Shown here in pieces: positions 1 through 64,000 of a stretch of DNA of 64,000 bases. How positions within the stretch are numbered: the stretch's first letter is position 1; every line of letters starts with the position of its first letter. The position numbers and the translations under genes are program-made. The DNA is taken from NCBI GenBank assembly GCA_021787475.1, contig JAJYLW010000007.1, positions 38,304 through 102,303 of the forward strand, written 5' to 3'. The notes under the pieces are model-generated. The model was not told the DNA's origin. It worked only from the letters and a program-made list of their open reading frames with translations, and ran no database searches. The stretch is from Actinomycetes bacterium (lineage in GTDB: Bacteria; Actinomycetota; Thermoleophilia; BMS3ABIN01).

Positions 1-141
1 GACTTTGGTTGTATTTGCAATGAGAGAAAGTTGTATTTTTATCAAGATCAGGAATGTGTTTCAGAGCGCATCGTAAAGATTGTGAACGCGCCCCAGGCCG
101 GTTGAAAGGGCCTCCGAAATCTTCGAAACTGGAAGGCTGCT

Positions 142-1374
142 TCAACTGGTTGCCGGCGGCGCCGTTTTCCTGAAGGCGGCCAGCAGGATGGCGGCAGCCG
201 CCAGCGCGGCGGCGGCGCCAAAAAGGAAGGGCGCGAACGGGCCGACGGCGTCCCAAAGCAGTCCCGCGATCAGGCTGGAGAAAAAAGTGAGCAGGCCGGT
301 GGCGGTCTGGTAGGTTCCCAGACCGGTGCCGCGGGCATGAGCGGGCGCCATGTCGGCGGCAAATGCCTTGCCGACTCCCTCGGTGAGGGCCATATAGAGG
401 CCGTATACGGCAAACAGTGGCCATACCATGGCCGTGCTGCTTGCCAAAGCAAAGCCCAGGTAAACCAGGGCAAAAATGACAAACCCGGCGCCGATTAGGC
501 GGCGGCGGCCGATCCGGTCCGAGAGCGAGCCGGCCGGCATGGAAAAAAAGCTGTAGACCAGGTTGTAAATCACGTAAGCGAAGACAGCCGCAAAGGCCGA
601 GAGCCCCAGGTTCTTTGCCCTGAGAATGAGGAAGGCGTCGCTGGAGTTGCCCAGTGCAAAGACGGCGCTCGCCAGCAGAAATATTTTAAATTTGTGGTCG
701 AACTGTGATAAGGAGAGCCGCGGCGGCGCCTGCCGCGGATGCGGCCGCACCCGCTCGCGCACCAGCAGCAGGCTGGCGACGCCAAGGGCGGCCGGAATGG
801 CGGACAGCAAAAAGATGGTGCGGTACTTCTCCCCGAGCAGCCCCAGCGCCGCCAGCGCCAGCAGCGCCCCCAGGGCGGCGCCAGCTGTGTCGGCGGCCCG
901 GTGGAAACCAAAGACGCGGCCGCGGCATTCAGGCTCGCAGGAATCTGCGATGAGCGCGTCGCGGGGGGCGGCGCGCATTCCTTTTCCCAGGCGGTCGCCA
1001 AAACGGAGCAGGAGGACAACTGGCCAGACTGTGGCTGTCGCCAGCAGCGGCTTGGACAGCGCCGATATCCCGTAACCAATTATTGTCAGGGGCCGGCGTC
1101 GTCGCATCCGGTCCGACAGCCAGCCGGAGAACACCTTCAGGATGCTGGCGGCGCTCTCGGCGATGCCCTCGATCAGGCCCACTACCAGGAAGGGCGCCCC
1201 CAGCACCGATGTCAGGAAAAGCGGCACCAGCGGGTAGATGATCTCGCTGGAAACATCGGTAAAGAAACTGGTGACGCCAAGGATGAAAACGTTGCGGCTG
1301 ATGCCGGCAAACAGCCCTGCCGTCCTCACGGGCGCGTTGCCCGTTTCCTTTTGGCGCCGGTCTCGCAAGGTCAC
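142..1374 (-). CDS. MFS transporter
   Basis: A 410-residue polytopic membrane protein of the major facilitator superfamily. About 12 hydrophobic segments are visible. The stretch 'GDRLGKGMRAAPRDALIAD' at about residues 126-144 is the conserved cytoplasmic loop of a subgroup of putative drug or metabolite exporters, and 'GSLSDRIGRRR' in the second half is the repeated MFS loop 2-3 motif. The ORF opens with GTG; no strong ribosome binding site precedes it, so a start a few codons downstream is possible. The gene stands alone, with the next minus-strand gene ending about 100 bases upstream. The substrate cannot be read from the sequence. Confidence 0.85.
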   Translation of the reverse strand: MTLRDRRQKETGNAPVRTAGLFAGISRNVFILGVTSFFTDVSSEIIYPLVPLFLTSVLGAPFLVVGLIEGIAESAASILKVFSGWLSDRMRRRRPLTIIGYGISALSKPLLATATVWPVVLLLRFGDRLGKGMRAAPRDALIADSCEPECRGRVFGFHRAADTAGAALGALLALAALGLLGEKYRTIFLLSAIPAALGVASLLLVRERVRPHPRQAPPRLSLSQFDHKFKIFLLASAVFALGNSSDAFLILRAKNLGLSAFAAVFAYVIYNLVYSFFSMPAGSLSDRIGRRRLIGAGFVIFALVYLGFALASSTAMVWPLFAVYGLYMALTEGVGKAFAADMAPAHARGTGLGTYQTATGLLTFFSSLIAGLLWDAVGPFAPFLFGAAAALAAAAILLAAFRKTAPPATS

Positions 1375-1470
1375 CTGATTACGCCCTGGGCAAGCCCTTG
1401 AAACATATCTATAAATATCTTTTTGATCAAATTTGTGAGAAGTGACAGCATTTGTTTTACGGAAAGAGCG

Positions 1471-1704
1471 TCAGGAGTTGCCGGCAAATACATAATTAAC
1501 CAGGACATAGCCAACTGCCAGGGTCAGGACAAACATGACGGCAAAGGTGAAAACCGCTGTTCTGATGGAATGAAGCAGTGGCGCTTTGCCGTGGGTGAAA
1601 TGACGCCGGTATTCATTGTAGGCAATCAGGAAAGCCATCAGCCCGGCCAGAAAGCCAAAGATGAGGCCAATGACGGTAAATAACGTCAGAAAATTTTGCT
1701 GCAC
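1471..1704 (-). CDS. small two-TM membrane protein, unknown function
   Basis: A 77-residue protein with two clear hydrophobic helices, roughly residues 7-27 and 48-70, separated by a basic segment ('YNEYRRHFTHGK'). The topology suggests both ends on the same side of the membrane. No family is recognised. It lies between the metallophosphoesterase and MFS genes on the same strand, with about 60 and 100 bases of spacing. Reading frame and composition look genuine, but function is unknown. Confidence 0.55.
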   Translation of the reverse strand: MQQNFLTLFTVIGLIFGFLAGLMAFLIAYNEYRRHFTHGKAPLLHSIRTAVFTFAVMFVLTLAVGYVLVNYVFAGNS

Positions 1705-1765
1705 GCCAGGTTGGGATTTTGGGGTTTATCCACCATCCACAGTCTACCATCCACCATCCGCTTTT

Positions 1766-2464
1766 TTACGGCATCCCCGCGTTTTCCAGGATAAAAACAA
1801 GCTCCTCAACCGCTCTTTTCTCCAGCGGCAGGGCCCGCAGTTTGGCCACGGCCGCCTCGATGTCGTACTCCACGCGCTTTAACTCGGCCCGGCCGTCTTC
1901 CAGAATGGCGTAGCTGGCGGCGGCGATGCTGTCGCGCGGCTGGCCGACGCTGCCGACATTAACGTATGTGCGGCCGCCGGTCTCGCGGATGAAAGGCCTG
2001 TGCGTGTGGCCCATCAGGACAATGGCAGAGCCGGCAACGTTCCCCTGCTCGGCCAGCTCTTCATCCGAAACCTCCGGCGCCACATATTTAAAGAGATGGT
2101 CGCTGGGGGCGGCGTGAACGGCAAAGACGCTCCGGCCGCCGCTTGACAGCTCCAGGCTGGTCTGGGCCGCGCCGGTCCAGTCAAGCAGTTCCTGGTCCAG
2201 CAATTTCCACATCAGCTTGCGTGTCAAAACTGACAGGTGCCGGTAGGCCTGGCCGCAGCCGCAATCCACCCGGAAAGCAACGGCGTTGTCATGGTTGCCG
2301 CGCACGCGCGTGGCCCCCCGCTCCCGCAGCCAGCCGATGCATGACACCGGATCAGGACCGTAGTCAACGGCGTCGCCCAGGAACAGGACCTCGTCGAAAG
2401 ACTCGTTGATGGCCCTGAGGGCGTCAATGTTTGCGTGGATGTCAGAGACAACGAGAATACGCAT
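1766..2464 (-). CDS. metallophosphoesterase, YfcE/MJ0936-like
   Basis: A 232-residue calcineurin-like phosphoesterase. The dinuclear metal-site motifs appear in order: 'DIHAN' at residues 8-12, 'GDAVDYG' near residue 30, 'GNHDN' at 56-60, a histidine in 'VHAAPSDH', and 'GHTHRPF' near residue 150. Length matches the YfcE/MJ0936 group, whose members hydrolyse phosphodiesters or phosphomonoesters; the physiological substrate here is unknown. Its start codon lies only 9 bases after the stop of the decayed antiporter gene, so it may have been the last gene of that fluoride-responsive unit. Confidence 0.88.
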   Translation of the reverse strand: MRILVVSDIHANIDALRAINESFDEVLFLGDAVDYGPDPVSCIGWLRERGATRVRGNHDNAVAFRVDCGCGQAYRHLSVLTRKLMWKLLDQELLDWTGAAQTSLELSSGGRSVFAVHAAPSDHLFKYVAPEVSDEELAEQGNVAGSAIVLMGHTHRPFIRETGGRTYVNVGSVGQPRDSIAAASYAILEDGRAELKRVEYDIEAAVAKLRALPLEKRAVEELVFILENAGMP

Positions 2465-2473
2465 AGCAATATC

Positions 2474-3618
2474 CTATCCTTCCTCGCCGCCGATAGTGAT
2501 GTCCTTGGCCGCCTCGCTCTGGGGCGGGAAGTACCTCAGCGCCGTAATCGTGGGCAGCACGGCAGAGACGATGACGACGCTAATCAGCACCGAGAACTAG
2601 GTTACGGTGATTATATGCTGGCTAAGCCCGTAGAGTGAAGAGATGATGCCAAAGGTGAGGCCGGTGCTCATGAGCAGCGTCGTAAACACGCTGTCTTCTT
2701 TGTGGTATTTTTTGGCGAATGGGAAAACGCCGGCGAACTTGGTCACCAGTTTGATGGCGAGAAACATGGCTGTGATGGCCAGCGCCCCCTCGACCTCCCG
2801 CAAGTCGACATTAAGCCCTCCTTGGAAAAAGAAAAGGGCGTCACCATGGCAAAGGCGGCTCCGCATTTTGTTGCGCAGCGGCTTGTGCCTGGCCAGGAAG
2901 CGGGAGAGGACCAGGCCCAGAAAGAAAGCAGGCAGGCCCGGCTGGTTATTTCCTGCTCCCCCCAGCCATTCCAGCAAAAACAGGCGGAGAAAAAGGAACT
3001 TCAGCTCGGGCTCCACAACCTTGTTGCCGAATTTTTCTACAAACCAGGGATAAATCCGGGGCAGGCCCAGTAGAGCGGAAATTGATGCAATTACAAAAAA
3101 AGAGAATAGACGTTAAAGTTAAAAAACAGCAGCGTCAGAAAAATGGCAGTGAGGGCGTCCTCGACAAATGTCGCTGCCATCAGCCGTTTCCCAAAAGCCG
3201 TCCGCGAGAGGCCGGTTTCCACCAGGACTGCGTAAACAACGGCCAGCGAGGTAGTAGAGAGCGCAATCGCTGCGATTTCAGAGGCGTCAAAAGTCCAGCC
3301 AAGCAGGTAATAAGCGGCTATGAACTCAAAGACGAAAGGAACAAAGAACGCCGCCCCTCCGATGAGCAAAGCCTCCCGGAAATGTTTTTTAAAAAGATCA
3401 ATGTCTACTTCTGCCCCGGCTTGGAATGAAAGATAGATGCTTCCAAATGAAGCGAGAAAGGCAGTAAACGGCAGATTGTTTGGTACGTTAAAGAAATTGC
3501 CTGCTATTACGCCAAAGGTTATCTCGCAAACCGCGGCCGCGATGCCAAATCTCACCGAGATCAGGCTGGCCAGAAACACCAGGGTAAAAAAAATGGTTGC
3601 AGCCAGAAATACCGACAT
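2474..3618 (-). pseudogene. CPA2-family cation/proton antiporter, frameshifted and interrupted
   Basis: One KefB/NapA-type antiporter gene split in the ORF track into 3091..3618 (N-terminal half) and 2597..3016 (C-terminal half). The frame is lost at a run of seven A on the plus strand near 3100-3106; adding one base restores 'SLFFVIASISALLGLPRIYP' and continuous homology. A second, self-compensating pair of indels near 2830-2860 scrambles the expected 'AFAMVTPFFFF' membrane motif into 'RLCHGDALFFF'. An in-frame TAG near 2597 then stands where the family has Gln ('IITVT[Q]FSVLISVVIVSAV'), and the frame continues to the real stop at 2474. The start at 3618 has a good site (GAAAGGAAAG). It is preceded by a fluoride riboswitch, consistent with a role in fluoride resistance. 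Real decay is more likely than sequencing error because of the several independent lesions. Confidence 0.85.
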
Positions 3619-3641
3619 TACTTTCCTTTCATCATCCGGAC

Positions 3642-3722
3642 AAAAAAAGGCCTCTTCTGCATTAGCAAGAAGAAGCCATTAGCGCCCGCGGATGGGGCGC
3701 GTTTGGTGAGCTTCATCACCAG
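3642..3722 (-). promoter_or_regulatory. fluoride riboswitch (crcB motif) with terminator, copy 2
   Basis: Read on the minus strand the aptamer is 'GGTGATGAAGCTCACC', then AAAC, then a hairpin GCGCCC-CATCCGC-GGGCGC, then 'TAATGGCTTCT'. This matches the fluoride riboswitch consensus (the Thermotoga petrophila aptamer has GGCGAUGAGGCCCGCC, AAAC, hairpin, UGAUGGCCUCU). The pseudoknot GAAGC with GCTTC is intact. The 3' strand of the aptamer also forms a terminator, 'GGCTTCTTCT' with 'AGAAGAGGCC' followed by seven T (3642-3677), which is the classic ON-switch arrangement: fluoride binding would prevent termination and allow antiporter expression. It begins about 20 bases after the dynamin stop codon. 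Confidence 0.9.
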
Positions 3723-3741
3723 GGCCTCAGCCCGTTTTGCG

Positions 3742-5517
3742 TTAAGTGATTTTTTCGGGCTCCTTTGCGATGATATTCTCGATCTCCGTAAGCTCCTGCC
3801 TGGCGCTCTCAAATGTCCGCAGCCGCAGCCGCTCTTCGAACTGCTGCAGCTCCGCCTCGCTTTTCTGCTGGGCCTGACGCGCGGCCATGAGAGCCTGGCG
3901 GATGCTCTCTTCGGTGCTGTCCACGGTATCATCCAGCCGGCCGCTGAACTCCTTGAGCGTGGCCCCGATCCTGGCCACGAAATCGTGGCGCAGGCGGCCG
4001 CAGTGGCGGTCGATCTGTTTTTCCAGCCGCTCCCGCGCTTCCTTCAGGATCAGGTTGTGCGCCAGCCGCCGGGGGAGCAGCAGCGTCGCCGATTCGGCCA
4101 TCGACTCAAGCGAGACCTTGACATCCTCGTCGATCTTGAACTGAAAGCGGGACTCGGCCGCCAGCGATTCATCGATGGTAAACGGTTCTATCTTGAGGTC
4201 AAAGATGCGGGAAGAGATCTCAACCAGGTGGCCGATGATGACGTTGGTACGCTCCAGCAGGCGGCTGATGATGCGAGCCAGCATCTTCTCCAGCTTCTTT
4301 TCTTCCTCCAGCCGGAAATCCGTGAAGATTTCCTGGATGCGCTCATGCACATAGTCGTCAAACAGCCGCGCCAGGGCGCGGTTGCCCTCTTTTTTGACCT
4401 CCTGATAATATGCGCCAATATCGGCGCCCGCCGCCCCCGTCTGGCGGATCTTCAGTTCGTTTAAATCTTCTTCGAGGACGCCGGCAATCAACTCGTTGGC
4501 CTCCGCCCTCAGCAGGCGGGTGCTGTCCCGGCGCTCCTGCTTGATATCTGCCAGGGCTTCCTCAAACATGCGCATTTTTTCTTCCAGGTCCTGCAGCGGC
4601 TCGCTTAGGCTTTTTTGCATCAGCTGCGCCGAAAAAGCTTCCTGGGATATCAGGTTCCTGATTTTGCCGACGGCCGAAATCAAAAAGACGCGCCCCTTTT
4701 CCCCGAGCAAGAACCTGTCCAGCATCTGCTCAAATGCCGGCAGGCCGCTTGCATCCAGCCCCGCCTCGCCATCGCCGGTTTTCGCATCCAGCGCCTGCCT
4801 GGCCGACAGCGGAAAAATCTGAACATCATCCAGTCCCGCCTGTTCTTCGATCACCTGCCGGGTAAACTCCAGCGACTCCTGCCTGTCGGCGGCGCTGACC
4901 ATGTCAATCTTGTTGAGCACAAAGAAGATTCTGGTGGCATACCCCTTGAGGTCGCCCAGGAACTCGAACTCCGCCTCTGTGATCGGTGGATCGACACTGA
5001 CCATGAACACGGCGGCGTCCGCATGAGGCAGGTAGCGGTAGGTTGTGTCCGTGTTATGGCCGTGCACCGAGGCAATGCCCGGAGTGTCAATGATCTGGAC
5101 GCCATTTTTCAGGTATGGTGACGGATAAATGATCTCAACCCTGCCAACATTTTTCTTGTTTTTGGGGTTATGCTTCTCCGTGATGTAAAAGGGCAGGTCG
5201 GCGGCGTCAATCTCCCGCCGGGAGCCGTCGTTGAAGAAAACCTGCATCTCAAGAGCATCGCCGAACTTGATGATGGTGATGATTGATGTCAGCGGAATGA
5301 TCGCTGTGGGCAGCAGGTTTTCACCCAGGATGGAGTTGATGAAGGTGCTCTTGCCCCGCTTGAATTGCCCGGCAACGACCAGCGAGAATTCGTTTTCGGC
5401 AATCTTGCGGCTGAGCGAGTCCAGCACCTGTTTGGCCGCCTCGCCCTCGACGGCGCCGAGCAGCCCCGCCGGAACCCGCGCCAGCCTGTCCTTCAGTGTT
5501 GAATAATCTTCCAGCAT
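3742..5517 (-). CDS. bacterial dynamin-family GTPase
   Basis: A large GTPase of the bacterial dynamin-like protein family, 591 residues from the chosen start. G-motifs counted on the longer ORF: P-loop 'GQFKRGKST' at 63-71, switch threonine region 'PLTSI', 'DTPG' at 157-160, and 'NKID' at 215-218. A long charged helical region rich in Glu, Arg and Leu follows, as expected for the neck and trunk. No clear membrane helix is seen, so membrane contact would be peripheral. The ORF-track start at 5556 is rejected: its first 13 codons are the riboswitch terminator itself. The next ATG (5515-5517, 'MLEDYSTL') follows the T-tract. The gene is placed between two fluoride riboswitches, suggesting a membrane-protective role under fluoride stress (inference). 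Confidence 0.9.
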   Translation of the reverse strand: MLEDYSTLKDRLARVPAGLLGAVEGEAAKQVLDSLSRKIAENEFSLVVAGQFKRGKSTFINSILGENLLPTAIIPLTSIITIIKFGDALEMQVFFNDGSRREIDAADLPFYITEKHNPKNKKNVGRVEIIYPSPYLKNGVQIIDTPGIASVHGHNTDTTYRYLPHADAAVFMVSVDPPITEAEFEFLGDLKGYATRIFFVLNKIDMVSAADRQESLEFTRQVIEEQAGLDDVQIFPLSARQALDAKTGDGEAGLDASGLPAFEQMLDRFLLGEKGRVFLISAVGKIRNLISQEAFSAQLMQKSLSEPLQDLEEKMRMFEEALADIKQERRDSTRLLRAEANELIAGVLEEDLNELKIRQTGAAGADIGAYYQEVKKEGNRALARLFDDYVHERIQEIFTDFRLEEEKKLEKMLARIISRLLERTNVIIGHLVEISSRIFDLKIEPFTIDESLAAESRFQFKIDEDVKVSLESMAESATLLLPRRLAHNLILKEARERLEKQIDRHCGRLRHDFVARIGATLKEFSGRLDDTVDSTEESIRQALMAARQAQQKSEAELQQFEERLRLRTFESARQELTEIENIIAKEPEKIT

Positions 5518-5523
5518 GACAAT

Positions 5524-5596
5524 AAAAAAGCTCCCGCAGTTAGCTGCAGAAGCCATAAGTCCCTGGGGACGTTTTAGGCGAGCTTCATCGCCTCAT
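5524..5596 (-). promoter_or_regulatory. fluoride riboswitch (crcB motif) with terminator, copy 1
   Basis: Minus strand reads 'GGCGATGAAGCTCGCC', TAAAAC, hairpin GTCCC-CA-GGGAC, then 'TTATGGCTTCTGCAG', a close match to the fluoride aptamer consensus with an intact GAAGC/GCTTC pseudoknot. The aptamer 3' strand overlaps a terminator, 'GCTTCTGCAG' - CTAA - 'CTGCGGGAGC' followed by six T (5524-5553). The dynamin ATG lies six bases after the T-tract, and the only purine-rich site (GGGAG) is inside the terminator stem, so both transcription and translation could be controlled by ligand. Confidence 0.92.
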
Positions 5597-5658
5597 AAAA
5601 TATGCGCTCTTTAACAGGAAATATAACAGTTCGGCCCCTTTTGGGCAAGATTTCTTTC

Positions 5659-7133
5659 TTACTGCCCGGTGGCGTAACGGATGATCATCTGGTCGGTGAG
5701 CCACTCCACCGGCGCCTCGTCGTCGGTGAGGATCTCGCCGCCGGGCTGGACCGTCCTGATCCGGCCGGCGATCTGGCGGGCCAGGGCGGCCACCGGCGCC
5801 GGCATCAGCGCCTGGCGGCCGCCACCGCGGCCGCAGTTGAGGGGCTGCGGGTGGCCACCAGCAGCTGGTTGAACTCGCCGGCTGAGAACGAATAAACCGA
5901 TGGGAAAACATCCCGCATGGTGGCGGCGATGGCATTCGCCAGGGCGCTGTCGCCAGGGACCTTGCCCACGTTCACCATCACTACTCAGTCTCCGGTGAGG
6001 TGGTCATCCGCCGCCTGGAAGAATTCGCGCGTCGCCAGGTAAAATGGTATGTACGGCTGGCGGAAGGCGTCGACGGCAATCAGATCATAATAATTTTTTG
6101 TGGTCATCAGAAACGGGCGGCCGTCGCCGACATGGACGGTCAGGTTTGCTTCATTCATGCCAAACAGCCTCCGGCCGATTTCAACTACCTTCGGGTCAAT
6201 CTCCACCCCGTCAACATGGACGTCCGGGTCAAAGTGGATCAGCTGGCCGGGAACGGTGCCGGCGGCGCTGCCGATTACGAGCGCCTGCTGCGGCGGCCGG
6301 CCGGAGCCGAACCAGGGCGCCAGCGAGAAATAATCCCAGTAACCGCCGGTCATGATCTGGCCGGGCTTGTAGATGGAGTGGACCGCCCAGCCTTCATTGA
6401 GCGTCAGCTCGCGGCTGCCGTCCGGCTGCTGGACCACCTCGATGTAGTGGTAGGGCGATTCGGCTTCATAGATATTGCCGGCCGATGGTTTGATCTGGCC
6501 CTGGGGGATGGCCAGCGCCGCCAGGATCAGGAGCGGCGGACCGGCCCCGAGCCAGCGGCCCGCCGCCGAGGTTGCCGCCAGGACGGCGGCAAACAGCAGC
6601 ATCGTGTCGCGGGTGCCGATCGAGGGAATCAGCAGGAAAACCGGCATGAAGGTGCCGAGAATGCTGCCGATGGTGGAGAGAGCGTAAAGGCCGCCGGAGA
6701 CATTGCCGGCGCTTTCCACCCGCTTCATGCTGAGGCGGATGGCGAAAGGGGTCACCATCCCGAGGATGGTCACCGGGAGCGAGAACAGGAGGACGGTGAC
6801 GCCAAACGATCCCAGGAAGGCGCCCGCGGAAACCTGCTCAATTCCTTCAATCGCAACGCTCATGATCGGCTTGGCCACAAACGGAACAACGGCGATCGTG
6901 GCCGCCGCCAGCGTCAGGCTGTAAAGCAGCCGCGGCTCCGGCCAGTGGTCGGCAACGCGTCCGCCCAGGTAATAGCCGGCGGTCAGGTAAATGAGAATGA
7001 GACCGATCAGATTGGCCCAGATGAACAGGGAGTCGCCGAAATAAGGAGCCAGCAGGCGCGAAGCCGACATCTCCACCGCCATCGTGGTCATGCCGCCGAT
7101 AAAGACGGTGATATAAAGAAGCGCCCGGCTCAG
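5659..7133 (-). pseudogene. membrane spermidine-synthase-like protein, broken
   Basis: A fused protein with about seven N-terminal membrane helices followed by a Rossmann methyltransferase-like domain of the spermidine synthase superfamily ('ALVIGSAAGTVPGQ', 'VDGVEIDPKVVEIG', 'HVGDGRPFL', 'YDLIAVDAF'). A TGA at 5985-5987 interrupts the domain; the same frame continues as 'VVMVNVGKVPGDSALANA', so TGA replaces what is normally Gly in '(D/G)GVVVVNV'. A further frameshift near 5820 must be crossed to reach the proper C-terminus 'LTDDEAPVEWLTDQMIIRY' and stop at 5659. The family start lies upstream of the ORF-track ATG (7091): 'GGAGG' sits seven bases before a CTG codon (7131-7133) overlapping the fxsA stop. 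Non-functional or truncated. Confidence 0.82.
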
Positions 7134-7597
7134 CGCCTGTCCTCCAGTTCCCGCCGGCGCTGCTCCGGCTCGCCGGTGGGAGTTTCATAACCGGGCGGGG
7201 CGGGGCCGCCTGTCCAGAGCCGGAAACTGCGGGCATGAGCAGCTTTTTTCAACCGCCGCCTGGCACAGGTCCGCACCAGCCTCCGCACCGGAGGAAGCAG
7301 GAACAGCAGTCCGGCGGCGTCGGTGATGTAACCGGGCGTGATTAACAGGACTGCCGCCGCTAGGATAAGGGCGCCGTCAATCAGCGAGTCCGCCGGCATG
7401 TTGCCCGCGCTTATATCTGCCTGGATCTGGGAAACGGCGCGGTAGCCCTCGCGCCTGGCCAGCGCCGCGCCGCCGAAGCTGATCAGGATCAACAGGATGA
7501 TCGTATAGCAATAGCCGATTCGCGCGCCAATCTCGATGATCACGAGCAGTTCCATCAAAGGAACAATGATGAACAATATCAGCAATTTTGCGAACAC
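7130..7597 (-). CDS. fxsA: FxsA family membrane protein
   Basis: A 155-residue protein with the FxsA fold: hydrophobic segments at about residues 5-23, 27-47 and 74-95, the short 'GAALARREGYRAV' loop, and the conserved 'ILAAAVLLITPGYITDAAGLLFLLPP' segment. FxsA was named for suppressing F-plasmid exclusion of phage T7 in E. coli; its cellular role is otherwise poorly known. The basic tail after residue 105 is typical. The ORF begins with GTG and has no strong ribosome binding site. The stop overlaps the start region of the synthase-like gene, suggesting coupled expression. Confidence 0.88.
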   Translation of the reverse strand: MFAKLLILFIIVPLMELLVIIEIGARIGYCYTIILLILISFGGAALARREGYRAVSQIQADISAGNMPADSLIDGALILAAAVLLITPGYITDAAGLLFLLPPVRRLVRTCARRRLKKAAHARSFRLWTGGPAPPGYETPTGEPEQRRRELEDRR

Positions 7598-7942
7598 AAT
7601 TCATTGTCTACCCGGCCGGAAGTAAAAACAAGAATGCCGGGCTGATTTGCCAAGCGGCTGCCGAATTACACTTTTTGCCGCAGAAGAATCAAACCAAAGT
7701 CCGATGGAAAGAAATCAGCAATCTGATAACATGGAATTAGGGGCGCCCCCATGCGCCTGTTTTGTTGTGCTTTTTTATTTGCGCCATCTTTTTGTGATGT
7801 GAAACCATTGCCGTACTGTTTCCGGGGGCGGCATGGCCGCGACGTTGCCGGCCGCTCTGTGCGGCGCCGCTTTTTCTGTCCGCCGCCTGTGATAGGCTAA
7901 CGCCGTTCATTGGCAGTGGGGCGGACATCGGCGGAGGTTGAA
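7598..7942. other. intergenic, no gene recognised
   Basis: About 345 bases between divergently read fxsA and the ABC-class ATPase pseudogene. The ORF-track entry 7737..7928 is not supported. A GGGGCGCCCC palindrome at about 7740-7750 and an AT-rich stretch follow; the promoters for both sides should lie here but no convincing -35/-10 pair was found. A clear GGAGG (7932-7936) precedes the ATPase ATG. Confidence 0.5.
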
Positions 7943-9744
7943 ATGGATGCGGACGGCTTAAGGCAGAAGCTCAGTCAGGTTGACGGCAAGGGTTACAAAG
8001 CATATCGGGACTTAAAGGGCTCGTACGATTTTCCCCGGTTTACCCTGTTTATTGACCACGTCCAGTCCGACCCATTCGCCGCGCCCTCCCGGCTGCGGGT
8101 GCGGGCAGACCAGGTCTCAGCCCGGTTCGCCCCGCGCTTGTTCGAGACCAAAGTCAGCCAGGTTGCCCTCTAGGATTGGCTTGCCCGCAGATTTGCCATA
8201 TCGATTGCGCTGATTGTCAAAGGCCGCCGGGGTACGGGAAAATCGGGATTTGTAGGGGGGGACTGTGGCGGCCAGGAGATCATCGAGCGCACCGCCGCCA
8301 TCATAAACGAACGCTTCGCCGAGGTCAGGTTTTCCGTCGACCTTCCCGCCGTCGGCAGGCGCTGTCTGGGGCAGGAAGCGGCCGCCATGCTGCTTGAGGA
8401 GGTCCCCCGCCTTGTTGAGTCAACGCTGTTTTATCATGCGCAGGACATGCCGCTCATGTCCAGGCGGCCGAGGACCAGGATTGGCTCCGGCGACGGTTGC
8501 CGGGCCTGGGCCTGGTTGCTTCCGTGGCCGATGGCTCAATCCTGCCCCGCGAAAGCGGCGTCAGCGACAAGCCGCTCAGGCAAGGCAGGGTGCTTGAGTT
8601 CCAAAGTCCCGCGGAACTGTGGGTCGAAATTGACCTTCCCCACCGTGGCAAGGTGGCCGGAATGGGCATTCCCGAGGGCGTCACCCTCGTTACCGGCGGC
8701 GGTTACCATGGCAAATCGACGCTGCTCAGCGCGCTCGCGCGCGACGTTTACAGCCACATACCCGGGGACGGCCGCGAGCTAGCGGTCACGCGCGCCGATG
8801 CGGTCAAGGTCAGAGCGGAAGACGGTCGCGGGTTGAGAAAGTTGACATCAGCCCGTTTATCTCAAATCTCCCCTTTGGCATTGACACTTCATCCTTTTCC
8901 ACTGAAAACGCCAGCGGCAGCAAATCCCAGGCGGCCAGCATTCTGGAGGCGCTCAGGCGGGAGCGGCCCTGCTGCTGATGGACGAGGACACCTCCGCCAC
9001 CAACTTTATGATCCGGGACAGCCTCATGCAGCAGCTCGTCCCGAAGCAGAAAGAGCCCATTACGCCCTTTATCTATCAGGTTCGCAACCTGAAAAGGGAT
9101 CACGGGGTATCGACGGTGCTGGTCATGGGCGGCTCCGGAGATTATTTCGCCGCCGCCGACACGGTCATTGCGATGGAGAACTATCTGCCTCGCGTGGTCA
9201 CGGCCCGCGCCCGCCAGATCGTTGCCGGCCGCAAGGACGTGCGCCGTCCGGAAGCTCCGGCCGAACTCGGGGTGATAAAAGCCCGGAGGCCGCTGGCGCG
9301 GGGCCTCGACCCGCGCCTGGCCGGAAAGGAAAAATTGGCGCCAAGAACCTGAAAACCATCGCCTTTGGCAAGGAAACCGTCGATCTGGCAGCAGCGGAGC
9401 AGCTCGTTGATATTAGTCAAACCCGCGCCGTTGGCTACATTATCTGGCACGGTCTCAGGCAGGGATATTTTGACGGGGAGTCATCGCTGGCCTGGATTCT
9501 GGGCCGGCTTCTGACCGAGACCGATATCGATTGTTTTGGCCTGGGAGTAATAGCGGCAGGCCGCTGGCGCCACGAGGCCGGAGCGCCGAATATGGAGGGG
9601 GTGGACGGCGGTCGCTGCAGGCTTGCCTCGGGTCAAGCCGGCTTCGTCGGGACAGGCGAACGGCACCCCGGCGATTTCGCCCGTCCGCGCCGGTTTGAGA
9701 TTGCCGCGGTGCTGAACAGGATGAGGTCGCTCAGGGTCAAGTAA
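7943..9744 (+). pseudogene. ABC-class ATPase (PF09818-like), heavily decayed
   Basis: The remains of one 'predicted ATPase of the ABC class'. In order: N-terminal 'GKGYKAYRDLKGSYDFPRF' and 'LFIDHVQSDPFAAPSRLRVR' (frame 2), a TAG at 8171 in place of a sense codon before 'DWLARRF', 'IVKGRRGTGKSG', a frameshift between 8440 and 8455, 'GVTLVTGGGYHGKSTLL' (Walker A), another shift near 8825, 'DTSSFSTENASGSKSQAA', a shift near 8965, 'LLMDEDTSATNFMIRD' (Walker B) and 'VLVMGGSGDYFAAADTVIAME', a shift near 9340, then 'AVGYIIWHGLRQGYFDGESSL' and C-terminal 'FEIAAVLNRMRSLRV'. At least four frameshifts and one stop; clearly dead. The family role is unknown. A good GGAGG precedes the ATG. Confidence 0.9.
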
Positions 9745-9765
9745 CGGGCTCAAGCCCGCCGCTCC

Positions 9766-9862
9766 TAAGAGCCAGCCCATTTGGGTGTTGGTGGCGCCGA
9801 GCGAAATGCTTTTATGGCTTTGCGGCCGGCCGCAGCAGAAGATGCTCACGGGATATGCTCCA
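9766..9862 (+). repeat. GAGCC element, copy D (internally deleted)
   Basis: Begins 'TAAGAGCCAGCCCATT', contains 'GCGGCCGGCCGCAGCAGAA' and ends with 'GGGATATGCTC'. These pieces match the ends and inner part of the full 184-bp copy at 21516-21699, with the middle missing. It lies about 20 bases after the stop of the ATPase pseudogene. Confidence 0.6.
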
Positions 9863-9879
9863 AGGGCGATAATGTAATA

Positions 9880-9904
9880 AATCGGGGGAATAAAGCCCCC
9901 GATT
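9880..9904 (+). terminator. stem-loop upstream of the CysH-like gene
   Basis: 'AATCGGGGG' - aataaag - 'CCCCCGATT' is a perfect 9-bp inverted repeat. No T-run follows on the plus strand. It could end transcription weakly or act in the leader of the following gene. Confidence 0.4.
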
Positions 9905-10004
9905 CGGTTACAATATGATCATCCAAACTGCCTGCCGCCATTATGCGGGAAACAGGCGCGACAAACGGGGAGCGGTGAGCGGCTTGAGCCCAGATCAGGT
10001 AAAT

Positions 10005-10676
10005 ATGCAGACGCTTGAAGAAAAGGAAGCCAGGAGCATCGAGGTCTTGGCCGATGCCCTGAAACGTTTTGAAGGCAGGGTTGCGACAACTTTTACCGGC
10101 GGCAAGGACTCGCTTACCGTGTTGCACCTGCTGAAGCGCATTGGCGGCGGCAAAGTGCCCGTGCCGGTGCTTAACCTTGACACCACCGTCAAGTTCAAGG
10201 AAGCGCTGGAGTTTCGCGACCGGATTGCGCGCGAGTGGGCTCTTGACCTGATCATTGCCACAAATCACGAAGGGCTAAAAAGAATCAAAATCGCCGTTGA
10301 CCATGAGCAGTGCTGCCTGGTGATGAAGGCCCAGGCCATCGATGCGGCGGTCGAGGAGAACGGCTGGCAGGCGCTTATCACCGGCGTCCGTTGGGACGAG
10401 CAGCCTGCCAGGGCGAACGAGGAATACTTCTCCAACCGCCCCGGACATATGCGCGTGCAGCCAATCCTTCATTTTAGCGAGCTGGATATCTGGGATTATA
10501 TTGGCAAATACGAGCTGCCTTACTGCTCGCTTTATGATCAGGGATACCGCAGCCTTGGCTGCCAGCCATGCACTGTAAAGAGCACCCGCCCCCGGGGCGA
10601 CGGTCCCGAGCGCGAGGGCCGCGCCCAGGAAAAGGAGCAAATCATGGCCCAACTGCGCGACCTCGGCTATTTCTAA
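10005..10676 (+). CDS. CysH-like PP-loop protein with Fe-S cysteine pattern
   Basis: A 223-residue member of the PAPS/APS reductase family of PP-loop ATP/adenylyl-binding proteins. The PP-loop-like motif 'FTGGKDSLTVLHL' lies near residues 29-41. A 'CC' pair (in 'HEQCCLVMK') and a 'CQPC' about 83 residues later match the CC-X80-CXXC pattern that binds the [4Fe-4S] cluster in APS reductases. The C-terminal 'ECGLH'-type motif holding the catalytic cysteine is absent; the protein ends 'QIMAQLRDLGYF'. It may therefore not reduce APS by the standard thiosulfonate route. The ORF track begins at 9915; the ATG at 10005 ('MQTLEEKEARS') fits family length better. It precedes an archaemetzincin on the same strand. 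Confidence 0.8.
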   Translation: MQTLEEKEARSIEVLADALKRFEGRVATTFTGGKDSLTVLHLLKRIGGGKVPVPVLNLDTTVKFKEALEFRDRIAREWALDLIIATNHEGLKRIKIAVDHEQCCLVMKAQAIDAAVEENGWQALITGVRWDEQPARANEEYFSNRPGHMRVQPILHFSELDIWDYIGKYELPYCSLYDQGYRSLGCQPCTVKSTRPRGDGPEREGRAQEKEQIMAQLRDLGYF

Positions 10677-10755
10677 GCCGGGGTTGGCAACCGAGAACGC
10701 TATGTGAGCTCCCTCTTTCCCCCGCTTCTGGTTCCGGATTTAATCTGACCGCGAG

Positions 10756-11322
10756 GTGTATGCCGAGATCAAGTTATTAATCGTCCCCCTTGGCGAGGTC
10801 GAACCGAATCTGCCGGCGCAGCTGGCCGATTCACTGACGCAGATTGGCTTGGAAGCAAGCGTGGGAAAGCCGCTTCCCCTGCCAGGTGCTGCCTGGACCA
10901 GGCACAGGCGCCAGCACCACTCGGGAAAAGTGCTCACCGTCCTGGCAAATCCGGCGGGCACACCCCCCGGATCCCGTCCGGTGATTCTCGGGGTCACGAA
11001 CGCCGACCTTTTCACTCCCGGCCTGAACTTCGTCTTCGGCGTTGCCGATCCCAAAGAACGCGTGGCCGTGATTTCGCTGGCCAGGCTGGGCGGCCGCACC
11101 GGCGCCTCCGGCCGCGAGAGCCTGCTGCCGGAGCGGGCGCTCAAGGAGGCCGTTCACGAGTTGGGCCACGTTTTCGGCCTTGCCCACTGTGGCAACCCGG
11201 CCTGCATCATGCATTTTTCCAACTCTGTCATGGACACCGACCGCAAAGGCCCCGGTTTTTGCCTGGACTGCCTGGCCAGCCTATCTTCCTCAGGCAGCGG
11301 TTTCGCACGGGCCGCTCAGTAA
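10756..11322 (+). CDS. amzA: archaemetzincin-like zinc metalloprotease
   Basis: A 188-residue protein with the archaemetzincin signature HExxHxxGxxHCx4CxM followed by CxxC: 'HELGHVFGLAHC', then 'CIMHFSNSVMD' and 'FCLDC'. The three histidines and glutamate form the catalytic zinc site, and the four cysteines a structural second zinc site. No signal peptide is seen, so it is probably cytoplasmic. Family substrates are largely unknown. The start is a GTG. Its 3' end overlaps by 7 bases the convergent korB gene. Confidence 0.9.
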   Translation: MYAEIKLLIVPLGEVEPNLPAQLADSLTQIGLEASVGKPLPLPGAAWTRHRRQHHSGKVLTVLANPAGTPPGSRPVILGVTNADLFTPGLNFVFGVADPKERVAVISLARLGGRTGASGRESLLPERALKEAVHELGHVFGLAHCGNPACIMHFSNSVMDTDRKGPGFCLDCLASLSSSGSGFARAAQ

Positions 11323-12167
11323 AATTCGCCTATTTCTTTCTCTGGCTCGCTGATAGGGGAAGTCTGGCGCACGAGGGGCTCCTTGCCGGCAATGACCGGG
11401 ATTTCATCCTCCAGCAGCGGCCGCTCGCGTTTATAGATAACGCCGGTGGGAATTTTCTCCTGCTGCAGCGCCAGCCGGAAGGCGGCCTCGCGGTCGGCGG
11501 CATCATGTTCCGGCCCGACATTGTAGACGCGGTCGTGATACCAACGGTAGGTGTTTAGCTTGTTGAATGTAACGCACGGCTGCAGGATGTCAACAAGGGC
11601 GAAGCCGCGGTGCCGCATGGCGGCGGTCATCATCCCGGCAAGGAAGCGCGTGTCTCCGGCATAGGCGCGGGCGGCAAAGCTGGCGTCCATGGCCACCGCC
11701 AGCGCCACCGGGTTGAGCGGCTCCAGCAACACGCCGAAGGGCTGGACCTTGGTGACCATCCCTGCCTGCGAGGTTGGAGAAGCCTGGCCCTTGGTAAGGC
11801 CGTAGATCTGGTTGTCGTGGACGAACAGTTTGACATTTACATTCCGGCGCATGGCGTGGAGAAAGTGGTTGCCGCCCTCGCCGTAACAGTCGCCGTCCCC
11901 GGCCACCGCCACTACAATCATGTTATGGTTTGCCAGCCGGATGGCGGTGGCCACCGGCAGCGGCCGGCCGTGGAGGCCGTTAAAGGTATTGCCGGCGGTG
12001 TAATGCGGCAGCTTGCTGGCCTGGCCGATGCCGGAGACCAGCGTTATTTGGTGAGACTTCAGGTCCAGGCCGGTCATGGCGGCCTTGAACGCCTTGAGGA
12101 TATTGAAGTTGCCGCAGCCGGGGCACCATGACGGTTCCTGGCCGCTGAACTCTTCCGGCTCAGTCAA
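11316..12167 (-). CDS. korB: 2-oxoacid:ferredoxin oxidoreductase, beta subunit
   Basis: A 283-residue thiamine-pyrophosphate-binding subunit. 'WCPGCGNF' at residues 14-21 holds the first cysteines of the [4Fe-4S] site, and 'GDGDCYGEGGNHF' near residue 90 is the TPP/Mg2+ motif (GDG-x-N). The enzyme oxidatively decarboxylates a 2-oxoacid such as 2-oxoglutarate to the acyl-CoA, reducing ferredoxin; the exact substrate is not set by sequence alone. The start overlaps the end of korA by 8 bases, so the two are translated as a coupled pair. Confidence 0.93.
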   Translation of the reverse strand: MTEPEEFSGQEPSWCPGCGNFNILKAFKAAMTGLDLKSHQITLVSGIGQASKLPHYTAGNTFNGLHGRPLPVATAIRLANHNMIVVAVAGDGDCYGEGGNHFLHAMRRNVNVKLFVHDNQIYGLTKGQASPTSQAGMVTKVQPFGVLLEPLNPVALAVAMDASFAARAYAGDTRFLAGMMTAAMRHRGFALVDILQPCVTFNKLNTYRWYHDRVYNVGPEHDAADREAAFRLALQQEKIPTGVIYKRERPLLEDEIPVIAGKEPLVRQTSPISEPEKEIGEFY

Positions 12168-13884
12168 TCAGGGCCTCGACTTTCTCCACCAGCTCATCAA
12201 GCAGAAACGGGCGGCCGTCGAATTTGTTGATCGCGTCTCTGAATTGATATCCAGTCTGCTCACGGAGCAGGCGGGCGAACTGGGAGGTCGCGTTGTTCTC
12301 GATGCAGATCGTGTGGCTGGCCTCCCGGAGCAGCTTCAGGTAATCAAATTTATCGGTTCCCGCCCAGGGCCAGACCTCGCTCCAGTGCAGCATTGCCAGG
12401 CTGCGCTTTTGCCCGAGCACATCGACGGCTTCCCTGATGACGCCGTAGGTCGAGCCCCAGCCGGCCAGCACAATCTCCGGCTCGGTGGCGCCGTACAGGA
12501 GCGGCGGCTCCATCTCCGCCTTCAGCAGCGGCATTTTTTTCAGCAGCCGCTTCTCCACCATCCTTGTTCTGGTGCCGGCGTCTTCGATGATATGACCATC
12601 TTCGTCGTGCTCGTCACTGTCGGTAACGACCAGGTGCGGCGAGGCGCCCGGCTCGGCCAGCGGCGAAACGCCGGTCTCTGTGAACGCGTGCCGCTTGTAA
12701 TCCTTTATCTCTTCCAGATCGCCGGCACGGAGCCGGTAGTCTGTGTAATGCAGCCGGGAGACGTCAAAGCCGGCAGAGGTCCACTCACTGTCGTTCAGAT
12801 ATGTATCGGAGAGGATCAGCGACGGCACCTGGTATTTTTCCGCCAGGTCAAAAGCCTTGTTGACAAGATAAAAGGCCTGCTCCGGACTGCCGGGGGCCAT
12901 CACCACGCGCGGAAACTCGCCGTGGCCGGCATTTAACGTAAACAGCAGGTCGCCCTGCTCGGTCCGGGTGGGAAGCCCGGTAGCCGGCGCCGGCCGCTGG
13001 CCGACAAAAATGACGACCGGCGTCTCGGTCATTCCCGCCAGCGACAGGCCTTCCACCATCAGGGCAAAACCGCCGCCGGCAGTGCCAGTCATGGCGCGCA
13101 CGCCGGCGAAGGAGGCGCCGATTGCCATATTGATTGCGGCGATCTCATCCTCAGCCTGCTCAACCACAAGGCTGTGCCTCCTGCTTTTGGCGGCCATATA
13201 ATTGAGCACCGCTGTAGAGGGGGTCATCGGGTAGGCCGAATAAAAGCGGCAGCCGCTTAACAGCGCCCCCAGGCCCACCGCCGACGCGCCGTCGATCAGC
13301 ATCCGGCGGGTGCCGGTTTGCTGTGCCGGTATCATAAAAGAGCAAGCCGGGCAGTTTTCCCGGGCAAACTGATGGCCGCCGCGGGCGGCGGCAACATTCT
13401 TGTCAACCATTTCATCGCCCTTACGCCGGAACTTCTCTGACAGAAGTTCTGCCAGCAGGGCGATGTCCATTTCGAGCATGCCGGTAACGGCGCCGGCGGC
13501 GGCCGCGTTCTCCATCAGCCTGCTGCCAGCGGCGGCCTCCGCGATCCGGCGCGAAGGCACATCCAGGAAAGCGGGTCCGTCATATTTTTGGCCGACAGCT
13601 TCGGCGTCGTAAACAACAATCCCGCCCGCAGTCAAATCGCCGCGATGGATGTCCACGGTGTTCTGGTCAAGCGCAACCAGAATATCAACCTTGGTTCTGG
13701 AGGAGAAAACCGGCCGGTCGGCAAAACGGATCTGATTGAAGTTGTGGCCGCCGCGAATGCGGGACATGTAATCCTGGTGGGTAAAAACGTGGCAGCCCGA
13801 GCGGACCAGCGTTTTTGCCAGGGCGGCGCTGACCGTCTGGATGCCTTGCCCGGCCTGCCCGCCGATTCTGATCGAATAGTCCAT
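12160..13884 (-). CDS. korA: 2-oxoacid:ferredoxin oxidoreductase, gamma-alpha fusion subunit
   Basis: A 574-residue fusion of the gamma domain (N-terminal 'IRIGGQAGQGIQTVS') and the alpha domain (pyrimidine-binding part, with 'EDEIAAINMAIGASFAGV' and 'GTAGGGFALM'). With KorB it forms the heterodimeric enzyme typical of anaerobes. The ORF track gives 702 residues from 14268, but the extra N-terminal part is translated from an intergenic repeat and from antisense pyrE, so the start is placed at the ATG of 'MDYSIRIGG' (13882-13884). The gene precedes korB with an 8-base overlap. Confidence 0.92.
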   Translation of the reverse strand: MDYSIRIGGQAGQGIQTVSAALAKTLVRSGCHVFTHQDYMSRIRGGHNFNQIRFADRPVFSSRTKVDILVALDQNTVDIHRGDLTAGGIVVYDAEAVGQKYDGPAFLDVPSRRIAEAAAGSRLMENAAAAGAVTGMLEMDIALLAELLSEKFRRKGDEMVDKNVAAARGGHQFARENCPACSFMIPAQQTGTRRMLIDGASAVGLGALLSGCRFYSAYPMTPSTAVLNYMAAKSRRHSLVVEQAEDEIAAINMAIGASFAGVRAMTGTAGGGFALMVEGLSLAGMTETPVVIFVGQRPAPATGLPTRTEQGDLLFTLNAGHGEFPRVVMAPGSPEQAFYLVNKAFDLAEKYQVPSLILSDTYLNDSEWTSAGFDVSRLHYTDYRLRAGDLEEIKDYKRHAFTETGVSPLAEPGASPHLVVTDSDEHDEDGHIIEDAGTRTRMVEKRLLKKMPLLKAEMEPPLLYGATEPEIVLAGWGSTYGVIREAVDVLGQKRSLAMLHWSEVWPWAGTDKFDYLKLLREASHTICIENNATSQFARLLREQTGYQFRDAINKFDGRPFLLDELVEKVEALID

Positions 13885-13925
13885 GGCATTAATTTGCCGG
13901 ATGCTAAGCCGGCTAAACATCCCCA

Positions 13926-13972
13926 GGGCTTGCCTCGACCTGCCTATGTCCGGCCGGCTCCGCGGCAAGCCC
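13926..13972 (+). repeat. palindromic intergenic repeat, family 1, copy 1
   Basis: 'GGGCTTGCC' and 'GGCAAGCCC' form perfect 9-bp arms around a conserved core containing 'CCTATGTCCGGCCGGCT'. It lies between korA and pyrE, in the korA 5' leader region. Close copies are at 39723-39771 and, more diverged, 53772-53822 (both inverted). Confidence 0.75.
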
Positions 13973-14059
13973 CTCGCATCATCATTTTTTCTGAATATCA
14001 TGAGTGAAGAGGATGTCAGTCTCCATTTTTCTGCCCGGGCGGCGCGGACGGGCAGAGAC

Positions 14060-14614
14060 TCAACCAAACAGCTCGCTGTATTTAAACAGCGGCTCCAGCT
14101 CAAGCCCGCAGGCGCGGCTGATTTCTTCGGCGCCGCCTTCCTCGCGGTCGACCAGCGCGTAGGCGGCGGCGGGCTCGAGGCCCTCGCTAAGGCAGCTATT
14201 GGCGGCCTCGATGATGGAGCCGCCGCTGGTGACGACATCGTCCACAATGGCAACTTTCGTCCCGGCAATCAAAGAACCCTCGATCTTTTTGCCGGTCCCA
14301 TGCTGTTTTTGTTCCTTCCTGACAATAAAGCCATTGATGGGATAATCCAGCCGCAAGCTTGTCGCCACGACCCCGGCGACGAGGGGATCGGCGCCAATGG
14401 CGAGGCCTCCGATGGCGGCAAGCGAGGCCTGCCGCATTTTCTCGATCAGCAGCTCCGAGGCGAGGGCCAGGCCTTCGGGGTCCAGGGTCACTCGCCGGCA
14501 ATCGAAGTAGTGAGCGCTATGTTTGCCTGACGAAAGCACAAAATCTCCGGTCAGGTAGGCTTTTTCAAACAGCAAAGTCCGCAGCCGCAGGCGCATGGCT
14601 TTAGTATTTGGCAT
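14060..14614 (-). CDS. pyrE: orotate phosphoribosyltransferase
   Basis: A 184-residue type I phosphoribosyltransferase that joins orotate and PRPP to make OMP in pyrimidine synthesis. 'VAIVDDVVTSGGS' is the PRPP-binding motif, and 'FIVRKEQKQHGTGKKIEG' is the flexible catalytic loop of orotate enzymes. 'LSSGKHSAHYFDCRR' is a conserved N-terminal segment. The start is taken at 'MPNTKAMRLRL', nine codons inside the ORF-track start. No other pyr genes are adjacent. Confidence 0.93.
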   Translation of the reverse strand: MPNTKAMRLRLRTLLFEKAYLTGDFVLSSGKHSAHYFDCRRVTLDPEGLALASELLIEKMRQASLAAIGGLAIGADPLVAGVVATSLRLDYPINGFIVRKEQKQHGTGKKIEGSLIAGTKVAIVDDVVTSGGSIIEAANSCLSEGLEPAAAYALVDREEGGAEEISRACGLELEPLFKYSELFG

Positions 14615-14744
14615 GAAAACCCCACATATTTTTAACTTCAAAGTTATCCCGCCCGGCCAAGTTTATCAGTTTTACAACCGCCGGGGCCGGGCAGGAAATT
14701 GGCCAGGTGCTGAGAATTATTTCCCAAACCATCGGAGGCTGAAA

Positions 14745-14921
14745 ATGAAAACCGACCGCGCCACCATCGTTGCCGCAGTTCAGATTATCTTTGGCGTCAT
14801 TATTTTCACCAGCGCCTGGTGGCTCACCAGCGACCAACGCGTTACCGCCCTCTACATCTTTGGCTTTGTCACCGTGCTGCTGGGAATTGCGACTTTCGGG
14901 CTGTTGACCGGGAAGAAATAA
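14745..14921 (+). CDS. 58-residue two-TM membrane protein
   Basis: A short protein, 'MKTDRATIVAAVQIIFG...', with two hydrophobic helices (about residues 8-26 and 35-53) and a basic tail. The ORF track begins at 14595, but 'CGGAGG' seven bases before the ATG at 14745 marks the real start. It ends two bases before the stop of the convergent DUF1848 gene. No family is recognised. Confidence 0.6.
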   Translation: MKTDRATIVAAVQIIFGVIIFTSAWWLTSDQRVTALYIFGFVTVLLGIATFGLLTGKK

Positions 14922-14923
14922 CT

Positions 14924-15802
14924 TCAGTTGGCGTAGCAGTAGACGCAATGTCCGCCCGAGCAGCGCTGCGCGTAACTGCCAATATCAATGCTGCTGGTGC
15001 AGCCGCATTCGGTGCGCTGCGACCGGTCCTTTGCCGAAGAGGCGGCCGCGCCGCCGCCGCGGAGATTGTTGAGCAAATCGCCGTCAATGCAGTGGCCTTT
15101 GGCGATGCCCGGCGCCGCCAGCAGGGCGTCATTTGAACAGGTGGCCAGCCGGATACCCAGCCTCGCCGCCTCGCCTGCCATTGTTGCGGCGGCCTCCAGC
15201 TTCGCGTCCGGGACCGGATCGACAAATTCAAATCCCTGCTTTTGCGCCCGCCTCCGGCTCTTGCTATACCAGTGGGCAAATGAGAAGGTGCAGCCGCTTA
15301 TGCCGAGGCCTGCCACCGCCGCCCCCAGGCGGGCAAACATGGGCAAATTTGAGGCAAGCCCGCTTTTTTCCGGCCAGAAGAGCACCGGGTCGAAGCGCCA
15401 ATTTACCCGGCCGGCGCCAAATTCATTGACCAGTTTTTCCATCTGCGATATCGTTTCATGCCAGGCGGGAATGGCCGGCTCCCAGAAGGAATTTCCCAGA
15501 CCGGTGATGGTGAAATGAAAGAAGGGGTTCAAATCGTGAAGCCGGCGGAGCAGCCGTGGCCGTTTCAGCAGCGCCCCGTAATCCTTGGACCAGAGCACCA
15601 GCGAATGCACCGCTTCGGCCGCGAGACTTACCGACCGGACGCCGCTCCGGGGGGCCCTGAAAACTACCTCGCCGGCGACCAGTTTTTCTTCCAGCCAATG
15701 GGGATAACAGCGCGGAATATCGGTGCGGCGCGAGCAGCTGATCACCGGGGTGGCAAGCATCGAATTCGGGCCGGTTTGTTTGACTGAGGTGTTTTTTTTC
15801 AT
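14924..15802 (-). CDS. DUF1848 domain protein, putative Fe-S
   Basis: A 292-residue protein of the DUF1848 family. The N-terminal 'SCSRRTDIPRCYPHW' and the C-terminal cysteine cluster, 'CGCTSSIDIGSYAQRC' followed by 'HCVYCYAN', are characteristic and suggest an iron-sulfur cluster site, with a spore-photolyase/radical-SAM-like barrel proposed for the family. No enzymatic reaction is established. It is alone on its strand, convergent with the small membrane protein and divergent from sqdB. Confidence 0.85.
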   Translation of the reverse strand: MKKNTSVKQTGPNSMLATPVISCSRRTDIPRCYPHWLEEKLVAGEVVFRAPRSGVRSVSLAAEAVHSLVLWSKDYGALLKRPRLLRRLHDLNPFFHFTITGLGNSFWEPAIPAWHETISQMEKLVNEFGAGRVNWRFDPVLFWPEKSGLASNLPMFARLGAAVAGLGISGCTFSFAHWYSKSRRRAQKQGFEFVDPVPDAKLEAAATMAGEAARLGIRLATCSNDALLAAPGIAKGHCIDGDLLNNLRGGGAAASSAKDRSQRTECGCTSSIDIGSYAQRCSGGHCVYCYAN

Positions 15803-15995
15803 ATTAACTTATGAAAAACGGCCAGCGGAACTTAAATTTTTTTACATAGATTTTACAGGGCCGCGCTAAGTTATGTTTTAAGTTTTTTTGCGGGGACGTT
15901 TGGCTGGGGGCGGCACGATCTTATTGGGGCCGAACGAATTTGAATGTTTGCGGGCCGGCACGGCGAAACTGTTAAGTACACAAGGAGGGTTTGCC

Positions 15996-17249
15996 ATCAG
16001 GATCATTATACTTGGCGGTGATGGTTTCTGCGGCTGGCCGACGGCGCTGCATCTGTCGGCGGCGGGGCATGCCGTTGCCATATTCGATAACTTCAGCCGC
16101 AGAAAGATTGACCGGGAACTGGGCGCAAGCTCGCTAACGCCAATAGCGCCGCTGGCCGGGCGCCTGGATGCCTGGAAGCGCCTGACCGGCAGGACCATAT
16201 CGTTTTATCCTGTTGACATTGCGCAGCAGTACGGAAAACTGGCGAGCCTGATCGGCGAACTGCGGCCAGATGCGATCGTCCACTTTGCCGAGCAGCGGGC
16301 AGCGCCCTATTCCATGAAGTCTGCTGCCACAAAACGGTATACGGTCAATAACAACACAAACGCGACCCATAACGTTCTCTGCGCGCTGGTGGACTGCGAC
16401 GTGGACGCCCACCTGGTGCATCTGGGCACAATGGGGGTTTACGGTTACGGCTGGACCGGCTCCATGCCCGTTCCGGAAGGGTACGTCCAGGTGAAACTGG
16501 CGGGCAGGGACAGTGAGCTGAAGCGGGAGATCCTTCATCCGGCCAACCCGGGCTCCGTATATCACATGACCAAGACGCTTGACCAGTTGATGTTCGCCTT
16601 CTATGCCCAGAATGACAATATCCGCATCACCGATCTGCATCAGGGAATTGTCTGGGGAACGCAGACTCCCCAGACAAGCCTCGATGAAATGCTGATCAAC
16701 CGCTTCGACTACGACGGCGATTACGGCACGGTGCTGAACCGGTTCCTGATGCAGGCTGCCATCGGCCATGCCCTGACGCTGTACGGCAGCGGCGGTCAGA
16801 CCCGGGCCTTCATTCATATCCGCGACACCGTCCGCTGCGTTGAACTGGCCATCCTCAACCCGCCGCGGCGGGGCGACAAACCAGCCATCTTTAACCAGGT
16901 CACGGAAACATACCGGCTCAAGGACCTGGCGGCGTTAATCGCCAGGCTGACCGGCGTCGCGATTGAGCGTCTGGCCAATCCCCGCCTGGAGGCGGCCGAG
17001 AATGAGCTTGTCGTTGACAACAGCAAATTCCTGGCTCTAGGGTTGAACCCGACAACGCTTTCCGAAGGGCTCCTGGCCGAGGTTCATGACGTGGCCAGAA
17101 AATATATGCGCCGTGTTGACAGATCAACAATCATGCCAACGTCATTGTGGCGCGCGACCCGGCCGGCTGCCGGCCGGGAGCCATCATCGCAGCCCGCTTC
17201 GCCGGAAACCGGGCGGGGGCAGCGGCGCCTGAAACCGGTACGCATCTGA
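15996..17249 (+). CDS. sqdB: UDP-sulfoquinovose synthase
   Basis: A 417-residue short-chain dehydrogenase of the SQD1/SqdB type, which makes UDP-sulfoquinovose from UDP-glucose and sulfite. Hallmarks: NAD-binding 'ILGGDGFCGWPTALHLS', 'FAEQRAAPYSMK', 'TMGVYGYG', the catalytic YxxxK as 'YHMTK', 'DYDGDYGTVLNRF' and 'GQTRAFIHIRDTV'. The ORF track starts at a TTG (15888), but 'AAGGAGGG' lies seven bases before an ATC codon exactly where the family begins, so initiation at ATC or loss of an ATG is possible. A basic 30-residue tail beyond the usual end looks extra. It is followed within 3 bases by a glycosyltransferase, so the product may go into a glycan as well as a sulfolipid. Confidence 0.88.
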   Translation: MRIIILGGDGFCGWPTALHLSAAGHAVAIFDNFSRRKIDRELGASSLTPIAPLAGRLDAWKRLTGRTISFYPVDIAQQYGKLASLIGELRPDAIVHFAEQRAAPYSMKSAATKRYTVNNNTNATHNVLCALVDCDVDAHLVHLGTMGVYGYGWTGSMPVPEGYVQVKLAGRDSELKREILHPANPGSVYHMTKTLDQLMFAFYAQNDNIRITDLHQGIVWGTQTPQTSLDEMLINRFDYDGDYGTVLNRFLMQAAIGHALTLYGSGGQTRAFIHIRDTVRCVELAILNPPRRGDKPAIFNQVTETYRLKDLAALIARLTGVAIERLANPRLEAAENELVVDNSKFLALGLNPTTLSEGLLAEVHDVARKYMRRVDRSTIMPTSLWRATRPAAGREPSSQPASPETGRGQRRLKPVRI

Positions 17250-17252
17250 CCG

Positions 17253-18230
17253 ATGAAGCTGGTAATCATGATTCCCTGCCTGAACGAAGAGGCAACGCTG
17301 TCGCTTGTCATCAGCGGGATCCCAAAGCAGATTGCCGGCGTCGATGAAATTGACATCCTTGTCATCGACGATGGCTCAACCGACAGGACGGTGGCGGTCG
17401 CCAGAAAGCTGGGCGTCCGGCATTTCATCCGCCATGCGAAAAACCGCGGCCTGGCGCTGTCGCTGCGCGATGGCATTCGCGGCGCCCTCGACCTGGGGGC
17501 CGATATTCTGGTGCTGACCGACGGCGACAACCAGTATCCGCAGGAGCGGATACCGGATCTGATTCGCCCGATTCTTGCCGGCAGCGCCGATACCGTCATT
17601 GCCGACCGCCAGGTAAGCACCATCGAGCACTTCAGCCCGATGAAGAAGTTCCTGCAGAGATTCGGCACCGGCGCTCTCAATCTTGCGGCCGGCATCAGCA
17701 TTCCCGACGGCGCCAGCGGTTTTCGCGCTTATTCGAGGGAAGCGGCGGCAAAGCTGAACCTGATCGGCCGGTTCAATTTTGCCATGGAGACAACCTTGCA
17801 GGCCGCCCACAAACGCTTGAAGATCATGACGATTCCGATCAAAACCAACCCGAAGACGAGGGAGTCGCGGCTGTTTAAATCTTCCGGGGAGCATGTGCGC
17901 AAGTCAGCCGCCGCCTTGATCAACGCCTTCATCATGTACAAGCCGTTGATGCTGTTTATGACTGTTGGCGTTATGCTGCTTGCCGCCGGCCTCGTGCCTT
18001 TCGCGCACTACCTCTATCTTTCGTTGACTTCCCCCTCTTATTTTGGCTCGGATCATTCCCAGTCGCTGATTGCCGCCAGCGCGCTGCTGACCGGCTCATT
18101 TATTTCATTTATCCTGGGTGTTGTCGCCAATCTGATTCGCATCAACCGCGTGCTGATGGAGGACATCCTGGAAGAGCTTCACCGCGGCCGGCCCGGGGGA
18201 TTTGTGGAAACAGTCGAGGATGATCGGTAG
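17253..18230 (+). CDS. family 2 glycosyltransferase with C-terminal TM helices
   Basis: A 325-residue GT-A enzyme like polyprenyl-phosphate sugar transferases (DPM1/ArnC type). 'MIPCLNEEATL' and 'VIDDGSTDRT' form the nucleotide-sugar site, 'LTDGDNQYP' carries the metal-binding acidic motif, and 'GASGFRAYSREAA' is the conserved acceptor-side segment. Two C-terminal membrane helices (about 225-250 and 270-292) anchor it. It begins 3 bases after sqdB and precedes a lumen-side type mannosyltransferase, so the three probably build and use a lipid-linked sugar. Confidence 0.88.
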   Translation: MKLVIMIPCLNEEATLSLVISGIPKQIAGVDEIDILVIDDGSTDRTVAVARKLGVRHFIRHAKNRGLALSLRDGIRGALDLGADILVLTDGDNQYPQERIPDLIRPILAGSADTVIADRQVSTIEHFSPMKKFLQRFGTGALNLAAGISIPDGASGFRAYSREAAAKLNLIGRFNFAMETTLQAAHKRLKIMTIPIKTNPKTRESRLFKSSGEHVRKSAAALINAFIMYKPLMLFMTVGVMLLAAGLVPFAHYLYLSLTSPSYFGSDHSQSLIAASALLTGSFISFILGVVANLIRINRVLMEDILEELHRGRPGGFVETVEDDR

Positions 18231-18263
18231 CGGCGTGCAACCGGTCCGGACGGTCCAGCAGTA

Positions 18264-19373
18264 GTGCCCGGAGCAAAGATTCCCGCTGTTTCCAGGCTGA
18301 AAGCCTTGCCGGCTGGCAACGACCTGCTGCTGGCGGCGGCAATTGCCGTCGCCGTGATTGCCGTCGGCGCCGGCATCGCCTGGCATAACAACAAAACGGT
18401 TCAGGTCGACCGCCAGTTCTCCTATACTGCCGAGCCCGCCAATCAGCTTAGCTTCCTGTCAAACTGGGACGGCCCCGCTTATCTCAACATCGCCAGGATC
18501 GGCTACCCCACTTATGTCGAGGCCAGCCTGTTTCCGTTTTACCCGATGGTGGTTTATGCCGTTAACCGCCTCATCCCCTCGCCTCTGGACAGCGCCCTGC
18601 TGGTGTCCTGGCTCAGTTTCGCCGGCGCCATTTACTTTTATATAAAAATTGCCAGGAAGCTGCTTGACGCCAGGGATGCCGCCAGCGCCCTCCAGGCGGC
18701 CACCTTCCTGGTGCTGTTTCCGACGGCGGTTTTCTTTCTGGCGACATATACAGAAAGCCTGTTTGCGATGCTGTCCCTGGGCGCCATCTACTTTGCCCTG
18801 GAAAAGCGATGGCTCTGGGCTTCGCTTTTACTGATGCTGGGCACCGCCACCCACGTCACCGGCGTCTTTGTCGTGGTGCTGGTGGGGCTTGTCCTGCTCG
18901 AGCAGGGAGAAAAAATCCGACACGCCGTCGCCAGCGTCATCATCGGCAGCGCCGGACTGCTTGGCTACACTTTTTATTTGTATGTCCACCTGCATGACGC
19001 TTTCGCCTTCCTCAGGTCCCAGACTCATATCGACGAATGGATGCAGCACGGCTTTGGCTATCTGATCAGCGTCACCAATTACTTTAACTTGACGTTTATT
19101 GCATTGCTGATATTGTCCGCCTGGTACTGGTGGCGGCGCGGGCGGCGCAGCTTTTCCGTCTACTCGGCCCTGTTTTTGCTGATTCCAATTGCTGGCCGCC
19201 AGTATGGCGGGTTCAACCGCTATGTGCTGATGGCTTTTCCGGTTCAGCTGATGCTTTACGGATTTTTTAAAAACAGGAGAGCAGCATTTCCTTACGTCGC
19301 CGCCCTGATGGCCGTCATCTGGACATATTTCCTGCTTCAGTACGCCGGCGGCTACATCGGCAGCGGCAGTTAA
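18264..19373 (+). CDS. PIG-V-like polytopic mannosyltransferase
   Basis: A 369-residue integral membrane glycosyltransferase (GT-C fold). '[15 protein letters not shown]' followed by '[10 protein letters not shown]' and '[19 protein letters not shown]' are the signature stretches of the GPI mannosyltransferase 2/PIG-V-like bacterial family, which uses polyprenyl-phosphate mannose outside the membrane. About nine hydrophobic helices are present. The start is a GTG with little ribosome-binding signal, 33 bases after the preceding glycosyltransferase, which could make its lipid-linked donor. Confidence 0.78.
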
Positions 19374-19444
19374 ACCGGAAAGACCTGTCGATTGGCTCAA
19401 CCGGAATCAACTCGAAATGGGTTGTGGGTTTTCCTCTTTTTTTG

Positions 19445-19473
19445 TTGACACCCATTGCCGCTTGCTTTATCAT
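19445..19473 (+). promoter_or_regulatory. promoter of rplM-rpsI
   Basis: TTGACA (19445-19450), exactly 17 bases, then TATCAT (19468-19473). Near-consensus housekeeping promoter 28 bases before the rplM start. Confidence 0.75.
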
Positions 19474-19500
19474 CCAACCTTGTGCCTTAATGGAACGATG

Positions 19501-19932
19501 ATGAAGACATTTGTAGCCAAACCTGCCAATATCGAGCGCAAATGGTATCTTGCCGACGCCAAAGACCAGCGCCTTGGCCGTCTGGCCACGCGCGTCGCCG
19601 ATATGCTGCGGGGCAAGAACAAGCCCGAATACACGCCAAACATTGACACCGGCGATTTCGTCATTGTCATAAACGCCGAGCGGATAGCGGTTACCGGGCG
19701 CAAGCGGGAGAACAAGATTTATTACCGCCACACCGGTTACCCTGGTGGCCTGAAGCAGCGAACGCTGGCTGAGATGATGGAAAAAAAGCCGGAGGAAGTT
19801 ATCCGGCTGGCGGTCAAGGGCATGATGCCAAAGAACCGGCTGGCCCGTGCCCAGCTGAAAAAACTGAAGGTGTTCGCCGGTCCGGGGCACAACCATGAGG
19901 CGCAAAAACCGGAGGAGCTCAAGCTTGGCTGA
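19501..19932 (+). CDS. rplM: 50S ribosomal protein L13
   Basis: A 143-residue ribosomal protein L13, complete: '[24 protein letters not shown]', '[16 protein letters not shown]', '[13 protein letters not shown]' and '[12 protein letters not shown]' are universal landmarks. The ORF-track start at 19417 lies upstream of the promoter and is not used; the family start is the second of two adjacent ATG codons (19498 or 19501). The stop overlaps the start of rpsI, as in most bacteria. Confidence 0.97.
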
Positions 19933-20311
19933 ATACAAGGCAACCGGAAAACGCAAATCTTCCATCGCCCGCGTCGTACTGATGCCCGGGGATGGCCGGA
20001 TCACGGTGAACAGCCGCACGTTTGATGAATTTTTCCCCCGCCCGCGGCTGCGGACAGAGGTGCGGATGCCGCTGGTCACAACCGGCACGGAGAAGCGCTT
20101 TGACGTCGTCGCCAACATCTCCGGCGGAGGGGTCGGCGGCCAGGCGGGCGCCCTCAAGCACGGCATTGCCAGGGCCCTGCTTCAGGCTGATGACTCCCTG
20201 CGCAAGGAGCTGCGCGTGGGCGGGTTCCTCACCCGCGACTCGCGCGTCAAGGAGCGCAAGAAGGCCGGCCTGAAAAGCGCCCGCAAGCGGCCGCAGTTCT
20301 CGAAACGATGA
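19925..20311 (+). CDS. rpsI: 30S ribosomal protein S9
   Basis: A 128-residue S9 protein with '[10 protein letters not shown]', '[21 protein letters not shown]', '[27 protein letters not shown]' and the invariant C-terminal Lys-Arg that reaches the P-site tRNA. The start is the TTG at 19925-19927, with GGAGGAG seven bases upstream inside the end of rplM; the ORF-track ATG at 19895 would add an unrelated basic leader. Confidence 0.96.
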
Positions 20312-20367
20312 TTATTCAGATGCCGGATGCTGGACACTAGCTACCGGATAAGCCCCAGAAGGGAATC

Positions 20368-20413
20368 AACAGCGGACCTGAAGGCCCGCTGTTTCATTCC
20401 GGAATCGTTTTTT
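20368..20413 (+). terminator. stem-loop after rpsI
   Basis: 'AACAGCGG' and 'CCGCTGTT' form a perfect 8-bp stem around a 10-base loop, followed after 14 bases by a T6 run. Probable end of the rplM-rpsI transcript. Confidence 0.45.
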
Positions 20414-20464
20414 GGTTGACAATCGTTAAAAAATAGATTCATTTTTTCGGAACTTGGAACTGTC

Positions 20465-21511
20465 ATGCCCACCCTCCACATTAACCTCGCCAAGATCGAG
20501 CATAATACACGCCTGATTGCGGACATGCTCCGGCGGCACGGCGTCAGGCTGGTGGGCGTCACCAAGGCGTGCCAGGGAAATGAGCGCGTGGCCGGGGCAA
20601 TGCTGGCCGGAGGCGCGGCAGCGCTGGCGGACTCGCGCGCCACCAGCATCGATAATTTGCGCGCCCATTTTCCGAATGCCGAGCTGGAGCTGATGCGACC
20701 CGTCATCGAAGCCGGAAACCTTTCCGCCGCCGCGGATATCTTTTTTGTCTCGACTGAGGCGCAGGCACGGACAATGATGCAGCTTTTCCCGGCCCGGCCC
20801 ATCCGCTTCTGCCTGATGGTTGAGGCGGGCGACGGCCGCGAAGGCGCGCCGCTGTCGGTGGCGACGCGCGAAGCTGCCTGTATCGCCTCGCTGGCCGGCG
20901 CCGAGCTGGCAGGGCTGGCGACAACGCTTGCCTGCGTCCGGCCTCAGGCCCCGCTGGCCGGAGCGATGGAGGCGTTTTCCCGGGCGGTTGCCGAAACCGA
21001 TGGCCTGTTTGAAGAAACAGATCGCGCCTCGGACTCCAGGGCTCCTCTTGTTTCAGTAGGCGGATCCGGCCTGCTGGCGCTTTTTGATGAGAGGGGCGCC
21101 CGCCCGGGGCTACCGGGCGGGCGCCCCTCTCCCCTGGGGACGGCCACCGAGCTGCGCTCCGGCGAAGCCATTTTGCTGGGAAGTCTTCCTTCCGATCGGG
21201 ACGGATTGTTTCTCTCCGGCGCTCACAGCGATGCCTTTCGTATTGAAGCGCCGGTGCTGGAGGCATTCGAAGCCGGCGGCGGCATCCGGGCCGTTGCCGG
21301 CATTGGCATCCAGGACGTGGGCCTGGGGCGGATAATTCCGGCCGGGGAGGGAATTGAACCGGTGGGGATTACCAGCGATTACCTCATCTTGCAATGCCCG
21401 GCTGCGGCAAAGGAGTATTGCGCCGCCGGCGCATCCGTCTCTTTCATTCCCACCTATTACTCCCTCCTGGCGGCAATGACCTCGCCATACGTTGAGAAAA
21501 TCTTCCATTAA
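20465..21511 (+). CDS. alanine/ornithine racemase-family PLP enzyme with palindrome insertion
   Basis: A 348-residue fold-type III PLP enzyme resembling YhfX/ornithine racemase rather than Alr. The PLP lysine lies in 'LVGVTKACQGN'; 'ELELMRPVIEAG', 'VSVGGSGLLALF' and 'TELRSGEAILLGS' are family landmarks. A second, canonical Alr is encoded at 27897. Between 'LALFDE' and 'ATELRSGE' there are about a dozen extra residues ('RGARPGLPGGRPS') encoded by a perfect palindrome, which looks like an in-frame insertion into a loop. A TTGACA at 20416-20421 may be the -35 of its promoter; the -10 is not clear. Substrate uncertain. Confidence 0.8.
   Translation: MPTLHINLAKIEHNTRLIADMLRRHGVRLVGVTKACQGNERVAGAMLAGGAAALADSRATSIDNLRAHFPNAELELMRPVIEAGNLSAAADIFFVSTEAQARTMMQLFPARPIRFCLMVEAGDGREGAPLSVATREAACIASLAGAELAGLATTLACVRPQAPLAGAMEAFSRAVAETDGLFEETDRASDSRAPLVSVGGSGLLALFDERGARPGLPGGRPSPLGTATELRSGEAILLGSLPSDRDGLFLSGAHSDAFRIEAPVLEAFEAGGGIRAVAGIGIQDVGLGRIIPAGEGIEPVGITSDYLILQCPAAAKEYCAAGASVSFIPTYYSLLAAMTSPYVEKIFH
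21089..21131. repeat. 19-bp perfect inverted repeat inside the racemase gene
   Basis: Left arm 'GAGAGGGGCGCCCGCCCGG' (21089-21107), loop ggcta, right arm 'CCGGGCGGGCGCCCCTCTC' (21113-21131). It is read through in frame and adds residues not seen in relatives. Confidence 0.9.
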
Positions 21512-21515
21512 GAGC

Positions 21516-21699
21516 TTAGAGCCCATCCCATTATGCATTTTCTGCTGCGGCCGGCTGCAAAAGCCATCGGCGGCGTCCTCGGAGAAAAAAGTCCTCGACG
21601 TACCTACAGGTACGACTGCGGTCTTTTTCCTCCTGCGTCCTTGCCCATGGCTTTTTCGCCCGCCCTCGCTACGAACAGCCCAATGGGATAGGCTCTTAA
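21516..21699 (-). repeat. GAGCC element, copy C (most complete, 184 bp)
   Basis: Ends are terminal inverted repeats: 'TTAGAGCCCATCCCATT' at the left and 'AATGGGATAGGCTCTTAA' at the right. The inside includes a perfect hairpin 'GTACCTACAGGTAC' and 'CTGCTGCGGCCGGCTGCA'. No ORF is convincing. It begins five bases after the racemase stop codon. Confidence 0.75.
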
Positions 21700-21702
21700 G
21701 CT

Positions 21703-21782
21703 GAGCGAAAGTTTATAGGCAAAGACGCAGCTAATGGCCTCTGAGCCGGCCGCAGCAAGAAACACGCCGGGGTAGGCTCTAA
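21703..21782 (+). repeat. GAGCC element, copy E (partial, inverted relative to C)
   Basis: 'GAGCGAAAG', 'GGCAAAGACGCAG', 'GAGCCGGCCGCAGCA' and terminal 'GGGGTAGGCTCTAA' match the other half of copy C read in the opposite direction, so the two copies sit tail to tail before glmM. Confidence 0.6.
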
Positions 21783-21816
21783 TCTGTCAGACCGCAGCGA
21801 AGCGCCCCGCCGGCTC

Positions 21817-21825
21817 TGTTATAAT
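21817..21825 (+). promoter_or_regulatory. extended -10 promoter for glmM
   Basis: TGTTATAAT, a TGn extended -10 with a perfect TATAAT, 51 bases before the glmM ATG. No good -35 is present, as is common with extended -10 promoters. Confidence 0.55.
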
Positions 21826-21876
21826 TTGGTCCTTGGGAATTTCCGGCCGATTAGCTTCTTTCACCACGAGGATTTC

Positions 21877-23208
21877 ATGATACGCAAGTTTTTTGGCACC
21901 GATGGCATCCGCGGAACCGCCAACACCGCCCTCTCTGCCGAGCTGGCGATGGCGGTGGGCCGGGCGGCAGTGGCCGTCCTGCCTGGGGATGCGCCAATGG
22001 TCCTGATCGGGCGCGATACTCGCGTCTCCGGCTCCATGCTTGAAGCGGCCCTGGTCGCAGGCATCAACTCCGCCGGCGGCGCGGCCATGAGCGCCGGCGT
22101 CATTCCCACGCCGGCGGTGGCCAGCCTGGTCGTTTCCGAGGGCGCCGACGCGGGCGCCGTCATCTCCGCCTCCCATAATCCCTATCAGGACAACGGCATC
22201 AAATTTTTCGGCCCTTCGGGTTTTAAATTCAGCGATGCTCAGGAGCTGGAGATGGAGAGCTATCTGGCAGGCGATGAGGCGATGCCGCCGCTGCCGGCTG
22301 ATCCCGGGCCGGGCTCCTTCATTGATAATCCGGTGGCGGACTATGTGGACAACCTGCTTGGCGGTTTCGATCTTGACCTTTCCGCGTTGAACATTCTCGT
22401 CGATTGCGCCAACGGCGCCACCTTCCGCTCCGCGCCGCAGGCTCTTAAGCGTCTGGGCGCCAGTGTCGCCCTTATCAATGCGGCGCCGGACGGCTTCAAC
22501 ATTAACCGCGACTGCGGTTCCACCCACATCGGGGCGCTTCAGGCGGCGGTCCGGGCGGACGGCTTTGATCTGGGGCTGGCCTTCGATGGCGACGGCGACC
22601 GCGTCATCGCCGTCGACGCCGGCGGCGATGTGGTCGACGGCGACTTCATTATGGCGATCTGCGGCAGGTATTTAAAAGAAAAAGGGCGCCTGCCCCGGAA
22701 CACGATCGTAACCACGGTGATGACAAACCTCGGCTTCCACTTGGCGATGAAGGAGCTCGGCATTGACGTGATCACCACGGATGTGGGAGACCGTTACGTG
22801 TTGGAAGAAATGCTTGCGGGGGAATACGGGTTTGGCGGCGAGCAATCCGGGCACATAATAAATCTTGAGGCCAGCACCACCGGCGACGGCCTGGCGACAT
22901 CGCTGCTGCTGCTTCAGGTGATCGCTGAGACCGGCTTGCCGCTGACAAAGCTGGCCCGGGTAATGCGGCGCCTGCCGCAGAGGCTCGTTAACATACAGGT
23001 GGAGAAGCGTCAGGAACTTGATAGCAAATCAGAAATTTGGGATACAATTGAGGAGGAAGAAGGGCGGCTGAAAGGTGAAGGCCGCATCCTGGTGCGCCCC
23101 TCGGGAACCGAGCCTGTCATCCGGGTGATGGTCGAAGCCGCCAGAGTTGATATTTGTGTTGATATTTGTGAAACTATTGCTGTGGCAATCAGGAAAAATT
23201 TGGGGTGA
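21877..23208 (+). CDS. glmM: phosphoglucosamine mutase
   Basis: A 443-residue alpha-D-phosphohexomutase that converts glucosamine-6-phosphate to glucosamine-1-phosphate for peptidoglycan precursors. 'FGTDGIRG' starts the protein, 'SASHNP' carries the phosphoserine, 'DGDGDR' binds Mg2+, 'GEQSGH' is the sugar-binding loop and 'RPSGTEPVIRVM' the phosphate-binding loop. The ORF-track start 17 codons earlier is replaced by the ATG at 21877, which has a GAGG site. It is followed by glmS, the preceding enzyme of the same pathway. Confidence 0.95.
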   Translation: MIRKFFGTDGIRGTANTALSAELAMAVGRAAVAVLPGDAPMVLIGRDTRVSGSMLEAALVAGINSAGGAAMSAGVIPTPAVASLVVSEGADAGAVISASHNPYQDNGIKFFGPSGFKFSDAQELEMESYLAGDEAMPPLPADPGPGSFIDNPVADYVDNLLGGFDLDLSALNILVDCANGATFRSAPQALKRLGASVALINAAPDGFNINRDCGSTHIGALQAAVRADGFDLGLAFDGDGDRVIAVDAGGDVVDGDFIMAICGRYLKEKGRLPRNTIVTTVMTNLGFHLAMKELGIDVITTDVGDRYVLEEMLAGEYGFGGEQSGHIINLEASTTGDGLATSLLLLQVIAETGLPLTKLARVMRRLPQRLVNIQVEKRQELDSKSEIWDTIEEEEGRLKGEGRILVRPSGTEPVIRVMVEAARVDICVDICETIAVAIRKNLG

Positions 23209-23307
23209 GTTAGATGAATGACTGGCGAAAACCAGTTTTTTGGATGAATTTGGTTTATTTGGCTTCAGGTTTGACCGGTCTACGATCCTGGGATGGCCGC
23301 CTCCGGT

Positions 23308-23350
23308 TTTGTCCACCATCCACCGTCGACAATCAACCATCCGCTTTTTC
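23308..23350. repeat. heptanucleotide tract before glmS (ATCCACC type)
   Basis: 'TCCACCATCCACCGTCGAC' followed by 'AATCAACCATCCGC': degenerate 7-base units ending directly at the glmS ATG. A similar tract lies at about 1730-1761. Confidence 0.6.
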
Positions 23351-25180
23351 ATGTGCGGCATCGTTGCCTACGTAGGGCCGAGGTCCTGCACGAGCCTGCT
23401 CTATCAGGGGCTGCGGAAGCTGGAGTACCGCGGCTACGATTCCGCCGGCCTGTCCGTCTTGGTTGACGGGCAAATAGAGGTTGTTCGCGCCGTCGGCAAT
23501 ATGGACAGCCTTGAGCAGGAACTCAAAGGTAACGGCCACGCCGAGGCGCGGCTGGGGCTGGGACATACCCGCTGGGCCACCCACGGCCGCCCTTCGACGG
23601 AGAACGCTCACCCTCACTCCGATTGCAGCGGCAAAATTTCAATCGTCCTGAACGGCATTATCGAGAATTACGCCGGGCTCAGGAAGGAACTGGCCCGGCA
23701 AGGCCATCAGTTTGCCTCCGAGACGGACGCCGAGGTTGTCGCCCATCTGATCGAGAAGCACTACCACGGCGATCTGCTCGAAGCGGTGCGGCTGACTTAC
23801 GCTGACATCGCGGGCCACTTTGCTTTTTGCGCCATCCACAGCAGTCACCCCGAGATGATTGCCGGCGCCCGCAAGGAGTGCCCCCTGCTGATCGGGGTGG
23901 GCGATGGCGAGATTTTCGTCGCTTCCGCCATTCCGGCCTTCCTCTCCGAAACCCGGGACGTCGTTATCGTTGGCGATGAGGAGCTTTTCGTCGCCACGCC
24001 GGGGGACGTGCAGATCCTTGACCTGGAGAAAAAGCGGCTGGAGCGCGAGATCACACGGGTGAACTGGGACGTGGACGCGGCTGAAAAAGGCGGTTACGAG
24101 ACGTTCATGCGCAAGGAGATCTTCGAGCAGCCTGACGCCCTCGTCGACACGATTGCTGGCCGCCTGCCCGGCGGAGGGCAGGTCGTCCTCGAGGAAATGC
24201 TCATTCCTGATGAAGTGCTGGCCGGGATTGACAAGGTTTACATAGTTGCCTGCGGCACCTCATATCATGCCGGCATGGTCGGCAGGTACGTGCTGGAAAA
24301 CTGGGCACGCGTCGCCGTTGAACTTGATATTGCTTCCGAGTTTAGATACAGAGAGCCGGTGTTGTCGCCGGCGACGCTGGTGGTGGGGATATCGCAGTCG
24401 GGCGAGACCGCCGACACCCTCGCCGCCATGCGCCAGGCGCGCCGGATGGACGCCAGGGTGCTGGCCATAACCAACATCATGGGCAGCCAGGCCACCCGCG
24501 ATGCCAATGGCGTCATTTACACCCGCGCCGGACTCGAGATCGGCGTGGCCGCCACCAAGACTCACTTGGCCCAGATCGCCGCCATCCATTTGCTTGCCCT
24601 GAAGCTGGCGCAGGTAAAGGGCGCACTCGATGTGAATGAAATTGAGGGGATTGCGTCAGAACTGAAAGCGGTTCCGGCGCTGCTGAGGCAGTACCTGAAG
24701 AATGAATCCGCCGCCCATGAGATCGCCAAGCGTTATTATCAGCAGCCTTTCTTTCTCTATCTCGGCCGCGGCGTCGGCCTTCCGGTCTGCCTGGAGGGCG
24801 CCCTCAAGCTAAAGGAAATCTCATATATCCCTACCGAGGCCTACGCCGCCGGCGAAATGAAGCACGGCCCCATCGCCCTGCTCGACAAGGGCTCGCCGGT
24901 AGTGGTGGTGGCCACCGACGGCCACGTCTATGAAAAAGTCGTCTCCAACATCGAGGAGGTGCGGGCGCGCGATGCCGCCGTAATTGCAGTCGCGACCGAA
25001 GGAAATGAAGGCATCAGGGCTTACAGCGACGATGTGATGTATGTGCCGGCGACATCGGAGATGCTGTCGCCGCTGGTGTCGGTCGTTCCCCTCCAGCTTC
25101 TCGCCTATCATATTGCCCAGCTCAAAGGGTGCAATGTCGACCAGCCGCGCAACCTTGCCAAGACAGTCACCGTGGAATAA
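23351..25180 (+). CDS. glmS: glutamine-fructose-6-phosphate aminotransferase
   Basis: A 609-residue enzyme making glucosamine-6-phosphate from fructose-6-phosphate and glutamine. The mature N-terminus is 'MCGIVAYVG', with Cys2 as the glutaminase nucleophile, so the start must be 23351, not 23240. 'HTRWATHGRPS' and 'LNGIIENY' belong to the glutaminase domain; two SIS sugar-isomerase domains follow ('ACGTSYHAG', 'ISQSGETADT', 'EGALKLKEISYI'). The C-terminus 'DQPRNLAKTVTVE' is the universal GlmS ending. No glmS ribozyme is visible upstream. Confidence 0.97.
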   Translation: MCGIVAYVGPRSCTSLLYQGLRKLEYRGYDSAGLSVLVDGQIEVVRAVGNMDSLEQELKGNGHAEARLGLGHTRWATHGRPSTENAHPHSDCSGKISIVLNGIIENYAGLRKELARQGHQFASETDAEVVAHLIEKHYHGDLLEAVRLTYADIAGHFAFCAIHSSHPEMIAGARKECPLLIGVGDGEIFVASAIPAFLSETRDVVIVGDEELFVATPGDVQILDLEKKRLEREITRVNWDVDAAEKGGYETFMRKEIFEQPDALVDTIAGRLPGGGQVVLEEMLIPDEVLAGIDKVYIVACGTSYHAGMVGRYVLENWARVAVELDIASEFRYREPVLSPATLVVGISQSGETADTLAAMRQARRMDARVLAITNIMGSQATRDANGVIYTRAGLEIGVAATKTHLAQIAAIHLLALKLAQVKGALDVNEIEGIASELKAVPALLRQYLKNESAAHEIAKRYYQQPFFLYLGRGVGLPVCLEGALKLKEISYIPTEAYAAGEMKHGPIALLDKGSPVVVVATDGHVYEKVVSNIEEVRARDAAVIAVATEGNEGIRAYSDDVMYVPATSEMLSPLVSVVPLQLLAYHIAQLKGCNVDQPRNLAKTVTVE

Positions 25181-25188
25181 CAGATTTT

Positions 25189-25211
25189 GGATGCTGGATT
25201 CTGGATGCGGG
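25189..25211. repeat. heptanucleotide tract (GGATGCT type)
   Basis: 'TGGATGCTGGATTCTGGATG' just after glmS: three 7-base units. Confidence 0.55.
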
Positions 25212-25240
25212 GAAAAATCTTAAACACAAATGATTGGCAC

Positions 25241-25270
25241 TTGACAATAGGTTAATAATCGGCGTAATTT
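25241..25270 (+). promoter_or_regulatory. possible acpS promoter
   Basis: TTGACA (25241-25246), 18 bases, TAATTT (25265-25270), 22 bases before the acpS ATG. A good -35 with a fair -10. Confidence 0.45.
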
Positions 25271-25291
25271 CGGGACTCGGAACTATAAACT

Positions 25292-25732
25292 ATGTTTGTG
25301 GGCGTTGACATAATCGAAAATGAGCGCATGGCAAAAGCGATGGCGCGGCGGCCGCGTCTGCTTGATCGCGTGTTCACGCGGCAGGAGCGCGAATACTGTC
25401 TGTCGAAAGCCAATCCGGCGCGCCACTTCGCGGCCCGCTTTGCCGCCAAGGAGGCGGTCGGAAAAGCGTTGGGCCGGGGCGTTCCCTCCTGGCAGGAGAT
25501 TGAAGTGACAAGCTCCGCCGGCGGCAGGCCGCAGGTGCGCATCAGCGGCGGCGCCGAGGCGGCAGCGCTGGCTGCCGGAACGGGCACAATTTCGCTTTCT
25601 ATCAGTCACACCGATTTTGCCAGCATCGCAGTGGCCGTGATAAACCGAATAGCGGACGCCGGACGCTGGACGCAGGATCCTGGATTAAACCAAAAACCAA
25701 AACCAAACCCAAAAATCAAACCTAAAAACTGA
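25292..25732 (+). CDS. acpS: holo-[acyl-carrier-protein] synthase
   Basis: A 146-residue group I phosphopantetheinyl transferase that loads 4'-phosphopantetheine onto acyl carrier protein. 'GVDIIENERM' holds the metal-binding Asp, and 'ARFAAKEAVGKALG' the Glu and Lys of the active site. The core ends near residue 120 ('FASIAVAVIN'); the last 25 residues ('DAGRWTQDPGLNQKPKPNP...') come from heptanucleotide repeat DNA that has been captured into the frame and are probably disordered. The upstream DNA also has the 'GGGACTCGGAACT' word seen before other genes. Confidence 0.92.
   Translation: MFVGVDIIENERMAKAMARRPRLLDRVFTRQEREYCLSKANPARHFAARFAAKEAVGKALGRGVPSWQEIEVTSSAGGRPQVRISGGAEAAALAAGTGTISLSISHTDFASIAVAVINRIADAGRWTQDPGLNQKPKPNPKIKPKN
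25652..25727. repeat. two heptanucleotide tracts at the acpS 3' end
   Basis: 'GGACGCCGGACGCTGGACGC' (7-base unit GGACGCT) then 'CCAAAAACCAAAACCAAACC' (unit near CAAAACC). They overlap the final codons of acpS. Confidence 0.65.
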
Positions 25733-25733
25733 C

Positions 25734-25761
25734 TTGACAGACAGAAAATAATCGCTATATT
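25734..25761 (+). promoter_or_regulatory. promoter of the nnr gene
   Basis: TTGACA (25734-25739), 16 bases, TATATT (25756-25761). The ATG of the epimerase/dehydratase gene follows at 25793 with CGGGAGG upstream. Confidence 0.65.
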
Positions 25762-25792
25762 TTTCGGGAAATAGGAAACAGTCGGGAGGCAA

Positions 25793-27391
25793 ATGGGCGG
25801 CCAGGGCAAAACACGAGAAGTAAAAGGCGGAGCGGGACTTTCCGATTTCCCTCCCCTGTTTACCGCCGCCCAGATGCGCCGCGCCGACAGCGCCGCCATC
25901 AAGGGGCTCGGCATCCCCGGCCTTGTCCTGATGGAGCGCGCTGGCATGGCCGTGGCCGAGTACCTGCTGGAAAACTATTGTGAAGATCACTGTTTTGTGG
26001 TCATTGCCGGCAAGGGCAACAACGGCGGCGACGGCTTCGTCTGCGCCAGGCACCTGCATCAGGCCGGCGCCGGTGTCCGTGTCCTGGCGGCGGCGCCCGC
26101 CTCCCAGTACGACGGCGACGCCCTCGTCAACCTGAAGATCCTTGGCAGGCTGGGCGTAAAGGTTGACCATGCGCCGGCGGCTGCGACGCTCAGGCGGGCG
26201 CTGGCAACCGATTGCGTTGCCGTGGACGCCATTTTCGGAACGGGCTTCGCCGGCGAGCCGCGCGGCAAGTCGGCTGAATTTATCCGGGTGGCGTCGGAAA
26301 TGGCCGAGCGTCACGGCATCCCGGTGGTGGCCGTGGATATCGCCTCCGGCGTGGACGCATCCAGCGGCGAGGCAGCCGCCTGTCTGCCGGCTGACGCCAC
26401 GGTCACTTTCCATACGCCCAAGGTTGGCCACTTTGTCGCACCGGGGGGGTATTTCTCCGGCGACCTCATCCTGGCGGATATTGGCATTCCGGCCGAATGT
26501 GACGCGCCGGGTGATCATTTTCTTGCCGATCCCGGTCCGCTGGCGGGGCTGATGCCGGCAAAAATGCAGTTTGACCACAAGTTCAGCGCTGGCAGGGTGC
26601 TGGTTGCCGGAGGATCCGCTGGGCTGACCGGCGCCGCCTGCATGGCTTCGGAGGCGGCCCTGAGGGCCGGGGCGGGCGTTGTCACCGCCGCCGTGCCCGC
26701 CAGCCTCAATCCGGTTTTTGAGCAAAACCTGCTCGAGGTGATGACGATGCCGCTGGAGGACGGAGGCGCGGGGCGCCTTCCGGAGAGCTGTCTTGATGAT
26801 CTCCTGGAAGCGGCCCGCTCGTTTGACTGCGCGGCTGTTGGCCCGGGAATGGGTCGGTCGCAGGAAGCCGCCGCGTTGGCGCGCGGTTTTCTGCCGCGGG
26901 CAGAAGTTCCGCTGGTGATCGACGCGGATGCGCTTAACGCGATTGCCGGCAGACTGTCGCTGCTTAAAAGCCGCACCGCCGCCACCGTGCTGACTCCCCA
27001 TGCCGGCGAACTGGGACGGCTGCTGGGGGTTGCGGCAACCGAGGTTGCGGCCCGCCGCCTGGCGCATGCGCGCGTGGCGGCAAAAAAATCGGGAGCAGTG
27101 GTCGTGCTCAAGGGCAGCGGTACGATTATTACGGATGGCAGGTCAACTTTTATAAATCCGACCGGCAACCCCGGCCTGGCCACCGCTGGCGCGGGCGATG
27201 TCCTGACCGGGCTGATTGCCGCCCTGCTGGCCAAGGGGATGGAGCCGTTGCTTGCCGCCGCAGCGGGCGTTTACCTGCACGGTGCCGCCGCCGACCTGGC
27301 CGCCGAGGACCTGGAGCAGAACAACCTGATCTCGTCCGACCTGATAGACTATTTGCCGCTGGCGTTCGCGGACTTGTACCGGGAAGAATAA
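25793..27391 (+). CDS. nnr: bifunctional NAD(P)H-hydrate epimerase/dehydratase
   Basis: A 532-residue repair enzyme for hydrated NAD(P)H. The N-terminal YjeF_N domain epimerises R/S-NADHX ('VIAGKGNNGGDGFVCARHL', 'VDAIFGTGFAG', 'VDIASGVDASSG'). The C-terminal ribokinase-like domain dehydrates S-NADHX using ADP or ATP ('VGPGMGRSQE', 'LTPHAGELGRLLG', 'GNPGLATAGAGDVLTGLIAALL'). Length and domain order are normal. It begins an apparent run nnr-CBS-alr-cca with short spacings. Confidence 0.95.
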   Translation: MGGQGKTREVKGGAGLSDFPPLFTAAQMRRADSAAIKGLGIPGLVLMERAGMAVAEYLLENYCEDHCFVVIAGKGNNGGDGFVCARHLHQAGAGVRVLAAAPASQYDGDALVNLKILGRLGVKVDHAPAAATLRRALATDCVAVDAIFGTGFAGEPRGKSAEFIRVASEMAERHGIPVVAVDIASGVDASSGEAAACLPADATVTFHTPKVGHFVAPGGYFSGDLILADIGIPAECDAPGDHFLADPGPLAGLMPAKMQFDHKFSAGRVLVAGGSAGLTGAACMASEAALRAGAGVVTAAVPASLNPVFEQNLLEVMTMPLEDGGAGRLPESCLDDLLEAARSFDCAAVGPGMGRSQEAAALARGFLPRAEVPLVIDADALNAIAGRLSLLKSRTAATVLTPHAGELGRLLGVAATEVAARRLAHARVAAKKSGAVVVLKGSGTIITDGRSTFINPTGNPGLATAGAGDVLTGLIAALLAKGMEPLLAAAAGVYLHGAAADLAAEDLEQNNLISSDLIDYLPLAFADLYREE

Positions 27392-27411
27392 TTGGAAATT
27401 GGCACAAAGGA

Positions 27412-27894
27412 ATGGACATGGCGAAGAACCCGGACGTAACTGAGCCGACCGCGGCTGACATCATGACCGCCGACGTCATTATCATCAGCGCCGACGCGAC
27501 CATCGACGAGCTGGCCAAACTGATGGCAAAACACAGGATCAGCGGCATTCCGGTTACCGATGAGCAGAACCGGGTGGTGGGCATGGTGACTGAGGGAGAC
27601 GTGGTCGAGCTCGACGCCGACGTTCATTTCCCCCATTCCATCAGCCTCTTTGACAGCGTCATCTTCCTGGGCAGCATGAAAAAGTTTGAGGACCGGCTCC
27701 GCCATGTTGTCGCCGCCACAGTTCGCGACATTATGAGCACAGATGTGATTTCTGTCAGCAAAGACGCGACGCTACGCCAGATCGCGACGCTGATGGCCGA
27801 CAAGCAGGTGAACCGGCTGCCAGTAATTGATGGCGGCAGGCTGGTTGGAATCGTCACCCGCGCCGACGTCGTTCGGGCCATGGCCCGGTCCTGA
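27412..27894 (+). CDS. tandem CBS domain protein
   Basis: A 160-residue protein made of two CBS modules (about residues 15-70 and 98-155): 'ADIMTADVIIISADATIDEL', 'ISGIPVTDEQNRVVGMVTEGD' and 'VRDIMSTDVISVSKDATL', 'VNRLPVIDGGRLVGIVTRAD'. Such stand-alone pairs usually bind adenine nucleotides and regulate a partner. It lies 20 bases after nnr and 2 bases before alr, so it is in the same operon; the partner is not evident. Confidence 0.9.
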   Translation: MDMAKNPDVTEPTAADIMTADVIIISADATIDELAKLMAKHRISGIPVTDEQNRVVGMVTEGDVVELDADVHFPHSISLFDSVIFLGSMKKFEDRLRHVVAATVRDIMSTDVISVSKDATLRQIATLMADKQVNRLPVIDGGRLVGIVTRADVVRAMARS

Positions 27895-27896
27895 TC

Positions 27897-29009
27897 ATGC
27901 CGCGGGCGCTGGCGACCGTTGATCTGGGCGCGGTGCGTGGCAACGTTGGCATGCTGCTCGGCATGCTCAGCCCCGGCACCGGCCTGATGGCGGTCGTCAA
28001 GGCGGACGGCTACGGACATGGTGCCGTCCCGGTGGCCCGGGCCAGCCTGGCAGCGGGTGCTGAATCATTGGGAGTAGCGACGGCTGCGGAAGCAGCCGCG
28101 CTGAGAGAGGCCGGCCTTGACTGTCCCGTTCTCGTCATGGGGCCGCTGACCGCTGCCGAGGCCGGTGAGGCCATCGGCGCCGGCGCCGAGATCGTAGTCT
28201 GGTCAACATCATTTTTAAGAATGATGATCAAAGAGGCGCGCCGTCAGGACCGGCGCGTGCGCGTACATGTGAAGCTGGACACGGGCATGCGCCGCCTCGG
28301 GCTTTATCCGCGCGGCCTGGCCGTCTTTCTAGACGAGCTGGCGGCGCAGCCGGAGGTGGAACTCGCCGGCGTAATGACTCATTTTGCCACTGCCGACGAG
28401 GAAGACGGCGACTTCTTCGACTTTCAGCTGCGCGCCTTTGACGAGGCGGTGCAGGCGGCGCTGCTGCGCGCCCACGCACCGCTCCGTTTTCACTGCGCCA
28501 ACAGCGCCGCCGCCATCCGCTATCCGCAGTCGCATTTTGATTTTGTCCGCGCCGGCATAGCCATTTACGGCATGTCGCCTTTCCAGTCCGACCCCGCCTC
28601 TGATCACCTGCAGCCGTCGCTGTCCTTGACCTCATATGTGGCCGATGTCAAACGGCTCACGGAAGGGGACAGCGTTGGCTACGGCCGCACCTGGACGGCG
28701 CCGGATAACAATTATATCGCCGCCGTCCCGATCGGATACGCCGACGGCGTCAGCCGGCTGCTCTCAAACAAGGGACGGGTGCTCATCGGCGGCGGCTCCT
28801 TCCCGATTGTCGGCCGCATATCGATGGACCAGATCACGGTTGACCTGGGACCGGCGCCGCTGGCTGGGCCCGGCGATGAAGTCGTTCTCATCGGCCGCCA
28901 GGGCGGGGAACTGGTCACCGCCGAGGAGGTGGCACGCCTCGAGGGGACCATCAACTATGAAGTCGCCTGCGCCATCTCAACGCGGGTTGAGAGAAGGTAC
29001 ACCGGATAG
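27897..29009 (+). CDS. alr: alanine racemase
   Basis: A 370-residue PLP enzyme interconverting L- and D-alanine for peptidoglycan. 'VVKADGYGHGA' contains the PLP lysine; 'KLDTGMRRLGL' and 'GYGRTW' are active-site segments, and 'GRISMDQITVDLG' is a C-terminal domain landmark near the catalytic Tyr/Met loop. It starts 2 bases after the CBS gene. Confidence 0.96.
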   Translation: MPRALATVDLGAVRGNVGMLLGMLSPGTGLMAVVKADGYGHGAVPVARASLAAGAESLGVATAAEAAALREAGLDCPVLVMGPLTAAEAGEAIGAGAEIVVWSTSFLRMMIKEARRQDRRVRVHVKLDTGMRRLGLYPRGLAVFLDELAAQPEVELAGVMTHFATADEEDGDFFDFQLRAFDEAVQAALLRAHAPLRFHCANSAAAIRYPQSHFDFVRAGIAIYGMSPFQSDPASDHLQPSLSLTSYVADVKRLTEGDSVGYGRTWTAPDNNYIAAVPIGYADGVSRLLSNKGRVLIGGGSFPIVGRISMDQITVDLGPAPLAGPGDEVVLIGRQGGELVTAEEVARLEGTINYEVACAISTRVERRYTG

Positions 29010-29032
29010 AAATCGGGCCGGGGACAGCGGCT

Positions 29033-30475
29033 GTGGCGGCGGTGCGGTCCTTTCTTAAGGAAGAGGGCCGGCGCGCCTGGCTGGTGGGGGGCACGGTCCG
29101 CGACCTGCTGCTTGGTCTCGATCCCCTCGATGTCGATCTTGCCGTTACAGGCGACCCCCGCGAGCTGGCCCGGCGTTTTGCCGACGCCACCGGCGGCAGC
29201 TTCTTTATCCTGTCGGAGAAGTTCAAGGCCTGCCGTGTCGCCTGCTCGTCGGCGGCGCGGGAGGAGCATGACGGCGGCGTCAAGGGAGCGCCACCCTGCC
29301 CCGGTAATACCTGGGATTTCGTCGCCCTGCGCGGAGATTCGATTGATGCGGATCTGCGCGCCCGCGATTTTACCGTAAACGCGATGGCGGTGGAGCTGCC
29401 CGGCGGCGAGGAAGTGATCGACCCGCTTGGCGGCCGCGCCGATCTGGCTTCCCGGCGCCTTAAGGCGGCGAGCAGCGGCGCCTTCGATGACGATCCCCTC
29501 AGGTTGTTAAGGGCGGTGCGGCTGGAGCGGGAGGCGGGCCTGAGGGCCGGCCGGGAGACCGAAAAGCTGATCCGCAGCCGCGCCGGCCTGGCGGCCCGGC
29601 CGGCTCCGGAGCGCATCTTTGCCGAGCTGGTCCGCCTGCTTCAGGCTCCCGGACCTGCGGACGGCATCCGCCGCCTTGACGGTCTGGGCTTGCTGGAGCC
29701 GCTGCTGCCAGAGATTTACGCCCTCAAGGGCGTCCGGCAGAATGAATACCATCACCTGGATGTCTACAATCATACCTTGGCCAACATGACGGCGCTTGAC
29801 CGCATCGTCAGGGGGCCCGCCTCTTTCTTCCCCGGTCAGGCGGAGGAGATAATCAGGCGCCGGAAAAATACATTTGGCGGCGTGAGTTGGCGCTCGCTGA
29901 TGATGTCCGCCTCGCTGACGCATGATATCGCCAAGCCATTTTGCCGGTCCGCCGGTGATGATGGCCAGGTCCGTTTCCTCGGGCACGACCGCGAGGGCGG
30001 CGGCATGGCCGCCGCGTTGCTGTGCCGCCTGAAAGCGCCGGGAGAGTTCGTGCGGGCGGTGTCATTCCTGGTCCGCCGGCACATGCGTTTTGAAGGCCTG
30101 CTCCAGCAGCAGCCGCCCAGCGCCAGGGCGCGCCTGCGCTATCTCAGGGCAACCGCGCCGCTTGCACCCGAGCTTATCATGCTGTCTGTGTCCGACAGGC
30201 TGTCGGTCCGTGGCCGGCTTGTTTCAAGGGAAGATATTGAGTTGCACCTGAAGCTGGCGCGCGAGATGATGGAGATGTGCTTTGCCCCGGAGTCGGCTCC
30301 CCCGCCCAGACTGGTGCGGGGGGATGATTTGATCAGGGAGCTGTCGCTTGAGCCGGGCCCGGTGATTGGCAAGCTGCTTGACCGGATCGAGGAAGAGCAG
30401 CAACTGGGGCATGTGACAACAAGATGGCAGGCGCTTGCGGCCGCTGCCAGGATGTTGGGCGAGGAGGGGAAATGA
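29033..30475 (+). CDS. cca: CCA-adding/poly(A) polymerase-family nucleotidyltransferase with HD domain
   Basis: A 480-residue class II tRNA nucleotidyltransferase-like enzyme. 'LVGGTVRDLLLG' and 'LDPLDVDLAVTGD' carry the catalytic carboxylates; 'RDFTVNAMAVEL' and 'DDPLRLLRAVRLE' are the nucleotide-binding core. An HD-type domain follows ('HTLANMTALDRIV', 'LTHDIAKPF'). The start is a GTG shortly after alr. tRNA-Leu in this window already has an encoded CCA, so the enzyme may mainly repair ends. The stop overlaps the next small ORF (ATGA). Confidence 0.9.
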   Translation: MAAVRSFLKEEGRRAWLVGGTVRDLLLGLDPLDVDLAVTGDPRELARRFADATGGSFFILSEKFKACRVACSSAAREEHDGGVKGAPPCPGNTWDFVALRGDSIDADLRARDFTVNAMAVELPGGEEVIDPLGGRADLASRRLKAASSGAFDDDPLRLLRAVRLEREAGLRAGRETEKLIRSRAGLAARPAPERIFAELVRLLQAPGPADGIRRLDGLGLLEPLLPEIYALKGVRQNEYHHLDVYNHTLANMTALDRIVRGPASFFPGQAEEIIRRRKNTFGGVSWRSLMMSASLTHDIAKPFCRSAGDDGQVRFLGHDREGGGMAAALLCRLKAPGEFVRAVSFLVRRHMRFEGLLQQQPPSARARLRYLRATAPLAPELIMLSVSDRLSVRGRLVSREDIELHLKLAREMMEMCFAPESAPPPRLVRGDDLIRELSLEPGPVIGKLLDRIEEEQQLGHVTTRWQALAAAARMLGEEGK

Positions 30476-30723
30476 GCAAGGCGGCCCGGGAAAAATACGC
30501 CGTCACTATAATTCCCGCCGGCAGGGATGACCGGGTGGCGCGAATTACGGACCGGAGTGGAAATGACATCAAGCTGGTGTTCTGCCGGCGGACGCTCGCG
30601 GGCGCGCACGGGATGGAGCTCGACGAAGTGATCAAGCATGACCTTGAAACGATGAGCGCCGCCGATTTTGCCAGGAAGTACGGGCTGCCGGAGGACCGGC
30701 CGGGGAAAGATGTTCACACCTAG
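30472..30723 (+). CDS. 83-residue protein, unknown function
   Basis: A small soluble protein starting 'MSKAAREKYAVTIIPAGRDD'. The ATG at 30472 overlaps the cca stop (ATGA) and has GAGGGG upstream, so the ORF-track start at 30424 is not used. It overlaps the following ABC ATPase start by 14 bases. Mixed alpha/beta composition, no motif recognised. Tight coupling on both sides supports a real gene. Confidence 0.6.
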   Translation: MSKAAREKYAVTIIPAGRDDRVARITDRSGNDIKLVFCRRTLAGAHGMELDEVIKHDLETMSAADFARKYGLPEDRPGKDVHT

Positions 30724-31609
30724 TGACGATCTCTCGCCGGGCGAGTCCGCCGCTTCGGCGATCGTCATTGACGGCCTTTACAAGGCTTACGGCTCGGTCA
30801 GCGCCCTGTCCGGCGCTACGCTTGCTGTTGACGCCGGTGAGATATTTGGTCTGGTTGGCCCCAACGGCGCCGGCAAGACGACACTGATCAAGGCGATTTG
30901 CGGCGTCCTCAAGCCTGATCGGGGCGCAGTCCGGGTGCTGGGGCTTGACTCCGGCCGCGACCGCCACGCCGTCCGCCGCCGCCTGGGTTACATGCCGCAG
31001 GAGCCGGCCCTTTACGAGGATCTCAGCCCCCGGGAGAACCTTGCTTTTTTTGGCAGCGGCTACGGGGCCGCCGGCCTGGAGCAGCGCATCCGCGACTCGC
31101 TGGAGTTTGTCGGGCTTTGGGAGCGGCGCGACGATCCCCTCCACACCTTTTCCGGCGGCATGCGCCAGCGCGCCTCGCTTGCCTGCTCCCTGCTGCGCGA
31201 CCCGGAGCTTCTCATCCTCGATGAGCCCACCGCCGGCGTCGATCCCACGCTCAAGGCAGCTTTCTGGGAGCATTTCCAGGGGTTGAAGCAGCGCGGCGTC
31301 ACCATTTTTCTGACCACCAACATGATGGATGAGGCCGTCCGCTGCGACCGCGTCACCGTCATCCAGGGCGGCCGCATCCTGGTAACGGAAACGCCGGACG
31401 CCATCCGCGCCCGGGGCAGGACCAGGGTGAGGCTGGAGCTGGCCGGCGGCGTCATCCGGGAAGCCGAGATTGGCCGCTACGAGGAGGAGTTGCCGCGCCT
31501 GCTGACGGACTACGGCTTAAGCGGCGAGGTCCGGCGGATCAGCATTCACCGGCCAAGCCTGGAAGATGTGATCCTGTCGATGATCGAAAACCGAAATCCG
31601 GATGGTTGA
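30710..31609 (+). CDS. ABC transporter ATP-binding protein
   Basis: A 299-residue ABC-2-type exporter ATPase. Walker A 'GPNGAGKTT', Q-loop 'YMPQEPALYEDLS', signature 'FSGGMRQRASL', Walker B 'LLILDEPTAGVDP' and the H-loop region are all intact. A C-terminal extension of about 70 residues is like that of drug or lipid exporters (DrrA/CcmA type). The start is ATG 30710 ('MFTPSDD'). The matching permease follows after about 150 bases. Confidence 0.92.
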   Translation: MFTPSDDLSPGESAASAIVIDGLYKAYGSVSALSGATLAVDAGEIFGLVGPNGAGKTTLIKAICGVLKPDRGAVRVLGLDSGRDRHAVRRRLGYMPQEPALYEDLSPRENLAFFGSGYGAAGLEQRIRDSLEFVGLWERRDDPLHTFSGGMRQRASLACSLLRDPELLILDEPTAGVDPTLKAAFWEHFQGLKQRGVTIFLTTNMMDEAVRCDRVTVIQGGRILVTETPDAIRARGRTRVRLELAGGVIREAEIGRYEEELPRLLTDYGLSGEVRRISIHRPSLEDVILSMIENRNPDG

Positions 31610-31700
31610 TGGTGGAGGGTGGATAAAACCGAGTACGTTTCAAGTTTAACGTTTCACCTTTAATGCGGGGAAGATTCCAAGTGAAATGTTAAACGAAAGA
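31600..31700. repeat. heptanucleotide words and inverted repeat between ABC genes
   Basis: 'GGATGGTTGATGGTGGAGGG' is followed by 'GTTTAACGTTTCAC' and, 27 bases on, its near-perfect inverse 'GTGAAATGTTAAAC' (13 of 14). The same GTTTCAC/GTTTAACG words recur at about 40568-40620. Confidence 0.55.
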
Positions 31701-31762
31701 AAAGTTATCTAGAAGACAGGTTATAATGTCAAAACGATCGAGTGGCAGAAGGATGGGCCGTC

Positions 31763-32512
31763 ATGATCAGCAACTTAAACGCCATCGCCGTGCGCATCAA
31801 CCGCCAGTTTTTGCGCGACCGACGTTTCATGGCCCTGTCGGTTGCGGTGCCGCTGGTGCTGATGCTGCTGCTCAAGTATGTGCTTAATTCGCTCCCCCAA
31901 CTGGCGCGGCTGGGCGTGCATGTTTCCGATTACTCAATCCTGGCGGCGGCGTTTCTGGTGCATTTCCTCGCCTACGTTCTTTCCACGATCGTGTTGGTGC
32001 GCGACCGCAAGGATGGCACCCTGGCGCGGATGTTCGTCTATGGTTTCCGCCGGCGGGAGATCGTCCTCGGCTACGTCGGCGGCTACTCCACCATCGCCGC
32101 CGTCCAGACGGCGGTTGTGCTTCTGTTGATGAAATATTTGTTTGATGTCAACCTGCTGGCGGATATCGTCCCGGTGGCGCTGACGATGCTGGCGCTGGCG
32201 GTCGTGTCCGTCGGCCTGGGTGTGTTCATCTCCAACTTCGCCCGCAATGAGGGCCAGGTGTTTCCGTTCATTCCGCTGATGATCGTGCCCTCGGCGCTGC
32301 TTTCCGGCGTCGCCATCCCGATCCGCAACCTGCCGGCGGCTTTGCAGTGGGTCAGTTATGTGGTGCCGCTCCGCTACGCTGTCAGCGTGCTGGCGGGCGT
32401 GGTGCAGCAGCGCCAGTCATTCTTTTCGCGACTGACCCCGTTTCTGACGCTGCTGGGAGTGGGCGCGGCGCTGCTCGCCGGCGCCAGCCTGACGTTAAGG
32501 GAAAGGGAATGA
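31763..32512 (+). CDS. ABC-2 type transporter permease
   Basis: A 249-residue membrane protein with about six helices. 'DRRFMALSVAVPLVLMLLLKYVL' is the first and 'VPSALLSGVAIPIRNLPAALQWVSYVVPLRYA' is the conserved ABC-2 segment near the end. The ATG at 31763 is preferred over the GTG at 31742. A TATAAT at 31722-31727 may be its own -10, with only a weak -35. It pairs with the ATPase upstream to form an exporter of unknown substrate. Confidence 0.85.
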   Translation: MISNLNAIAVRINRQFLRDRRFMALSVAVPLVLMLLLKYVLNSLPQLARLGVHVSDYSILAAAFLVHFLAYVLSTIVLVRDRKDGTLARMFVYGFRRREIVLGYVGGYSTIAAVQTAVVLLLMKYLFDVNLLADIVPVALTMLALAVVSVGLGVFISNFARNEGQVFPFIPLMIVPSALLSGVAIPIRNLPAALQWVSYVVPLRYAVSVLAGVVQQRQSFFSRLTPFLTLLGVGAALLAGASLTLRERE

Positions 32513-32513
32513 G

Positions 32514-34913
32514 TTATGATGCCTTCGCCTGGCGGGGGCGCAGCAGTTCGATAAAGGCGTCAACGACGTCGGGGTCGAACTGGGTGCCGGCGCCCAGCTG
32601 CAGTTCCCTGAGCGCTTGGTCGGTGTCAAGCGCCTTGCGGTAGGGACGCTCCGTCGTCATGGCCTGGAAGGCGTCGGCGACGGCGAGAATCCGCGCCCCC
32701 AGCGGAATTTTTTCCGACGTGAGGCCATCGGGGTAGCCGCAGCCGTCAAAGTGCTCATGATGATGGCGCACGATGGGCAGGAAGCTTTGCAGGCTGGCGA
32801 CGTGCCTGAGGATGGCTTCGCCGATCTTCGGATGCTCCTTGATGCGCAGCCATTCCGATGGGCTCAGGCGGCCGCGTTTGTTGATTATTTCTTCCGGGAC
32901 GCTGACGAGCCCGATGTCATGCAGCAGGCCGGCGACCCGCACGCGGTGAATTTCGTCATCATCGAGTCCCATTTTGAGCGCTATGCCGGAGGCAAGCCTG
33001 GCGACCGATTCCGCATGGCGTTTGTCGTAAATGTTCCGCTCGTCGACTGATACCGCCATCGCCTGCGCCGCCGCCAGATTCAGCTCCTCCCGCACCAGGT
33101 CCTCCAGAGAGACGCGGCCGTATTCGTCTGACTCCTCATGGAACAGAGTGACGCGGTTGCCGCCCTGGCGCTTGCCGTAATACATGGCCCAGTCCGCCTT
33201 GTCAACGAGATCGTGGCCATGGCCGGCGTCGCCGGGATAGCTTGCCACACCGATGCTGACCGTGAGCGGCGCGCTTGCCCTCACTTTCGTTTCGAAGGCA
33301 AACGCCGCCATCCGCCGCCTGATGCGGTGGGCAATGATCTGCGCGCCGGAGCTGTCCGTCTCCGGCAGGATGATGGCGAACTCCTCGCCGCCATAGCGCG
33401 CGGCGACATCGATGGCGCGCTTGGACTGGATGATGATCCGGGCTGCTTCCTTGAGCGCCTGGTCGCCGAGAGCGTGGCCATTTAAGTCGTTGAAAGTCTT
33501 GAATTTGTCCAGGTCGCAGAAAACAACCGACAGGGGTTTACGGCTGCGGGCGGAGCGCCCGATCTCTTCCTTCAGACGCGAATAGAAATAGCGCTGGTTG
33601 TAAAGGCCCGTCATGCCGTCGGTGACCGCTTCCTCGCGGCTGCGCTCGAACAGCTGCGCGTTCTGGATGGCGACGGCGGCCTGGCTTGCAAGGATGGACA
33701 GGATGGCCAGCTCCTTGTGACCGTATGCTTCCACCTCGCGGCTGTAAACATAGAAAACTCCCAGCTTATGCTGCCGCACTTTAAGCGGCAGGCAGATAAA
33801 CGCCCTGATGCCCTCGCTGCGGGCCAGCCGGCTCAACCGGTGTCTCGCCCCGATGTCGTCGCTGAAGACTGCCTCATCACCCAGCAATACTTCGTCGGCA
33901 AGGCCTCCCGGTCGAAACTGCATGTTGCGGACGAAATTGTCGCTCAGACCCTTGGTATAAGAATCAGTAAACTTGCCCAGCCCGTCATCGCAAAGGACGA
34001 TGGCCGCCGCCTGGGAATCGGTGAGCTCCATCCCTTTTTCCAGCACAATGTTAACGACCCGCTGCCAGTCAATTTCCGAGCTGACGGCGAGAGCGATGTC
34101 GGACAGCCGCGTCAACTGATGGATCTTGTGCTGGATCGACTGCGCCAGGCGGTTGAAAGAATGACCGATCTCGGCCAGCTCATCCCTGGTCGAAATTTTT
34201 ACACGCCGGTCAAGGTCGCCCCCGATCATGGCGACACTGGCGGATTTGAGCTCCCTTAGCGGCCGGTTCAGCTTCAGGACGACCGCGGCCGCGATCAGAA
34301 TGCTGAGCCCCAGTCCAATGATCGAAGCGAAGATGAGATAGCTCTGCGCCCGCGAGGCGGCCGCGTTGTCAATGGAAATCGCCTCCCGGTACCGGTCCTG
34401 GAAGCTGGACTCAAGCTGGCCGGAAAGGCTCTCGATCTGGTTCAGGAGGCCGTCATCCTGTTTTTCCTTGGCAATGGCGGTGTTCATGTTGCCGGACTGC
34501 CAGGCCGGCACCACTCCGCTGAGGAAATTGGCGTCGAAAGTGGTGCCGGCTGCCGCCAGTTGGTTGAACCATTGCCGCTCCTGGGCCGTCGAAGCGTGCG
34601 CCTGCGCCCCGGCCAGCGCCCGGTCGCGTTCGGCGCTGGCGTTCTTGAACTGGGTAATCTTGTCCTGCCGGTTTTCCAGCAGCAGCTCGTAATGAAACTG
34701 GATCTGCCGGGCGGCCGCCAGCCTGGCTTCGCCCAGCTCGCGCAGCGCGTCGGAGCGGCCTGCCGCCAGCCGGGCGGCGCTGTTCATTTCACTGATCTGG
34801 TGCGAAGCCAGCAGTCCGAGGACGGAAAAGATGGCGATGATGAGAACGAAGCCGGCAATTATCTTGGTGCTCAAGCGCCGGAAAATGGAGATCCCCCAAA
34901 TTTTACCCATCAA
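32514..34913 (-). CDS. membrane sensor with HAMP, GAF, GGDEF and HD-GYP domains
   Basis: A 799-residue hybrid cyclic-di-GMP enzyme. Order: TM helix (17-38), extracytoplasmic four-helix-like sensor (40-190), TM helix (191-213), HAMP (214-266), GAF (about 285-425), GGDEF (430-590) and HD-GYP (620-795). The synthase site is 'YGGEEF' (507-512), preceded by an intact RxxD inhibitory site (499-502). The phosphodiesterase site has 'LLHDIG' (663-668), 'HHEHFDGCGYPDGL' (718-731), so both activities look intact. It could make and degrade c-di-GMP in response to an extracellular and an intracellular signal. Single gene, convergent with the ABC permease. Confidence 0.93.
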   Translation of the reverse strand: MMGKIWGISIFRRLSTKIIAGFVLIIAIFSVLGLLASHQISEMNSAARLAAGRSDALRELGEARLAAARQIQFHYELLLENRQDKITQFKNASAERDRALAGAQAHASTAQERQWFNQLAAAGTTFDANFLSGVVPAWQSGNMNTAIAKEKQDDGLLNQIESLSGQLESSFQDRYREAISIDNAAASRAQSYLIFASIIGLGLSILIAAAVVLKLNRPLRELKSASVAMIGGDLDRRVKISTRDELAEIGHSFNRLAQSIQHKIHQLTRLSDIALAVSSEIDWQRVVNIVLEKGMELTDSQAAAIVLCDDGLGKFTDSYTKGLSDNFVRNMQFRPGGLADEVLLGDEAVFSDDIGARHRLSRLARSEGIRAFICLPLKVRQHKLGVFYVYSREVEAYGHKELAILSILASQAAVAIQNAQLFERSREEAVTDGMTGLYNQRYFYSRLKEEIGRSARSRKPLSVVFCDLDKFKTFNDLNGHALGDQALKEAARIIIQSKRAIDVAARYGGEEFAIILPETDSSGAQIIAHRIRRRMAAFAFETKVRASAPLTVSIGVASYPGDAGHGHDLVDKADWAMYYGKRQGGNRVTLFHEESDEYGRVSLEDLVREELNLAAAQAMAVSVDERNIYDKRHAESVARLASGIALKMGLDDDEIHRVRVAGLLHDIGLVSVPEEIINKRGRLSPSEWLRIKEHPKIGEAILRHVASLQSFLPIVRHHHEHFDGCGYPDGLTSEKIPLGARILAVADAFQAMTTERPYRKALDTDQALRELQLGAGTQFDPDVVDAFIELLRPRQAKAS

Positions 34914-35109
34914 CCACTGATCCTCCCGCCCATTAATGCAGGCCGCCCCAGCGCGTCAATGCGCACTGATAAACGGCCGATTAAAAGACCTATCGGCAAG
35001 AGGACCTAATATCTAAACCGGGGCTCTTTTATCAGGCCTCAGACATGCACGCCGGAAGAAACTCGGGGATACGATCCCAATTTCCTTCGGAAATTGGGTC
35101 ATGTCCCCA

Positions 35110-35643
35110 TTATATGATCTCCGCCCCGAGAACGTCATGGATGTGGGCGAGGGCGAACTTTCCCGCCTCATCGCCGTCATGGCCGGGGGCGTCATATGTT
35201 TCGACGCAGAACCGGGGCACGATGACCCGGTAGCCCCGGTTGACCAGCCCCTCGGTGGTGTGCAGCACGCAGATGTCGGTGCAGACTCCCGTCATGATCA
35301 CCTCATCCGGCCCGGCGGCAGTCAACTCTGCCTCCAGGGCGGTGCCGAAGAAGCCGTCATACTTGGTCTTGGCTATCAGCGCCGCTCCGGCCGTGTAAGG
35401 AATCAGCTCCTCTACAACCAGGGTCTCATCGGTGCCGGCGATGCAGTGGGGCGGGAACATCTTGAACTCGGGATCGTCGGGGGCATGGTTGTCATGCAGA
35501 AAGATTATTTTCGAGCCGGCCCCGATCTCCCGCTTGAGGTGCTCTTCAATGCAGGGCAGCACCCTCTCCATCCGCGGGCTGGCCAGGTTGCCGAACTTGA
35601 GGAACCCGTTGATGGCGTCGGCGATGATCATTGCCCGTTTCAT
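35110..35643 (-). CDS. isochorismatase-family hydrolase, probable nicotinamidase
   Basis: A 177-residue cysteine hydrolase. The catalytic triad fits D9 ('IIADAINGF'), a lysine in 'AKTKYDGFFGT' (92 or 94) and C125 ('VCTDICVLHT'). Because a nicotinate phosphoribosyltransferase gene lies next upstream on the same strand, conversion of nicotinamide to nicotinate is the likely reaction, giving a two-step NAD salvage route. The metal-binding D-x-H of PncA is only partly recognisable, so another amide substrate is possible. Confidence 0.82.
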   Translation of the reverse strand: MKRAMIIADAINGFLKFGNLASPRMERVLPCIEEHLKREIGAGSKIIFLHDNHAPDDPEFKMFPPHCIAGTDETLVVEELIPYTAGAALIAKTKYDGFFGTALEAELTAAGPDEVIMTGVCTDICVLHTTEGLVNRGYRVIVPRFCVETYDAPGHDGDEAGKFALAHIHDVLGAEII

Positions 35644-35672
35644 GGCGTCCCCCTCGTTTCCGCTTCTTGTCG

Positions 35673-35737
35673 CTTATCCTAGTCCATGGACTTTTCGCTC
35701 GGCCTCGCCACGAATTACCTGCCGGGAAAGGCTCTTA
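35673..35737 (-). repeat. GAGCC element, copy B
   Basis: Minus strand reads 'TAAGAGCCTTTCCCGGCAGG' then 'TAATTCGTGGCGAGGC', almost the same as copy A at 49833. The TAA is the stop codon of the nicotinate phosphoribosyltransferase gene. Confidence 0.7.
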
Positions 35738-36826
35738 TGTCACTTTTTTCAGCCGCTCGTTCGGCCGGAACCGGCGGCCGACCTTGGCTACCGGTTTCCC
35801 CTCAACCATGACGATATCGGCTGTGTAGTCATTCTCTCCCCGGAGGAGGCTGCTGCCAACCCCGTAAGCGTCAACGGGAGCGCCGGCGGTCTCGAAGCGG
35901 GCGATTTTGGCGGCGTCAAAACCGGCGCTGACGATAATTTTGACATGAGAGAATCCTTCCGCGTCCAGCGCCCGCCTCACCTTGAAAGCCAGCTCCGGTT
36001 GCACGCCGGTTGGCTTGAAATAGCCCATCTCATCGATCAGGCTGCGGTCCACCAGCGTCTCGGCATTGTCGAGCCGCACCCCCCAGAGCTTTTCCTTAAG
36101 CTCGCGGGCCACCGCCAGCGATGTGTTGACACAATCATTGTCAAAGTCAACAAGGGAGACGACTTTGACGTCTGGGTAGTAAAGATCGGCAAAGGCGCGC
36201 GTGGCCCCCACCGTGTCGCCGTCAAAAGAGGCGATCAGGCTGTGGGGGATGGTGCCGATCCCCTTTCCGCCCCAGAGCGAAGCCTGGGCGTCGGTTGACA
36301 CCTGGTCCATCCCTGCCAGACTGGCCGCCAGCCCGTCCAGCGGCTGCACCGAGTAATGGTCATGACGGGCGCCAAACATGAGCACCGGCTTGCCGCCAGC
36401 CGCGGCCAGCGCCGCCCGGACGTTCTTGCAGACGAGCGTTCCCCGCGCCAGCGAGCCCAGGTAAACCGTCTCCAGGTGGGCAAACAGGGAATAGTCGCCT
36501 TCGATGGTCATGACGGTCTCATAGGGTGAGATCCGGTCGCCGTCGCGAAGGGCGCGCACTTCAAGCCGGTCCCAGCCGTCCGCCCAGTTGCCGCCGCCGT
36601 CGAAATGGCCGCTGCAAAGCTTCAAGGAGGCGATGGCCTCGTCGATGCCGCCCAGCCAGGCATCCTTTTTTTGAAAGACCTGCATGACGACGCGCGGGTG
36701 CCGGCCCAGTTTTTCCAGCACTGCTTTGGTGCGGTAAAAATAAACATCGGTGTAAAAGCCGCGCCGGATTTCGTCCACGGGCAGGTTAAAGCTCTCGGGA
36801 GAAAGCCGTCCTGGCAAGCCGCTCAC
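35735..36826 (-). CDS. pncB: nicotinate phosphoribosyltransferase
   Basis: A 363-residue enzyme of the short PncB2-like class joining nicotinate and PRPP to nicotinate mononucleotide. 'RRGFYTDVYF' is the N-terminal landmark, 'FGARHDHY' holds a catalytic histidine, and 'VDFDNDCVNTSL' and 'IIVSAGFDAAKIARFE' belong to the barrel. The real start is the GTG at 36824-36826, which overlaps the pheA stop (GTGA); the ORF-track ATG lies inside pheA. It works with the amidase gene downstream in NAD salvage. Confidence 0.9.
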   Translation of the reverse strand: MSGLPGRLSPESFNLPVDEIRRGFYTDVYFYRTKAVLEKLGRHPRVVMQVFQKKDAWLGGIDEAIASLKLCSGHFDGGGNWADGWDRLEVRALRDGDRISPYETVMTIEGDYSLFAHLETVYLGSLARGTLVCKNVRAALAAAGGKPVLMFGARHDHYSVQPLDGLAASLAGMDQVSTDAQASLWGGKGIGTIPHSLIASFDGDTVGATRAFADLYYPDVKVVSLVDFDNDCVNTSLAVARELKEKLWGVRLDNAETLVDRSLIDEMGYFKPTGVQPELAFKVRRALDAEGFSHVKIIVSAGFDAAKIARFETAGAPVDAYGVGSSLLRGENDYTADIVMVEGKPVAKVGRRFRPNERLKKVT

Positions 36827-37662
36827 CCGACCGGATAGGAGCCCAGCATTTTGACCCGGGCCAGCTTGCACTCGAGGCACTTCAGCGCCGCCGCCACGGG
36901 GGGATCGGCCTGTTTTCCCTCGACATCGATGAAAAAGATATAATCGCCGAGCCCTTTTTTGGAGGGGCGGGACTCGATCTTGGTCAGGTTGACGTAGCGG
37001 TGGGCGAACTCCTGAAGGATCTGGAGCAGGCTGCCGGGCTGGTCATGGGCGATGGTGCAGACGATGGAAGTCTTGTAGGGGCGTTCGCCGTTCTGGGGAG
37101 CCGGGCTGGTGGAAAGGAGCACAAACCGGGTTTCGTTGTCAGGACGGTCGGCAATGTTGTCTTCAAGGACAACGCATCCGTAGGTGTCCGCTGCCAGCTG
37201 GCTGCCCACCGCCGCCCACTTTTCGTCCGACCCGCCGACGATCCTGACCGCCTCGGCGGTGCTGCCGGCCGCGCTCGTTTCAACGCCGGCCAAGCGGTTC
37301 CTGACGAACTTGCGGCACTGCGCCAGGGCATGCGGCAGGGAGATGATCTTTTCGATCTCATCGAGTCTGAGCGGGGTGCGCGCAATCAGCTTGTGCCGGA
37401 TGGGATGATCGATCTCCCTGACGATAAAGACATTTTCCACCTCGAAAGCAAGGTAATCGAGGGTGGCGCTGATCGCGCCCTCAAGCGCGTTTTCCATCGG
37501 CACGATTCCCTCGCCGATCTCGCCTGCCGAAACCGCCATGATCACGTCGGGCACCGACGGCATCGGCACCGTGTCGGCCGGCGAAAGGCCGGTATGCCCA
37601 AGCAGCGCTTCCTCGGACCACGTGCCCGCCGGGCCCAGGAATCCGGTTTTGCCGCTGGTCAA
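36823..37662 (-). CDS. pheA: prephenate dehydratase with ACT domain
   Basis: A 279-residue monofunctional prephenate dehydratase for phenylalanine synthesis. 'FLGPAGTWSEEA' opens the protein, 'VPMENALEGAISATLD' is in the catalytic domain. The C-terminal ACT regulatory domain has 'DQPGSLLQILQEFAHRYVNLTKIESRPSKKGLGDYIFFID', the phenylalanine-binding site. It overlaps DUF4446 at its start and pncB at its stop by 4 bases each. Confidence 0.94.
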   Translation of the reverse strand: MTSGKTGFLGPAGTWSEEALLGHTGLSPADTVPMPSVPDVIMAVSAGEIGEGIVPMENALEGAISATLDYLAFEVENVFIVREIDHPIRHKLIARTPLRLDEIEKIISLPHALAQCRKFVRNRLAGVETSAAGSTAEAVRIVGGSDEKWAAVGSQLAADTYGCVVLEDNIADRPDNETRFVLLSTSPAPQNGERPYKTSIVCTIAHDQPGSLLQILQEFAHRYVNLTKIESRPSKKGLGDYIFFIDVEGKQADPPVAAALKCLECKLARVKMLGSYPVG

Positions 37663-38183
37663 CCGGCCCTCCCAACCGCCGGGGAAGGCCTGGGAGTCAC
37701 ACCCATAGCTTCTTTAAGAACCTGGATTTCTTCCGGGGACAGCTTTTCCTTGCTCTCGCCGTGCCGGACTTCCTTCACATAAATGCGGGCATCTTCGCGC
37801 GACTGGATGGCGCTAATGATTACTCCGGAAAACCCGGCGTCAAGCAGGGCCACCGAGCTGCTCTGCATCCCGCTTAAGTCCCGGTAAGCGTCATAGCGGA
37901 TGACGCTGTGGAACATCAGGCACTGGTCAACCCGGCGCTCCGCCTGATCGAGGCTGCCTGCCAGGCGCTTAAGTCCTTCGCCCAGGCCATCGACGTTTTC
38001 ATGAAGCTGGCGGCTGTGGGCGAGGATGTCGCGGACGCCGGCGTCGCCCAGCACCACTTTCTGGTCGCGGCGAAGGCGGGAAAGCTTCATGAACAGGTAG
38101 CCGGAGAGCAGTAGCGCCAAAACCGCAAGCGAAATAACAAGTATGAAGCTGATTGTCAAATTGGAAGCAAAGAATGTTCCCAA
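37659..38183 (-). CDS. DUF4446 family membrane-anchored protein
   Basis: A 174-residue protein with one N-terminal TM helix (about 10-33), a coiled-coil middle with 'HENVDGLGEGLKRLAGSL', and the conserved 'VIRYDAYRDLSGMQSSSVALLD' and 'ISAIQSREDARIYVKEV' segments of DUF4446. The family is common in Gram-positive bacteria; function is unknown. Its stop overlaps the pheA start (ATGA). Confidence 0.88.
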   Translation of the reverse strand: MGTFFASNLTISFILVISLAVLALLLSGYLFMKLSRLRRDQKVVLGDAGVRDILAHSRQLHENVDGLGEGLKRLAGSLDQAERRVDQCLMFHSVIRYDAYRDLSGMQSSSVALLDAGFSGVIISAIQSREDARIYVKEVRHGESKEKLSPEEIQVLKEAMGVTPRPSPAVGRAG

Positions 38184-38258
38184 GACGCCATCCTCTTGAT
38201 TGCCGCGCCGGGCAGGCCGCCGGCCTTCACACGTGCCGTTCCCCCAACAGCACTGATT

Positions 38259-39356
38259 CTAACTAAAAACAATCTGGTATTGAGCCGTGGTGCCGTCAAG
38301 ATTGGTCTGCCCCGGCACCGGCCCGCAACTTGCTTTCAGAATTGCGACCTGGGGGCCGGCTTGCGCCGCCAGGCCGGTGAGGCTGATTGTCTTATGCTCG
38401 TTGGGGGCGATTGACGGCACTTTTCCGTCAACCTTCTGCGGCGTTGGCTGGCCGGGGGCAGTCAGCGTCAGGCTCACAGGCACGTCGGTCTCGGTTGACT
38501 CGCCAATATTCTCGATTTCCACGGTGAAGGCGAGCGAATCGGAAGCCTTGAGGCTGTTCTGGCTGTCCACCTTTACCCTCATGCCGCTGGGTTGCACGTG
38601 AAGGCTGACCAGATCGACGTCATGCAGCCCGGAAACCTGCGCTTGAGGCCCTCCCTTGAGCTTCTCCAGCAAGGTAACCGCGGACTGCTCGCTGGCAATG
38701 GCTGGATCCGCCAGGAACTTGGACTCCGGCACTTTTACGTCGTTTATCTGCTCGTTTTTAAGCTCGTTCTCGCAGGGCTGGTAAAAGAATTCATCATAGG
38801 AGACGTCGCTGGTGAGCAGGATCAGCAGTTCTTCCGAGACCTGGGCGGCGCCGGCCTGGTTGTCCTGCGCTCCGAGCGCGTTCAGAAGGGCCGGTTGCAA
38901 GCCTTTGAGGCCGCGGGAGCGCACCTGCATGCTGGCGATAAACCACTCATCCTCCTGCTTGAACTGGTCAGGCGCATCGATTGCCTTGGCCCTTTCCACG
39001 ATCTTATCCGAGGCGGTCTGGAAATCGCCCAGCTTGTTTTCCAGCGATTGGCGCATGTTCGGGTTGGGATTCTGCAGCATGTCGGAGAGCTGCTTGCCAA
39101 TCGCATCCGAATCCTTGGTGACGCTGGCGACCGCATCAAAGTAATCGTGGAACTCACCCGCCTTTTTCCGGTCCAGGCAACTCTTGATGCCCAAGCTGGT
39201 CGCGAGAACCAGCACAACGACGGCAGCCAGGATAACCAGCACCCTGGCGAGCGGGGATTTTCCTCCCGGGCCGCGGCTCTTCCTGCCGGTCCTCCGCTCC
39301 CTTACCGGAGGAGGCTCGTAAAATGGTTCCTCTTCCTCATCCTCAAAAAAAGACAC
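38259..39356 (-). CDS. membrane-anchored extracytoplasmic protein, unknown
   Basis: A 365-residue protein with a basic, acidic-tipped N-terminus ('SFFEDEEEEPFYEPPP'), one TM helix at about 36-57, a helical middle, and a C-terminal beta-rich domain with CARDB-like features ('LAFTVEIENIGESTETDVPVS'). The topology places most of the protein outside the membrane. Related proteins are common in Actinomycetota, but no function is known. It lies just downstream of tRNA-Leu on the same strand. Confidence 0.75.
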   Translation of the reverse strand: MSFFEDEEEEPFYEPPPVRERRTGRKSRGPGGKSPLARVLVILAAVVVLVLATSLGIKSCLDRKKAGEFHDYFDAVASVTKDSDAIGKQLSDMLQNPNPNMRQSLENKLGDFQTASDKIVERAKAIDAPDQFKQEDEWFIASMQVRSRGLKGLQPALLNALGAQDNQAGAAQVSEELLILLTSDVSYDEFFYQPCENELKNEQINDVKVPESKFLADPAIASEQSAVTLLEKLKGGPQAQVSGLHDVDLVSLHVQPSGMRVKVDSQNSLKASDSLAFTVEIENIGESTETDVPVSLTLTAPGQPTPQKVDGKVPSIAPNEHKTISLTGLAAQAGPQVAILKASCGPVPGQTNLDGTTAQYQIVFS

Positions 39357-39428
39357 CCGCTTTTCCTTTCAAAGCGAATAATGGTTAGCAACCCGCGGTC
39401 CGTGGATATCCACCGTCCGCCATCCGGT

Positions 39429-39515
39429 TGGTGGGCGAGGGGGGATTTGAACCCCCATGCTCGTAAGAGCACTAGACCCTGAACCTAGCGTGTCTGCCAG
39501 TTCCACCACTCGCCC
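39429..39515 (-). tRNA. tRNA-Leu (anticodon CAG), CCA encoded
   Basis: Minus strand starts GGGCGAG and ends CTCGCCC-A-CCA: a perfect 7-bp acceptor stem, discriminator A, and encoded CCA. 'TGGTGGAACTGGCAGACACG' is the class II D-arm, the anticodon loop is TT-CAG-GG within CTAGG/TCTAG, there is a long variable arm (GTGCTCTTACGAGCA) and 'GGGGGTTCAAATCCCCC' is the T-arm. Confidence 0.97.
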
Positions 39516-39631
39516 GCATGAAGGCGCCAGCCCAGCCGAGGCGCCGGTCCCAAAATCCGTTTCATGACCAGAAATGCCTGCATATTAAACTTTTTTGTCG
39601 GATGCAACGCCTGCCGATTTTAGGCGACTGT

Positions 39632-39640
39632 ATTATAACA
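39632..39640 (-). promoter_or_regulatory. extended -10 promoter for tRNA-Leu
   Basis: Minus strand 'TGTTATAAT' gives a TGn extended -10; TTTTGC lies 16 bases upstream of it as a weak -35. The tRNA begins about 115 bases downstream. Confidence 0.45.
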
Positions 39641-39722
39641 CAGGCAAACAAATGCAAAACGACCTAAAAGGTGATTGATCATCTTATCCACTCAGGATAA
39701 TCAGAAAAAAATAATGATGCGA

Positions 39723-39771
39723 GGGGCTTGACGCTGAGCCGGCCAGACATAGGCAGATCGAGGCAAGCCCC
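39723..39771 (-). repeat. palindromic intergenic repeat, family 1, copy 2
   Basis: Minus strand 'GGGGCTTGCCTCGATCTGCC' then 'TATGTCTGGCCGGCTCAGCG' and 'TCAAGCCCC'. It matches copy 1 over its whole length with few changes; arms GGGGCTTG/CAAGCCCC. Confidence 0.75.
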
Positions 39772-39817
39772 GAGTTCATTTCTGGGCAAATTGGAAGATC
39801 AGCAAAAGGCGTGGCGT

Positions 39818-40369
39818 TTAGTTGATTTCCTTCGGGTGGGCGTTTGCCACCGCGTCGGCGGCGTTTTCTGCGTCCTGGATATTCTTGTCCTGTTGAGCTT
39901 CCTGCTGTTGCAGCTGGAGAAACTGCTTCTCCGAATCCGGATTATCGAGGCCGGGGTCGGCCAGCATCAGATTGATCTTCTGAAGCTGGGTCTCTCTCAA
40001 AGCCAGCGCCGCGTCCAGCGCTTTGCTCTTGTCCTGAAGGTACTGGTGAAAGGCGCTGCTGATCTGAAGGCCTTCGGCCTCATTAATTTTGGACCGGGCG
40101 GACTCGATCTGCGAAACTGCGGCTGTTACAATGCTTTTTGCCTGCGACAGGTTCGCCTTTTCCGTCTCCAGTTGCCGCTGGTTGGACTCCACAGCCGCCT
40201 GGCTCAACAGGGAGTCCGCCTGTTGAAGCTGCCCAGAAACGGAATTAATGATATTGCCCGCCTCGTGGACGAGCCGGTTGGCGTCTCCAGTCTGCGGGCC
40301 GCAGCCTGTCAGAGACGCCGACACAATCGCCAGCACGCCGGCGACAATCAAACCGCCTGCAATCTTCAC
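39818..40369 (-). CDS. coiled-coil lipoprotein
   Basis: A 183-residue exported protein. The N-terminus has a lipoprotein signal peptide ending in the lipobox 'SLTGC' (Cys23). The rest is almost entirely helical, rich in Gln, Ala, Ser and Glu ('SGQLQQADSLLSQAAVESNQ', 'QKINLMLADPGLD'), consistent with a coiled coil on the outer face of the membrane. No family is recognised. It stands alone between tRNA-Leu and the kinase gene. Confidence 0.75.
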   Translation of the reverse strand: MKIAGGLIVAGVLAIVSASLTGCGPQTGDANRLVHEAGNIINSVSGQLQQADSLLSQAAVESNQRQLETEKANLSQAKSIVTAAVSQIESARSKINEAEGLQISSAFHQYLQDKSKALDAALALRETQLQKINLMLADPGLDNPDSEKQFLQLQQQEAQQDKNIQDAENAADAVANAHPKEIN

Positions 40370-40684
40370 GTTAACTTAACCATGGGAGCTTAGAGCAGGA
40401 CTTTCCGCCCGGGAATATTGCCAGTATATTTTAAGTTTAGCTGGTTTTTTTACCGGCCTCCAAACGGCGGGGGAAAGGAATCCCGCCACTTGAGAAAGAA
40501 GAAATCAACCAGATGCGGAATGCGGATTTTGGAATGCGGAACGAAACCCTTAAATTGTTTCATGCTTGACGTTTCACGTTTAACGTAACAAAAAGAGTTT
40601 CTGTGAAACGTTTGTGAAACGCAGAACGCAGGTCGACTCAGACATTCACCATTGTCCAGGCCAACGTCAAAAATAACCCGGAAA
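40370..40684. other. intergenic with heptanucleotide tracts
   Basis: Between the divergent lipoprotein and kinase genes. Contains 'GCGGAATGCGGATTTTGGAA' (about 40515) and 'GACGTTTCACGTTTAACG' followed by 'GTGAAACGTTTGTGAAACG' (40568-40620), both with roughly 7-base periodicity. No gene or clear promoter seen. Confidence 0.5.
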
Positions 40685-42409
40685 ATGACCGGAGCGCCCG
40701 GCGCTCATCCGGTTGTCCTTGGGCGCTACCGGCTGATTGAACGCATCGGTCATGGCGGATTCTCCACGGTTTACCGCGCCGATGATCTGAAAATGGGACG
40801 CCAGGTCGCCGTCAAAGTGATCCGGCGGACCGAGGAGCAAAGCAGCCGCGCCGGACATGAAGCGCGGGCGGCGGCCAAGCTCAGCAGCCCCCACATTGTC
40901 ACGGTATTTGAGTTGGGCGAAGACGAACAGAATGTCTACCTGGTTTCAGAGCTTGTCGAGGGAACAACGCTAGCACGCCGCATTGCCGAAGCCTCCCTTA
41001 CTGACAGAGAGGCAATCATAATAACGCTGCAGGTGCTGGAGGCGCTTCAGCATGCGCACTCGCGCGGAGTGATTCACCGGGACATCAAGCCTGACAACAT
41101 CATGCTTGCCGGAGGCCGCGGGGTCCTGGCGAAAGTGACGGATTTTGGCATTGCCCAGTTGGAAAACAGCCAACGCCTGACCAGGCAGGGAGACGTTGTC
41201 GGCACCCTGATGTATATGTCGCCGGAACAAGCTGACGGCATGACCGTTAACGATTCTACTGATGTTTATTCGACCGCGCTCACCCTTTACGAGTGCCTGG
41301 CAGGCTTCAACCCGTTCAAGGGAGAAGGCGCCGCCGAGACGATCGCAAAAATAAATGCCGGCGCCTTGCCGCTCTCGCGTCTGCGGTCCGATCTTCCCGA
41401 GGCCCTGTCCCGATTGATCGGTGAGGCGATGGAGCACGATCCGCTGCTCAGGCCCGGTCTCGGCAGTTTTGCCGCCGGCTTGGCCGGGCAGCTTCCTGCC
41501 GGCGTAGCCGCGCAGAAAACCACACTGCTAAGAAGGGAGCGCGGGCGCGGCCCGGCTCTGCCCGGGGCAGTGGCCGTCCGCCTGGAATTCCTGGCCCCGC
41601 GCTTCGGCAGCGCCGCTCTTGCGGGCCTGGTTGCCTGGATGGCAGCCTACGGCTCTTTTTATTATCCTCAACCGTGGCGGCTGCCGCTGGTGCTGGGGGC
41701 AGCCGCAGTGGTGGGCCTGCTTCCCCGGCTGGGGCTGGCGGCTCTTGCCCTGCTGGTTCTGTTTCCCGTGGCCGCCTACTCAATGGCGCTGGGGGCCTTC
41801 CTGTCCGCCGCCGCCGCCGCCTATTATTTTGTCTTTGGGCTGGCGTGGCCGCGGTCGGCCCTGCTGCCGGCGCTGGCCGCCGGCCTGGGAGCGCTGGGCG
41901 TCGGGTTGGTTTACCCTGCCGTTGCCGGCTCGCTGGGCCGCCTGCGGCGCGGCCTTGTCCTCGCCCTGTTTGGCGGAGCTGTCTTTACCGCCCTGCAGCT
42001 TTTTTCAAACCGGTCAACCATTGATTTTCTCGGCATTCCCAACAGCTTCGCGCTCCCGGGGAAGCTGGCCGGATCGAGCAATCCGGTGTTTGTGCTCAAG
42101 GAGCTGGCGCGGCCGTTCAGAGAGCAGCCCGCGCTGGCAGTTCAGCCGTTTATCTGGATGGCTGCCGCCCTGCCGGCGGCGCTGATGATCCGCCGCCGGC
42201 GCCTCTGGGCCGACCTGGCAGGACTGGCCCTTTCCAACGGCCTGCTGGCGGCAGGGTATCTGGCGCTGCCGCGGCTGCTTCATAACTACCGACTTCCGGA
42301 GCTCTTTTTTATGAAAACGCTGCTAATATGCGTTATAATCCAGATCGTGCTGATTCTGTTTTCTCCCAGGACCGGGCCGCCGGCTGCCACTCCTCATGAG
42401 CTTGCTTAG
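40685..42409 (+). CDS. Ser/Thr protein kinase with polytopic C-terminal membrane domain
   Basis: A 574-residue Hanks-type kinase. Glycine loop 'IGHGGFSTVY', lysine in 'VAVKVI', catalytic 'VIHRDIKPDN', 'VTDFGIAQ' and 'YMSPEQ' are all intact in residues 12-270. The C-terminal half has about seven to eight hydrophobic helices and no PASTA repeats, unlike PknB downstream. The ATG at 40685 is preferred to the upstream TTG. It overlaps fhaA by 14 bases and so opens the cluster kinase-fhaA-fhaB-PP2C-rodA-pbpA-pknB. Confidence 0.9.
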   Translation: MTGAPGAHPVVLGRYRLIERIGHGGFSTVYRADDLKMGRQVAVKVIRRTEEQSSRAGHEARAAAKLSSPHIVTVFELGEDEQNVYLVSELVEGTTLARRIAEASLTDREAIIITLQVLEALQHAHSRGVIHRDIKPDNIMLAGGRGVLAKVTDFGIAQLENSQRLTRQGDVVGTLMYMSPEQADGMTVNDSTDVYSTALTLYECLAGFNPFKGEGAAETIAKINAGALPLSRLRSDLPEALSRLIGEAMEHDPLLRPGLGSFAAGLAGQLPAGVAAQKTTLLRRERGRGPALPGAVAVRLEFLAPRFGSAALAGLVAWMAAYGSFYYPQPWRLPLVLGAAAVVGLLPRLGLAALALLVLFPVAAYSMALGAFLSAAAAAYYFVFGLAWPRSALLPALAAGLGALGVGLVYPAVAGSLGRLRRGLVLALFGGAVFTALQLFSNRSTIDFLGIPNSFALPGKLAGSSNPVFVLKELARPFREQPALAVQPFIWMAAALPAALMIRRRRLWADLAGLALSNGLLAAGYLALPRLLHNYRLPELFFMKTLLICVIIQIVLILFSPRTGPPAATPHELA

Positions 42410-43190
42410 GAAACTCGAGGAAAAGATCCAGGACCTGTTTGAAGGCAGCTTCAACCGCGCCTTTAAGTCCCCGGTCCAGCCGGTGGAGCTGGCCCGCAAG
42501 CTGGTGAAGGAGATGGACGATCACAAAGTGGTGAGCGTCTCCCGGATCTACGCCCCCAATGAATACACCATCTTTCTGGCTCCTGCCGACGGGCGGCAGT
42601 TCGAGGCGTATGAAGAGGATCTCAAGGTCGACCTGACTGATTACCTGACCGAGCATGCCCGGCGTGAAAATTACAACCTGCTCAGCCGCCCCGTTGTCAT
42701 TATGGAGACCGATGAGGAGCTGCAGGTGGGTGAGTTTGGCATCGCCACGCGGATGGTTTCCAGTCCCAAGCCGCCGCCGGAAGCCCTGCCGGAAGAGCCG
42801 GAGATCAGCCGCACGGTGATCTACCGGCCATCGCCTGAGGGCACGATGGCGGTAAGCGCCAGCGAGGCGCACGAGCTAGGCCTGGCACGCGAGTGCGTGA
42901 CTCTCACCGCCGAGGACGGCGCCGGCGGGGAAGGACAGGTCTACGAGGTTGACAAGCGCGTCATCCTGATCGGCCGCAGCAGCCATGCCGATTTTGTCCT
43001 CACGGACGCGAATGTGTCGCGGCGCCATGCGGAGCTGCGCCGGCGCGGCAGCGATTACGTTATCGTTGACATGGATAGCACAAATGGCGTCGAGGTCAAT
43101 GGCAGGCGCGTGCGGACGCAGACGCTCGCCGATGGCGATGTGATCACGCTCGGCGCCACCAGGGTGAGATTTGAGAGAAAATCATGCTAG
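42396..43190 (+). CDS. fhaA: FhaA-like protein (DUF3662 plus FHA)
   Basis: A 264-residue protein with an N-terminal DUF3662 domain ('SLLRKLEEKIQDLFEGSFNRAF', 'VQPVELARKLVKEMDDHKVV') and a C-terminal forkhead-associated domain (about 185-262: 'VILIGRSSHADFVLTD', 'VSRRHAEL', 'DMDSTNGVEVNG'), which binds phosphothreonine. In mycobacteria FhaA links kinase signalling to the peptidoglycan flippase. Overlaps both neighbours. Confidence 0.95.
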   Translation: MSLLRKLEEKIQDLFEGSFNRAFKSPVQPVELARKLVKEMDDHKVVSVSRIYAPNEYTIFLAPADGRQFEAYEEDLKVDLTDYLTEHARRENYNLLSRPVVIMETDEELQVGEFGIATRMVSSPKPPPEALPEEPEISRTVIYRPSPEGTMAVSASEAHELGLARECVTLTAEDGAGGEGQVYEVDKRVILIGRSSHADFVLTDANVSRRHAELRRRGSDYVIVDMDSTNGVEVNGRRVRTQTLADGDVITLGATRVRFERKSC

Positions 43191-43729
43191 AGCCCGCCCT
43201 GCTGGGACTTAAAATCCTCTTCCTGCTGCTTCTGTACCTGTTTATCTTCCGCATGGTGCGCAGCCTGGTGCGCGATTTGAAAGGGGGGGCGGAGCCGGTG
43301 GCGATGCCGGCGGCGGCTCCGGTGCCGCAACTGCGTTCCGCGCCGGCGCGCGGCCAGCGGCGGCCGATCCCGGCGGCGGATCCCGCCGAGGCGGAAGTTG
43401 GCAACACCAGCGAGTTTGACTTCCTCACCGCCAGGATCAAGCCGCGCCTGGTTGTACAGCACAGCAAGATCCTTGAAGACGGCAAGACCTTCAGGCTCAA
43501 GGGCGGCGCCACCATTGGCCGCTCCCCGCGCAGCGACATCGTCCTCGAGGACGATTATGTTTCATCAACGCATGCGCGCATTTTCGCCCGGCGTCAGTTT
43601 CTTTTTCTGGAGGACCTCGGCAGCACAAACGGCACTTTTGTGGACGGCCGCCGTGTCGACGGGGAAGCCCAGATCAGGCCGGGGCAGGACATCGTGATCG
43701 GGGACACGGTTTTCCGCTATGAAGAATAG
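43184..43729 (+). CDS. fhaB: FhaB-like membrane-anchored FHA protein
   Basis: A 181-residue protein with an N-terminal TM helix ('GLKILFLLLLYLFIFRMV'), a Pro/Ala-rich linker and a C-terminal FHA domain ('GGATIGRSPRSDIVLED', 'VSSTHARIF', 'LEDLGSTNGTFVDG'). FhaB/FipA links PknA/PknB phosphorylation to division proteins in mycobacteria. Its ATG overlaps the last codons of fhaA by 7 bases. Confidence 0.94.
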   Translation: MLEPALLGLKILFLLLLYLFIFRMVRSLVRDLKGGAEPVAMPAAAPVPQLRSAPARGQRRPIPAADPAEAEVGNTSEFDFLTARIKPRLVVQHSKILEDGKTFRLKGGATIGRSPRSDIVLEDDYVSSTHARIFARRQFLFLEDLGSTNGTFVDGRRVDGEAQIRPGQDIVIGDTVFRYEE

Positions 43730-43783
43730 CGGCGGCCCCGCCCCATTAAAACAACATACTTAAAACATCACAAGCTTTTATTC

Positions 43784-45040
43784 ATGCCTGCAACATTCGT
43801 CACATTAACTGATACGGGCCGCCTGCGCAGCTCCAACGAGGACGCCCTCTTTGCCCGGCCGCCGGTGTTCATGGTTGCCGACGGCATGGGCGGCCCCCAG
43901 GGAGGAGAGGTTGCCTCCGGCATCACCGCCAAGGCGTTTGAATGGTACATGCCCCAGGGCGAAGCCACCGCGGATGAACTAACAAGGCTGATCCAAAAAG
44001 TCAACGAGAGAATTTACCGGCAGGCGCTGGAAGAAGGGCGCCTGGGGATGGGGACAACGGTTACGGCCGCCGTCATCGAGGCGGGCGCGGTTATCCTTGC
44101 CCACGTCGGCGACAGCCGCGCCTATCTCTGGCGGGCCGGCAACCTCACGCAGCTGACCGAAGACCACTCGCTCGTAGCGGAGATGGTGCGCGAGGGAAAG
44201 ATCAGCTCCGCCGAGGCCGAAGATCACCCCCAGCGGAGCATCATTACCCGCGCCCTCGGTGTCGAGTCAAGCGTGCTGATCGACACGATCAGGGTGCCAT
44301 GGGAAACCGGCGACATTTTCCTGCTTTGCAGCGACGGCCTCTCCTCCATGGTTCCCGACCCGGAAATAACCGCAAAAATGGGTGCTGGCGGCGACCTGGG
44401 GAGCAGAGCGCAGGCGCTTGTCAAAGAAGCCAATGAGCGCGGCGGCCATGACAATATTTCAGTGGTTTTATTCTGCCCGGACGGTTTCGTTCCCGCCGGC
44501 GGGGCCTCCGACGCTGATACCGGCGTCATCCGGCTTCCCGACGGCGTCGTTGCCGGGCCGGAGGGCGCCGTAACCGCCCAGAAGCCGGCGCCCACCCATG
44601 CCCGTGAGCAAAAGACAGGCTTGCTCCGGAGCATCGGCCGCAACTGGATGTTCCGGACGGTCCCGGGCGTGTCGATTATCGCTATCCTGATTGCCGCCGT
44701 GCTGTTCGGAGGGGCATGGCTGGGCACGCGCGAGATCTATTTCCTGGGCGTGGATCATGGCTATGTAACCATTTACCGCGGCGTCCCCTACGATCTCGGT
44801 CCGCTGAGCCTGTTTTCCCTCGACTGGCGCAGCCCGGTGAAATTCAACGACCTGGCCCAGGATGAGCAGGATCAGATTGGCAGGCAGGAGCCGCACACGC
44901 TGGGCGGCGCGCATGCGATTATTGACAATTATCTGGCCGAGGTTAAGGCAAACCAGGACAAGGCCGCCCAGCAGGCAGCGATAAAAGGCGCCGGCGCCAC
45001 TGGAACGACGGGCACGACGGGTTTCGGGGTGGCGCCCTAG
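43784..45040 (+). CDS. pstP: PP2C-family Ser/Thr phosphatase
   Basis: A 418-residue PPM phosphatase that reverses the kinases of this cluster. Metal-binding motifs: 'SSNEDALF', 'VADGMGGPQGGEVAS', 'GTTVTAAVI', 'HVGDSRAYLWR', 'LCSDGLSSMV' and 'GGHDNISVVL'. The catalytic domain takes residues 1-235; a linker, one TM helix (about 293-312) and an extracellular tail ending in a Gly/Thr-rich stretch follow. It ends one base before rodA. Confidence 0.95.
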   Translation: MPATFVTLTDTGRLRSSNEDALFARPPVFMVADGMGGPQGGEVASGITAKAFEWYMPQGEATADELTRLIQKVNERIYRQALEEGRLGMGTTVTAAVIEAGAVILAHVGDSRAYLWRAGNLTQLTEDHSLVAEMVREGKISSAEAEDHPQRSIITRALGVESSVLIDTIRVPWETGDIFLLCSDGLSSMVPDPEITAKMGAGGDLGSRAQALVKEANERGGHDNISVVLFCPDGFVPAGGASDADTGVIRLPDGVVAGPEGAVTAQKPAPTHAREQKTGLLRSIGRNWMFRTVPGVSIIAILIAAVLFGGAWLGTREIYFLGVDHGYVTIYRGVPYDLGPLSLFSLDWRSPVKFNDLAQDEQDQIGRQEPHTLGGAHAIIDNYLAEVKANQDKAAQQAAIKGAGATGTTGTTGFGVAP

Positions 45041-45041
45041 G

Positions 45042-46382
45042 ATGGAAAGAAGGCGCGAGCTCGTCAGTTTCCTGCCGGTGCTGCTTTTAACCGTCGTCGG
45101 CTTCGCCAGCGTCTACGCGGCTCGCTCTTCCCAAATCGGCGCCGGCTCGATGGGCTACGGCCTCCTGTTTCTGGGGGTATTCGTCGCCATCCATATCATT
45201 CTCCGCCTGGCGGCGCCTCACGCCGATCCGCTGCTGATGCCAATTACCGGCCTGCTGGCCGCGATTGGCATCATGATGATCTACCGCATCGATCCGGCCC
45301 TGGCGGCGGCACAGGCCACCTGGCTGCTGGTGGGGGTTGGCCTGTTTGGCGCAATCATTTTTTTCCTGCGCGACTACCGCAAGTTGGACGATTACATATA
45401 CGTGCTCGGCCTGGCTGGCGTTTTGCTGCTGGCCATAACCGCCGTCGCCGGCTACGATCCGAATAACTCCGGCGTCCGCCTCTGGTTAAAAATCGGCGGC
45501 ATATCAATGCAGCCGGGCGAATTCTCCAAGATCCTGATCACGATCTTTTTGGCCGGCTATCTTCATAGCAAAAGAGAGCTTTTGTCAACGACAAGTTGGC
45601 GTCTGGCCGGCCTGCCGATGCCCCCGGCCAAGCATCTTGGCCCCCTGCTGACCGTCTGGGGAATGTCATTCGGGATGCTGCTCCTGATGAACGACCTTGG
45701 TCCGTCACTGCTGCTGTTTGGCATATTCCTGGCGATGGTCTATGTGGCCACAAACCGGCTCTCCTATCCCGGCATCGGCCTGGTGCTGATGGCGGGCGCC
45801 GGCCTGTTTGCCTATTTCACCAAGGCGGTCGTTCACCTGCGTGTTGACATCTGGCTGAATCCGTGGACTGACATCCAGGGCAAGGGCTACCAGCTGGCGC
45901 AGTCGCTGTTCGCCATCGGCGACGGCGGCTTGTTCGGCACCGGCCTCGGCAAGGGCTACCTGCTCCTGGCGAGCGGAAGGCCGCTGATTCCGGCCCTGCA
46001 GACGGACTTCATTTTTTCGGCCATTGCCGAGGAGTTGGGCCTGGTGGGCGCCTCCGCCGTCATCGTCCTGTTTTTGCTTCTTTGCTACCGCGGCTTCAAG
46101 ATCGCCATCCTCGCCGAAGACGGGTTCTCGAAGCTGCTGGCGGCCGGCATCGCTGCCGGCTTTGGTCTGCAGACGTTCTTTATCCTCGGCGGCGTGATGA
46201 AACTGATCCCGCTAACGGGAATCACGCTCCCGTTTGTCAGTTACGGCGGCAGCTCGATTGTCGCCAATTTTGCCTCGCTGGCGATGCTGATCCTGATCAG
46301 CAACCGCACCAATTCGGCCAGGGCGGGGGCGGGCCGCGGAGCGGCCCGCCCCCTCGCCGCCCGCTCGGAGGGCGCCGCATGA
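45042..46382 (+). CDS. rodA: FtsW/RodA/SpoVE-family peptidoglycan polymerase
   Basis: A 446-residue SEDS glycosyltransferase with 10-12 membrane helices. 'GMSFGMLLLMNDLGPSLLLFGIFLAMVYVA' carries the essential Asp, 'GKGYQLAQSLFAIGDGGLFGTGLGKG' is the hallmark loop, and 'GVMKLIPLTGITLPFVSYGGSS' the C-terminal signature. Position beside pbpA favours RodA over FtsW. The stop overlaps the pbpA start (ATGA). Confidence 0.94.
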   Translation: MERRRELVSFLPVLLLTVVGFASVYAARSSQIGAGSMGYGLLFLGVFVAIHIILRLAAPHADPLLMPITGLLAAIGIMMIYRIDPALAAAQATWLLVGVGLFGAIIFFLRDYRKLDDYIYVLGLAGVLLLAITAVAGYDPNNSGVRLWLKIGGISMQPGEFSKILITIFLAGYLHSKRELLSTTSWRLAGLPMPPAKHLGPLLTVWGMSFGMLLLMNDLGPSLLLFGIFLAMVYVATNRLSYPGIGLVLMAGAGLFAYFTKAVVHLRVDIWLNPWTDIQGKGYQLAQSLFAIGDGGLFGTGLGKGYLLLASGRPLIPALQTDFIFSAIAEELGLVGASAVIVLFLLLCYRGFKIAILAEDGFSKLLAAGIAAGFGLQTFFILGGVMKLIPLTGITLPFVSYGGSSIVANFASLAMLILISNRTNSARAGAGRGAARPLAARSEGAA

Positions 46383-47812
46383 ACGGCCCTATCCGGCGCC
46401 TGTTCTACGCCACCGCCGCCCTGTTTGCGGCGCTGCTCGGCATGCTCGCCTATCAGCAGGTCGTCAACGCCGGCTCGCTGGCGGACAACCCATATAACAC
46501 GCGCAAGGTTTACGCGCAAATGACCATTGATCGGGGGTTGATCCTTGCCAGTGACCGGACAGAGCTTGCCAAAAACCGGGAGGAAAACGGGCTCTACTAC
46601 CGTGTTTATCCCCAGGGCGACATCGCCTCGCAGTTGCTGGGCTACAACGATGTCAAGTATGGCCAGACCGGCCTCGAGCATTCCCAGAACGACTACCTGA
46701 CCGGCACCGCCGACGAGGTGGAGCTTGCCAGCCTGTTCGACACGCTCAGCGGCAAGCAGCAGCGGGGGGCGAATGTCAAACTAACGCTGGATCCGAAAGT
46801 GCAGCGGACGGCGCTTGGGGATCTTGAAAACTTGGGCAAACGGGGCGCAGTGGTGGCGCTCGACGTCCACACGGGCGCCGTGCTGGCGATGGCGTCCACG
46901 CCAACCTATGACCTGAATAACCTTGAGGCGGACTGGAACCAGCTAAACAAGGATCCGAACGGACCGCTGGTAAACCGGGCCACCCAGGGGCTTTATACGC
47001 CGGGCTCTTCATTCAAGCTGGTCACCACGGCAGCGGCGCTGGAAAGCGGCGCTTTCACCCCGGACAGCAAATTCAATGACGAGAAGGGGACGCTTGACGT
47101 CAACGGCAATGTCATCCATAACTGGCGTGATCAGCCCTTTGGCGAGCATACTTTTTCCGAGGCGTTCGCCCAGTCCATCAACACCACTTTTGCCCAGGTC
47201 GGCTTGAAGCTGGGCCAGGACAAGCTCGTTGAGTACCAGCAGAAATTTGGCTTATATGATAAGCCGCCGCTGGAGCTGCCGCCGGACGAGATCGCCGTCA
47301 GCGGCCGCTACGAAAACGGCAGCCTGGCCTCGCCCGGCGCCAGCCTCGACCCGGTGCAGGTGGCCTGGATGGCGGTCGGACAGGAGAACCTGCAGGTGAC
47401 GCCGCTGCAGATGGCGATGATCGCCCAGGCAATTGGCAACGGCGGCGTCATGATGAAGCCTTACGTGGTTGATTCGATCATCGACCGCGACTCAAATGTC
47501 ATCAAGCAGGCCGCGCCCGGCGAGTGGAAGCGCCCCATCCGTCCCGACACCGCCCAAACAATGACTGACATGATGGTCAAGGTAGTCAATGAAGGCACCG
47601 GTTTCGGCGCCAGGTCAAACAAGGTCCAGATCGCCGGCAAGACCGGCACCGCTGAGGTTGGCGGCCATGGACCCAATGCCTGGTTCGTGGGGTTCGCTCC
47701 GGCCGGGGATCCGAAGGTTGCCGTGGCGGTGGTCGTCGAAGACGCCGACGAGAGCGGCCACGACTCCAGCCCGATCGCCCGCGACGTGCTTCTGGCGGCG
47801 CTGGGGATGTGA
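46379..47812 (+). CDS. pbpA: class B penicillin-binding protein PbpA
   Basis: A 477-residue bitopic transpeptidase. An N-terminal TM helix precedes the dimerisation domain ('TIDRGLILASDRTELA'); the transpeptidase motifs are 'SSFK' (SxxK), 'SIN' (SxN) and 'KTGTAE' (KTG). The ORF track starts at 46082 inside rodA; the ATG at 46379 overlaps the rodA stop and gives the family N-terminus 'MNGPIRRLF'. With RodA it forms the polymerase/crosslinker pair. Confidence 0.95.
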   Translation: MNGPIRRLFYATAALFAALLGMLAYQQVVNAGSLADNPYNTRKVYAQMTIDRGLILASDRTELAKNREENGLYYRVYPQGDIASQLLGYNDVKYGQTGLEHSQNDYLTGTADEVELASLFDTLSGKQQRGANVKLTLDPKVQRTALGDLENLGKRGAVVALDVHTGAVLAMASTPTYDLNNLEADWNQLNKDPNGPLVNRATQGLYTPGSSFKLVTTAAALESGAFTPDSKFNDEKGTLDVNGNVIHNWRDQPFGEHTFSEAFAQSINTTFAQVGLKLGQDKLVEYQQKFGLYDKPPLELPPDEIAVSGRYENGSLASPGASLDPVQVAWMAVGQENLQVTPLQMAMIAQAIGNGGVMMKPYVVDSIIDRDSNVIKQAAPGEWKRPIRPDTAQTMTDMMVKVVNEGTGFGARSNKVQIAGKTGTAEVGGHGPNAWFVGFAPAGDPKVAVAVVVEDADESGHDSSPIARDVLLAALGM

Positions 47813-47859
47813 AAAGATGAGTTCCGAGTTGGAACTTTTGGCTTAATGCTGGAGGAGAA

Positions 47860-47958
47860 ATGGCGGCAAAATTTGAATTAAAAGGAACCTCTGGAATGAC
47901 AACGCTGCAACAGAGGCCAGAACCGGGAACTCGGAACTCGGAACAAAACGATGCCTGA
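47860..47958 (+). CDS. possible 32-residue leader peptide overlapping pknB start
   Basis: 'MAAKFELKGTSGMTTLQQRP...' has an excellent ribosome binding site (GGAGGAGAA before the ATG) and ends at a TGA 8 bases into pknB, so it could couple translation to the kinase. The 3' half is made of the 'GGAACTC' heptanucleotide tract, which argues against a conserved protein. Confidence 0.3.
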   Translation: MAAKFELKGTSGMTTLQQRPEPGTRNSEQNDA

Positions 47959-49834
47959 ACTGCCTAAAATATTTGACAACCGCTACGAGATTGTCAGGCT
48001 GCTTGGCAGCGGTGGCATGGCTGATGTCTATCTGGCCCGCGACATTCACCTCGGCCGTGAGGTGGCGATCAAGGTTTTGTACGGGCGCTACTCCCGCGAC
48101 GAGGAGTTCGTCACCCGCTTCCGCCGTGAGGCGCAGGCGGCCGCCGGCCTCAACCATCCGCACATTGTCAGCGTTTATGACCGGGGCGAGTCGGACGGCA
48201 GCTATTATATCGCCATGGAATACCTGGAGGGCAAGAGCCTCAAGGAGCTGATAGCGGAAAAAGGCCGCCTGCCCACCGACAAGGCCATCTTCGTCGCCCG
48301 GCAGATCCTGCAGGCGCTCCAGTTTGCCCACGAGCACAACGTCATCCACCGCGACATCAAGCCGCAAAACATTGTCATCAACGGCCGCGGGCAGGTAAAG
48401 GTCACCGATTTCGGCATCGCCCGGGCTGGCGCCTCGGCCAAGATGACGGAGACGGGCTCCATCCTGGGGACGGCGCAGTACCTGTCGCCGGAGCAAGCCA
48501 AGGGCAAGTCGGTTGAGCAAAATTCTGATATGTATTCCGTCGGCATAGTCCTTTACGAGATGCTTACCGGCCAGGTTCCGTTTGAGGGAGAGAACCCGGT
48601 GGCCATCGCCCTGAAGCACATTAGCGACGAGCCGGTTCCGCCGCAGGCGCTGGTGCCGTCGATCCCCGACAACCTGAATACGGTCGTCATGAAAGCGCTC
48701 GCCAAGGACGCCCACGACCGCTACCGGACCGCTGAAGAGTTCATCGCCGATCTGGAGCGGTGCCGCGCCAACCTGCCGGTGTCGCCGGCACCCGTCGCCG
48801 CCGCCCGGACCACAATCATCCGTCCCGAAGCGCGCCGCGCTGATCCGGCCAGCGCCACCATGGTCAGGCAGGCGCCTGCTCCTCAGGAAAAAAAATCGCG
48901 CCGGAAGTGGCTTTATCTGCTCATCCTGCTGGCGGCGCTGGCGCTGGTGGGGGCCGGTGTTTATCTTCTCGCTTTTGCCCAGCAGACTGTCATGATTAGC
49001 GTCCCCAACGTGGTCGGCATGTCCCAACAGCAGGCGGAGAACACCATCAGGAATCAGGGGCTTCAGCCTGCCGTTGAGTCGCAGGAATTCAGTGACACCG
49101 TCCCGGCGGGCGCGGTTATCAGGCAGGATCCGCAGGCCAGTGCCCGGATCAGGAAAGGCGGCACTGTCAACCTAGTGATTAGCAAGGGAAGCGATAAGGT
49201 GGCGGTTCCGGACGGACTGACGGGGGAGACGGCCGGCTACGTGGAGGATAAATTGAAGGAAGCCGGCCTGAATCCGGAGCGCCTGCCCGACGCCTACGCC
49301 AGCTCGGTTGACGCCGGCAACGTCATCTCGGTTGACCCGCCCTCGGGAACCAAAGTGCAAAAAGGATCGACGGTCAAGTACACGGTCAGCAAGGGGCCCG
49401 TGCCGCCGAAGCAGGTCACCGTCCCCGATGTGACCGGCCTCACCCAGTCAGACGCGGTGGCGAAGTTGGGCGACGCCGGTTTGAAAACCGGCGATATCAC
49501 GCAGCAGTATTCCGATACCGTCCCCAACGGCGAGGTGATCAGCCAGAATCCGGCTGCCGGGCAGACGGTCAAAGCGGGAGATACGGTGGGCCTGGTCGTG
49601 AGCGAGGGGCAAAAACCGCCGGCCAAGGTTGCCGTGCCGGACGTTACCGGCATGAGCCAGGCAACCGCCGTTTCAACCCTGTCGGCAGCGGGTCTGCTGA
49701 CGACGGTCACGGAAGTGGCGACGGCGGACCCGACGCAGGTGGGCGTGGTTATGCAGCAGAACCCGGCCGCCGGCACGATGGTCAACGTGGACAGCACCGT
49801 GGCGATCACAGTGGGAAAGAAGTCAGGTCCGTAG
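47951..49834 (+). CDS. pknB: PknB-like Ser/Thr kinase with four PASTA repeats
   Basis: A 627-residue membrane kinase. Cytoplasmic kinase domain (1-270): 'LGSGGMADVYLARD', 'VAIKVLYGRY', 'VIHRDIKPQNIV', 'VTDFGIARAG', 'YLSPEQAKG'. A juxtamembrane linker leads to one TM helix (about 317-339), then four PASTA repeats beginning 'VPNVVGMS', 'VPDGLTGET', 'VPDVTGLTQ' and 'VPDVTGMSQ', which bind muropeptides in this family. Substrates probably include FhaA, FhaB and the cell-wall enzymes encoded beside it. The stop codon TAG is also the first triplet of a GAGCC repeat. Confidence 0.96.
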   Translation: MPELPKIFDNRYEIVRLLGSGGMADVYLARDIHLGREVAIKVLYGRYSRDEEFVTRFRREAQAAAGLNHPHIVSVYDRGESDGSYYIAMEYLEGKSLKELIAEKGRLPTDKAIFVARQILQALQFAHEHNVIHRDIKPQNIVINGRGQVKVTDFGIARAGASAKMTETGSILGTAQYLSPEQAKGKSVEQNSDMYSVGIVLYEMLTGQVPFEGENPVAIALKHISDEPVPPQALVPSIPDNLNTVVMKALAKDAHDRYRTAEEFIADLERCRANLPVSPAPVAAARTTIIRPEARRADPASATMVRQAPAPQEKKSRRKWLYLLILLAALALVGAGVYLLAFAQQTVMISVPNVVGMSQQQAENTIRNQGLQPAVESQEFSDTVPAGAVIRQDPQASARIRKGGTVNLVISKGSDKVAVPDGLTGETAGYVEDKLKEAGLNPERLPDAYASSVDAGNVISVDPPSGTKVQKGSTVKYTVSKGPVPPKQVTVPDVTGLTQSDAVAKLGDAGLKTGDITQQYSDTVPNGEVISQNPAAGQTVKAGDTVGLVVSEGQKPPAKVAVPDVTGMSQATAVSTLSAAGLLTTVTEVATADPTQVGVVMQQNPAAGTMVNVDSTVAITVGKKSGP

Positions 49835-49898
49835 AGCCTATCCCGGTGGGTAATTCGTGGCGAGGCAGCAGCAGGATACACCTGTCGGGATAGGCTCT
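49833..49898 (+). repeat. GAGCC element, copy A (66 bp hairpin)
   Basis: Perfect 12-bp arms 'GAGCCTATCCCG' (49834-49845) and 'CGGGATAGGCTC' (49886-49897). The inside 'GGTAATTCGTGGCGAGGC' is shared with copy B. Starts in the pknB stop codon; could act as its terminator. Confidence 0.8.
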
Positions 49899-50070
49899 TG
49901 GATCGATTCCCCGCCGCCCGCGCCGCTCAGCCCGGCCGTAAAAAATACAACTTTTATCTGCGCAAAATACAACTAAAGTTGGATTGCGCGCACCCCTGGG
50001 AAGCAGTATGCTCTAGCAGCAATCCTCTCACCTGATCAAGCTGCAAAGTTGTGGAAAGGGTGGGAGAACA

Positions 50071-53000
50071 ATGCGCGTTTCTGGCCGTACTTCTGGCAAT
50101 ATTTCTGGCCGCGCCGGCAATTTTTTCAGAAATGCAGTCTTTGCCAGTCTGCTTTTGGGGGGTATTCTGATAATCATCTGGTGCGCTCCCGCCGTTTGGG
50201 CGGCTTCGGAAGATGATTACATTTTGGGAGCGGCGGCGCCGCTGACGCAGACACACGAAGGCCCGCAGCAAATTCCAGATATCAGCGGCAGCATCGCCGT
50301 CTGGAGCGACCCCAGGCCCGGAGGCGGCATGGGCAATCCCGCCCGAATTTTCTTCAAGGACCTCGCCGGCAGCGCAACCGAGCAGCCGCTGGTTCAGGTT
50401 CCCGGCCGCGGCGCGACTATCGATGGGCAGGTTAATCCGGTCATCAGCGGGAATCTGGTTGCCTGGCTGGCCGGCGCAGATTCATTATATGTTGCTTGGA
50501 AACGGCTGCCCCGGCCTTGCCGGTTGCGAGCACGCCCTTAATCTTGCCGGTGCGGTGCCATCCCATCCGGGCGTCTCCGGCCACCGCATCGTCTGGGCCG
50601 ACTCGAGGCTGGGTTATGACCAGACCGACATTTACATGTTTGATCTGGACATGCCCGCGGCCGGGGCGCAGCCGGTTGTCACCATGTCCGGCGACGATGC
50701 CCAGCCCGTTATCGACGGCGACTGGCTGGTCTGGATTCACAGTGATAATTACAACATGGGGCGCCCGGCCGTCAATGACGTCTATGCCAAAAACCTGGCC
50801 ACCGGGGAAACCAGGCAGCTTACAAACGACGGCGGCGCCGTCCTCCAGGAAGCCCCCAGGATAAGCAGAAACCGCGTCATCTGGCAGGTAAATTCAGGCT
50901 ACCGGGACAACCAGGCCACCGGCGGCATCTGGGTGTATGACCTGGACGCCGGCCAGGCAAGGCAGATCTTTGATGATAGCGGTATCGACGAGAACCCCGA
51001 TATCGACGGCATGGCTGTCTGGACTCACACGGCCTATGAAACACCGACGCGGCCGGAAATATACGTGTATGATTTTGCCACTGCGAAGGTCACCCGGGCT
51101 GAGACCGGCCCGGCATACATGGGCCTGCCGGCGGTCTCCGGCAACCATATTGTCTGGCAGGACGACCGCCTCGGCCTCAGATCGGTATTCGGCAGCGTTC
51201 TCGGAGGCACCGCGCTTGAGCTGGCGGAGAAGTTCATGCCCGAATTCAGGCTGGCCCGGGGGGAGAACTTCCGGCCAATGCCGGTGGAGCAGTTTCTGAG
51301 CGCTCCCGGAACCTTCTTAAGGAAGAGGAACGACCAGGCATTCCAGCCGCTGGCGAATCCAACCGCCCCGATATTAGCATCCCTTGCCGGCACGCCCGAT
51401 CTCTACCTCGACCTGGCCGGAAGCTCCGTCGCCGCGGGCGGCGGCGATCCTTCGATTTCCATAGATCATAAGCTGGTCAATCAATGGTATGGGCAGCCTT
51501 ATCAGCAGCGCCGCGGCCAGTTTCCGGCGACTGTTTACGCCCGTGTCGTCCCAAGGCCGGCAGGGAGCCCCGGCTCTTTTATCCAGTACTGGCTGTTTTA
51601 TTACGCCAACGATCATCCGGAATTGTTTCATGAGGGCGACTGGGAAGTGGTGCAGGTTGATCTCGATGCAAATCTTGACCCCTACAGGGCCGACTATAGC
51701 CAGCATGGCGGCGGCCAGTGGCGCAACTGGAATGGCCCTGGCGGCGTCGAGAAATCGAGCGGCGATTCCAGCCATCCGGTGGTGTATGTGGCGCAGGGGT
51801 CGCACGCAAATTACTTTTATGCCGATGATAGGCACTACGTCAAGTGGCCGGTCAGTTGGGATGCGGCCGCCGGTGACGGCAGCATTCTGAACGATCCCGG
51901 AAACTCAGATCCGGCCCAGCGGACGTCGGCAACTGTCGTTCCCGAAGTTGAAATGTCGGCGGACACACCATTTCAGTGGCTGCGGTTTGCTGGCCAGTGG
52001 GGCGAATACACCGGCGCAAATGTCGGCAAATGGCCGGTTCAAACCGGCGGCGAGCGCGACGGCGCCGACAACCCGCCCCTGCAGGGTTACTGGAACAACG
52101 CCTTCGGCTGGCCCGGTGAAGCCTGTGACGGCTGCCAGGATCAGGTCGGCCAGGGGACGGACATCGAGTATACCTGGCTCTCGCCGGTTGACATGAGCGT
52201 CTACGACTCACAAGGCCGCCGCACCGGCAGGAATCCGGACGGCAGCATCGATGAGCAGATTCCCGGTTCACAGTACCTGGAATATCCGGAACAGCACAGG
52301 AAGAGCGTCATTATCCACGGCGCCGACATCAGCGCCGGCTACCGGATGCAGGCAAACGGAACCGGCGCCGGCACAGCCGATCTTGTCGTCACCGCTCCGG
52401 ATCATGCCGCCGGCAGGGTGGACACTCTCGATTACAATAATATCCAGGTTAATGCATCAACAAAGATCTCCATGACGCTTGACACGTCGAGGAATTATCT
52501 CGCCACGGTGGATGTTTACGGCGACAGCACGGATGTGCTTCAAAAGCCAGCTGACGCCGCAACCGCGTACATGGTTGACTTCACGCCGCCGGCCCGGATA
52601 ACTGATCTGGCTGTGACCGCAACAAGCTCCGGCACGGCAACCCTGTCATTCACAGCCCCCGGTGACGACGGAAACACCGGCACGGCCACCGCTTACGACC
52701 TGCGCTACTCGGCTTCCGCCATCAACGATCAGAACTGGAATGAGGCCACTCCGGCCGGTGAGCTGCCGGCGCCGCTTGCCGCCGGCGGCGCCCAGACCAT
52801 CACCGTCAGCGGGCTCGATGCCGGCGCCACCAATTACTTTGCTGTGAGGGCCATGGACAAGGCGGGCCTGTTTTCACCGGTCTCCAGCTCTCCGGCAGCA
52901 ACCACCGCGATGCCTCGGCTTTCCTGGTCTTTTAAGGATGTTTTCTGGGCCGGCCTGGAAGATTATCAGCTCGGGCAAATCTCGGTTGATTACAATATTG

Positions 53001-53245
53001 GCAACCCGGGCACAGGGACGGCCAAAAACCCCGTGATCGCCGCATCCATCTGCACAAACGGGGTTAATATAGCCACGCTACTGCCGCAGGTGTTCCCGGA
53101 CATTGATCCCGGCTCCGCCGGAACCGTCACGCTTAAATACATCGTCCCGCCGGCAGTCACAAGTTTCATGGCCCGCACCTTTGCCACCTGCCAGGATGAC
53201 GCCGGCAGAAGCTACTGGTTTCCGCAAGCGCTGCCGCAGGATTAA
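50071..53245 (+). pseudogene. large secreted TolB-like/Vps62/fibronectin III protein, one frameshift
   Basis: Two overlapping ORFs (50071..50541 and 50423..53245) encode one exported protein of about 1,050 residues. The first has a signal peptide ('FASLLLGGILIIIWCAPAVWAAS') and a beta-propeller start ('PDISGSIAVWSDPR'). The second continues the propeller ('GHRIVWADSRLGYDQTDIYMFDLD', 'ISRNRVIWQ', 'VSGNHIVWQDDR'), then a Vps62-like domain ('YWLFYYANDHPELFHEGDWE', 'VVYVAQGSHANYFYAD') and a fibronectin III domain ('ITDLAVTATSSGTATLSFTAPGDD'). The frame changes at about 50480-50510. As no other lesion is seen in 3 kb, this could be phase variation, recent inactivation or a sequencing error. Confidence 0.75.
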
Positions 53246-53282
53246 TGGACTAATGAACCAGGCGAAGAGTGGTAGGTGAAGA

Positions 53283-53606
53283 GTGGCAAAAAAAAGAACG
53301 CTATGGTGGTTTGTTAATATCCTCTGGCTTGTTATTTTGACTGCCGCAGGTTATGTATACCTCTACATACCTTATGTTCTTTTTTTGGATTTTTTCGGTA
53401 AAAATTCATCGTGGCTGCTCCGTGTTGTTTTATCAATTGGTCCTTTTCTGATTTTGCAGGGTTTTTTTCACCATTGGGTGCTCAATCGCGTCTTTCCCGG
53501 CCGGGGTTTAAACAAGTTTGCGGTAATGACAATGCCAATATTATTCCTGTTTACGTTGTTTGTGACGGCGTTGATTTTATTTCTGTCGTCGAGCGCGCCT
53601 TCATGA
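53283..53606 (+). CDS. small membrane protein, unknown
   Basis: A 107-residue hydrophobic protein with three TM segments (about 8-30, 44-62 and 80-102). The first codons 'MAKKRTLWWFVNILW' fit a membrane protein start. It lies 37 bases after the broken secreted protein. Its DNA is clearly more AT-rich than the surrounding genes, which may mean recent arrival. No family recognised. Confidence 0.55.
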   Translation: MAKKRTLWWFVNILWLVILTAAGYVYLYIPYVLFLDFFGKNSSWLLRVVLSIGPFLILQGFFHHWVLNRVFPGRGLNKFAVMTMPILFLFTLFVTALILFLSSSAPS

Positions 53607-53771
53607 TTACCGGTTGACAATGGTTTTGTCTTTATTGATTGTACAACCCGCTCAGGATAGCCACGGAAATGCATTGTTGCGGCTCTGCCGGGATTTGGCC
53701 GCAGGGAGGCCGCAGCAAAGCAAGCAGGACGGGCGGGGTTTCCAGCAAGGATTGTCTGTCTGAGCCCCGCA

Positions 53772-53822
53772 GGGGCGAGTTACGCAGCCGGCCGGACATG
53801 GGCAAGTCCAGGGCAATCCCCC
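53772..53822 (-). repeat. palindromic intergenic repeat, family 1, copy 3 (diverged)
   Basis: Minus strand keeps the core 'CATGTCCGGCCGGCTGCG' flanked by 'GGGGATTGCCC' and 'CTCGCCCC'; arms no longer pair well. Confidence 0.55.
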
Positions 53823-53873
53823 GAGCAATTCCTGAACGAACCATATGATCAGTTTATCTTTTGTCCGAAGCGC

Positions 53874-53896
53874 TAGGAGCCTATCCCGGCAGGCGT
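53874..53896 (+). repeat. GAGCC element, copy F (end fragment)
   Basis: 'TAGGAGCCTATCCCGGCAGG' matches the left end of copies A and B; the rest is not recognisable. Confidence 0.5.
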
Positions 53897-54111
53897 ATCA
53901 TGCTTCCGGATGCAAAGTTGCATGGCCGCACTTCTTCCGTTAGCCTAAAAAGAGAATTTTCACCGGGAATTTAACCGCATTATTTCGGATTACGATTATC
54001 CAGCTTGCTCAGATGCCAGAGAAATGTAAAATTGCGGAGGGGGCTTCCTGGATAAACTGTATAATCAGCTTCGGATTTTGTGACAAGTCAGGTTGTTATG
54101 GAGGTGGCTCA

Positions 54112-54303
54112 TTGGCGGGAAAACCCGAAATCGACGCCGACGAATGCACCGGCTGCGGCATCTGTGTTGACGAATGCCCGAATGAATGCCTGGAGCTTGG
54201 CTCCGAAGACGTGGCCGTGCTTGTCAAGGATGACATTTGCGATGGCTGCGCCACTTGTGAAGAGTCCTGTCCAACGGAAGCCATCACTATGACGGAGCAA
54301 TGA
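54112..54303 (+). CDS. two-cluster [4Fe-4S] ferredoxin
   Basis: A 63-residue ferredoxin with two complete cluster motifs, 'CTGCGICVDECP' and 'CDGCATCEESCP'. The ORF track begins at 54013, but the family N-terminus corresponds to the TTG at 54112-54114 ('LAGKPEIDADEC'), which has GGAGGT six bases upstream. It could be the electron partner of the KorAB enzyme or of other anaerobic oxidoreductases. The gene is convergent with the ABC permease. Confidence 0.88.
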   Translation: MAGKPEIDADECTGCGICVDECPNECLELGSEDVAVLVKDDICDGCATCEESCPTEAITMTEQ

Positions 54304-54328
54304 CCCGGCGGAGAAGTCAGGCCGTACC

Positions 54329-55132
54329 CTATTTAAGGTCCTTCCTCTTAAACGCTCTTACCCCAAGCTGAAGCAGCGCCGCGATGTAAATCACTTCATA
54401 GGCGACAAACAGGTTGCCGGGAACGAGGAAAGCCGGGGTCTGGCCGGGCGAATTTACAACCAGACTGTGTAGCTGGTCGCCGACCACGCCGACGGGCAGC
54501 ATCAGGCGAAACAGGTTGCCGATTATTGTTTCCGCCGTCTCGCCCGCCGCCGCCCCGGCAACGTTGATAAGGCTAAGATTAGTGGTGGCAATGAACACCA
54601 GGAAAACAAGAACCGCGTTTGCCGCCGCCGGCAGGAAGACAGAGACGGCGAAGGTCAGTGTCATCATCGTTGTCACGTTCAGACACACCAGCGCCAGCGC
54701 CGGGATGTAGCCCAGGAATGGTTCGCCGGTGCCCAGCACGACGGCGAGCCAGAGGACGAGGCCGATGATGAGCACGTACCCCGTCATCAGCGCCGCGTAT
54801 CCCGCCCAGCGGCCCGTGATTATTCGGGCGCGGCTGAGCGGTTTTGTAATGATCATCGCCATGGTGCCGTTCTCGATGTCGGTGTGAATCGAGCCCAGCG
54901 TCAGGAACAAGGCCATGAACATGCCGATCAGGTTTAGCCCGCCGAGGGCGTAACCCAGGAACTGGGCTGCGGCCGTTGTGCCTTGGCCGGCGCTCCCCAC
55001 CGTGACGGTTCCGCCGCCGGTGGCGCTAAACAACGGCAAGGCCGCCAGGTAAAGCAGGCTGACCCCCAGCCCGGCAATCATGCTTTTTGACCTCAGCGTT
55101 TGCCTGAGGGTATAAACGGCAATCGTTTTCAA
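54329..55132 (-). CDS. ABC-2 type transporter permease
   Basis: A 267-residue membrane protein with six helices. 'TLGSIHTDIENGTMAMIITKPLSRARIITGRWAGY' is the typical loop of NosY/gliding-type permeases, where the first cytoplasmic loop contacts the ATPase. Its start overlaps the ATPase gene by 4 bases. Substrate unknown. Confidence 0.87.
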   Translation of the reverse strand: MKTIAVYTLRQTLRSKSMIAGLGVSLLYLAALPLFSATGGGTVTVGSAGQGTTAAAQFLGYALGGLNLIGMFMALFLTLGSIHTDIENGTMAMIITKPLSRARIITGRWAGYAALMTGYVLIIGLVLWLAVVLGTGEPFLGYIPALALVCLNVTTMMTLTFAVSVFLPAAANAVLVFLVFIATTNLSLINVAGAAAGETAETIIGNLFRLMLPVGVVGDQLHSLVVNSPGQTPAFLVPGNLFVAYEVIYIAALLQLGVRAFKRKDLK

Positions 55133-56058
55133 CTGCTGCCGTCCTCCCCGATTTCTTCGAGAAACGCGTCCTCAAGGCTGATGCGGCGCGGTGAAAACTC
55201 TTTCAGGGCGCCGCCGCCGCGAGTGATGATCTCCGCCAGCTTGCCAAGTTGCTCTTCGCTGTCAAGCGTCGCCGTGAAACGGCCGTCCAGCCCAAATTCC
55301 ACCTTGGCGGCAAGCCGCCTGATGGCGGCGGCCGTCTCCGAGGAGATTCCCTCCGCCTTGACATCGACGACCTGGACCGGCCCGGTGATGTCGCCTAACT
55401 TGTCAACGCGGATGAGTTTGCCATGATTGAGAATGCCGACGCGGCCGCAAACCAGCTCCACTTCCGAGAGCAGATGGGAATTGAGAAAAATTGTCGTGCC
55501 CCGGTCCCTGAGCCCGGTGATAATTTCCCGCAGGTCTCGCCGGCCCAGAGGATCGAGGGCCGAGGCCGGCTCATCCAGAAACAGCAGGTCCGGCTCGTTG
55601 ATGATCGCCTGGGCCAGTATGATTCGCTGCATCATTCCCTGGGAAAAGTCCCTTACCCGCGAGCCGGCCCTGCCCGCAAGGCCGGTCCGGGCCATCACTT
55701 CTTTTACCCGCGCGCGGCTGCGGCCGGCATCCATGCCGTAGAGGCGGGCGTGGAAACCGAGCCAGTCCTCGGCGCGCATGAATGTGCTCAGGCGGACGGT
55801 CTCGGGCATGAAGCCAATCCGCGCCCTAGTGGCAACGTCTCCAAGCGGCTTGCCCAGCAGGCGGGCAGCCCCGGAAGTGGGGAAAATGATGCCGGCCAGC
55901 ATCTTGACGGTGGTGGTCTTGCCGGCGCCATTGGGGCCAAGAAACCCAAAAATCTCACCTTTGTCAACACGAAGGCTGAGGTGGTCGACCGAGGCAATCG
56001 CATCCGGTCCGTGGCCGAAGGTCTTGGTCAAGCCTTCAATTTCAATGGCAGCTTCCAT
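55129..56058 (-). CDS. ABC transporter ATP-binding protein
   Basis: A 309-residue ATPase: Walker A 'GPNGAGKTTTVKM', Q-loop near 'FMPETVRLS', signature 'FSQGMMQRI', Walker B 'LLFLDEPASALDP', H-loop 'NSHLL'. The signature has Q in place of the more usual G. The C-terminal domain of about 90 residues is like that of NosF/CcmA-type exporters. Co-transcribed with the permease downstream. Confidence 0.92.
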   Translation of the reverse strand: MEAAIEIEGLTKTFGHGPDAIASVDHLSLRVDKGEIFGFLGPNGAGKTTTVKMLAGIIFPTSGAARLLGKPLGDVATRARIGFMPETVRLSTFMRAEDWLGFHARLYGMDAGRSRARVKEVMARTGLAGRAGSRVRDFSQGMMQRIILAQAIINEPDLLFLDEPASALDPLGRRDLREIITGLRDRGTTIFLNSHLLSEVELVCGRVGILNHGKLIRVDKLGDITGPVQVVDVKAEGISSETAAAIRRLAAKVEFGLDGRFTATLDSEEQLGKLAEIITRGGGALKEFSPRRISLEDAFLEEIGEDGSS

Positions 56059-56226
56059 CAGCCCATCTTGGTTTTATCCGGGTTTCTGAAGAGCCTAAAA
56101 AACCGGCTTGCGCCCGCCCCCAAAGACTAACGTGGAATTTAATTTTAACAGCGGCGCCTGCCGGCAACAAGGGAAGGGAATCTAAGACAGGTACTTTAGT
56201 CGTATCGATTAACTTAAATCCGTTTC

Positions 56227-56255
56227 TTGACAATCAGAAAAGGGAAGAATAAAAT
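56227..56255 (+). promoter_or_regulatory. promoter of the 12-haem cytochrome gene
   Basis: TTGACA (56227-56232), 17 bases, TAAAAT (56250-56255). Near-consensus, about 75 bases before the leader ORF and 140 before the cytochrome. Confidence 0.7.
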
Positions 56256-56328
56256 TTGTTCCAGATTACCCATATGGGTATTCGGGGAAGAGCCTGTAGC
56301 ATCGCATTCCAACCTCAGGGAGGGTGGC

Positions 56329-56397
56329 ATGGAATGGGCCAAGATTGGCGGATGTTACGGGGCGGGGGGCCGCAATTGTCCTCGTGACCAGCGATGA
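56329..56397 (+). CDS. possible 22-residue leader peptide of the 12-haem cytochrome
   Basis: 'MEWAKIGGCYGAGGRNCPRDQ' plus Arg follows a strong GGGAGG site and ends in a TGA that overlaps the cytochrome ATG (ATGA). The cytochrome itself has no good site of its own, so translational coupling is plausible. Two cysteines could sense metal or redox state (speculative). Confidence 0.4.
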   Translation: MEWAKIGGCYGAGGRNCPRDQR

Positions 56398-57404
56398 GAT
56401 GGCTGGCGCACAAGGCGAGGGGCCTGATTCGCAGAATCTCACGCCTGTCGAGGACAAAGAAGACTGTTTTGGCGTCGGCGGCGCTGATTGTTTTGTTCAG
56501 CGGCAGCTATGGAAGCTTCAGGCTCTATAGCTATACGCAGGATGACCCGAATTTCTGCCGGCTGTGCCACACCATGAACACGGCATGGAGCAGGTGGTCA
56601 ACAAGCTCGCACAGCCAGGTCAACTGCCACAGCTGCCATGAGGTCAGCCCGATTACGGGCGCGGAACTGGTTGTCAATTATTTGATAAACAAGCCGGACC
56701 GCGTCACGAATCACGCCAGCGTTTCGGACGCCGCCTGCAAGAGCTGCCATTACAGCGGCGATCCGGAGTGGGTGCAGGTTGCTAACACGGCCGGGCACAA
56801 GGTGCACGCCGATCAGGCAAACATCGCCTGCCAGGTTTGTCATGGCATGAACCTGCACCAGTTTGAGCCGTCGACGTTTATTTGCGATGCCTGTCATCCC
56901 GGCGAGGTTGCCGGAGAGCAGGCTGCGATCAAGGTTCCGCAGATGGCGGAGCTGCATTGCGAGGAGTGTCATCCGTTTCTGGCGGAGAACAGCCCGCTGA
57001 GGCCGACGCGCGAAACCTGTCTCAGTTGCCACCAGAAGCTGCCGGTCCAGGTGACGTTTCCGCATCAGCCGGCCCCACGCACGGTGGTGTTCCCGGGCAA
57101 CGGGCCGATGAAGTGGGACTGCATGCAGTGCCACAAGCTGCATCAGGCTGAGAAGCCGGTGGTGGACTGCAATTCCTGCCACGGGCAGGTAAAGACGGAA
57201 GGGCTGCACGCGGTGAGCGCCCATTCTCAGGCGGGGTGCACGTCATGCCACTGGCCGCACCAGTGGCGGGTGACAGACCGGAGCGCCTGTTTTGGTTGCC
57301 ATAGCGACAAGGCGCAGCATTATGCGGGCCAGTTTTGCGGCCAGTGCCACAACTTTAAGGGGAAGCCCGCAGCCAGCGCCGCCGGCGCCCAGTATGGAGC
57401 TTGA
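56394..57404 (+). CDS. membrane-anchored 12-haem cytochrome c
   Basis: A 336-residue protein with 12 CxxCH motifs, from 'CRLCH' near residue 55 to 'CGQCH' near the C-terminus. One N-terminal helix (about 24-44, 'VLASAALIVLFSGSYGSF') anchors it, and the first four haem sites are spaced as in NapC/NirT quinol dehydrogenases. The remaining eight form a likely extracytoplasmic haem wire. A near-consensus promoter precedes it. It lies upstream of the NrfD-type operon, making it a likely partner of that complex. Confidence 0.9.
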   Translation: MRWLAHKARGLIRRISRLSRTKKTVLASAALIVLFSGSYGSFRLYSYTQDDPNFCRLCHTMNTAWSRWSTSSHSQVNCHSCHEVSPITGAELVVNYLINKPDRVTNHASVSDAACKSCHYSGDPEWVQVANTAGHKVHADQANIACQVCHGMNLHQFEPSTFICDACHPGEVAGEQAAIKVPQMAELHCEECHPFLAENSPLRPTRETCLSCHQKLPVQVTFPHQPAPRTVVFPGNGPMKWDCMQCHKLHQAEKPVVDCNSCHGQVKTEGLHAVSAHSQAGCTSCHWPHQWRVTDRSACFGCHSDKAQHYAGQFCGQCHNFKGKPAASAAGAQYGA

Positions 57405-57922
57405 GCGCCGCCGGCCTGCTTGCAGGAAACCGGCGTTGACGCTGTAATGGTTAACAACCGGAAAGCACATTGTGGAAAGAGGCCCCAACGGGGTGTGGCT
57501 TGTGTCGGTTTTCACAAAAACCGGCAAGCATATATAAAACTTATCATCTGATATGTGGTATATAGAACAAAATTTGCGGTTCTTCCTGGTCAACGTGATC
57601 ATGACGGTTATTGTTCTGACCGGACTCACGTTCGCTACGCCTCCGTTCATAAACTGGTTGATCAGGAAGATCCAAGGGGATGAGGATAGCAAGTAGCAAG
57701 CTCCGCAAGTAATTTACTTTTTGGCGGAAACTCTGCATTTTACCTATCCTTGCTGCGCATGAATAGCTTGTTCCTGCGCAGAGGTCAACAAAGGGCGGCA
57801 TGTGCCGCCGGGGTTTGTCATCGTTCACCACGTCTTGGGGAAGGGACAGGAAGGGCTGGGCACGCTAATGACAGGCAATCCTTGATTGCCTGATCAATGA
57901 GGGAGGACTAGCAATAGCGACT
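57405..57922. other. gap between cytochrome and FeS/NrfD operon
   Basis: Contains hairpins 'GCCGGCCTGCTTGCAGG' (57414-57430, bulged), 'GTCGGTTTTCACAAAAACC' (about 57507), 'GGCGGCATGTGCCGCC' (57795-57810) and 'AGGCAATCCTTGATTGCCT' (57871-57889), one 47-codon ORF (listed separately) and a GGGAGG 16 bases before the TTG start. No clear promoter or known riboswitch was recognised. Confidence 0.45.
57553..57696 (+). CDS. possible 47-residue single-TM protein
   Basis: 'MWYIEQNLRFFLVNVIMTVI...' encodes one strong TM helix (about 10-30) followed by a short charged tail ('NWLIRKIQGDEDSK'). It is too short for the ORF track. No ribosome binding site is evident, so this is tentative, but small single-helix subunits are common beside membrane redox complexes. 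Confidence 0.4.
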   Translation: MWYIEQNLRFFLVNVIMTVIVLTGLTFATPPFINWLIRKIQGDEDSK

Positions 57923-58546
57923 TTGGCCAAGAAGCGTTACGCAATGGTGATTGACATGCGCCGCTGCATTGGCTGTCACGCCTGCACGGTTGCCTGTAAG
58001 GCAGAGATGGCGGTGCCGCTTCAAGTCAACGCCACCTGGGTCAAGATCGTTGAGAAGGGACCCTATCCCTCCGCCCGCCGTTTCTATCTCCCCCGGCTCT
58101 GCAATAATTGCACCAATCCCATCTGTGTCCGCAACTGCCCCACCCAGGCTTCCTACAAGCGCGACGACGGCATTGTCGTTGTTGATCCGCACCGCTGCAT
58201 TTGTTGCAAATACTGCATCGCCTCCTGCCCGTATGACGTCCGTTACGTCAACCCATTCAAGGAGATCGTGGAGAAGTGCTACTTCTGCCAGCACCGCGTC
58301 GACGCCGGGCTGGAGCCCGCCTGTGTCGAAAGCTGCCCCACGAGGGCGATGGTCTTTGGCGACCGCAACGACGACAAGAGCGAGATCTCACAGCTGCTGG
58401 CGTCCAACGCCACTACCGTGCTGAAGAAAGAGATGGAAACGGAGCCGAATGTTTATTACATCGCCGGCGATGAGACGGCAATGAGCAATGATGAGAAGGG
58501 TATCAATTACCGTGCTGAAGGGGCGTTCATCAATCTGCGTCTCTAG
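57923..58546 (+). CDS. PsrB/NrfC-type 4x[4Fe-4S] electron-transfer subunit
   Basis: A 207-residue iron-sulfur protein with four cysteine clusters: 'CIGCHACTVAC', 'CNNCTNPICVRNC', 'CICCKYCIASC' and 'CYFCQHRVDAGLEPACVESC'. This is the electron-wiring subunit of complex iron-sulfur molybdoenzymes, passing electrons between NrfD and the molybdopterin-family subunit. No signal peptide; it would be exported with its Tat-bearing partner. The ORF starts with TTG; an ATG seven codons later (57944) is an alternative. Confidence 0.92.
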   Translation: MAKKRYAMVIDMRRCIGCHACTVACKAEMAVPLQVNATWVKIVEKGPYPSARRFYLPRLCNNCTNPICVRNCPTQASYKRDDGIVVVDPHRCICCKYCIASCPYDVRYVNPFKEIVEKCYFCQHRVDAGLEPACVESCPTRAMVFGDRNDDKSEISQLLASNATTVLKKEMETEPNVYYIAGDETAMSNDEKGINYRAEGAFINLRL

Positions 58547-58587
58547 CATCGGCCGGGAAAGCTTCAGAACGAAGGGCCAGGTTCCAA

Positions 58588-59508
58588 ATGGACAATACTG
58601 ATGTAAATGTAGTCTATTCGGTTCAGCACCAGCTGCCGCTGGTGATGTACATTGCCCAGTACTTTTTCTTCACCGGCCTCAGCGCCGGGTCATTTGTCAT
58701 CTCCGTGGTGGCGACGATGCTGGGACGCAAGGAGTTCAAGCCCATCGGCCGCATTACCGCCGTCCTGGCGCCGGTCCTGCTGATCATCGCCCCCCTGAAC
58801 CTGATCGCCGATCTTGGGCAGCCGCTCCGCTTCTGGCACCTGTTTTTTTTCTATAACTGGACTTCGCCGATCACCTATGGTTCATTCCTGCTCACGCTTT
58901 ACCCGATCATGGGCATCATCTATGCGATCATGGTTTTCACCAACCGCGGCACCGCGGCGAAGATCCTGGGCATCATCGGCGTTCCCCTGGCGATCTCGGT
59001 CCACGGTTACACCGGCTTTATTCTGGCGCTGGCCAAGGCGCGGGCGCTCTGGAACACGGCCGCCATGCCAACCATCTTCCTGGTGTCGGCAATGGTATCC
59101 GGAATTGGCTTTGTGGTTGTAGTTGCGGCCGTTCGCTGGAAGTGGTTTGACAAGAAAACCACTGAGGAGCAGCGCGCCAAGGACAAGCGGCTGATCATCC
59201 AGCTGGCCCAGTTCATGGCTTACACTATCATGCTGGATCTGTTCCTGATCGTGTCGGACATCCTGGTGCTGCTGACCGCGCACGCCGACGCCTACCAGGC
59301 CGGCATGCTCATCCTGACGGGCAACTTGGCCCCCATCTTCCTGGGGGTGGAAATTTTCCTCGGCTCAATCGTCCCCATGGTGCTCGTCCTGGGGCCGACG
59401 CGCAAGAATCTGACCGCGATCGTGATCGCTTCGATTCTGGTGAACATCGGCGTCTACGCCATGCGCTTTGTTATGGTCATTGGCGGGCAGACAATCCCGC
59501 TCAGTTAG
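58588..59508 (+). CDS. nrfD: NrfD/PsrC-family quinone-interacting membrane subunit
   Basis: A 306-residue membrane protein with eight to nine helices. 'YFFFTGLSAGSFVISVVATM' opens the NrfD fold and 'LNLIADLGQPLRFWHLFFFYNWTSPITYGSFLL' is its quinone-site region. The family exchanges electrons with membrane quinones and may move protons. It lies 41 bases after the FeS gene and 12 before the molybdopterin-family gene. Confidence 0.93.
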   Translation: MDNTDVNVVYSVQHQLPLVMYIAQYFFFTGLSAGSFVISVVATMLGRKEFKPIGRITAVLAPVLLIIAPLNLIADLGQPLRFWHLFFFYNWTSPITYGSFLLTLYPIMGIIYAIMVFTNRGTAAKILGIIGVPLAISVHGYTGFILALAKARALWNTAAMPTIFLVSAMVSGIGFVVVVAAVRWKWFDKKTTEEQRAKDKRLIIQLAQFMAYTIMLDLFLIVSDILVLLTAHADAYQAGMLILTGNLAPIFLGVEIFLGSIVPMVLVLGPTRKNLTAIVIASILVNIGVYAMRFVMVIGGQTIPLS

Positions 59509-59520
59509 GGGAGCACAGCC

Positions 59521-61887
59521 ATGCGCAGCATCACCCGCAGGGATTTTTTAAAGATAGGAGCAGCGGGAACGGCGCTGCTGGCGATTGAGAGCCAGCTGCA
59601 CCCGATCGCCCAGGCGATGGAGATGATGGATGGCGGCCGTTCCGTCAACCGGGTCTCGGGGCTGCCCCGCTCGTTCCTGCCCAGCACCTGCACGCAGTGC
59701 CCGGCCGGCTGCGGCATCATCGGCTACGTTGAAGAAAGCAAGCTGGTCAAGATCGGCGGCAACCCCAAGCACTTAAGCAACCAGAGCGCGCTCTGCGCCC
59801 GCGGCCAGGCCGGTATCAACGCCCTTTATGATCCCGACCGCATCCTGACGCCGCTCAAGCGCGTCGGCGGCCGCGGCGAGAACCGCTGGGCCAAGATCAA
59901 ATGGGACCAGGCTTATGAGGAAGTGGCAAAGGCGATGCAGCCACTCAAATCCCAGCCGGGCCGGTTCGTTTACATGACTGAGGATCTGGGGCATGACACG
60001 CTGGGCAAGCGCTTCGCTTACTCTTTTGGCTCCGGCAACGCGCTGGGAGCGGCCAGCATTTTTGGCGGCAACAAGCAAGTAGCGACCCAGCTGACCTGGG
60101 GCGCCGCCGGCGACATGCCCGACGTTGCCAACACAAAATACATTCTTGTCTTTGGCGCTAACCCGCTCGAGAGCCATCCCCAGTTCGTCGGCTTTGCCCG
60201 CCGCCTGATCGAGGGCGTTCAGGACAACCAGGCGAAGATGGTCGTGTTTGATGTGCGCCTCACCAACACCTCGACCCGCGCCAATGAGGTTTATTATGTC
60301 AACCCGGGGACTTACGCCATTGTGGCGTTGGCGATGGCCAACGTGATTATGCAGGAGGGCCTGCACAACGCCGCCTTCATTGATCAGTGGGCCAACATCA
60401 GCTCCGGCGATATCGCCGCCCATCTGTCCCAGTTTACCCCTGAGAAGGCGGCGGCGGCATCAGGGGTGGACGCGGCTGCCATCCGGCGCGTAGCCACGGA
60501 ATTTGCTTCCACCAGTCCCGCCACCACCCTGTCGGACGGGCTGGTCTCCGTCCATGGCAACGGCACCCAGAATGAGCGGGCCGTGATGCTGCTTAACATT
60601 ATCACCGGGAACATCGACAACCGCGGCGGCCTCTGCCTGCCGCGCGAGTTCAACCTGCCTGACGCCGATCCGGCGCCGGCCGTCCCGGCGCCGACGCCGC
60701 TCAGCAATCCTGCTGATCTTCCGCTGGCGAGCCAGCAGGCAATTGATCGCTCCTGGCAGCTTATCCGGGACCGCAAGCACCGGGTGGGAGTGCTGATGAC
60801 ACGTTCCTACAATCCGGTCTATTCCGATCCCGACGGCGGCGGCGTCGCTGACCTGCTCAAGGATGATACGATGGTGCCCATCCACGTCGCCGTCAGCCCG
60901 TTCATGACCGAGACCGCGGCCCTGGCCGACATCGTGCTGCCGGAGACCACTTACCTGGAGGGATGGGATCTTGAAGTCAGGCCCTCGCCCGAGCTTGTTC
61001 CGTTCATTTCCCTCAGGCAGCCGGTTGTGCCGCCGCTTAAAGACGCCCGGCCGTTCTTTGAAATCGCGACATCGCTCGCAAATACGATAAAAGGCGGCAT
61101 GGAGCAGTATTTTGGCTTCAAATCAGTGGAAGATTATCTGAAGGGCCGGATTCAGAACGTCGGCGGCCTGGCTGCGGCCGGCGGTCTTGATTACCTGAAG
61201 CAGCACGGCGTCTGGTTTAACCCGAGGAGCAAGCCCGACTACGGCTCCTTCGGCGGCGGCTTCAGTACCCCCTCCGGCAAGCTCGAGGTTTATTCCTCGG
61301 TGCTTAAGGACAAAGGGTTCTCGCCGCTCCCGGACTATGAGCCAGTCCCCGCTTTCTCCTCGCTGTCAAAGGATGAGCTGGTGCTCACCATTTTTGACAC
61401 CGCCATCCAGACGGACGCCAAAACGGCAAACTGCATGTGGCTGGACGAGATCCTCCATAACAACCCGGTCTGGATCAATCCGGCCACGGCCGAGCAGCTT
61501 GGCATCAAAGACGGCGACAAAGTGAGGGTGGTGCGGGCGGCCCGCACCGGTCAGGGAATCTCACCTGTCGATGACAGCCAGCTTAATCCGCGGGCAAGGT
61601 CGCTGGAGACGACGGCTTTCCTGACTGAGGGAATCCACCCGCGCGTGGTGGCGATGGCCAATGGCGTCGGCCACACTGGCTTCGGCCGAATCGCCCAGGG
61701 CGAGAAGATCAGCAAGGATGAAGAGTCAGGCGCGCTTAAGAATCCGAACACAGAGCTGGTCTGGTGGCGGGAAAAGGACGGCATCGGCACAAATCCCAAG
61801 ACCATTGTCCCGGCGATGGCGGATCCGGTCGGCGGCGGACAGGCCTGGGGCGATGTCGTTGTCACCGTTGGCAAAATCAAGGAATAG
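59521..61887 (+). CDS. Tat-exported molybdopterin-family oxidoreductase subunit, Mo ligand apparently lost
   Basis: A 788-residue protein of the PsrA/PhsA/TtrA group. The Tat signal is 'RRDFLKIGAAGTALLA'. The N-terminal [4Fe-4S] site is intact: C57, C60, C64 ('CTQCPAGC') and C92 ('ALCARGQAG'). Domains for the bis-pterin cofactor follow ('VFGANPLESHPQF', 'VFDVRLTNTSTRANE', 'IVLPETTYLEGWD', 'NPATAEQLGIKDGDKVRV'). The segment aligned to the family's '(S/T)HxxxCxxxK' reads 'LGAASIFGGNK' (about 173-184): the cysteine that binds Mo is Phe181 and the histidine is Ala. It may therefore serve as an electron conduit, as in ActB of alternative complex III, rather than reduce a sulfur substrate. Confidence 0.85.
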   Translation: MRSITRRDFLKIGAAGTALLAIESQLHPIAQAMEMMDGGRSVNRVSGLPRSFLPSTCTQCPAGCGIIGYVEESKLVKIGGNPKHLSNQSALCARGQAGINALYDPDRILTPLKRVGGRGENRWAKIKWDQAYEEVAKAMQPLKSQPGRFVYMTEDLGHDTLGKRFAYSFGSGNALGAASIFGGNKQVATQLTWGAAGDMPDVANTKYILVFGANPLESHPQFVGFARRLIEGVQDNQAKMVVFDVRLTNTSTRANEVYYVNPGTYAIVALAMANVIMQEGLHNAAFIDQWANISSGDIAAHLSQFTPEKAAAASGVDAAAIRRVATEFASTSPATTLSDGLVSVHGNGTQNERAVMLLNIITGNIDNRGGLCLPREFNLPDADPAPAVPAPTPLSNPADLPLASQQAIDRSWQLIRDRKHRVGVLMTRSYNPVYSDPDGGGVADLLKDDTMVPIHVAVSPFMTETAALADIVLPETTYLEGWDLEVRPSPELVPFISLRQPVVPPLKDARPFFEIATSLANTIKGGMEQYFGFKSVEDYLKGRIQNVGGLAAAGGLDYLKQHGVWFNPRSKPDYGSFGGGFSTPSGKLEVYSSVLKDKGFSPLPDYEPVPAFSSLSKDELVLTIFDTAIQTDAKTANCMWLDEILHNNPVWINPATAEQLGIKDGDKVRVVRAARTGQGISPVDDSQLNPRARSLETTAFLTEGIHPRVVAMANGVGHTGFGRIAQGEKISKDEESGALKNPNTELVWWREKDGIGTNPKTIVPAMADPVGGGQAWGDVVVTVGKIKE

Positions 61888-61899
61888 GCGGGGCGAACG

Positions 61900-62682
61900 A
61901 TGAAAAAACCAAAGCTTTCCAAACCGGTGTGGGGGCTGATCGTTGTCGTGGTGATCCTGGTGGCAGTGTCGCCGCTGCTGGGCCTGGCTCACTTTACTAC
62001 CACAAGTCCTACGTTTTGCCTAACCTGTCACGGCACTGGCGAGACGGCCGACATCAGCCAGCAATCGAAAGTCCACCCTGATTACGGCACCGTTGGCTGC
62101 ATCGAGTGCCATGCCAGCGGCGGCGGCAGTTTCATAACGGACGGCTACCATGGCGGCTACTCGGCCAAGCCCGACCGGGTGAACAGCAACTGCATCCGCT
62201 GCCACGGGAACATGACCAGCAAGAATGATACGTCGGGCTTTAAGTACAACGTCGTCAACATCAATATCTCTCACGCTCAGCATCTGTCGCTTGGCGCCAA
62301 GTGCACCGACTGCCACCGTAATATCGCCCACGACCTCAACATCAACCCCACCAACCGGCCGCGGATGGCCTACTGTTTCCAGTGCCACTCCAGCCAGACC
62401 AGCTGCAACAAATGCCACGTCGGCGGGCCGCCCAAAGGGAGCCCGTCCGAACCGATTCCGCCGCCGGCCAAGATGCCGCAGACGCCGTCGCCCGACGCCG
62501 CCCAGGAAACCTGGCAGGTCAAGTGCTCGCAGTGCCATGCGCTCTATCCGCCCGGCACGCACACGGGCCAGGAATGGAGCACGATCGTCAACAAGATGGC
62601 CGGCTTTACCGGGTCAAACATCAGCGCCGAAGACAAAGCGAACATCATCTCTTATTTAAACACGGTAGCAAAGCAGCAGTAA
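61900..62682 (+). CDS. membrane-anchored 7-haem cytochrome c
   Basis: A 260-residue protein with an N-terminal TM anchor ('GLIVVVVILVAVSPLLGL') and seven CxxCH motifs ('CLTCH', 'CIECH', 'CIRCH', 'CTDCH', 'CFQCH', 'CNKCH', 'CSQCH'). The first six resemble NapC/NirT-type cytochromes. After a Pro-rich linker the last haem sits in a small class I-like domain ending 'EDKANIISYLNTVAK', typical of monohaem cytochromes. This architecture could pass electrons from the NrfD complex to the 12-haem protein or to an external acceptor. It begins 12 bases after the molybdopterin-family gene. Confidence 0.92.
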   Translation: MKKPKLSKPVWGLIVVVVILVAVSPLLGLAHFTTTSPTFCLTCHGTGETADISQQSKVHPDYGTVGCIECHASGGGSFITDGYHGGYSAKPDRVNSNCIRCHGNMTSKNDTSGFKYNVVNINISHAQHLSLGAKCTDCHRNIAHDLNINPTNRPRMAYCFQCHSSQTSCNKCHVGGPPKGSPSEPIPPPAKMPQTPSPDAAQETWQVKCSQCHALYPPGTHTGQEWSTIVNKMAGFTGSNISAEDKANIISYLNTVAKQQ

Positions 62683-62706
62683 CTAGGGGGCATGCCCCCT
62701 AGTTAC
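62679..62706. terminator. 28-bp perfect palindrome between convergent genes
   Basis: 'GTAACTAGGGGGCA' with 'TGCCCCCTAGTTAC'; includes the stop codon of the 7-haem gene. It has no T-run but is placed to block read-through in both directions. Confidence 0.55.
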
Positions 62707-62723
62707 CCTTATCCCATAATGCG

Positions 62724-63056
62724 CTACCAGTCCTTGAACAGGTGCGGGTTCTCCGACTTGGCCTCGGCAATGATATTCTTGTCGCCTTTCTCGGCAACCG
62801 CCGTCAGCCGCTGCTCAGCCACCGCCGCGCGCCGCTCGGCTTTGTCCTTGCCCGACTGGCCTGCCACGTAGCCGATCAGCGTTCCCAGCAAGCCGGTCAC
62901 CGCTCCCAGCACGGCGACGATGTTTTCCGCCGCCTTGTCCGAATTTCGAAAAAGCAGCGCCGAAACTAGGAACACGATTAGCAGAAACGTGATGCCGATA
63001 ACGACTATCCAGAACGTCAGCTTTTCCTGCAGCGCCTTGTTGCCATCGCCAGCCAT
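62724..63056 (-). CDS. two-TM membrane protein with coiled-coil tail
   Basis: A 110-residue protein: two TM helices (about 13-36 and 46-67, the second with 'GLLGTLIGYVAGQSG'), then a charged helical tail ('KAERRAAVAEQRLTAVAEKG'). The layout is like small phage-holin-like or DUF membrane proteins, but none is identified. It is convergent with the cytochrome operon. Confidence 0.6.
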   Translation of the reverse strand: MAGDGNKALQEKLTFWIVVIGITFLLIVFLVSALLFRNSDKAAENIVAVLGAVTGLLGTLIGYVAGQSGKDKAERRAAVAEQRLTAVAEKGDKNIIAEAKSENPHLFKDW

Positions 63057-63238
63057 TCAAACCCCCCGTGATCCAATTTACCGTTGATTAACTTGCCCGG
63101 TTTGCGGCATTTAAATGAGATTTCTGCCCGGCCGGATGATATCCTGCCCGGACGCTTAAGATATTAAAGCCGGTTCGAATCGATGAAATGGAGGGCCAAG
63201 TTTAAATCAGGATTTGCCCGGATTGGGGAGGCTAAAAA

Positions 63239-63691
63239 ATGAAGCGTTTGTTTGCTATTTCTTTTCTTTTTACCGCGCTGATTTTTGATATTTTGCTTGC
63301 CGCTCTGCTGATCTTTCCTTCGGCCGGGCTGGCCGGGACCAACCAGTGGACCACCAACGGGCCTTTTGGCGGGAATGTTTCCTCCCTGGCCGTATCGCCC
63401 AACTTCGCCAGCGACCGCACCCTCTTTGCCGGCACCTTCGGCGGCGGCGTCTTTAGCTACACTTACACTGCTGGTGACACCACCCCGCCGGCGGTAAGCA
63501 GCGTATCCCCCAGTGGCTGGATAAACACAGCCTCGCCTACCATAAGCGCCGATTACTCTGACTCCGGCTCGGGCATAAACACCGCCTCGGTGGCGGTATA
63601 CCTGGACGGGCGAACGCCGCCGGGATGTACGGCAACAGCCACTTTGGTAAGCTGCCTGGCCTCGGGGCTCACCGATGGATCCCACTACAAG
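63239..63691 (+). pseudogene. secreted protein cut by IS21-type insertion
   Basis: The N-terminal 151 residues of an exported protein: signal peptide ('LFTALIFDILLAALLIFPSAGLAG'), a BNR-like repeat ('SLAVSPNFASDRTLFAGTFGGGVF') and an Ig-like domain ('SVSPSGWINTASPTISADYSDSGSGI'). From 63692 the DNA is an insertion-sequence end, and the last 20 residues of the ORF ('VTPRFPKLSDSNLPAPGV') are encoded by it. The rest of the gene is not in the window. Confidence 0.75.
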
Positions 63692-64000
63692 TGTCAAGTG
63701 ACACCAAGATTTCCGAAGTTAAGTGACAGCAACCTTCCCGCACCCGGCGTTTGATTAATCCTTGAACATCACCTCCTTGTCCTTCAGCCGGTAACTCCTG
63801 CCGCTGATGCTGATGGCATAGGCATGATGCAATAGCCGGTCCAGTTGCTGTCCAGACAACCCCGACCACTTCTGCCGCGGCTGTGCGAGAACGTCAGGAT
63901 AAAGGCGCAAAGCTCCACCAGACGGCCGCAGATGTTTAGGTTGAAGGAGCCCCAGTCGGCCTGGGCCTGAATGCCCGGTGGTGTTTCTACCCGCCGGCGC
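63692..64000 (-). mobile_element. IS21-family element, right end, with internal deletion
   Basis: The end 'TGTCAAGTGACACC' and the inner repeat 'TTAAGTGACAG' are like the multiple terminal repeats of IS21. Minus strand from the edge reads an IstA DDE-domain segment ('RRVETPPGIQAQADWGSFNL' then 'FILTFSHSR'), and only about 30 bases later the IstB C-terminus ('LDRLLHHAYAISISGRSYRL' then 'KDKEVMFKD', stop 63755-63757). Most of istA and istB is missing between them, at about 63870-63895, so this copy is not autonomous. Confidence 0.72.

Follow-up and report, generated by a model that had tools for sequence, protein, structure and literature searches.

What are the short inverted-repeat sequences that recur at gene ends in this actinobacterial genome, and why do several of them touch stop codons? 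A preliminary description of the window (the whole 64,000-nucleotide stretch of DNA analysed here) listed six copies or fragments and called them MITE-like. We conclude that the repeats are very probably non-autonomous DNA transposons, a MITE family that inserts at TWA and behaves as selfish DNA. All six places are genuine, both on direct reading and in a profile search derived from full-length copies. They comprise one full-length copy, one internally deleted 64-bp hairpin, one decayed copy, and three halves (Table 1). The lengths of 66 and 184 bp first given for two of them included flanking bases; the exact values are 64 and 177 bp.

Table 1. Element copies, target-site duplications, and an empty site in the window.
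Feature	Position	Remarks
Full-length copy, 177 bp	21519-21695	Ends GAGCCCATCCCATTATGC / GAGCCTATCCCATTGGGC; arms 15/18 identical, 17/18 pairable with G-U
Left target-site duplication of full-length copy	21516-21518	TTA
Right target-site duplication of full-length copy	21696-21698	TTA
Second copy, truncated	~21700-21779	Adjoins the full-length copy; left end lost; right end GGGGTAGGCTC, then TAA
Decayed copy, internally deleted	9769-9860	TAA precedes, CAA follows
Half copy	35676-35734	Followed by TTA (35735-35737), the pncB stop TAA on the minus strand
64-bp hairpin, internally deleted	49834-49897	18-bp arms pair completely; first G completes pknB TAG (49832-49834)
Half copy, left end only	53877 to ~53930	Right limit approximate; TAG precedes
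Empty site	58543-58546	Orthologous place in G001 (L066:2287-2339) holds a 53-bp copy, at the same gene's native stop

The reality of the element rests on the element as a whole and not on its short end motif. Alone, the end motif is not above chance in the 64-kb window (22 found versus 18.95 expected, allowing 2 mismatches). The whole element, in contrast, folds far beyond shuffled sequences (RNA-fold z-scores of -6.95 and -5.97) and has 46 blastn matches in its own genome (best non-self E=1.7e-54), so that the genome-wide search proposed at the outset does return further copies. The full form, of ~177-180 bp, is a hairpin from end to end on either strand. Shorter forms of 53, 64, 68, 77, and 121 bp keep both ends, in agreement with the internal deletions already reported. 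The terminal inverted repeats are 18 bp long, and the elements, at 53-180 bp, contain neither an ORF nor a transposase gene; both properties are those of a MITE.

The flanking sequences show how the element inserts. Among 81 unique copies, the flanking triplets are TAA/TAA in 24, TTA/TTA in 20, and TTA/TAA in 4, with the remainder altered on at least one side. Both triplets are identical in 44 of the 48 copies that can be scored (TAA or TTA at both ends). This pattern is a 3-bp TWA target-site duplication of fixed length, as is typical of MITEs. The wider target context is YTWAR: Y stands before TWA, and R after it, in 28 of 35 cases each.

We also find two orthologous empty sites with both flanks mapped, one for a 177-bp copy and one for a 53-bp copy. 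Where the window's genome (G000) carries the former (C10:97715-97891), the relative G001 is empty and a single TTA remains. Conversely, the 53-bp copy lies in G001 and its site in the window, at 58543, is empty, though the duplication there has drifted. Relatives likewise lack an insertion at the window's racemase-glmM and pknB sites. Dispersal in many copies, together with empty orthologous sites, is again what a MITE family displays. Thus, the original MITE-like label, and the remark that no transposase lies inside, are borne out by the duplications, empty sites, deletion forms, copy number, and absence of an ORF.

From the ends, duplications, and empty sites that we observe, we infer a transposase acting in trans, which would recognise the 18-bp ends, cut at TWA, and leave the 3-bp TAA/TTA duplication. 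The whole element forms one long hairpin, and internal deletions within it yield the forms of 53-121 bp that retain both ends.

Three coincidences with stop codons had been pointed out in the window, and all of them hold. The pknB TAG consists of TA plus the element's first base, the pncB TAA is the target-site duplication itself, and the racemase TAA (21509-21511) lies 4 bp upstream of the duplication. Comparison with orthologues places the pncB and pknB stops at an unchanged codon position and the racemase stop no more than a residue or two away. These coincidences have a simple explanation. Insertion into a TAA stop copies the stop, and insertion into a TTA that overlaps a TAR stop creates TAG from TA and G, because the element begins with G. 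The gene is unharmed by either route, since insertion rebuilds the stop. This provides a simple rule for elements on stop codons: a TWA target and a leading G always restore a stop. We considered whether the exact stops could instead mark truncated genes and rejected the idea, because an in-frame TAA duplication implies that TAA was present before insertion and because the tested orthologues agree.

To quantify the association, we took the 35 copies with identical duplications, removed the element and one duplication, and then called genes. The statistics that follow cover loci together with ~0.8 Mb of sequence, drawn from the surroundings of known copies in G001 and by contig in G000, and they are approximate because gene calling used a simple longest-ORF method. 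On this basis, the native stop is the exact target in 10 of the 35 reconstructed targets versus 357 of 3739 other non-genic TWA sites (OR 6.3, p 6e-5), and insertions avoid genes (OR 0.14). The stop excess is modest when the comparison is with TWA lying up to 60 bp downstream of stops (OR 3.3, p 0.03) and not significant once the YTWAR context is fixed (2.3). A general preference for the 3' ends of genes accounts for part of the native-stop excess. What can be said safely is that insertions cluster on YTWAR sites at the 3' ends of genes; the suggestion that the repeats insert at gene ends is confirmed statistically, by both native-stop and gene 3'-end enrichment. We attribute the stop-codon association to a stop-restoring target combined with this bias to gene 3' ends.

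The two arms of the element vary in step with each other. Its 18-bp ends (GAATCTATCTCAAAAGGC, GAGCCTATTTCGATAGGC, GAGCCTATCCCATTAGGC, and relatives) fall into three main types. The arms of a given copy match each other at a mean of 16.4 of 18 positions, compared with a maximum of 14.6 when arms are shuffled among copies. Over the consensus structure, two-sided changes affect 20 of 36 pairs, whereas shuffles give 14 at most, and 95.5% of cells are paired, against no more than 89.8 in shuffles; the arm and pair shuffles leave the relatedness between copies in place. Genome-specific core variants, such as GGAAAAAGTCC in G011, are found by eye with both end types, and the core of some copies resembles the other end type just as closely; ends and core therefore seem partly independent of each other. 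This uncoupling might stem from recombination between subfamilies or from hairpin-templated correction. Conservation across end types is higher in the core than in the ends, an unusual pattern for a MITE that counts against that reading. What most distinguishes the family is its co-varying ends and its stop-restoring target rule. As a separate observation, some MITE copies, at L017 and L023 (match regions near 1501), have a different repeat (GGATATTGGATTTTGGATAAAAC...ATATCCAAGGTCCAAAGTCCGG) inserted within them.

A more elaborate proposal is active targeting: stop codons or gene 3' ends would be sought out by the element or by its transposase (e.g., through DNA structure or transcription-coupled exposure), the leading G would be kept for rebuilding TAG, and the matched, changing arms would be maintained by hairpin-templated (quasipalindrome) correction, letting the ends diversify around a constant core. 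We regard this as doubtful. If true, active seeking of stops with a TAG-rebuilding G would constitute a stop-codon-safe targeting strategy. The benefit of the MITEs to the host is most likely nil, consistent with selfish DNA.

Which transposase moves the MITEs? One with matching ends had been proposed as a target for further search, and none emerged from searches with PF01609, PF13359, PF13586, and PF05598 and with paired end motifs; the search covered four Pfam families in draft MAGs, in which a partner may be missed. With these four families, G000 gives no match, G001 gives a single IS1182-type IS, and the other genomes give remnants or unrelated copies. The IS in G001 (L107:1278-2865, on C44) is complete, with a 468-aa open frame, ends GAGCCTGTCC, and a TATA-rich target. 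Pairs of end motifs 0.3-3.5 kb apart were considered as possible autonomous copies; the pairs inspected proved to be separate MITEs flanking ordinary genes, for example ones that from their sequence we take to be gmk with rpoZ, hisS, rpsI, and a biotin carboxylase. Many accepted MITEs are without a known autonomous partner, and in the genomes searched no autonomous element shares the ends of this family.

Our best guess for the putative mobiliser is a member of the IS5/PIF-Harbinger superfamily, because that superfamily makes TWA duplications. Its members generate 3-bp TNA/TWA duplications and have ends that begin with G. The family described here resembles MITEs derived from them in both respects, with its 3-bp TWA duplication measured directly. 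The genomes searched, however, hold only IS5-type remnants that lack these ends, and no such transposase with matching ends.

The MITE could alternatively be a deletion derivative of an IS1182-type IS, moved by the IS1182-family transposase at L107, but we think this unlikely. No other IS found in the searches made combines similar ends with an intact transposase: the L107 ends begin GAGCCTGTCC, which differs from GAGCCTATCC by one base, and GAGCCTGTCC is also the reading of some MITE copies. The similarity nevertheless stops after ~10 bp instead of extending over the full length of the ends, and the IS is flanked by TATAG and TATATATAG, with no TWA duplication. The related IS1272 also differs from the MITE in that it replaces stem-loops and leaves no target duplication (PMC5678879). 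Furthermore, the IS is present in one copy in G001 and absent from G000.

Less probable again is a host-recruited 3'-end element, in which the hairpin would act as a transcription terminator or mRNA stabiliser and be kept at gene ends by selection. The strong hairpin on either strand, the enrichment of insertions at gene 3' ends, the two-sided changes, and a AAAAAGTCC/GGGCTTTTT core that resembles the stem of a bidirectional terminator are all compatible with such a role. However, a scan of one region (21400-21950) for intrinsic terminators, i.e., a G+C stem followed by an unpaired T-run, finds none. In the full form the T-runs lie base-paired within the hairpin stem, the short forms are without a T-run, and the 64-bp form has no U-tract, which leaves the earlier suggestion of use as terminators unsupported. 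Selection for a host function also fits poorly with copies that are mostly decayed fragments in the window's genome, and with insertions that, at the sites tested, G000 and G001 do not share. Spread as REP-like palindromes by a RAYT (a Y1 transposase) instead of a DDE transposase is highly improbable: REPs and BIMEs are likewise palindromic, intergenic, and often beside stop codons at gene 3' ends, but REPs are much shorter and without terminal repeats and target duplications, and the 18-bp terminal repeats, clear 3-bp duplication, and exact empty sites found here are unlike products of HUH/Y1 transposition.

The closest known systems to the MITE family are Correia/NEMIS and ERIC/IRU, small hairpin MITEs of Neisseria and enterobacteria, with Correia elements of 155 bp in full and 107 bp when internally deleted (PMC2229807). 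Like the window family, these are non-coding, intergenic elements of <200 bp with terminal inverted repeats, a TA-containing duplication, a long stem-loop, and both full and deleted sizes. The window family differs in its sequence, its 3-bp TWA duplication, its several co-varying end types around one core, and its confinement to one actinobacterial family. Hairpin MITEs of such size with TA-containing duplications are already well known; what is new here is the family. Rfam covariance models give no relevant match, and the element is not found in phage, plasmid, or viral-contig collections. By this comparison the family is apparently undescribed, as had been proposed, and it brings a well-documented MITE family to light in an uncultured actinobacterial lineage.

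The distribution of the family is narrow. A 188-bp query finds copies in four of the five same-genus genomes tested and in one further genus belonging to the same bacterial family, and gives no match at 1e-6 in the remaining genomes among 60 relatives. Of 399 genomes of the class, 7 contain the end GAATCTATCTCAAAAGG (≤1 mismatch), and these 7 all belong to that bacterial family. Roughly 100 or more copies are present in one same-genus relative. The family is abundant in G001 (191 end motifs with ≤2 mismatches, plus 43 of the second type) and G011 (66 plus 11), and mostly decayed in the window's genome. G001 and G011, which are bins of sample DBS2-1 from different genera, carry the same two end types in quantity, and the same-genus G004 carries none. 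This sharing points to exchange between co-occurring genera or to recent activity common to both, although mis-binning is possible. Several G001 end motifs lie within ~130 bp of a contig start, and these repeats may therefore break metagenome assemblies of these species.

Other features are present nearby. A second repeat family (CCTCGACCTGCCTATGTCCGGCCGGCTCCGCGGCAAGCCCCTCGCATCATNATTTTTTCTGA...) occupies positions 13926-13990 and 39706-39770 of the window, in inverted orientation and 92% alike, with a related stretch at 53771-53812; it is also found on contig C12 and in G001. In places it adjoins MITE copies (53771 beside 53877; L012 and L023). A third short repeat (TCCACCATCCACNGTCNACCATCCACCATCCGC) occurs in the window at 1722-1766, 23305-23349, and 31594-31624, with several copies in both G000 and G001. 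The window also contains a fluoride riboswitch (RF01734) on the minus strand at 5540-5601.
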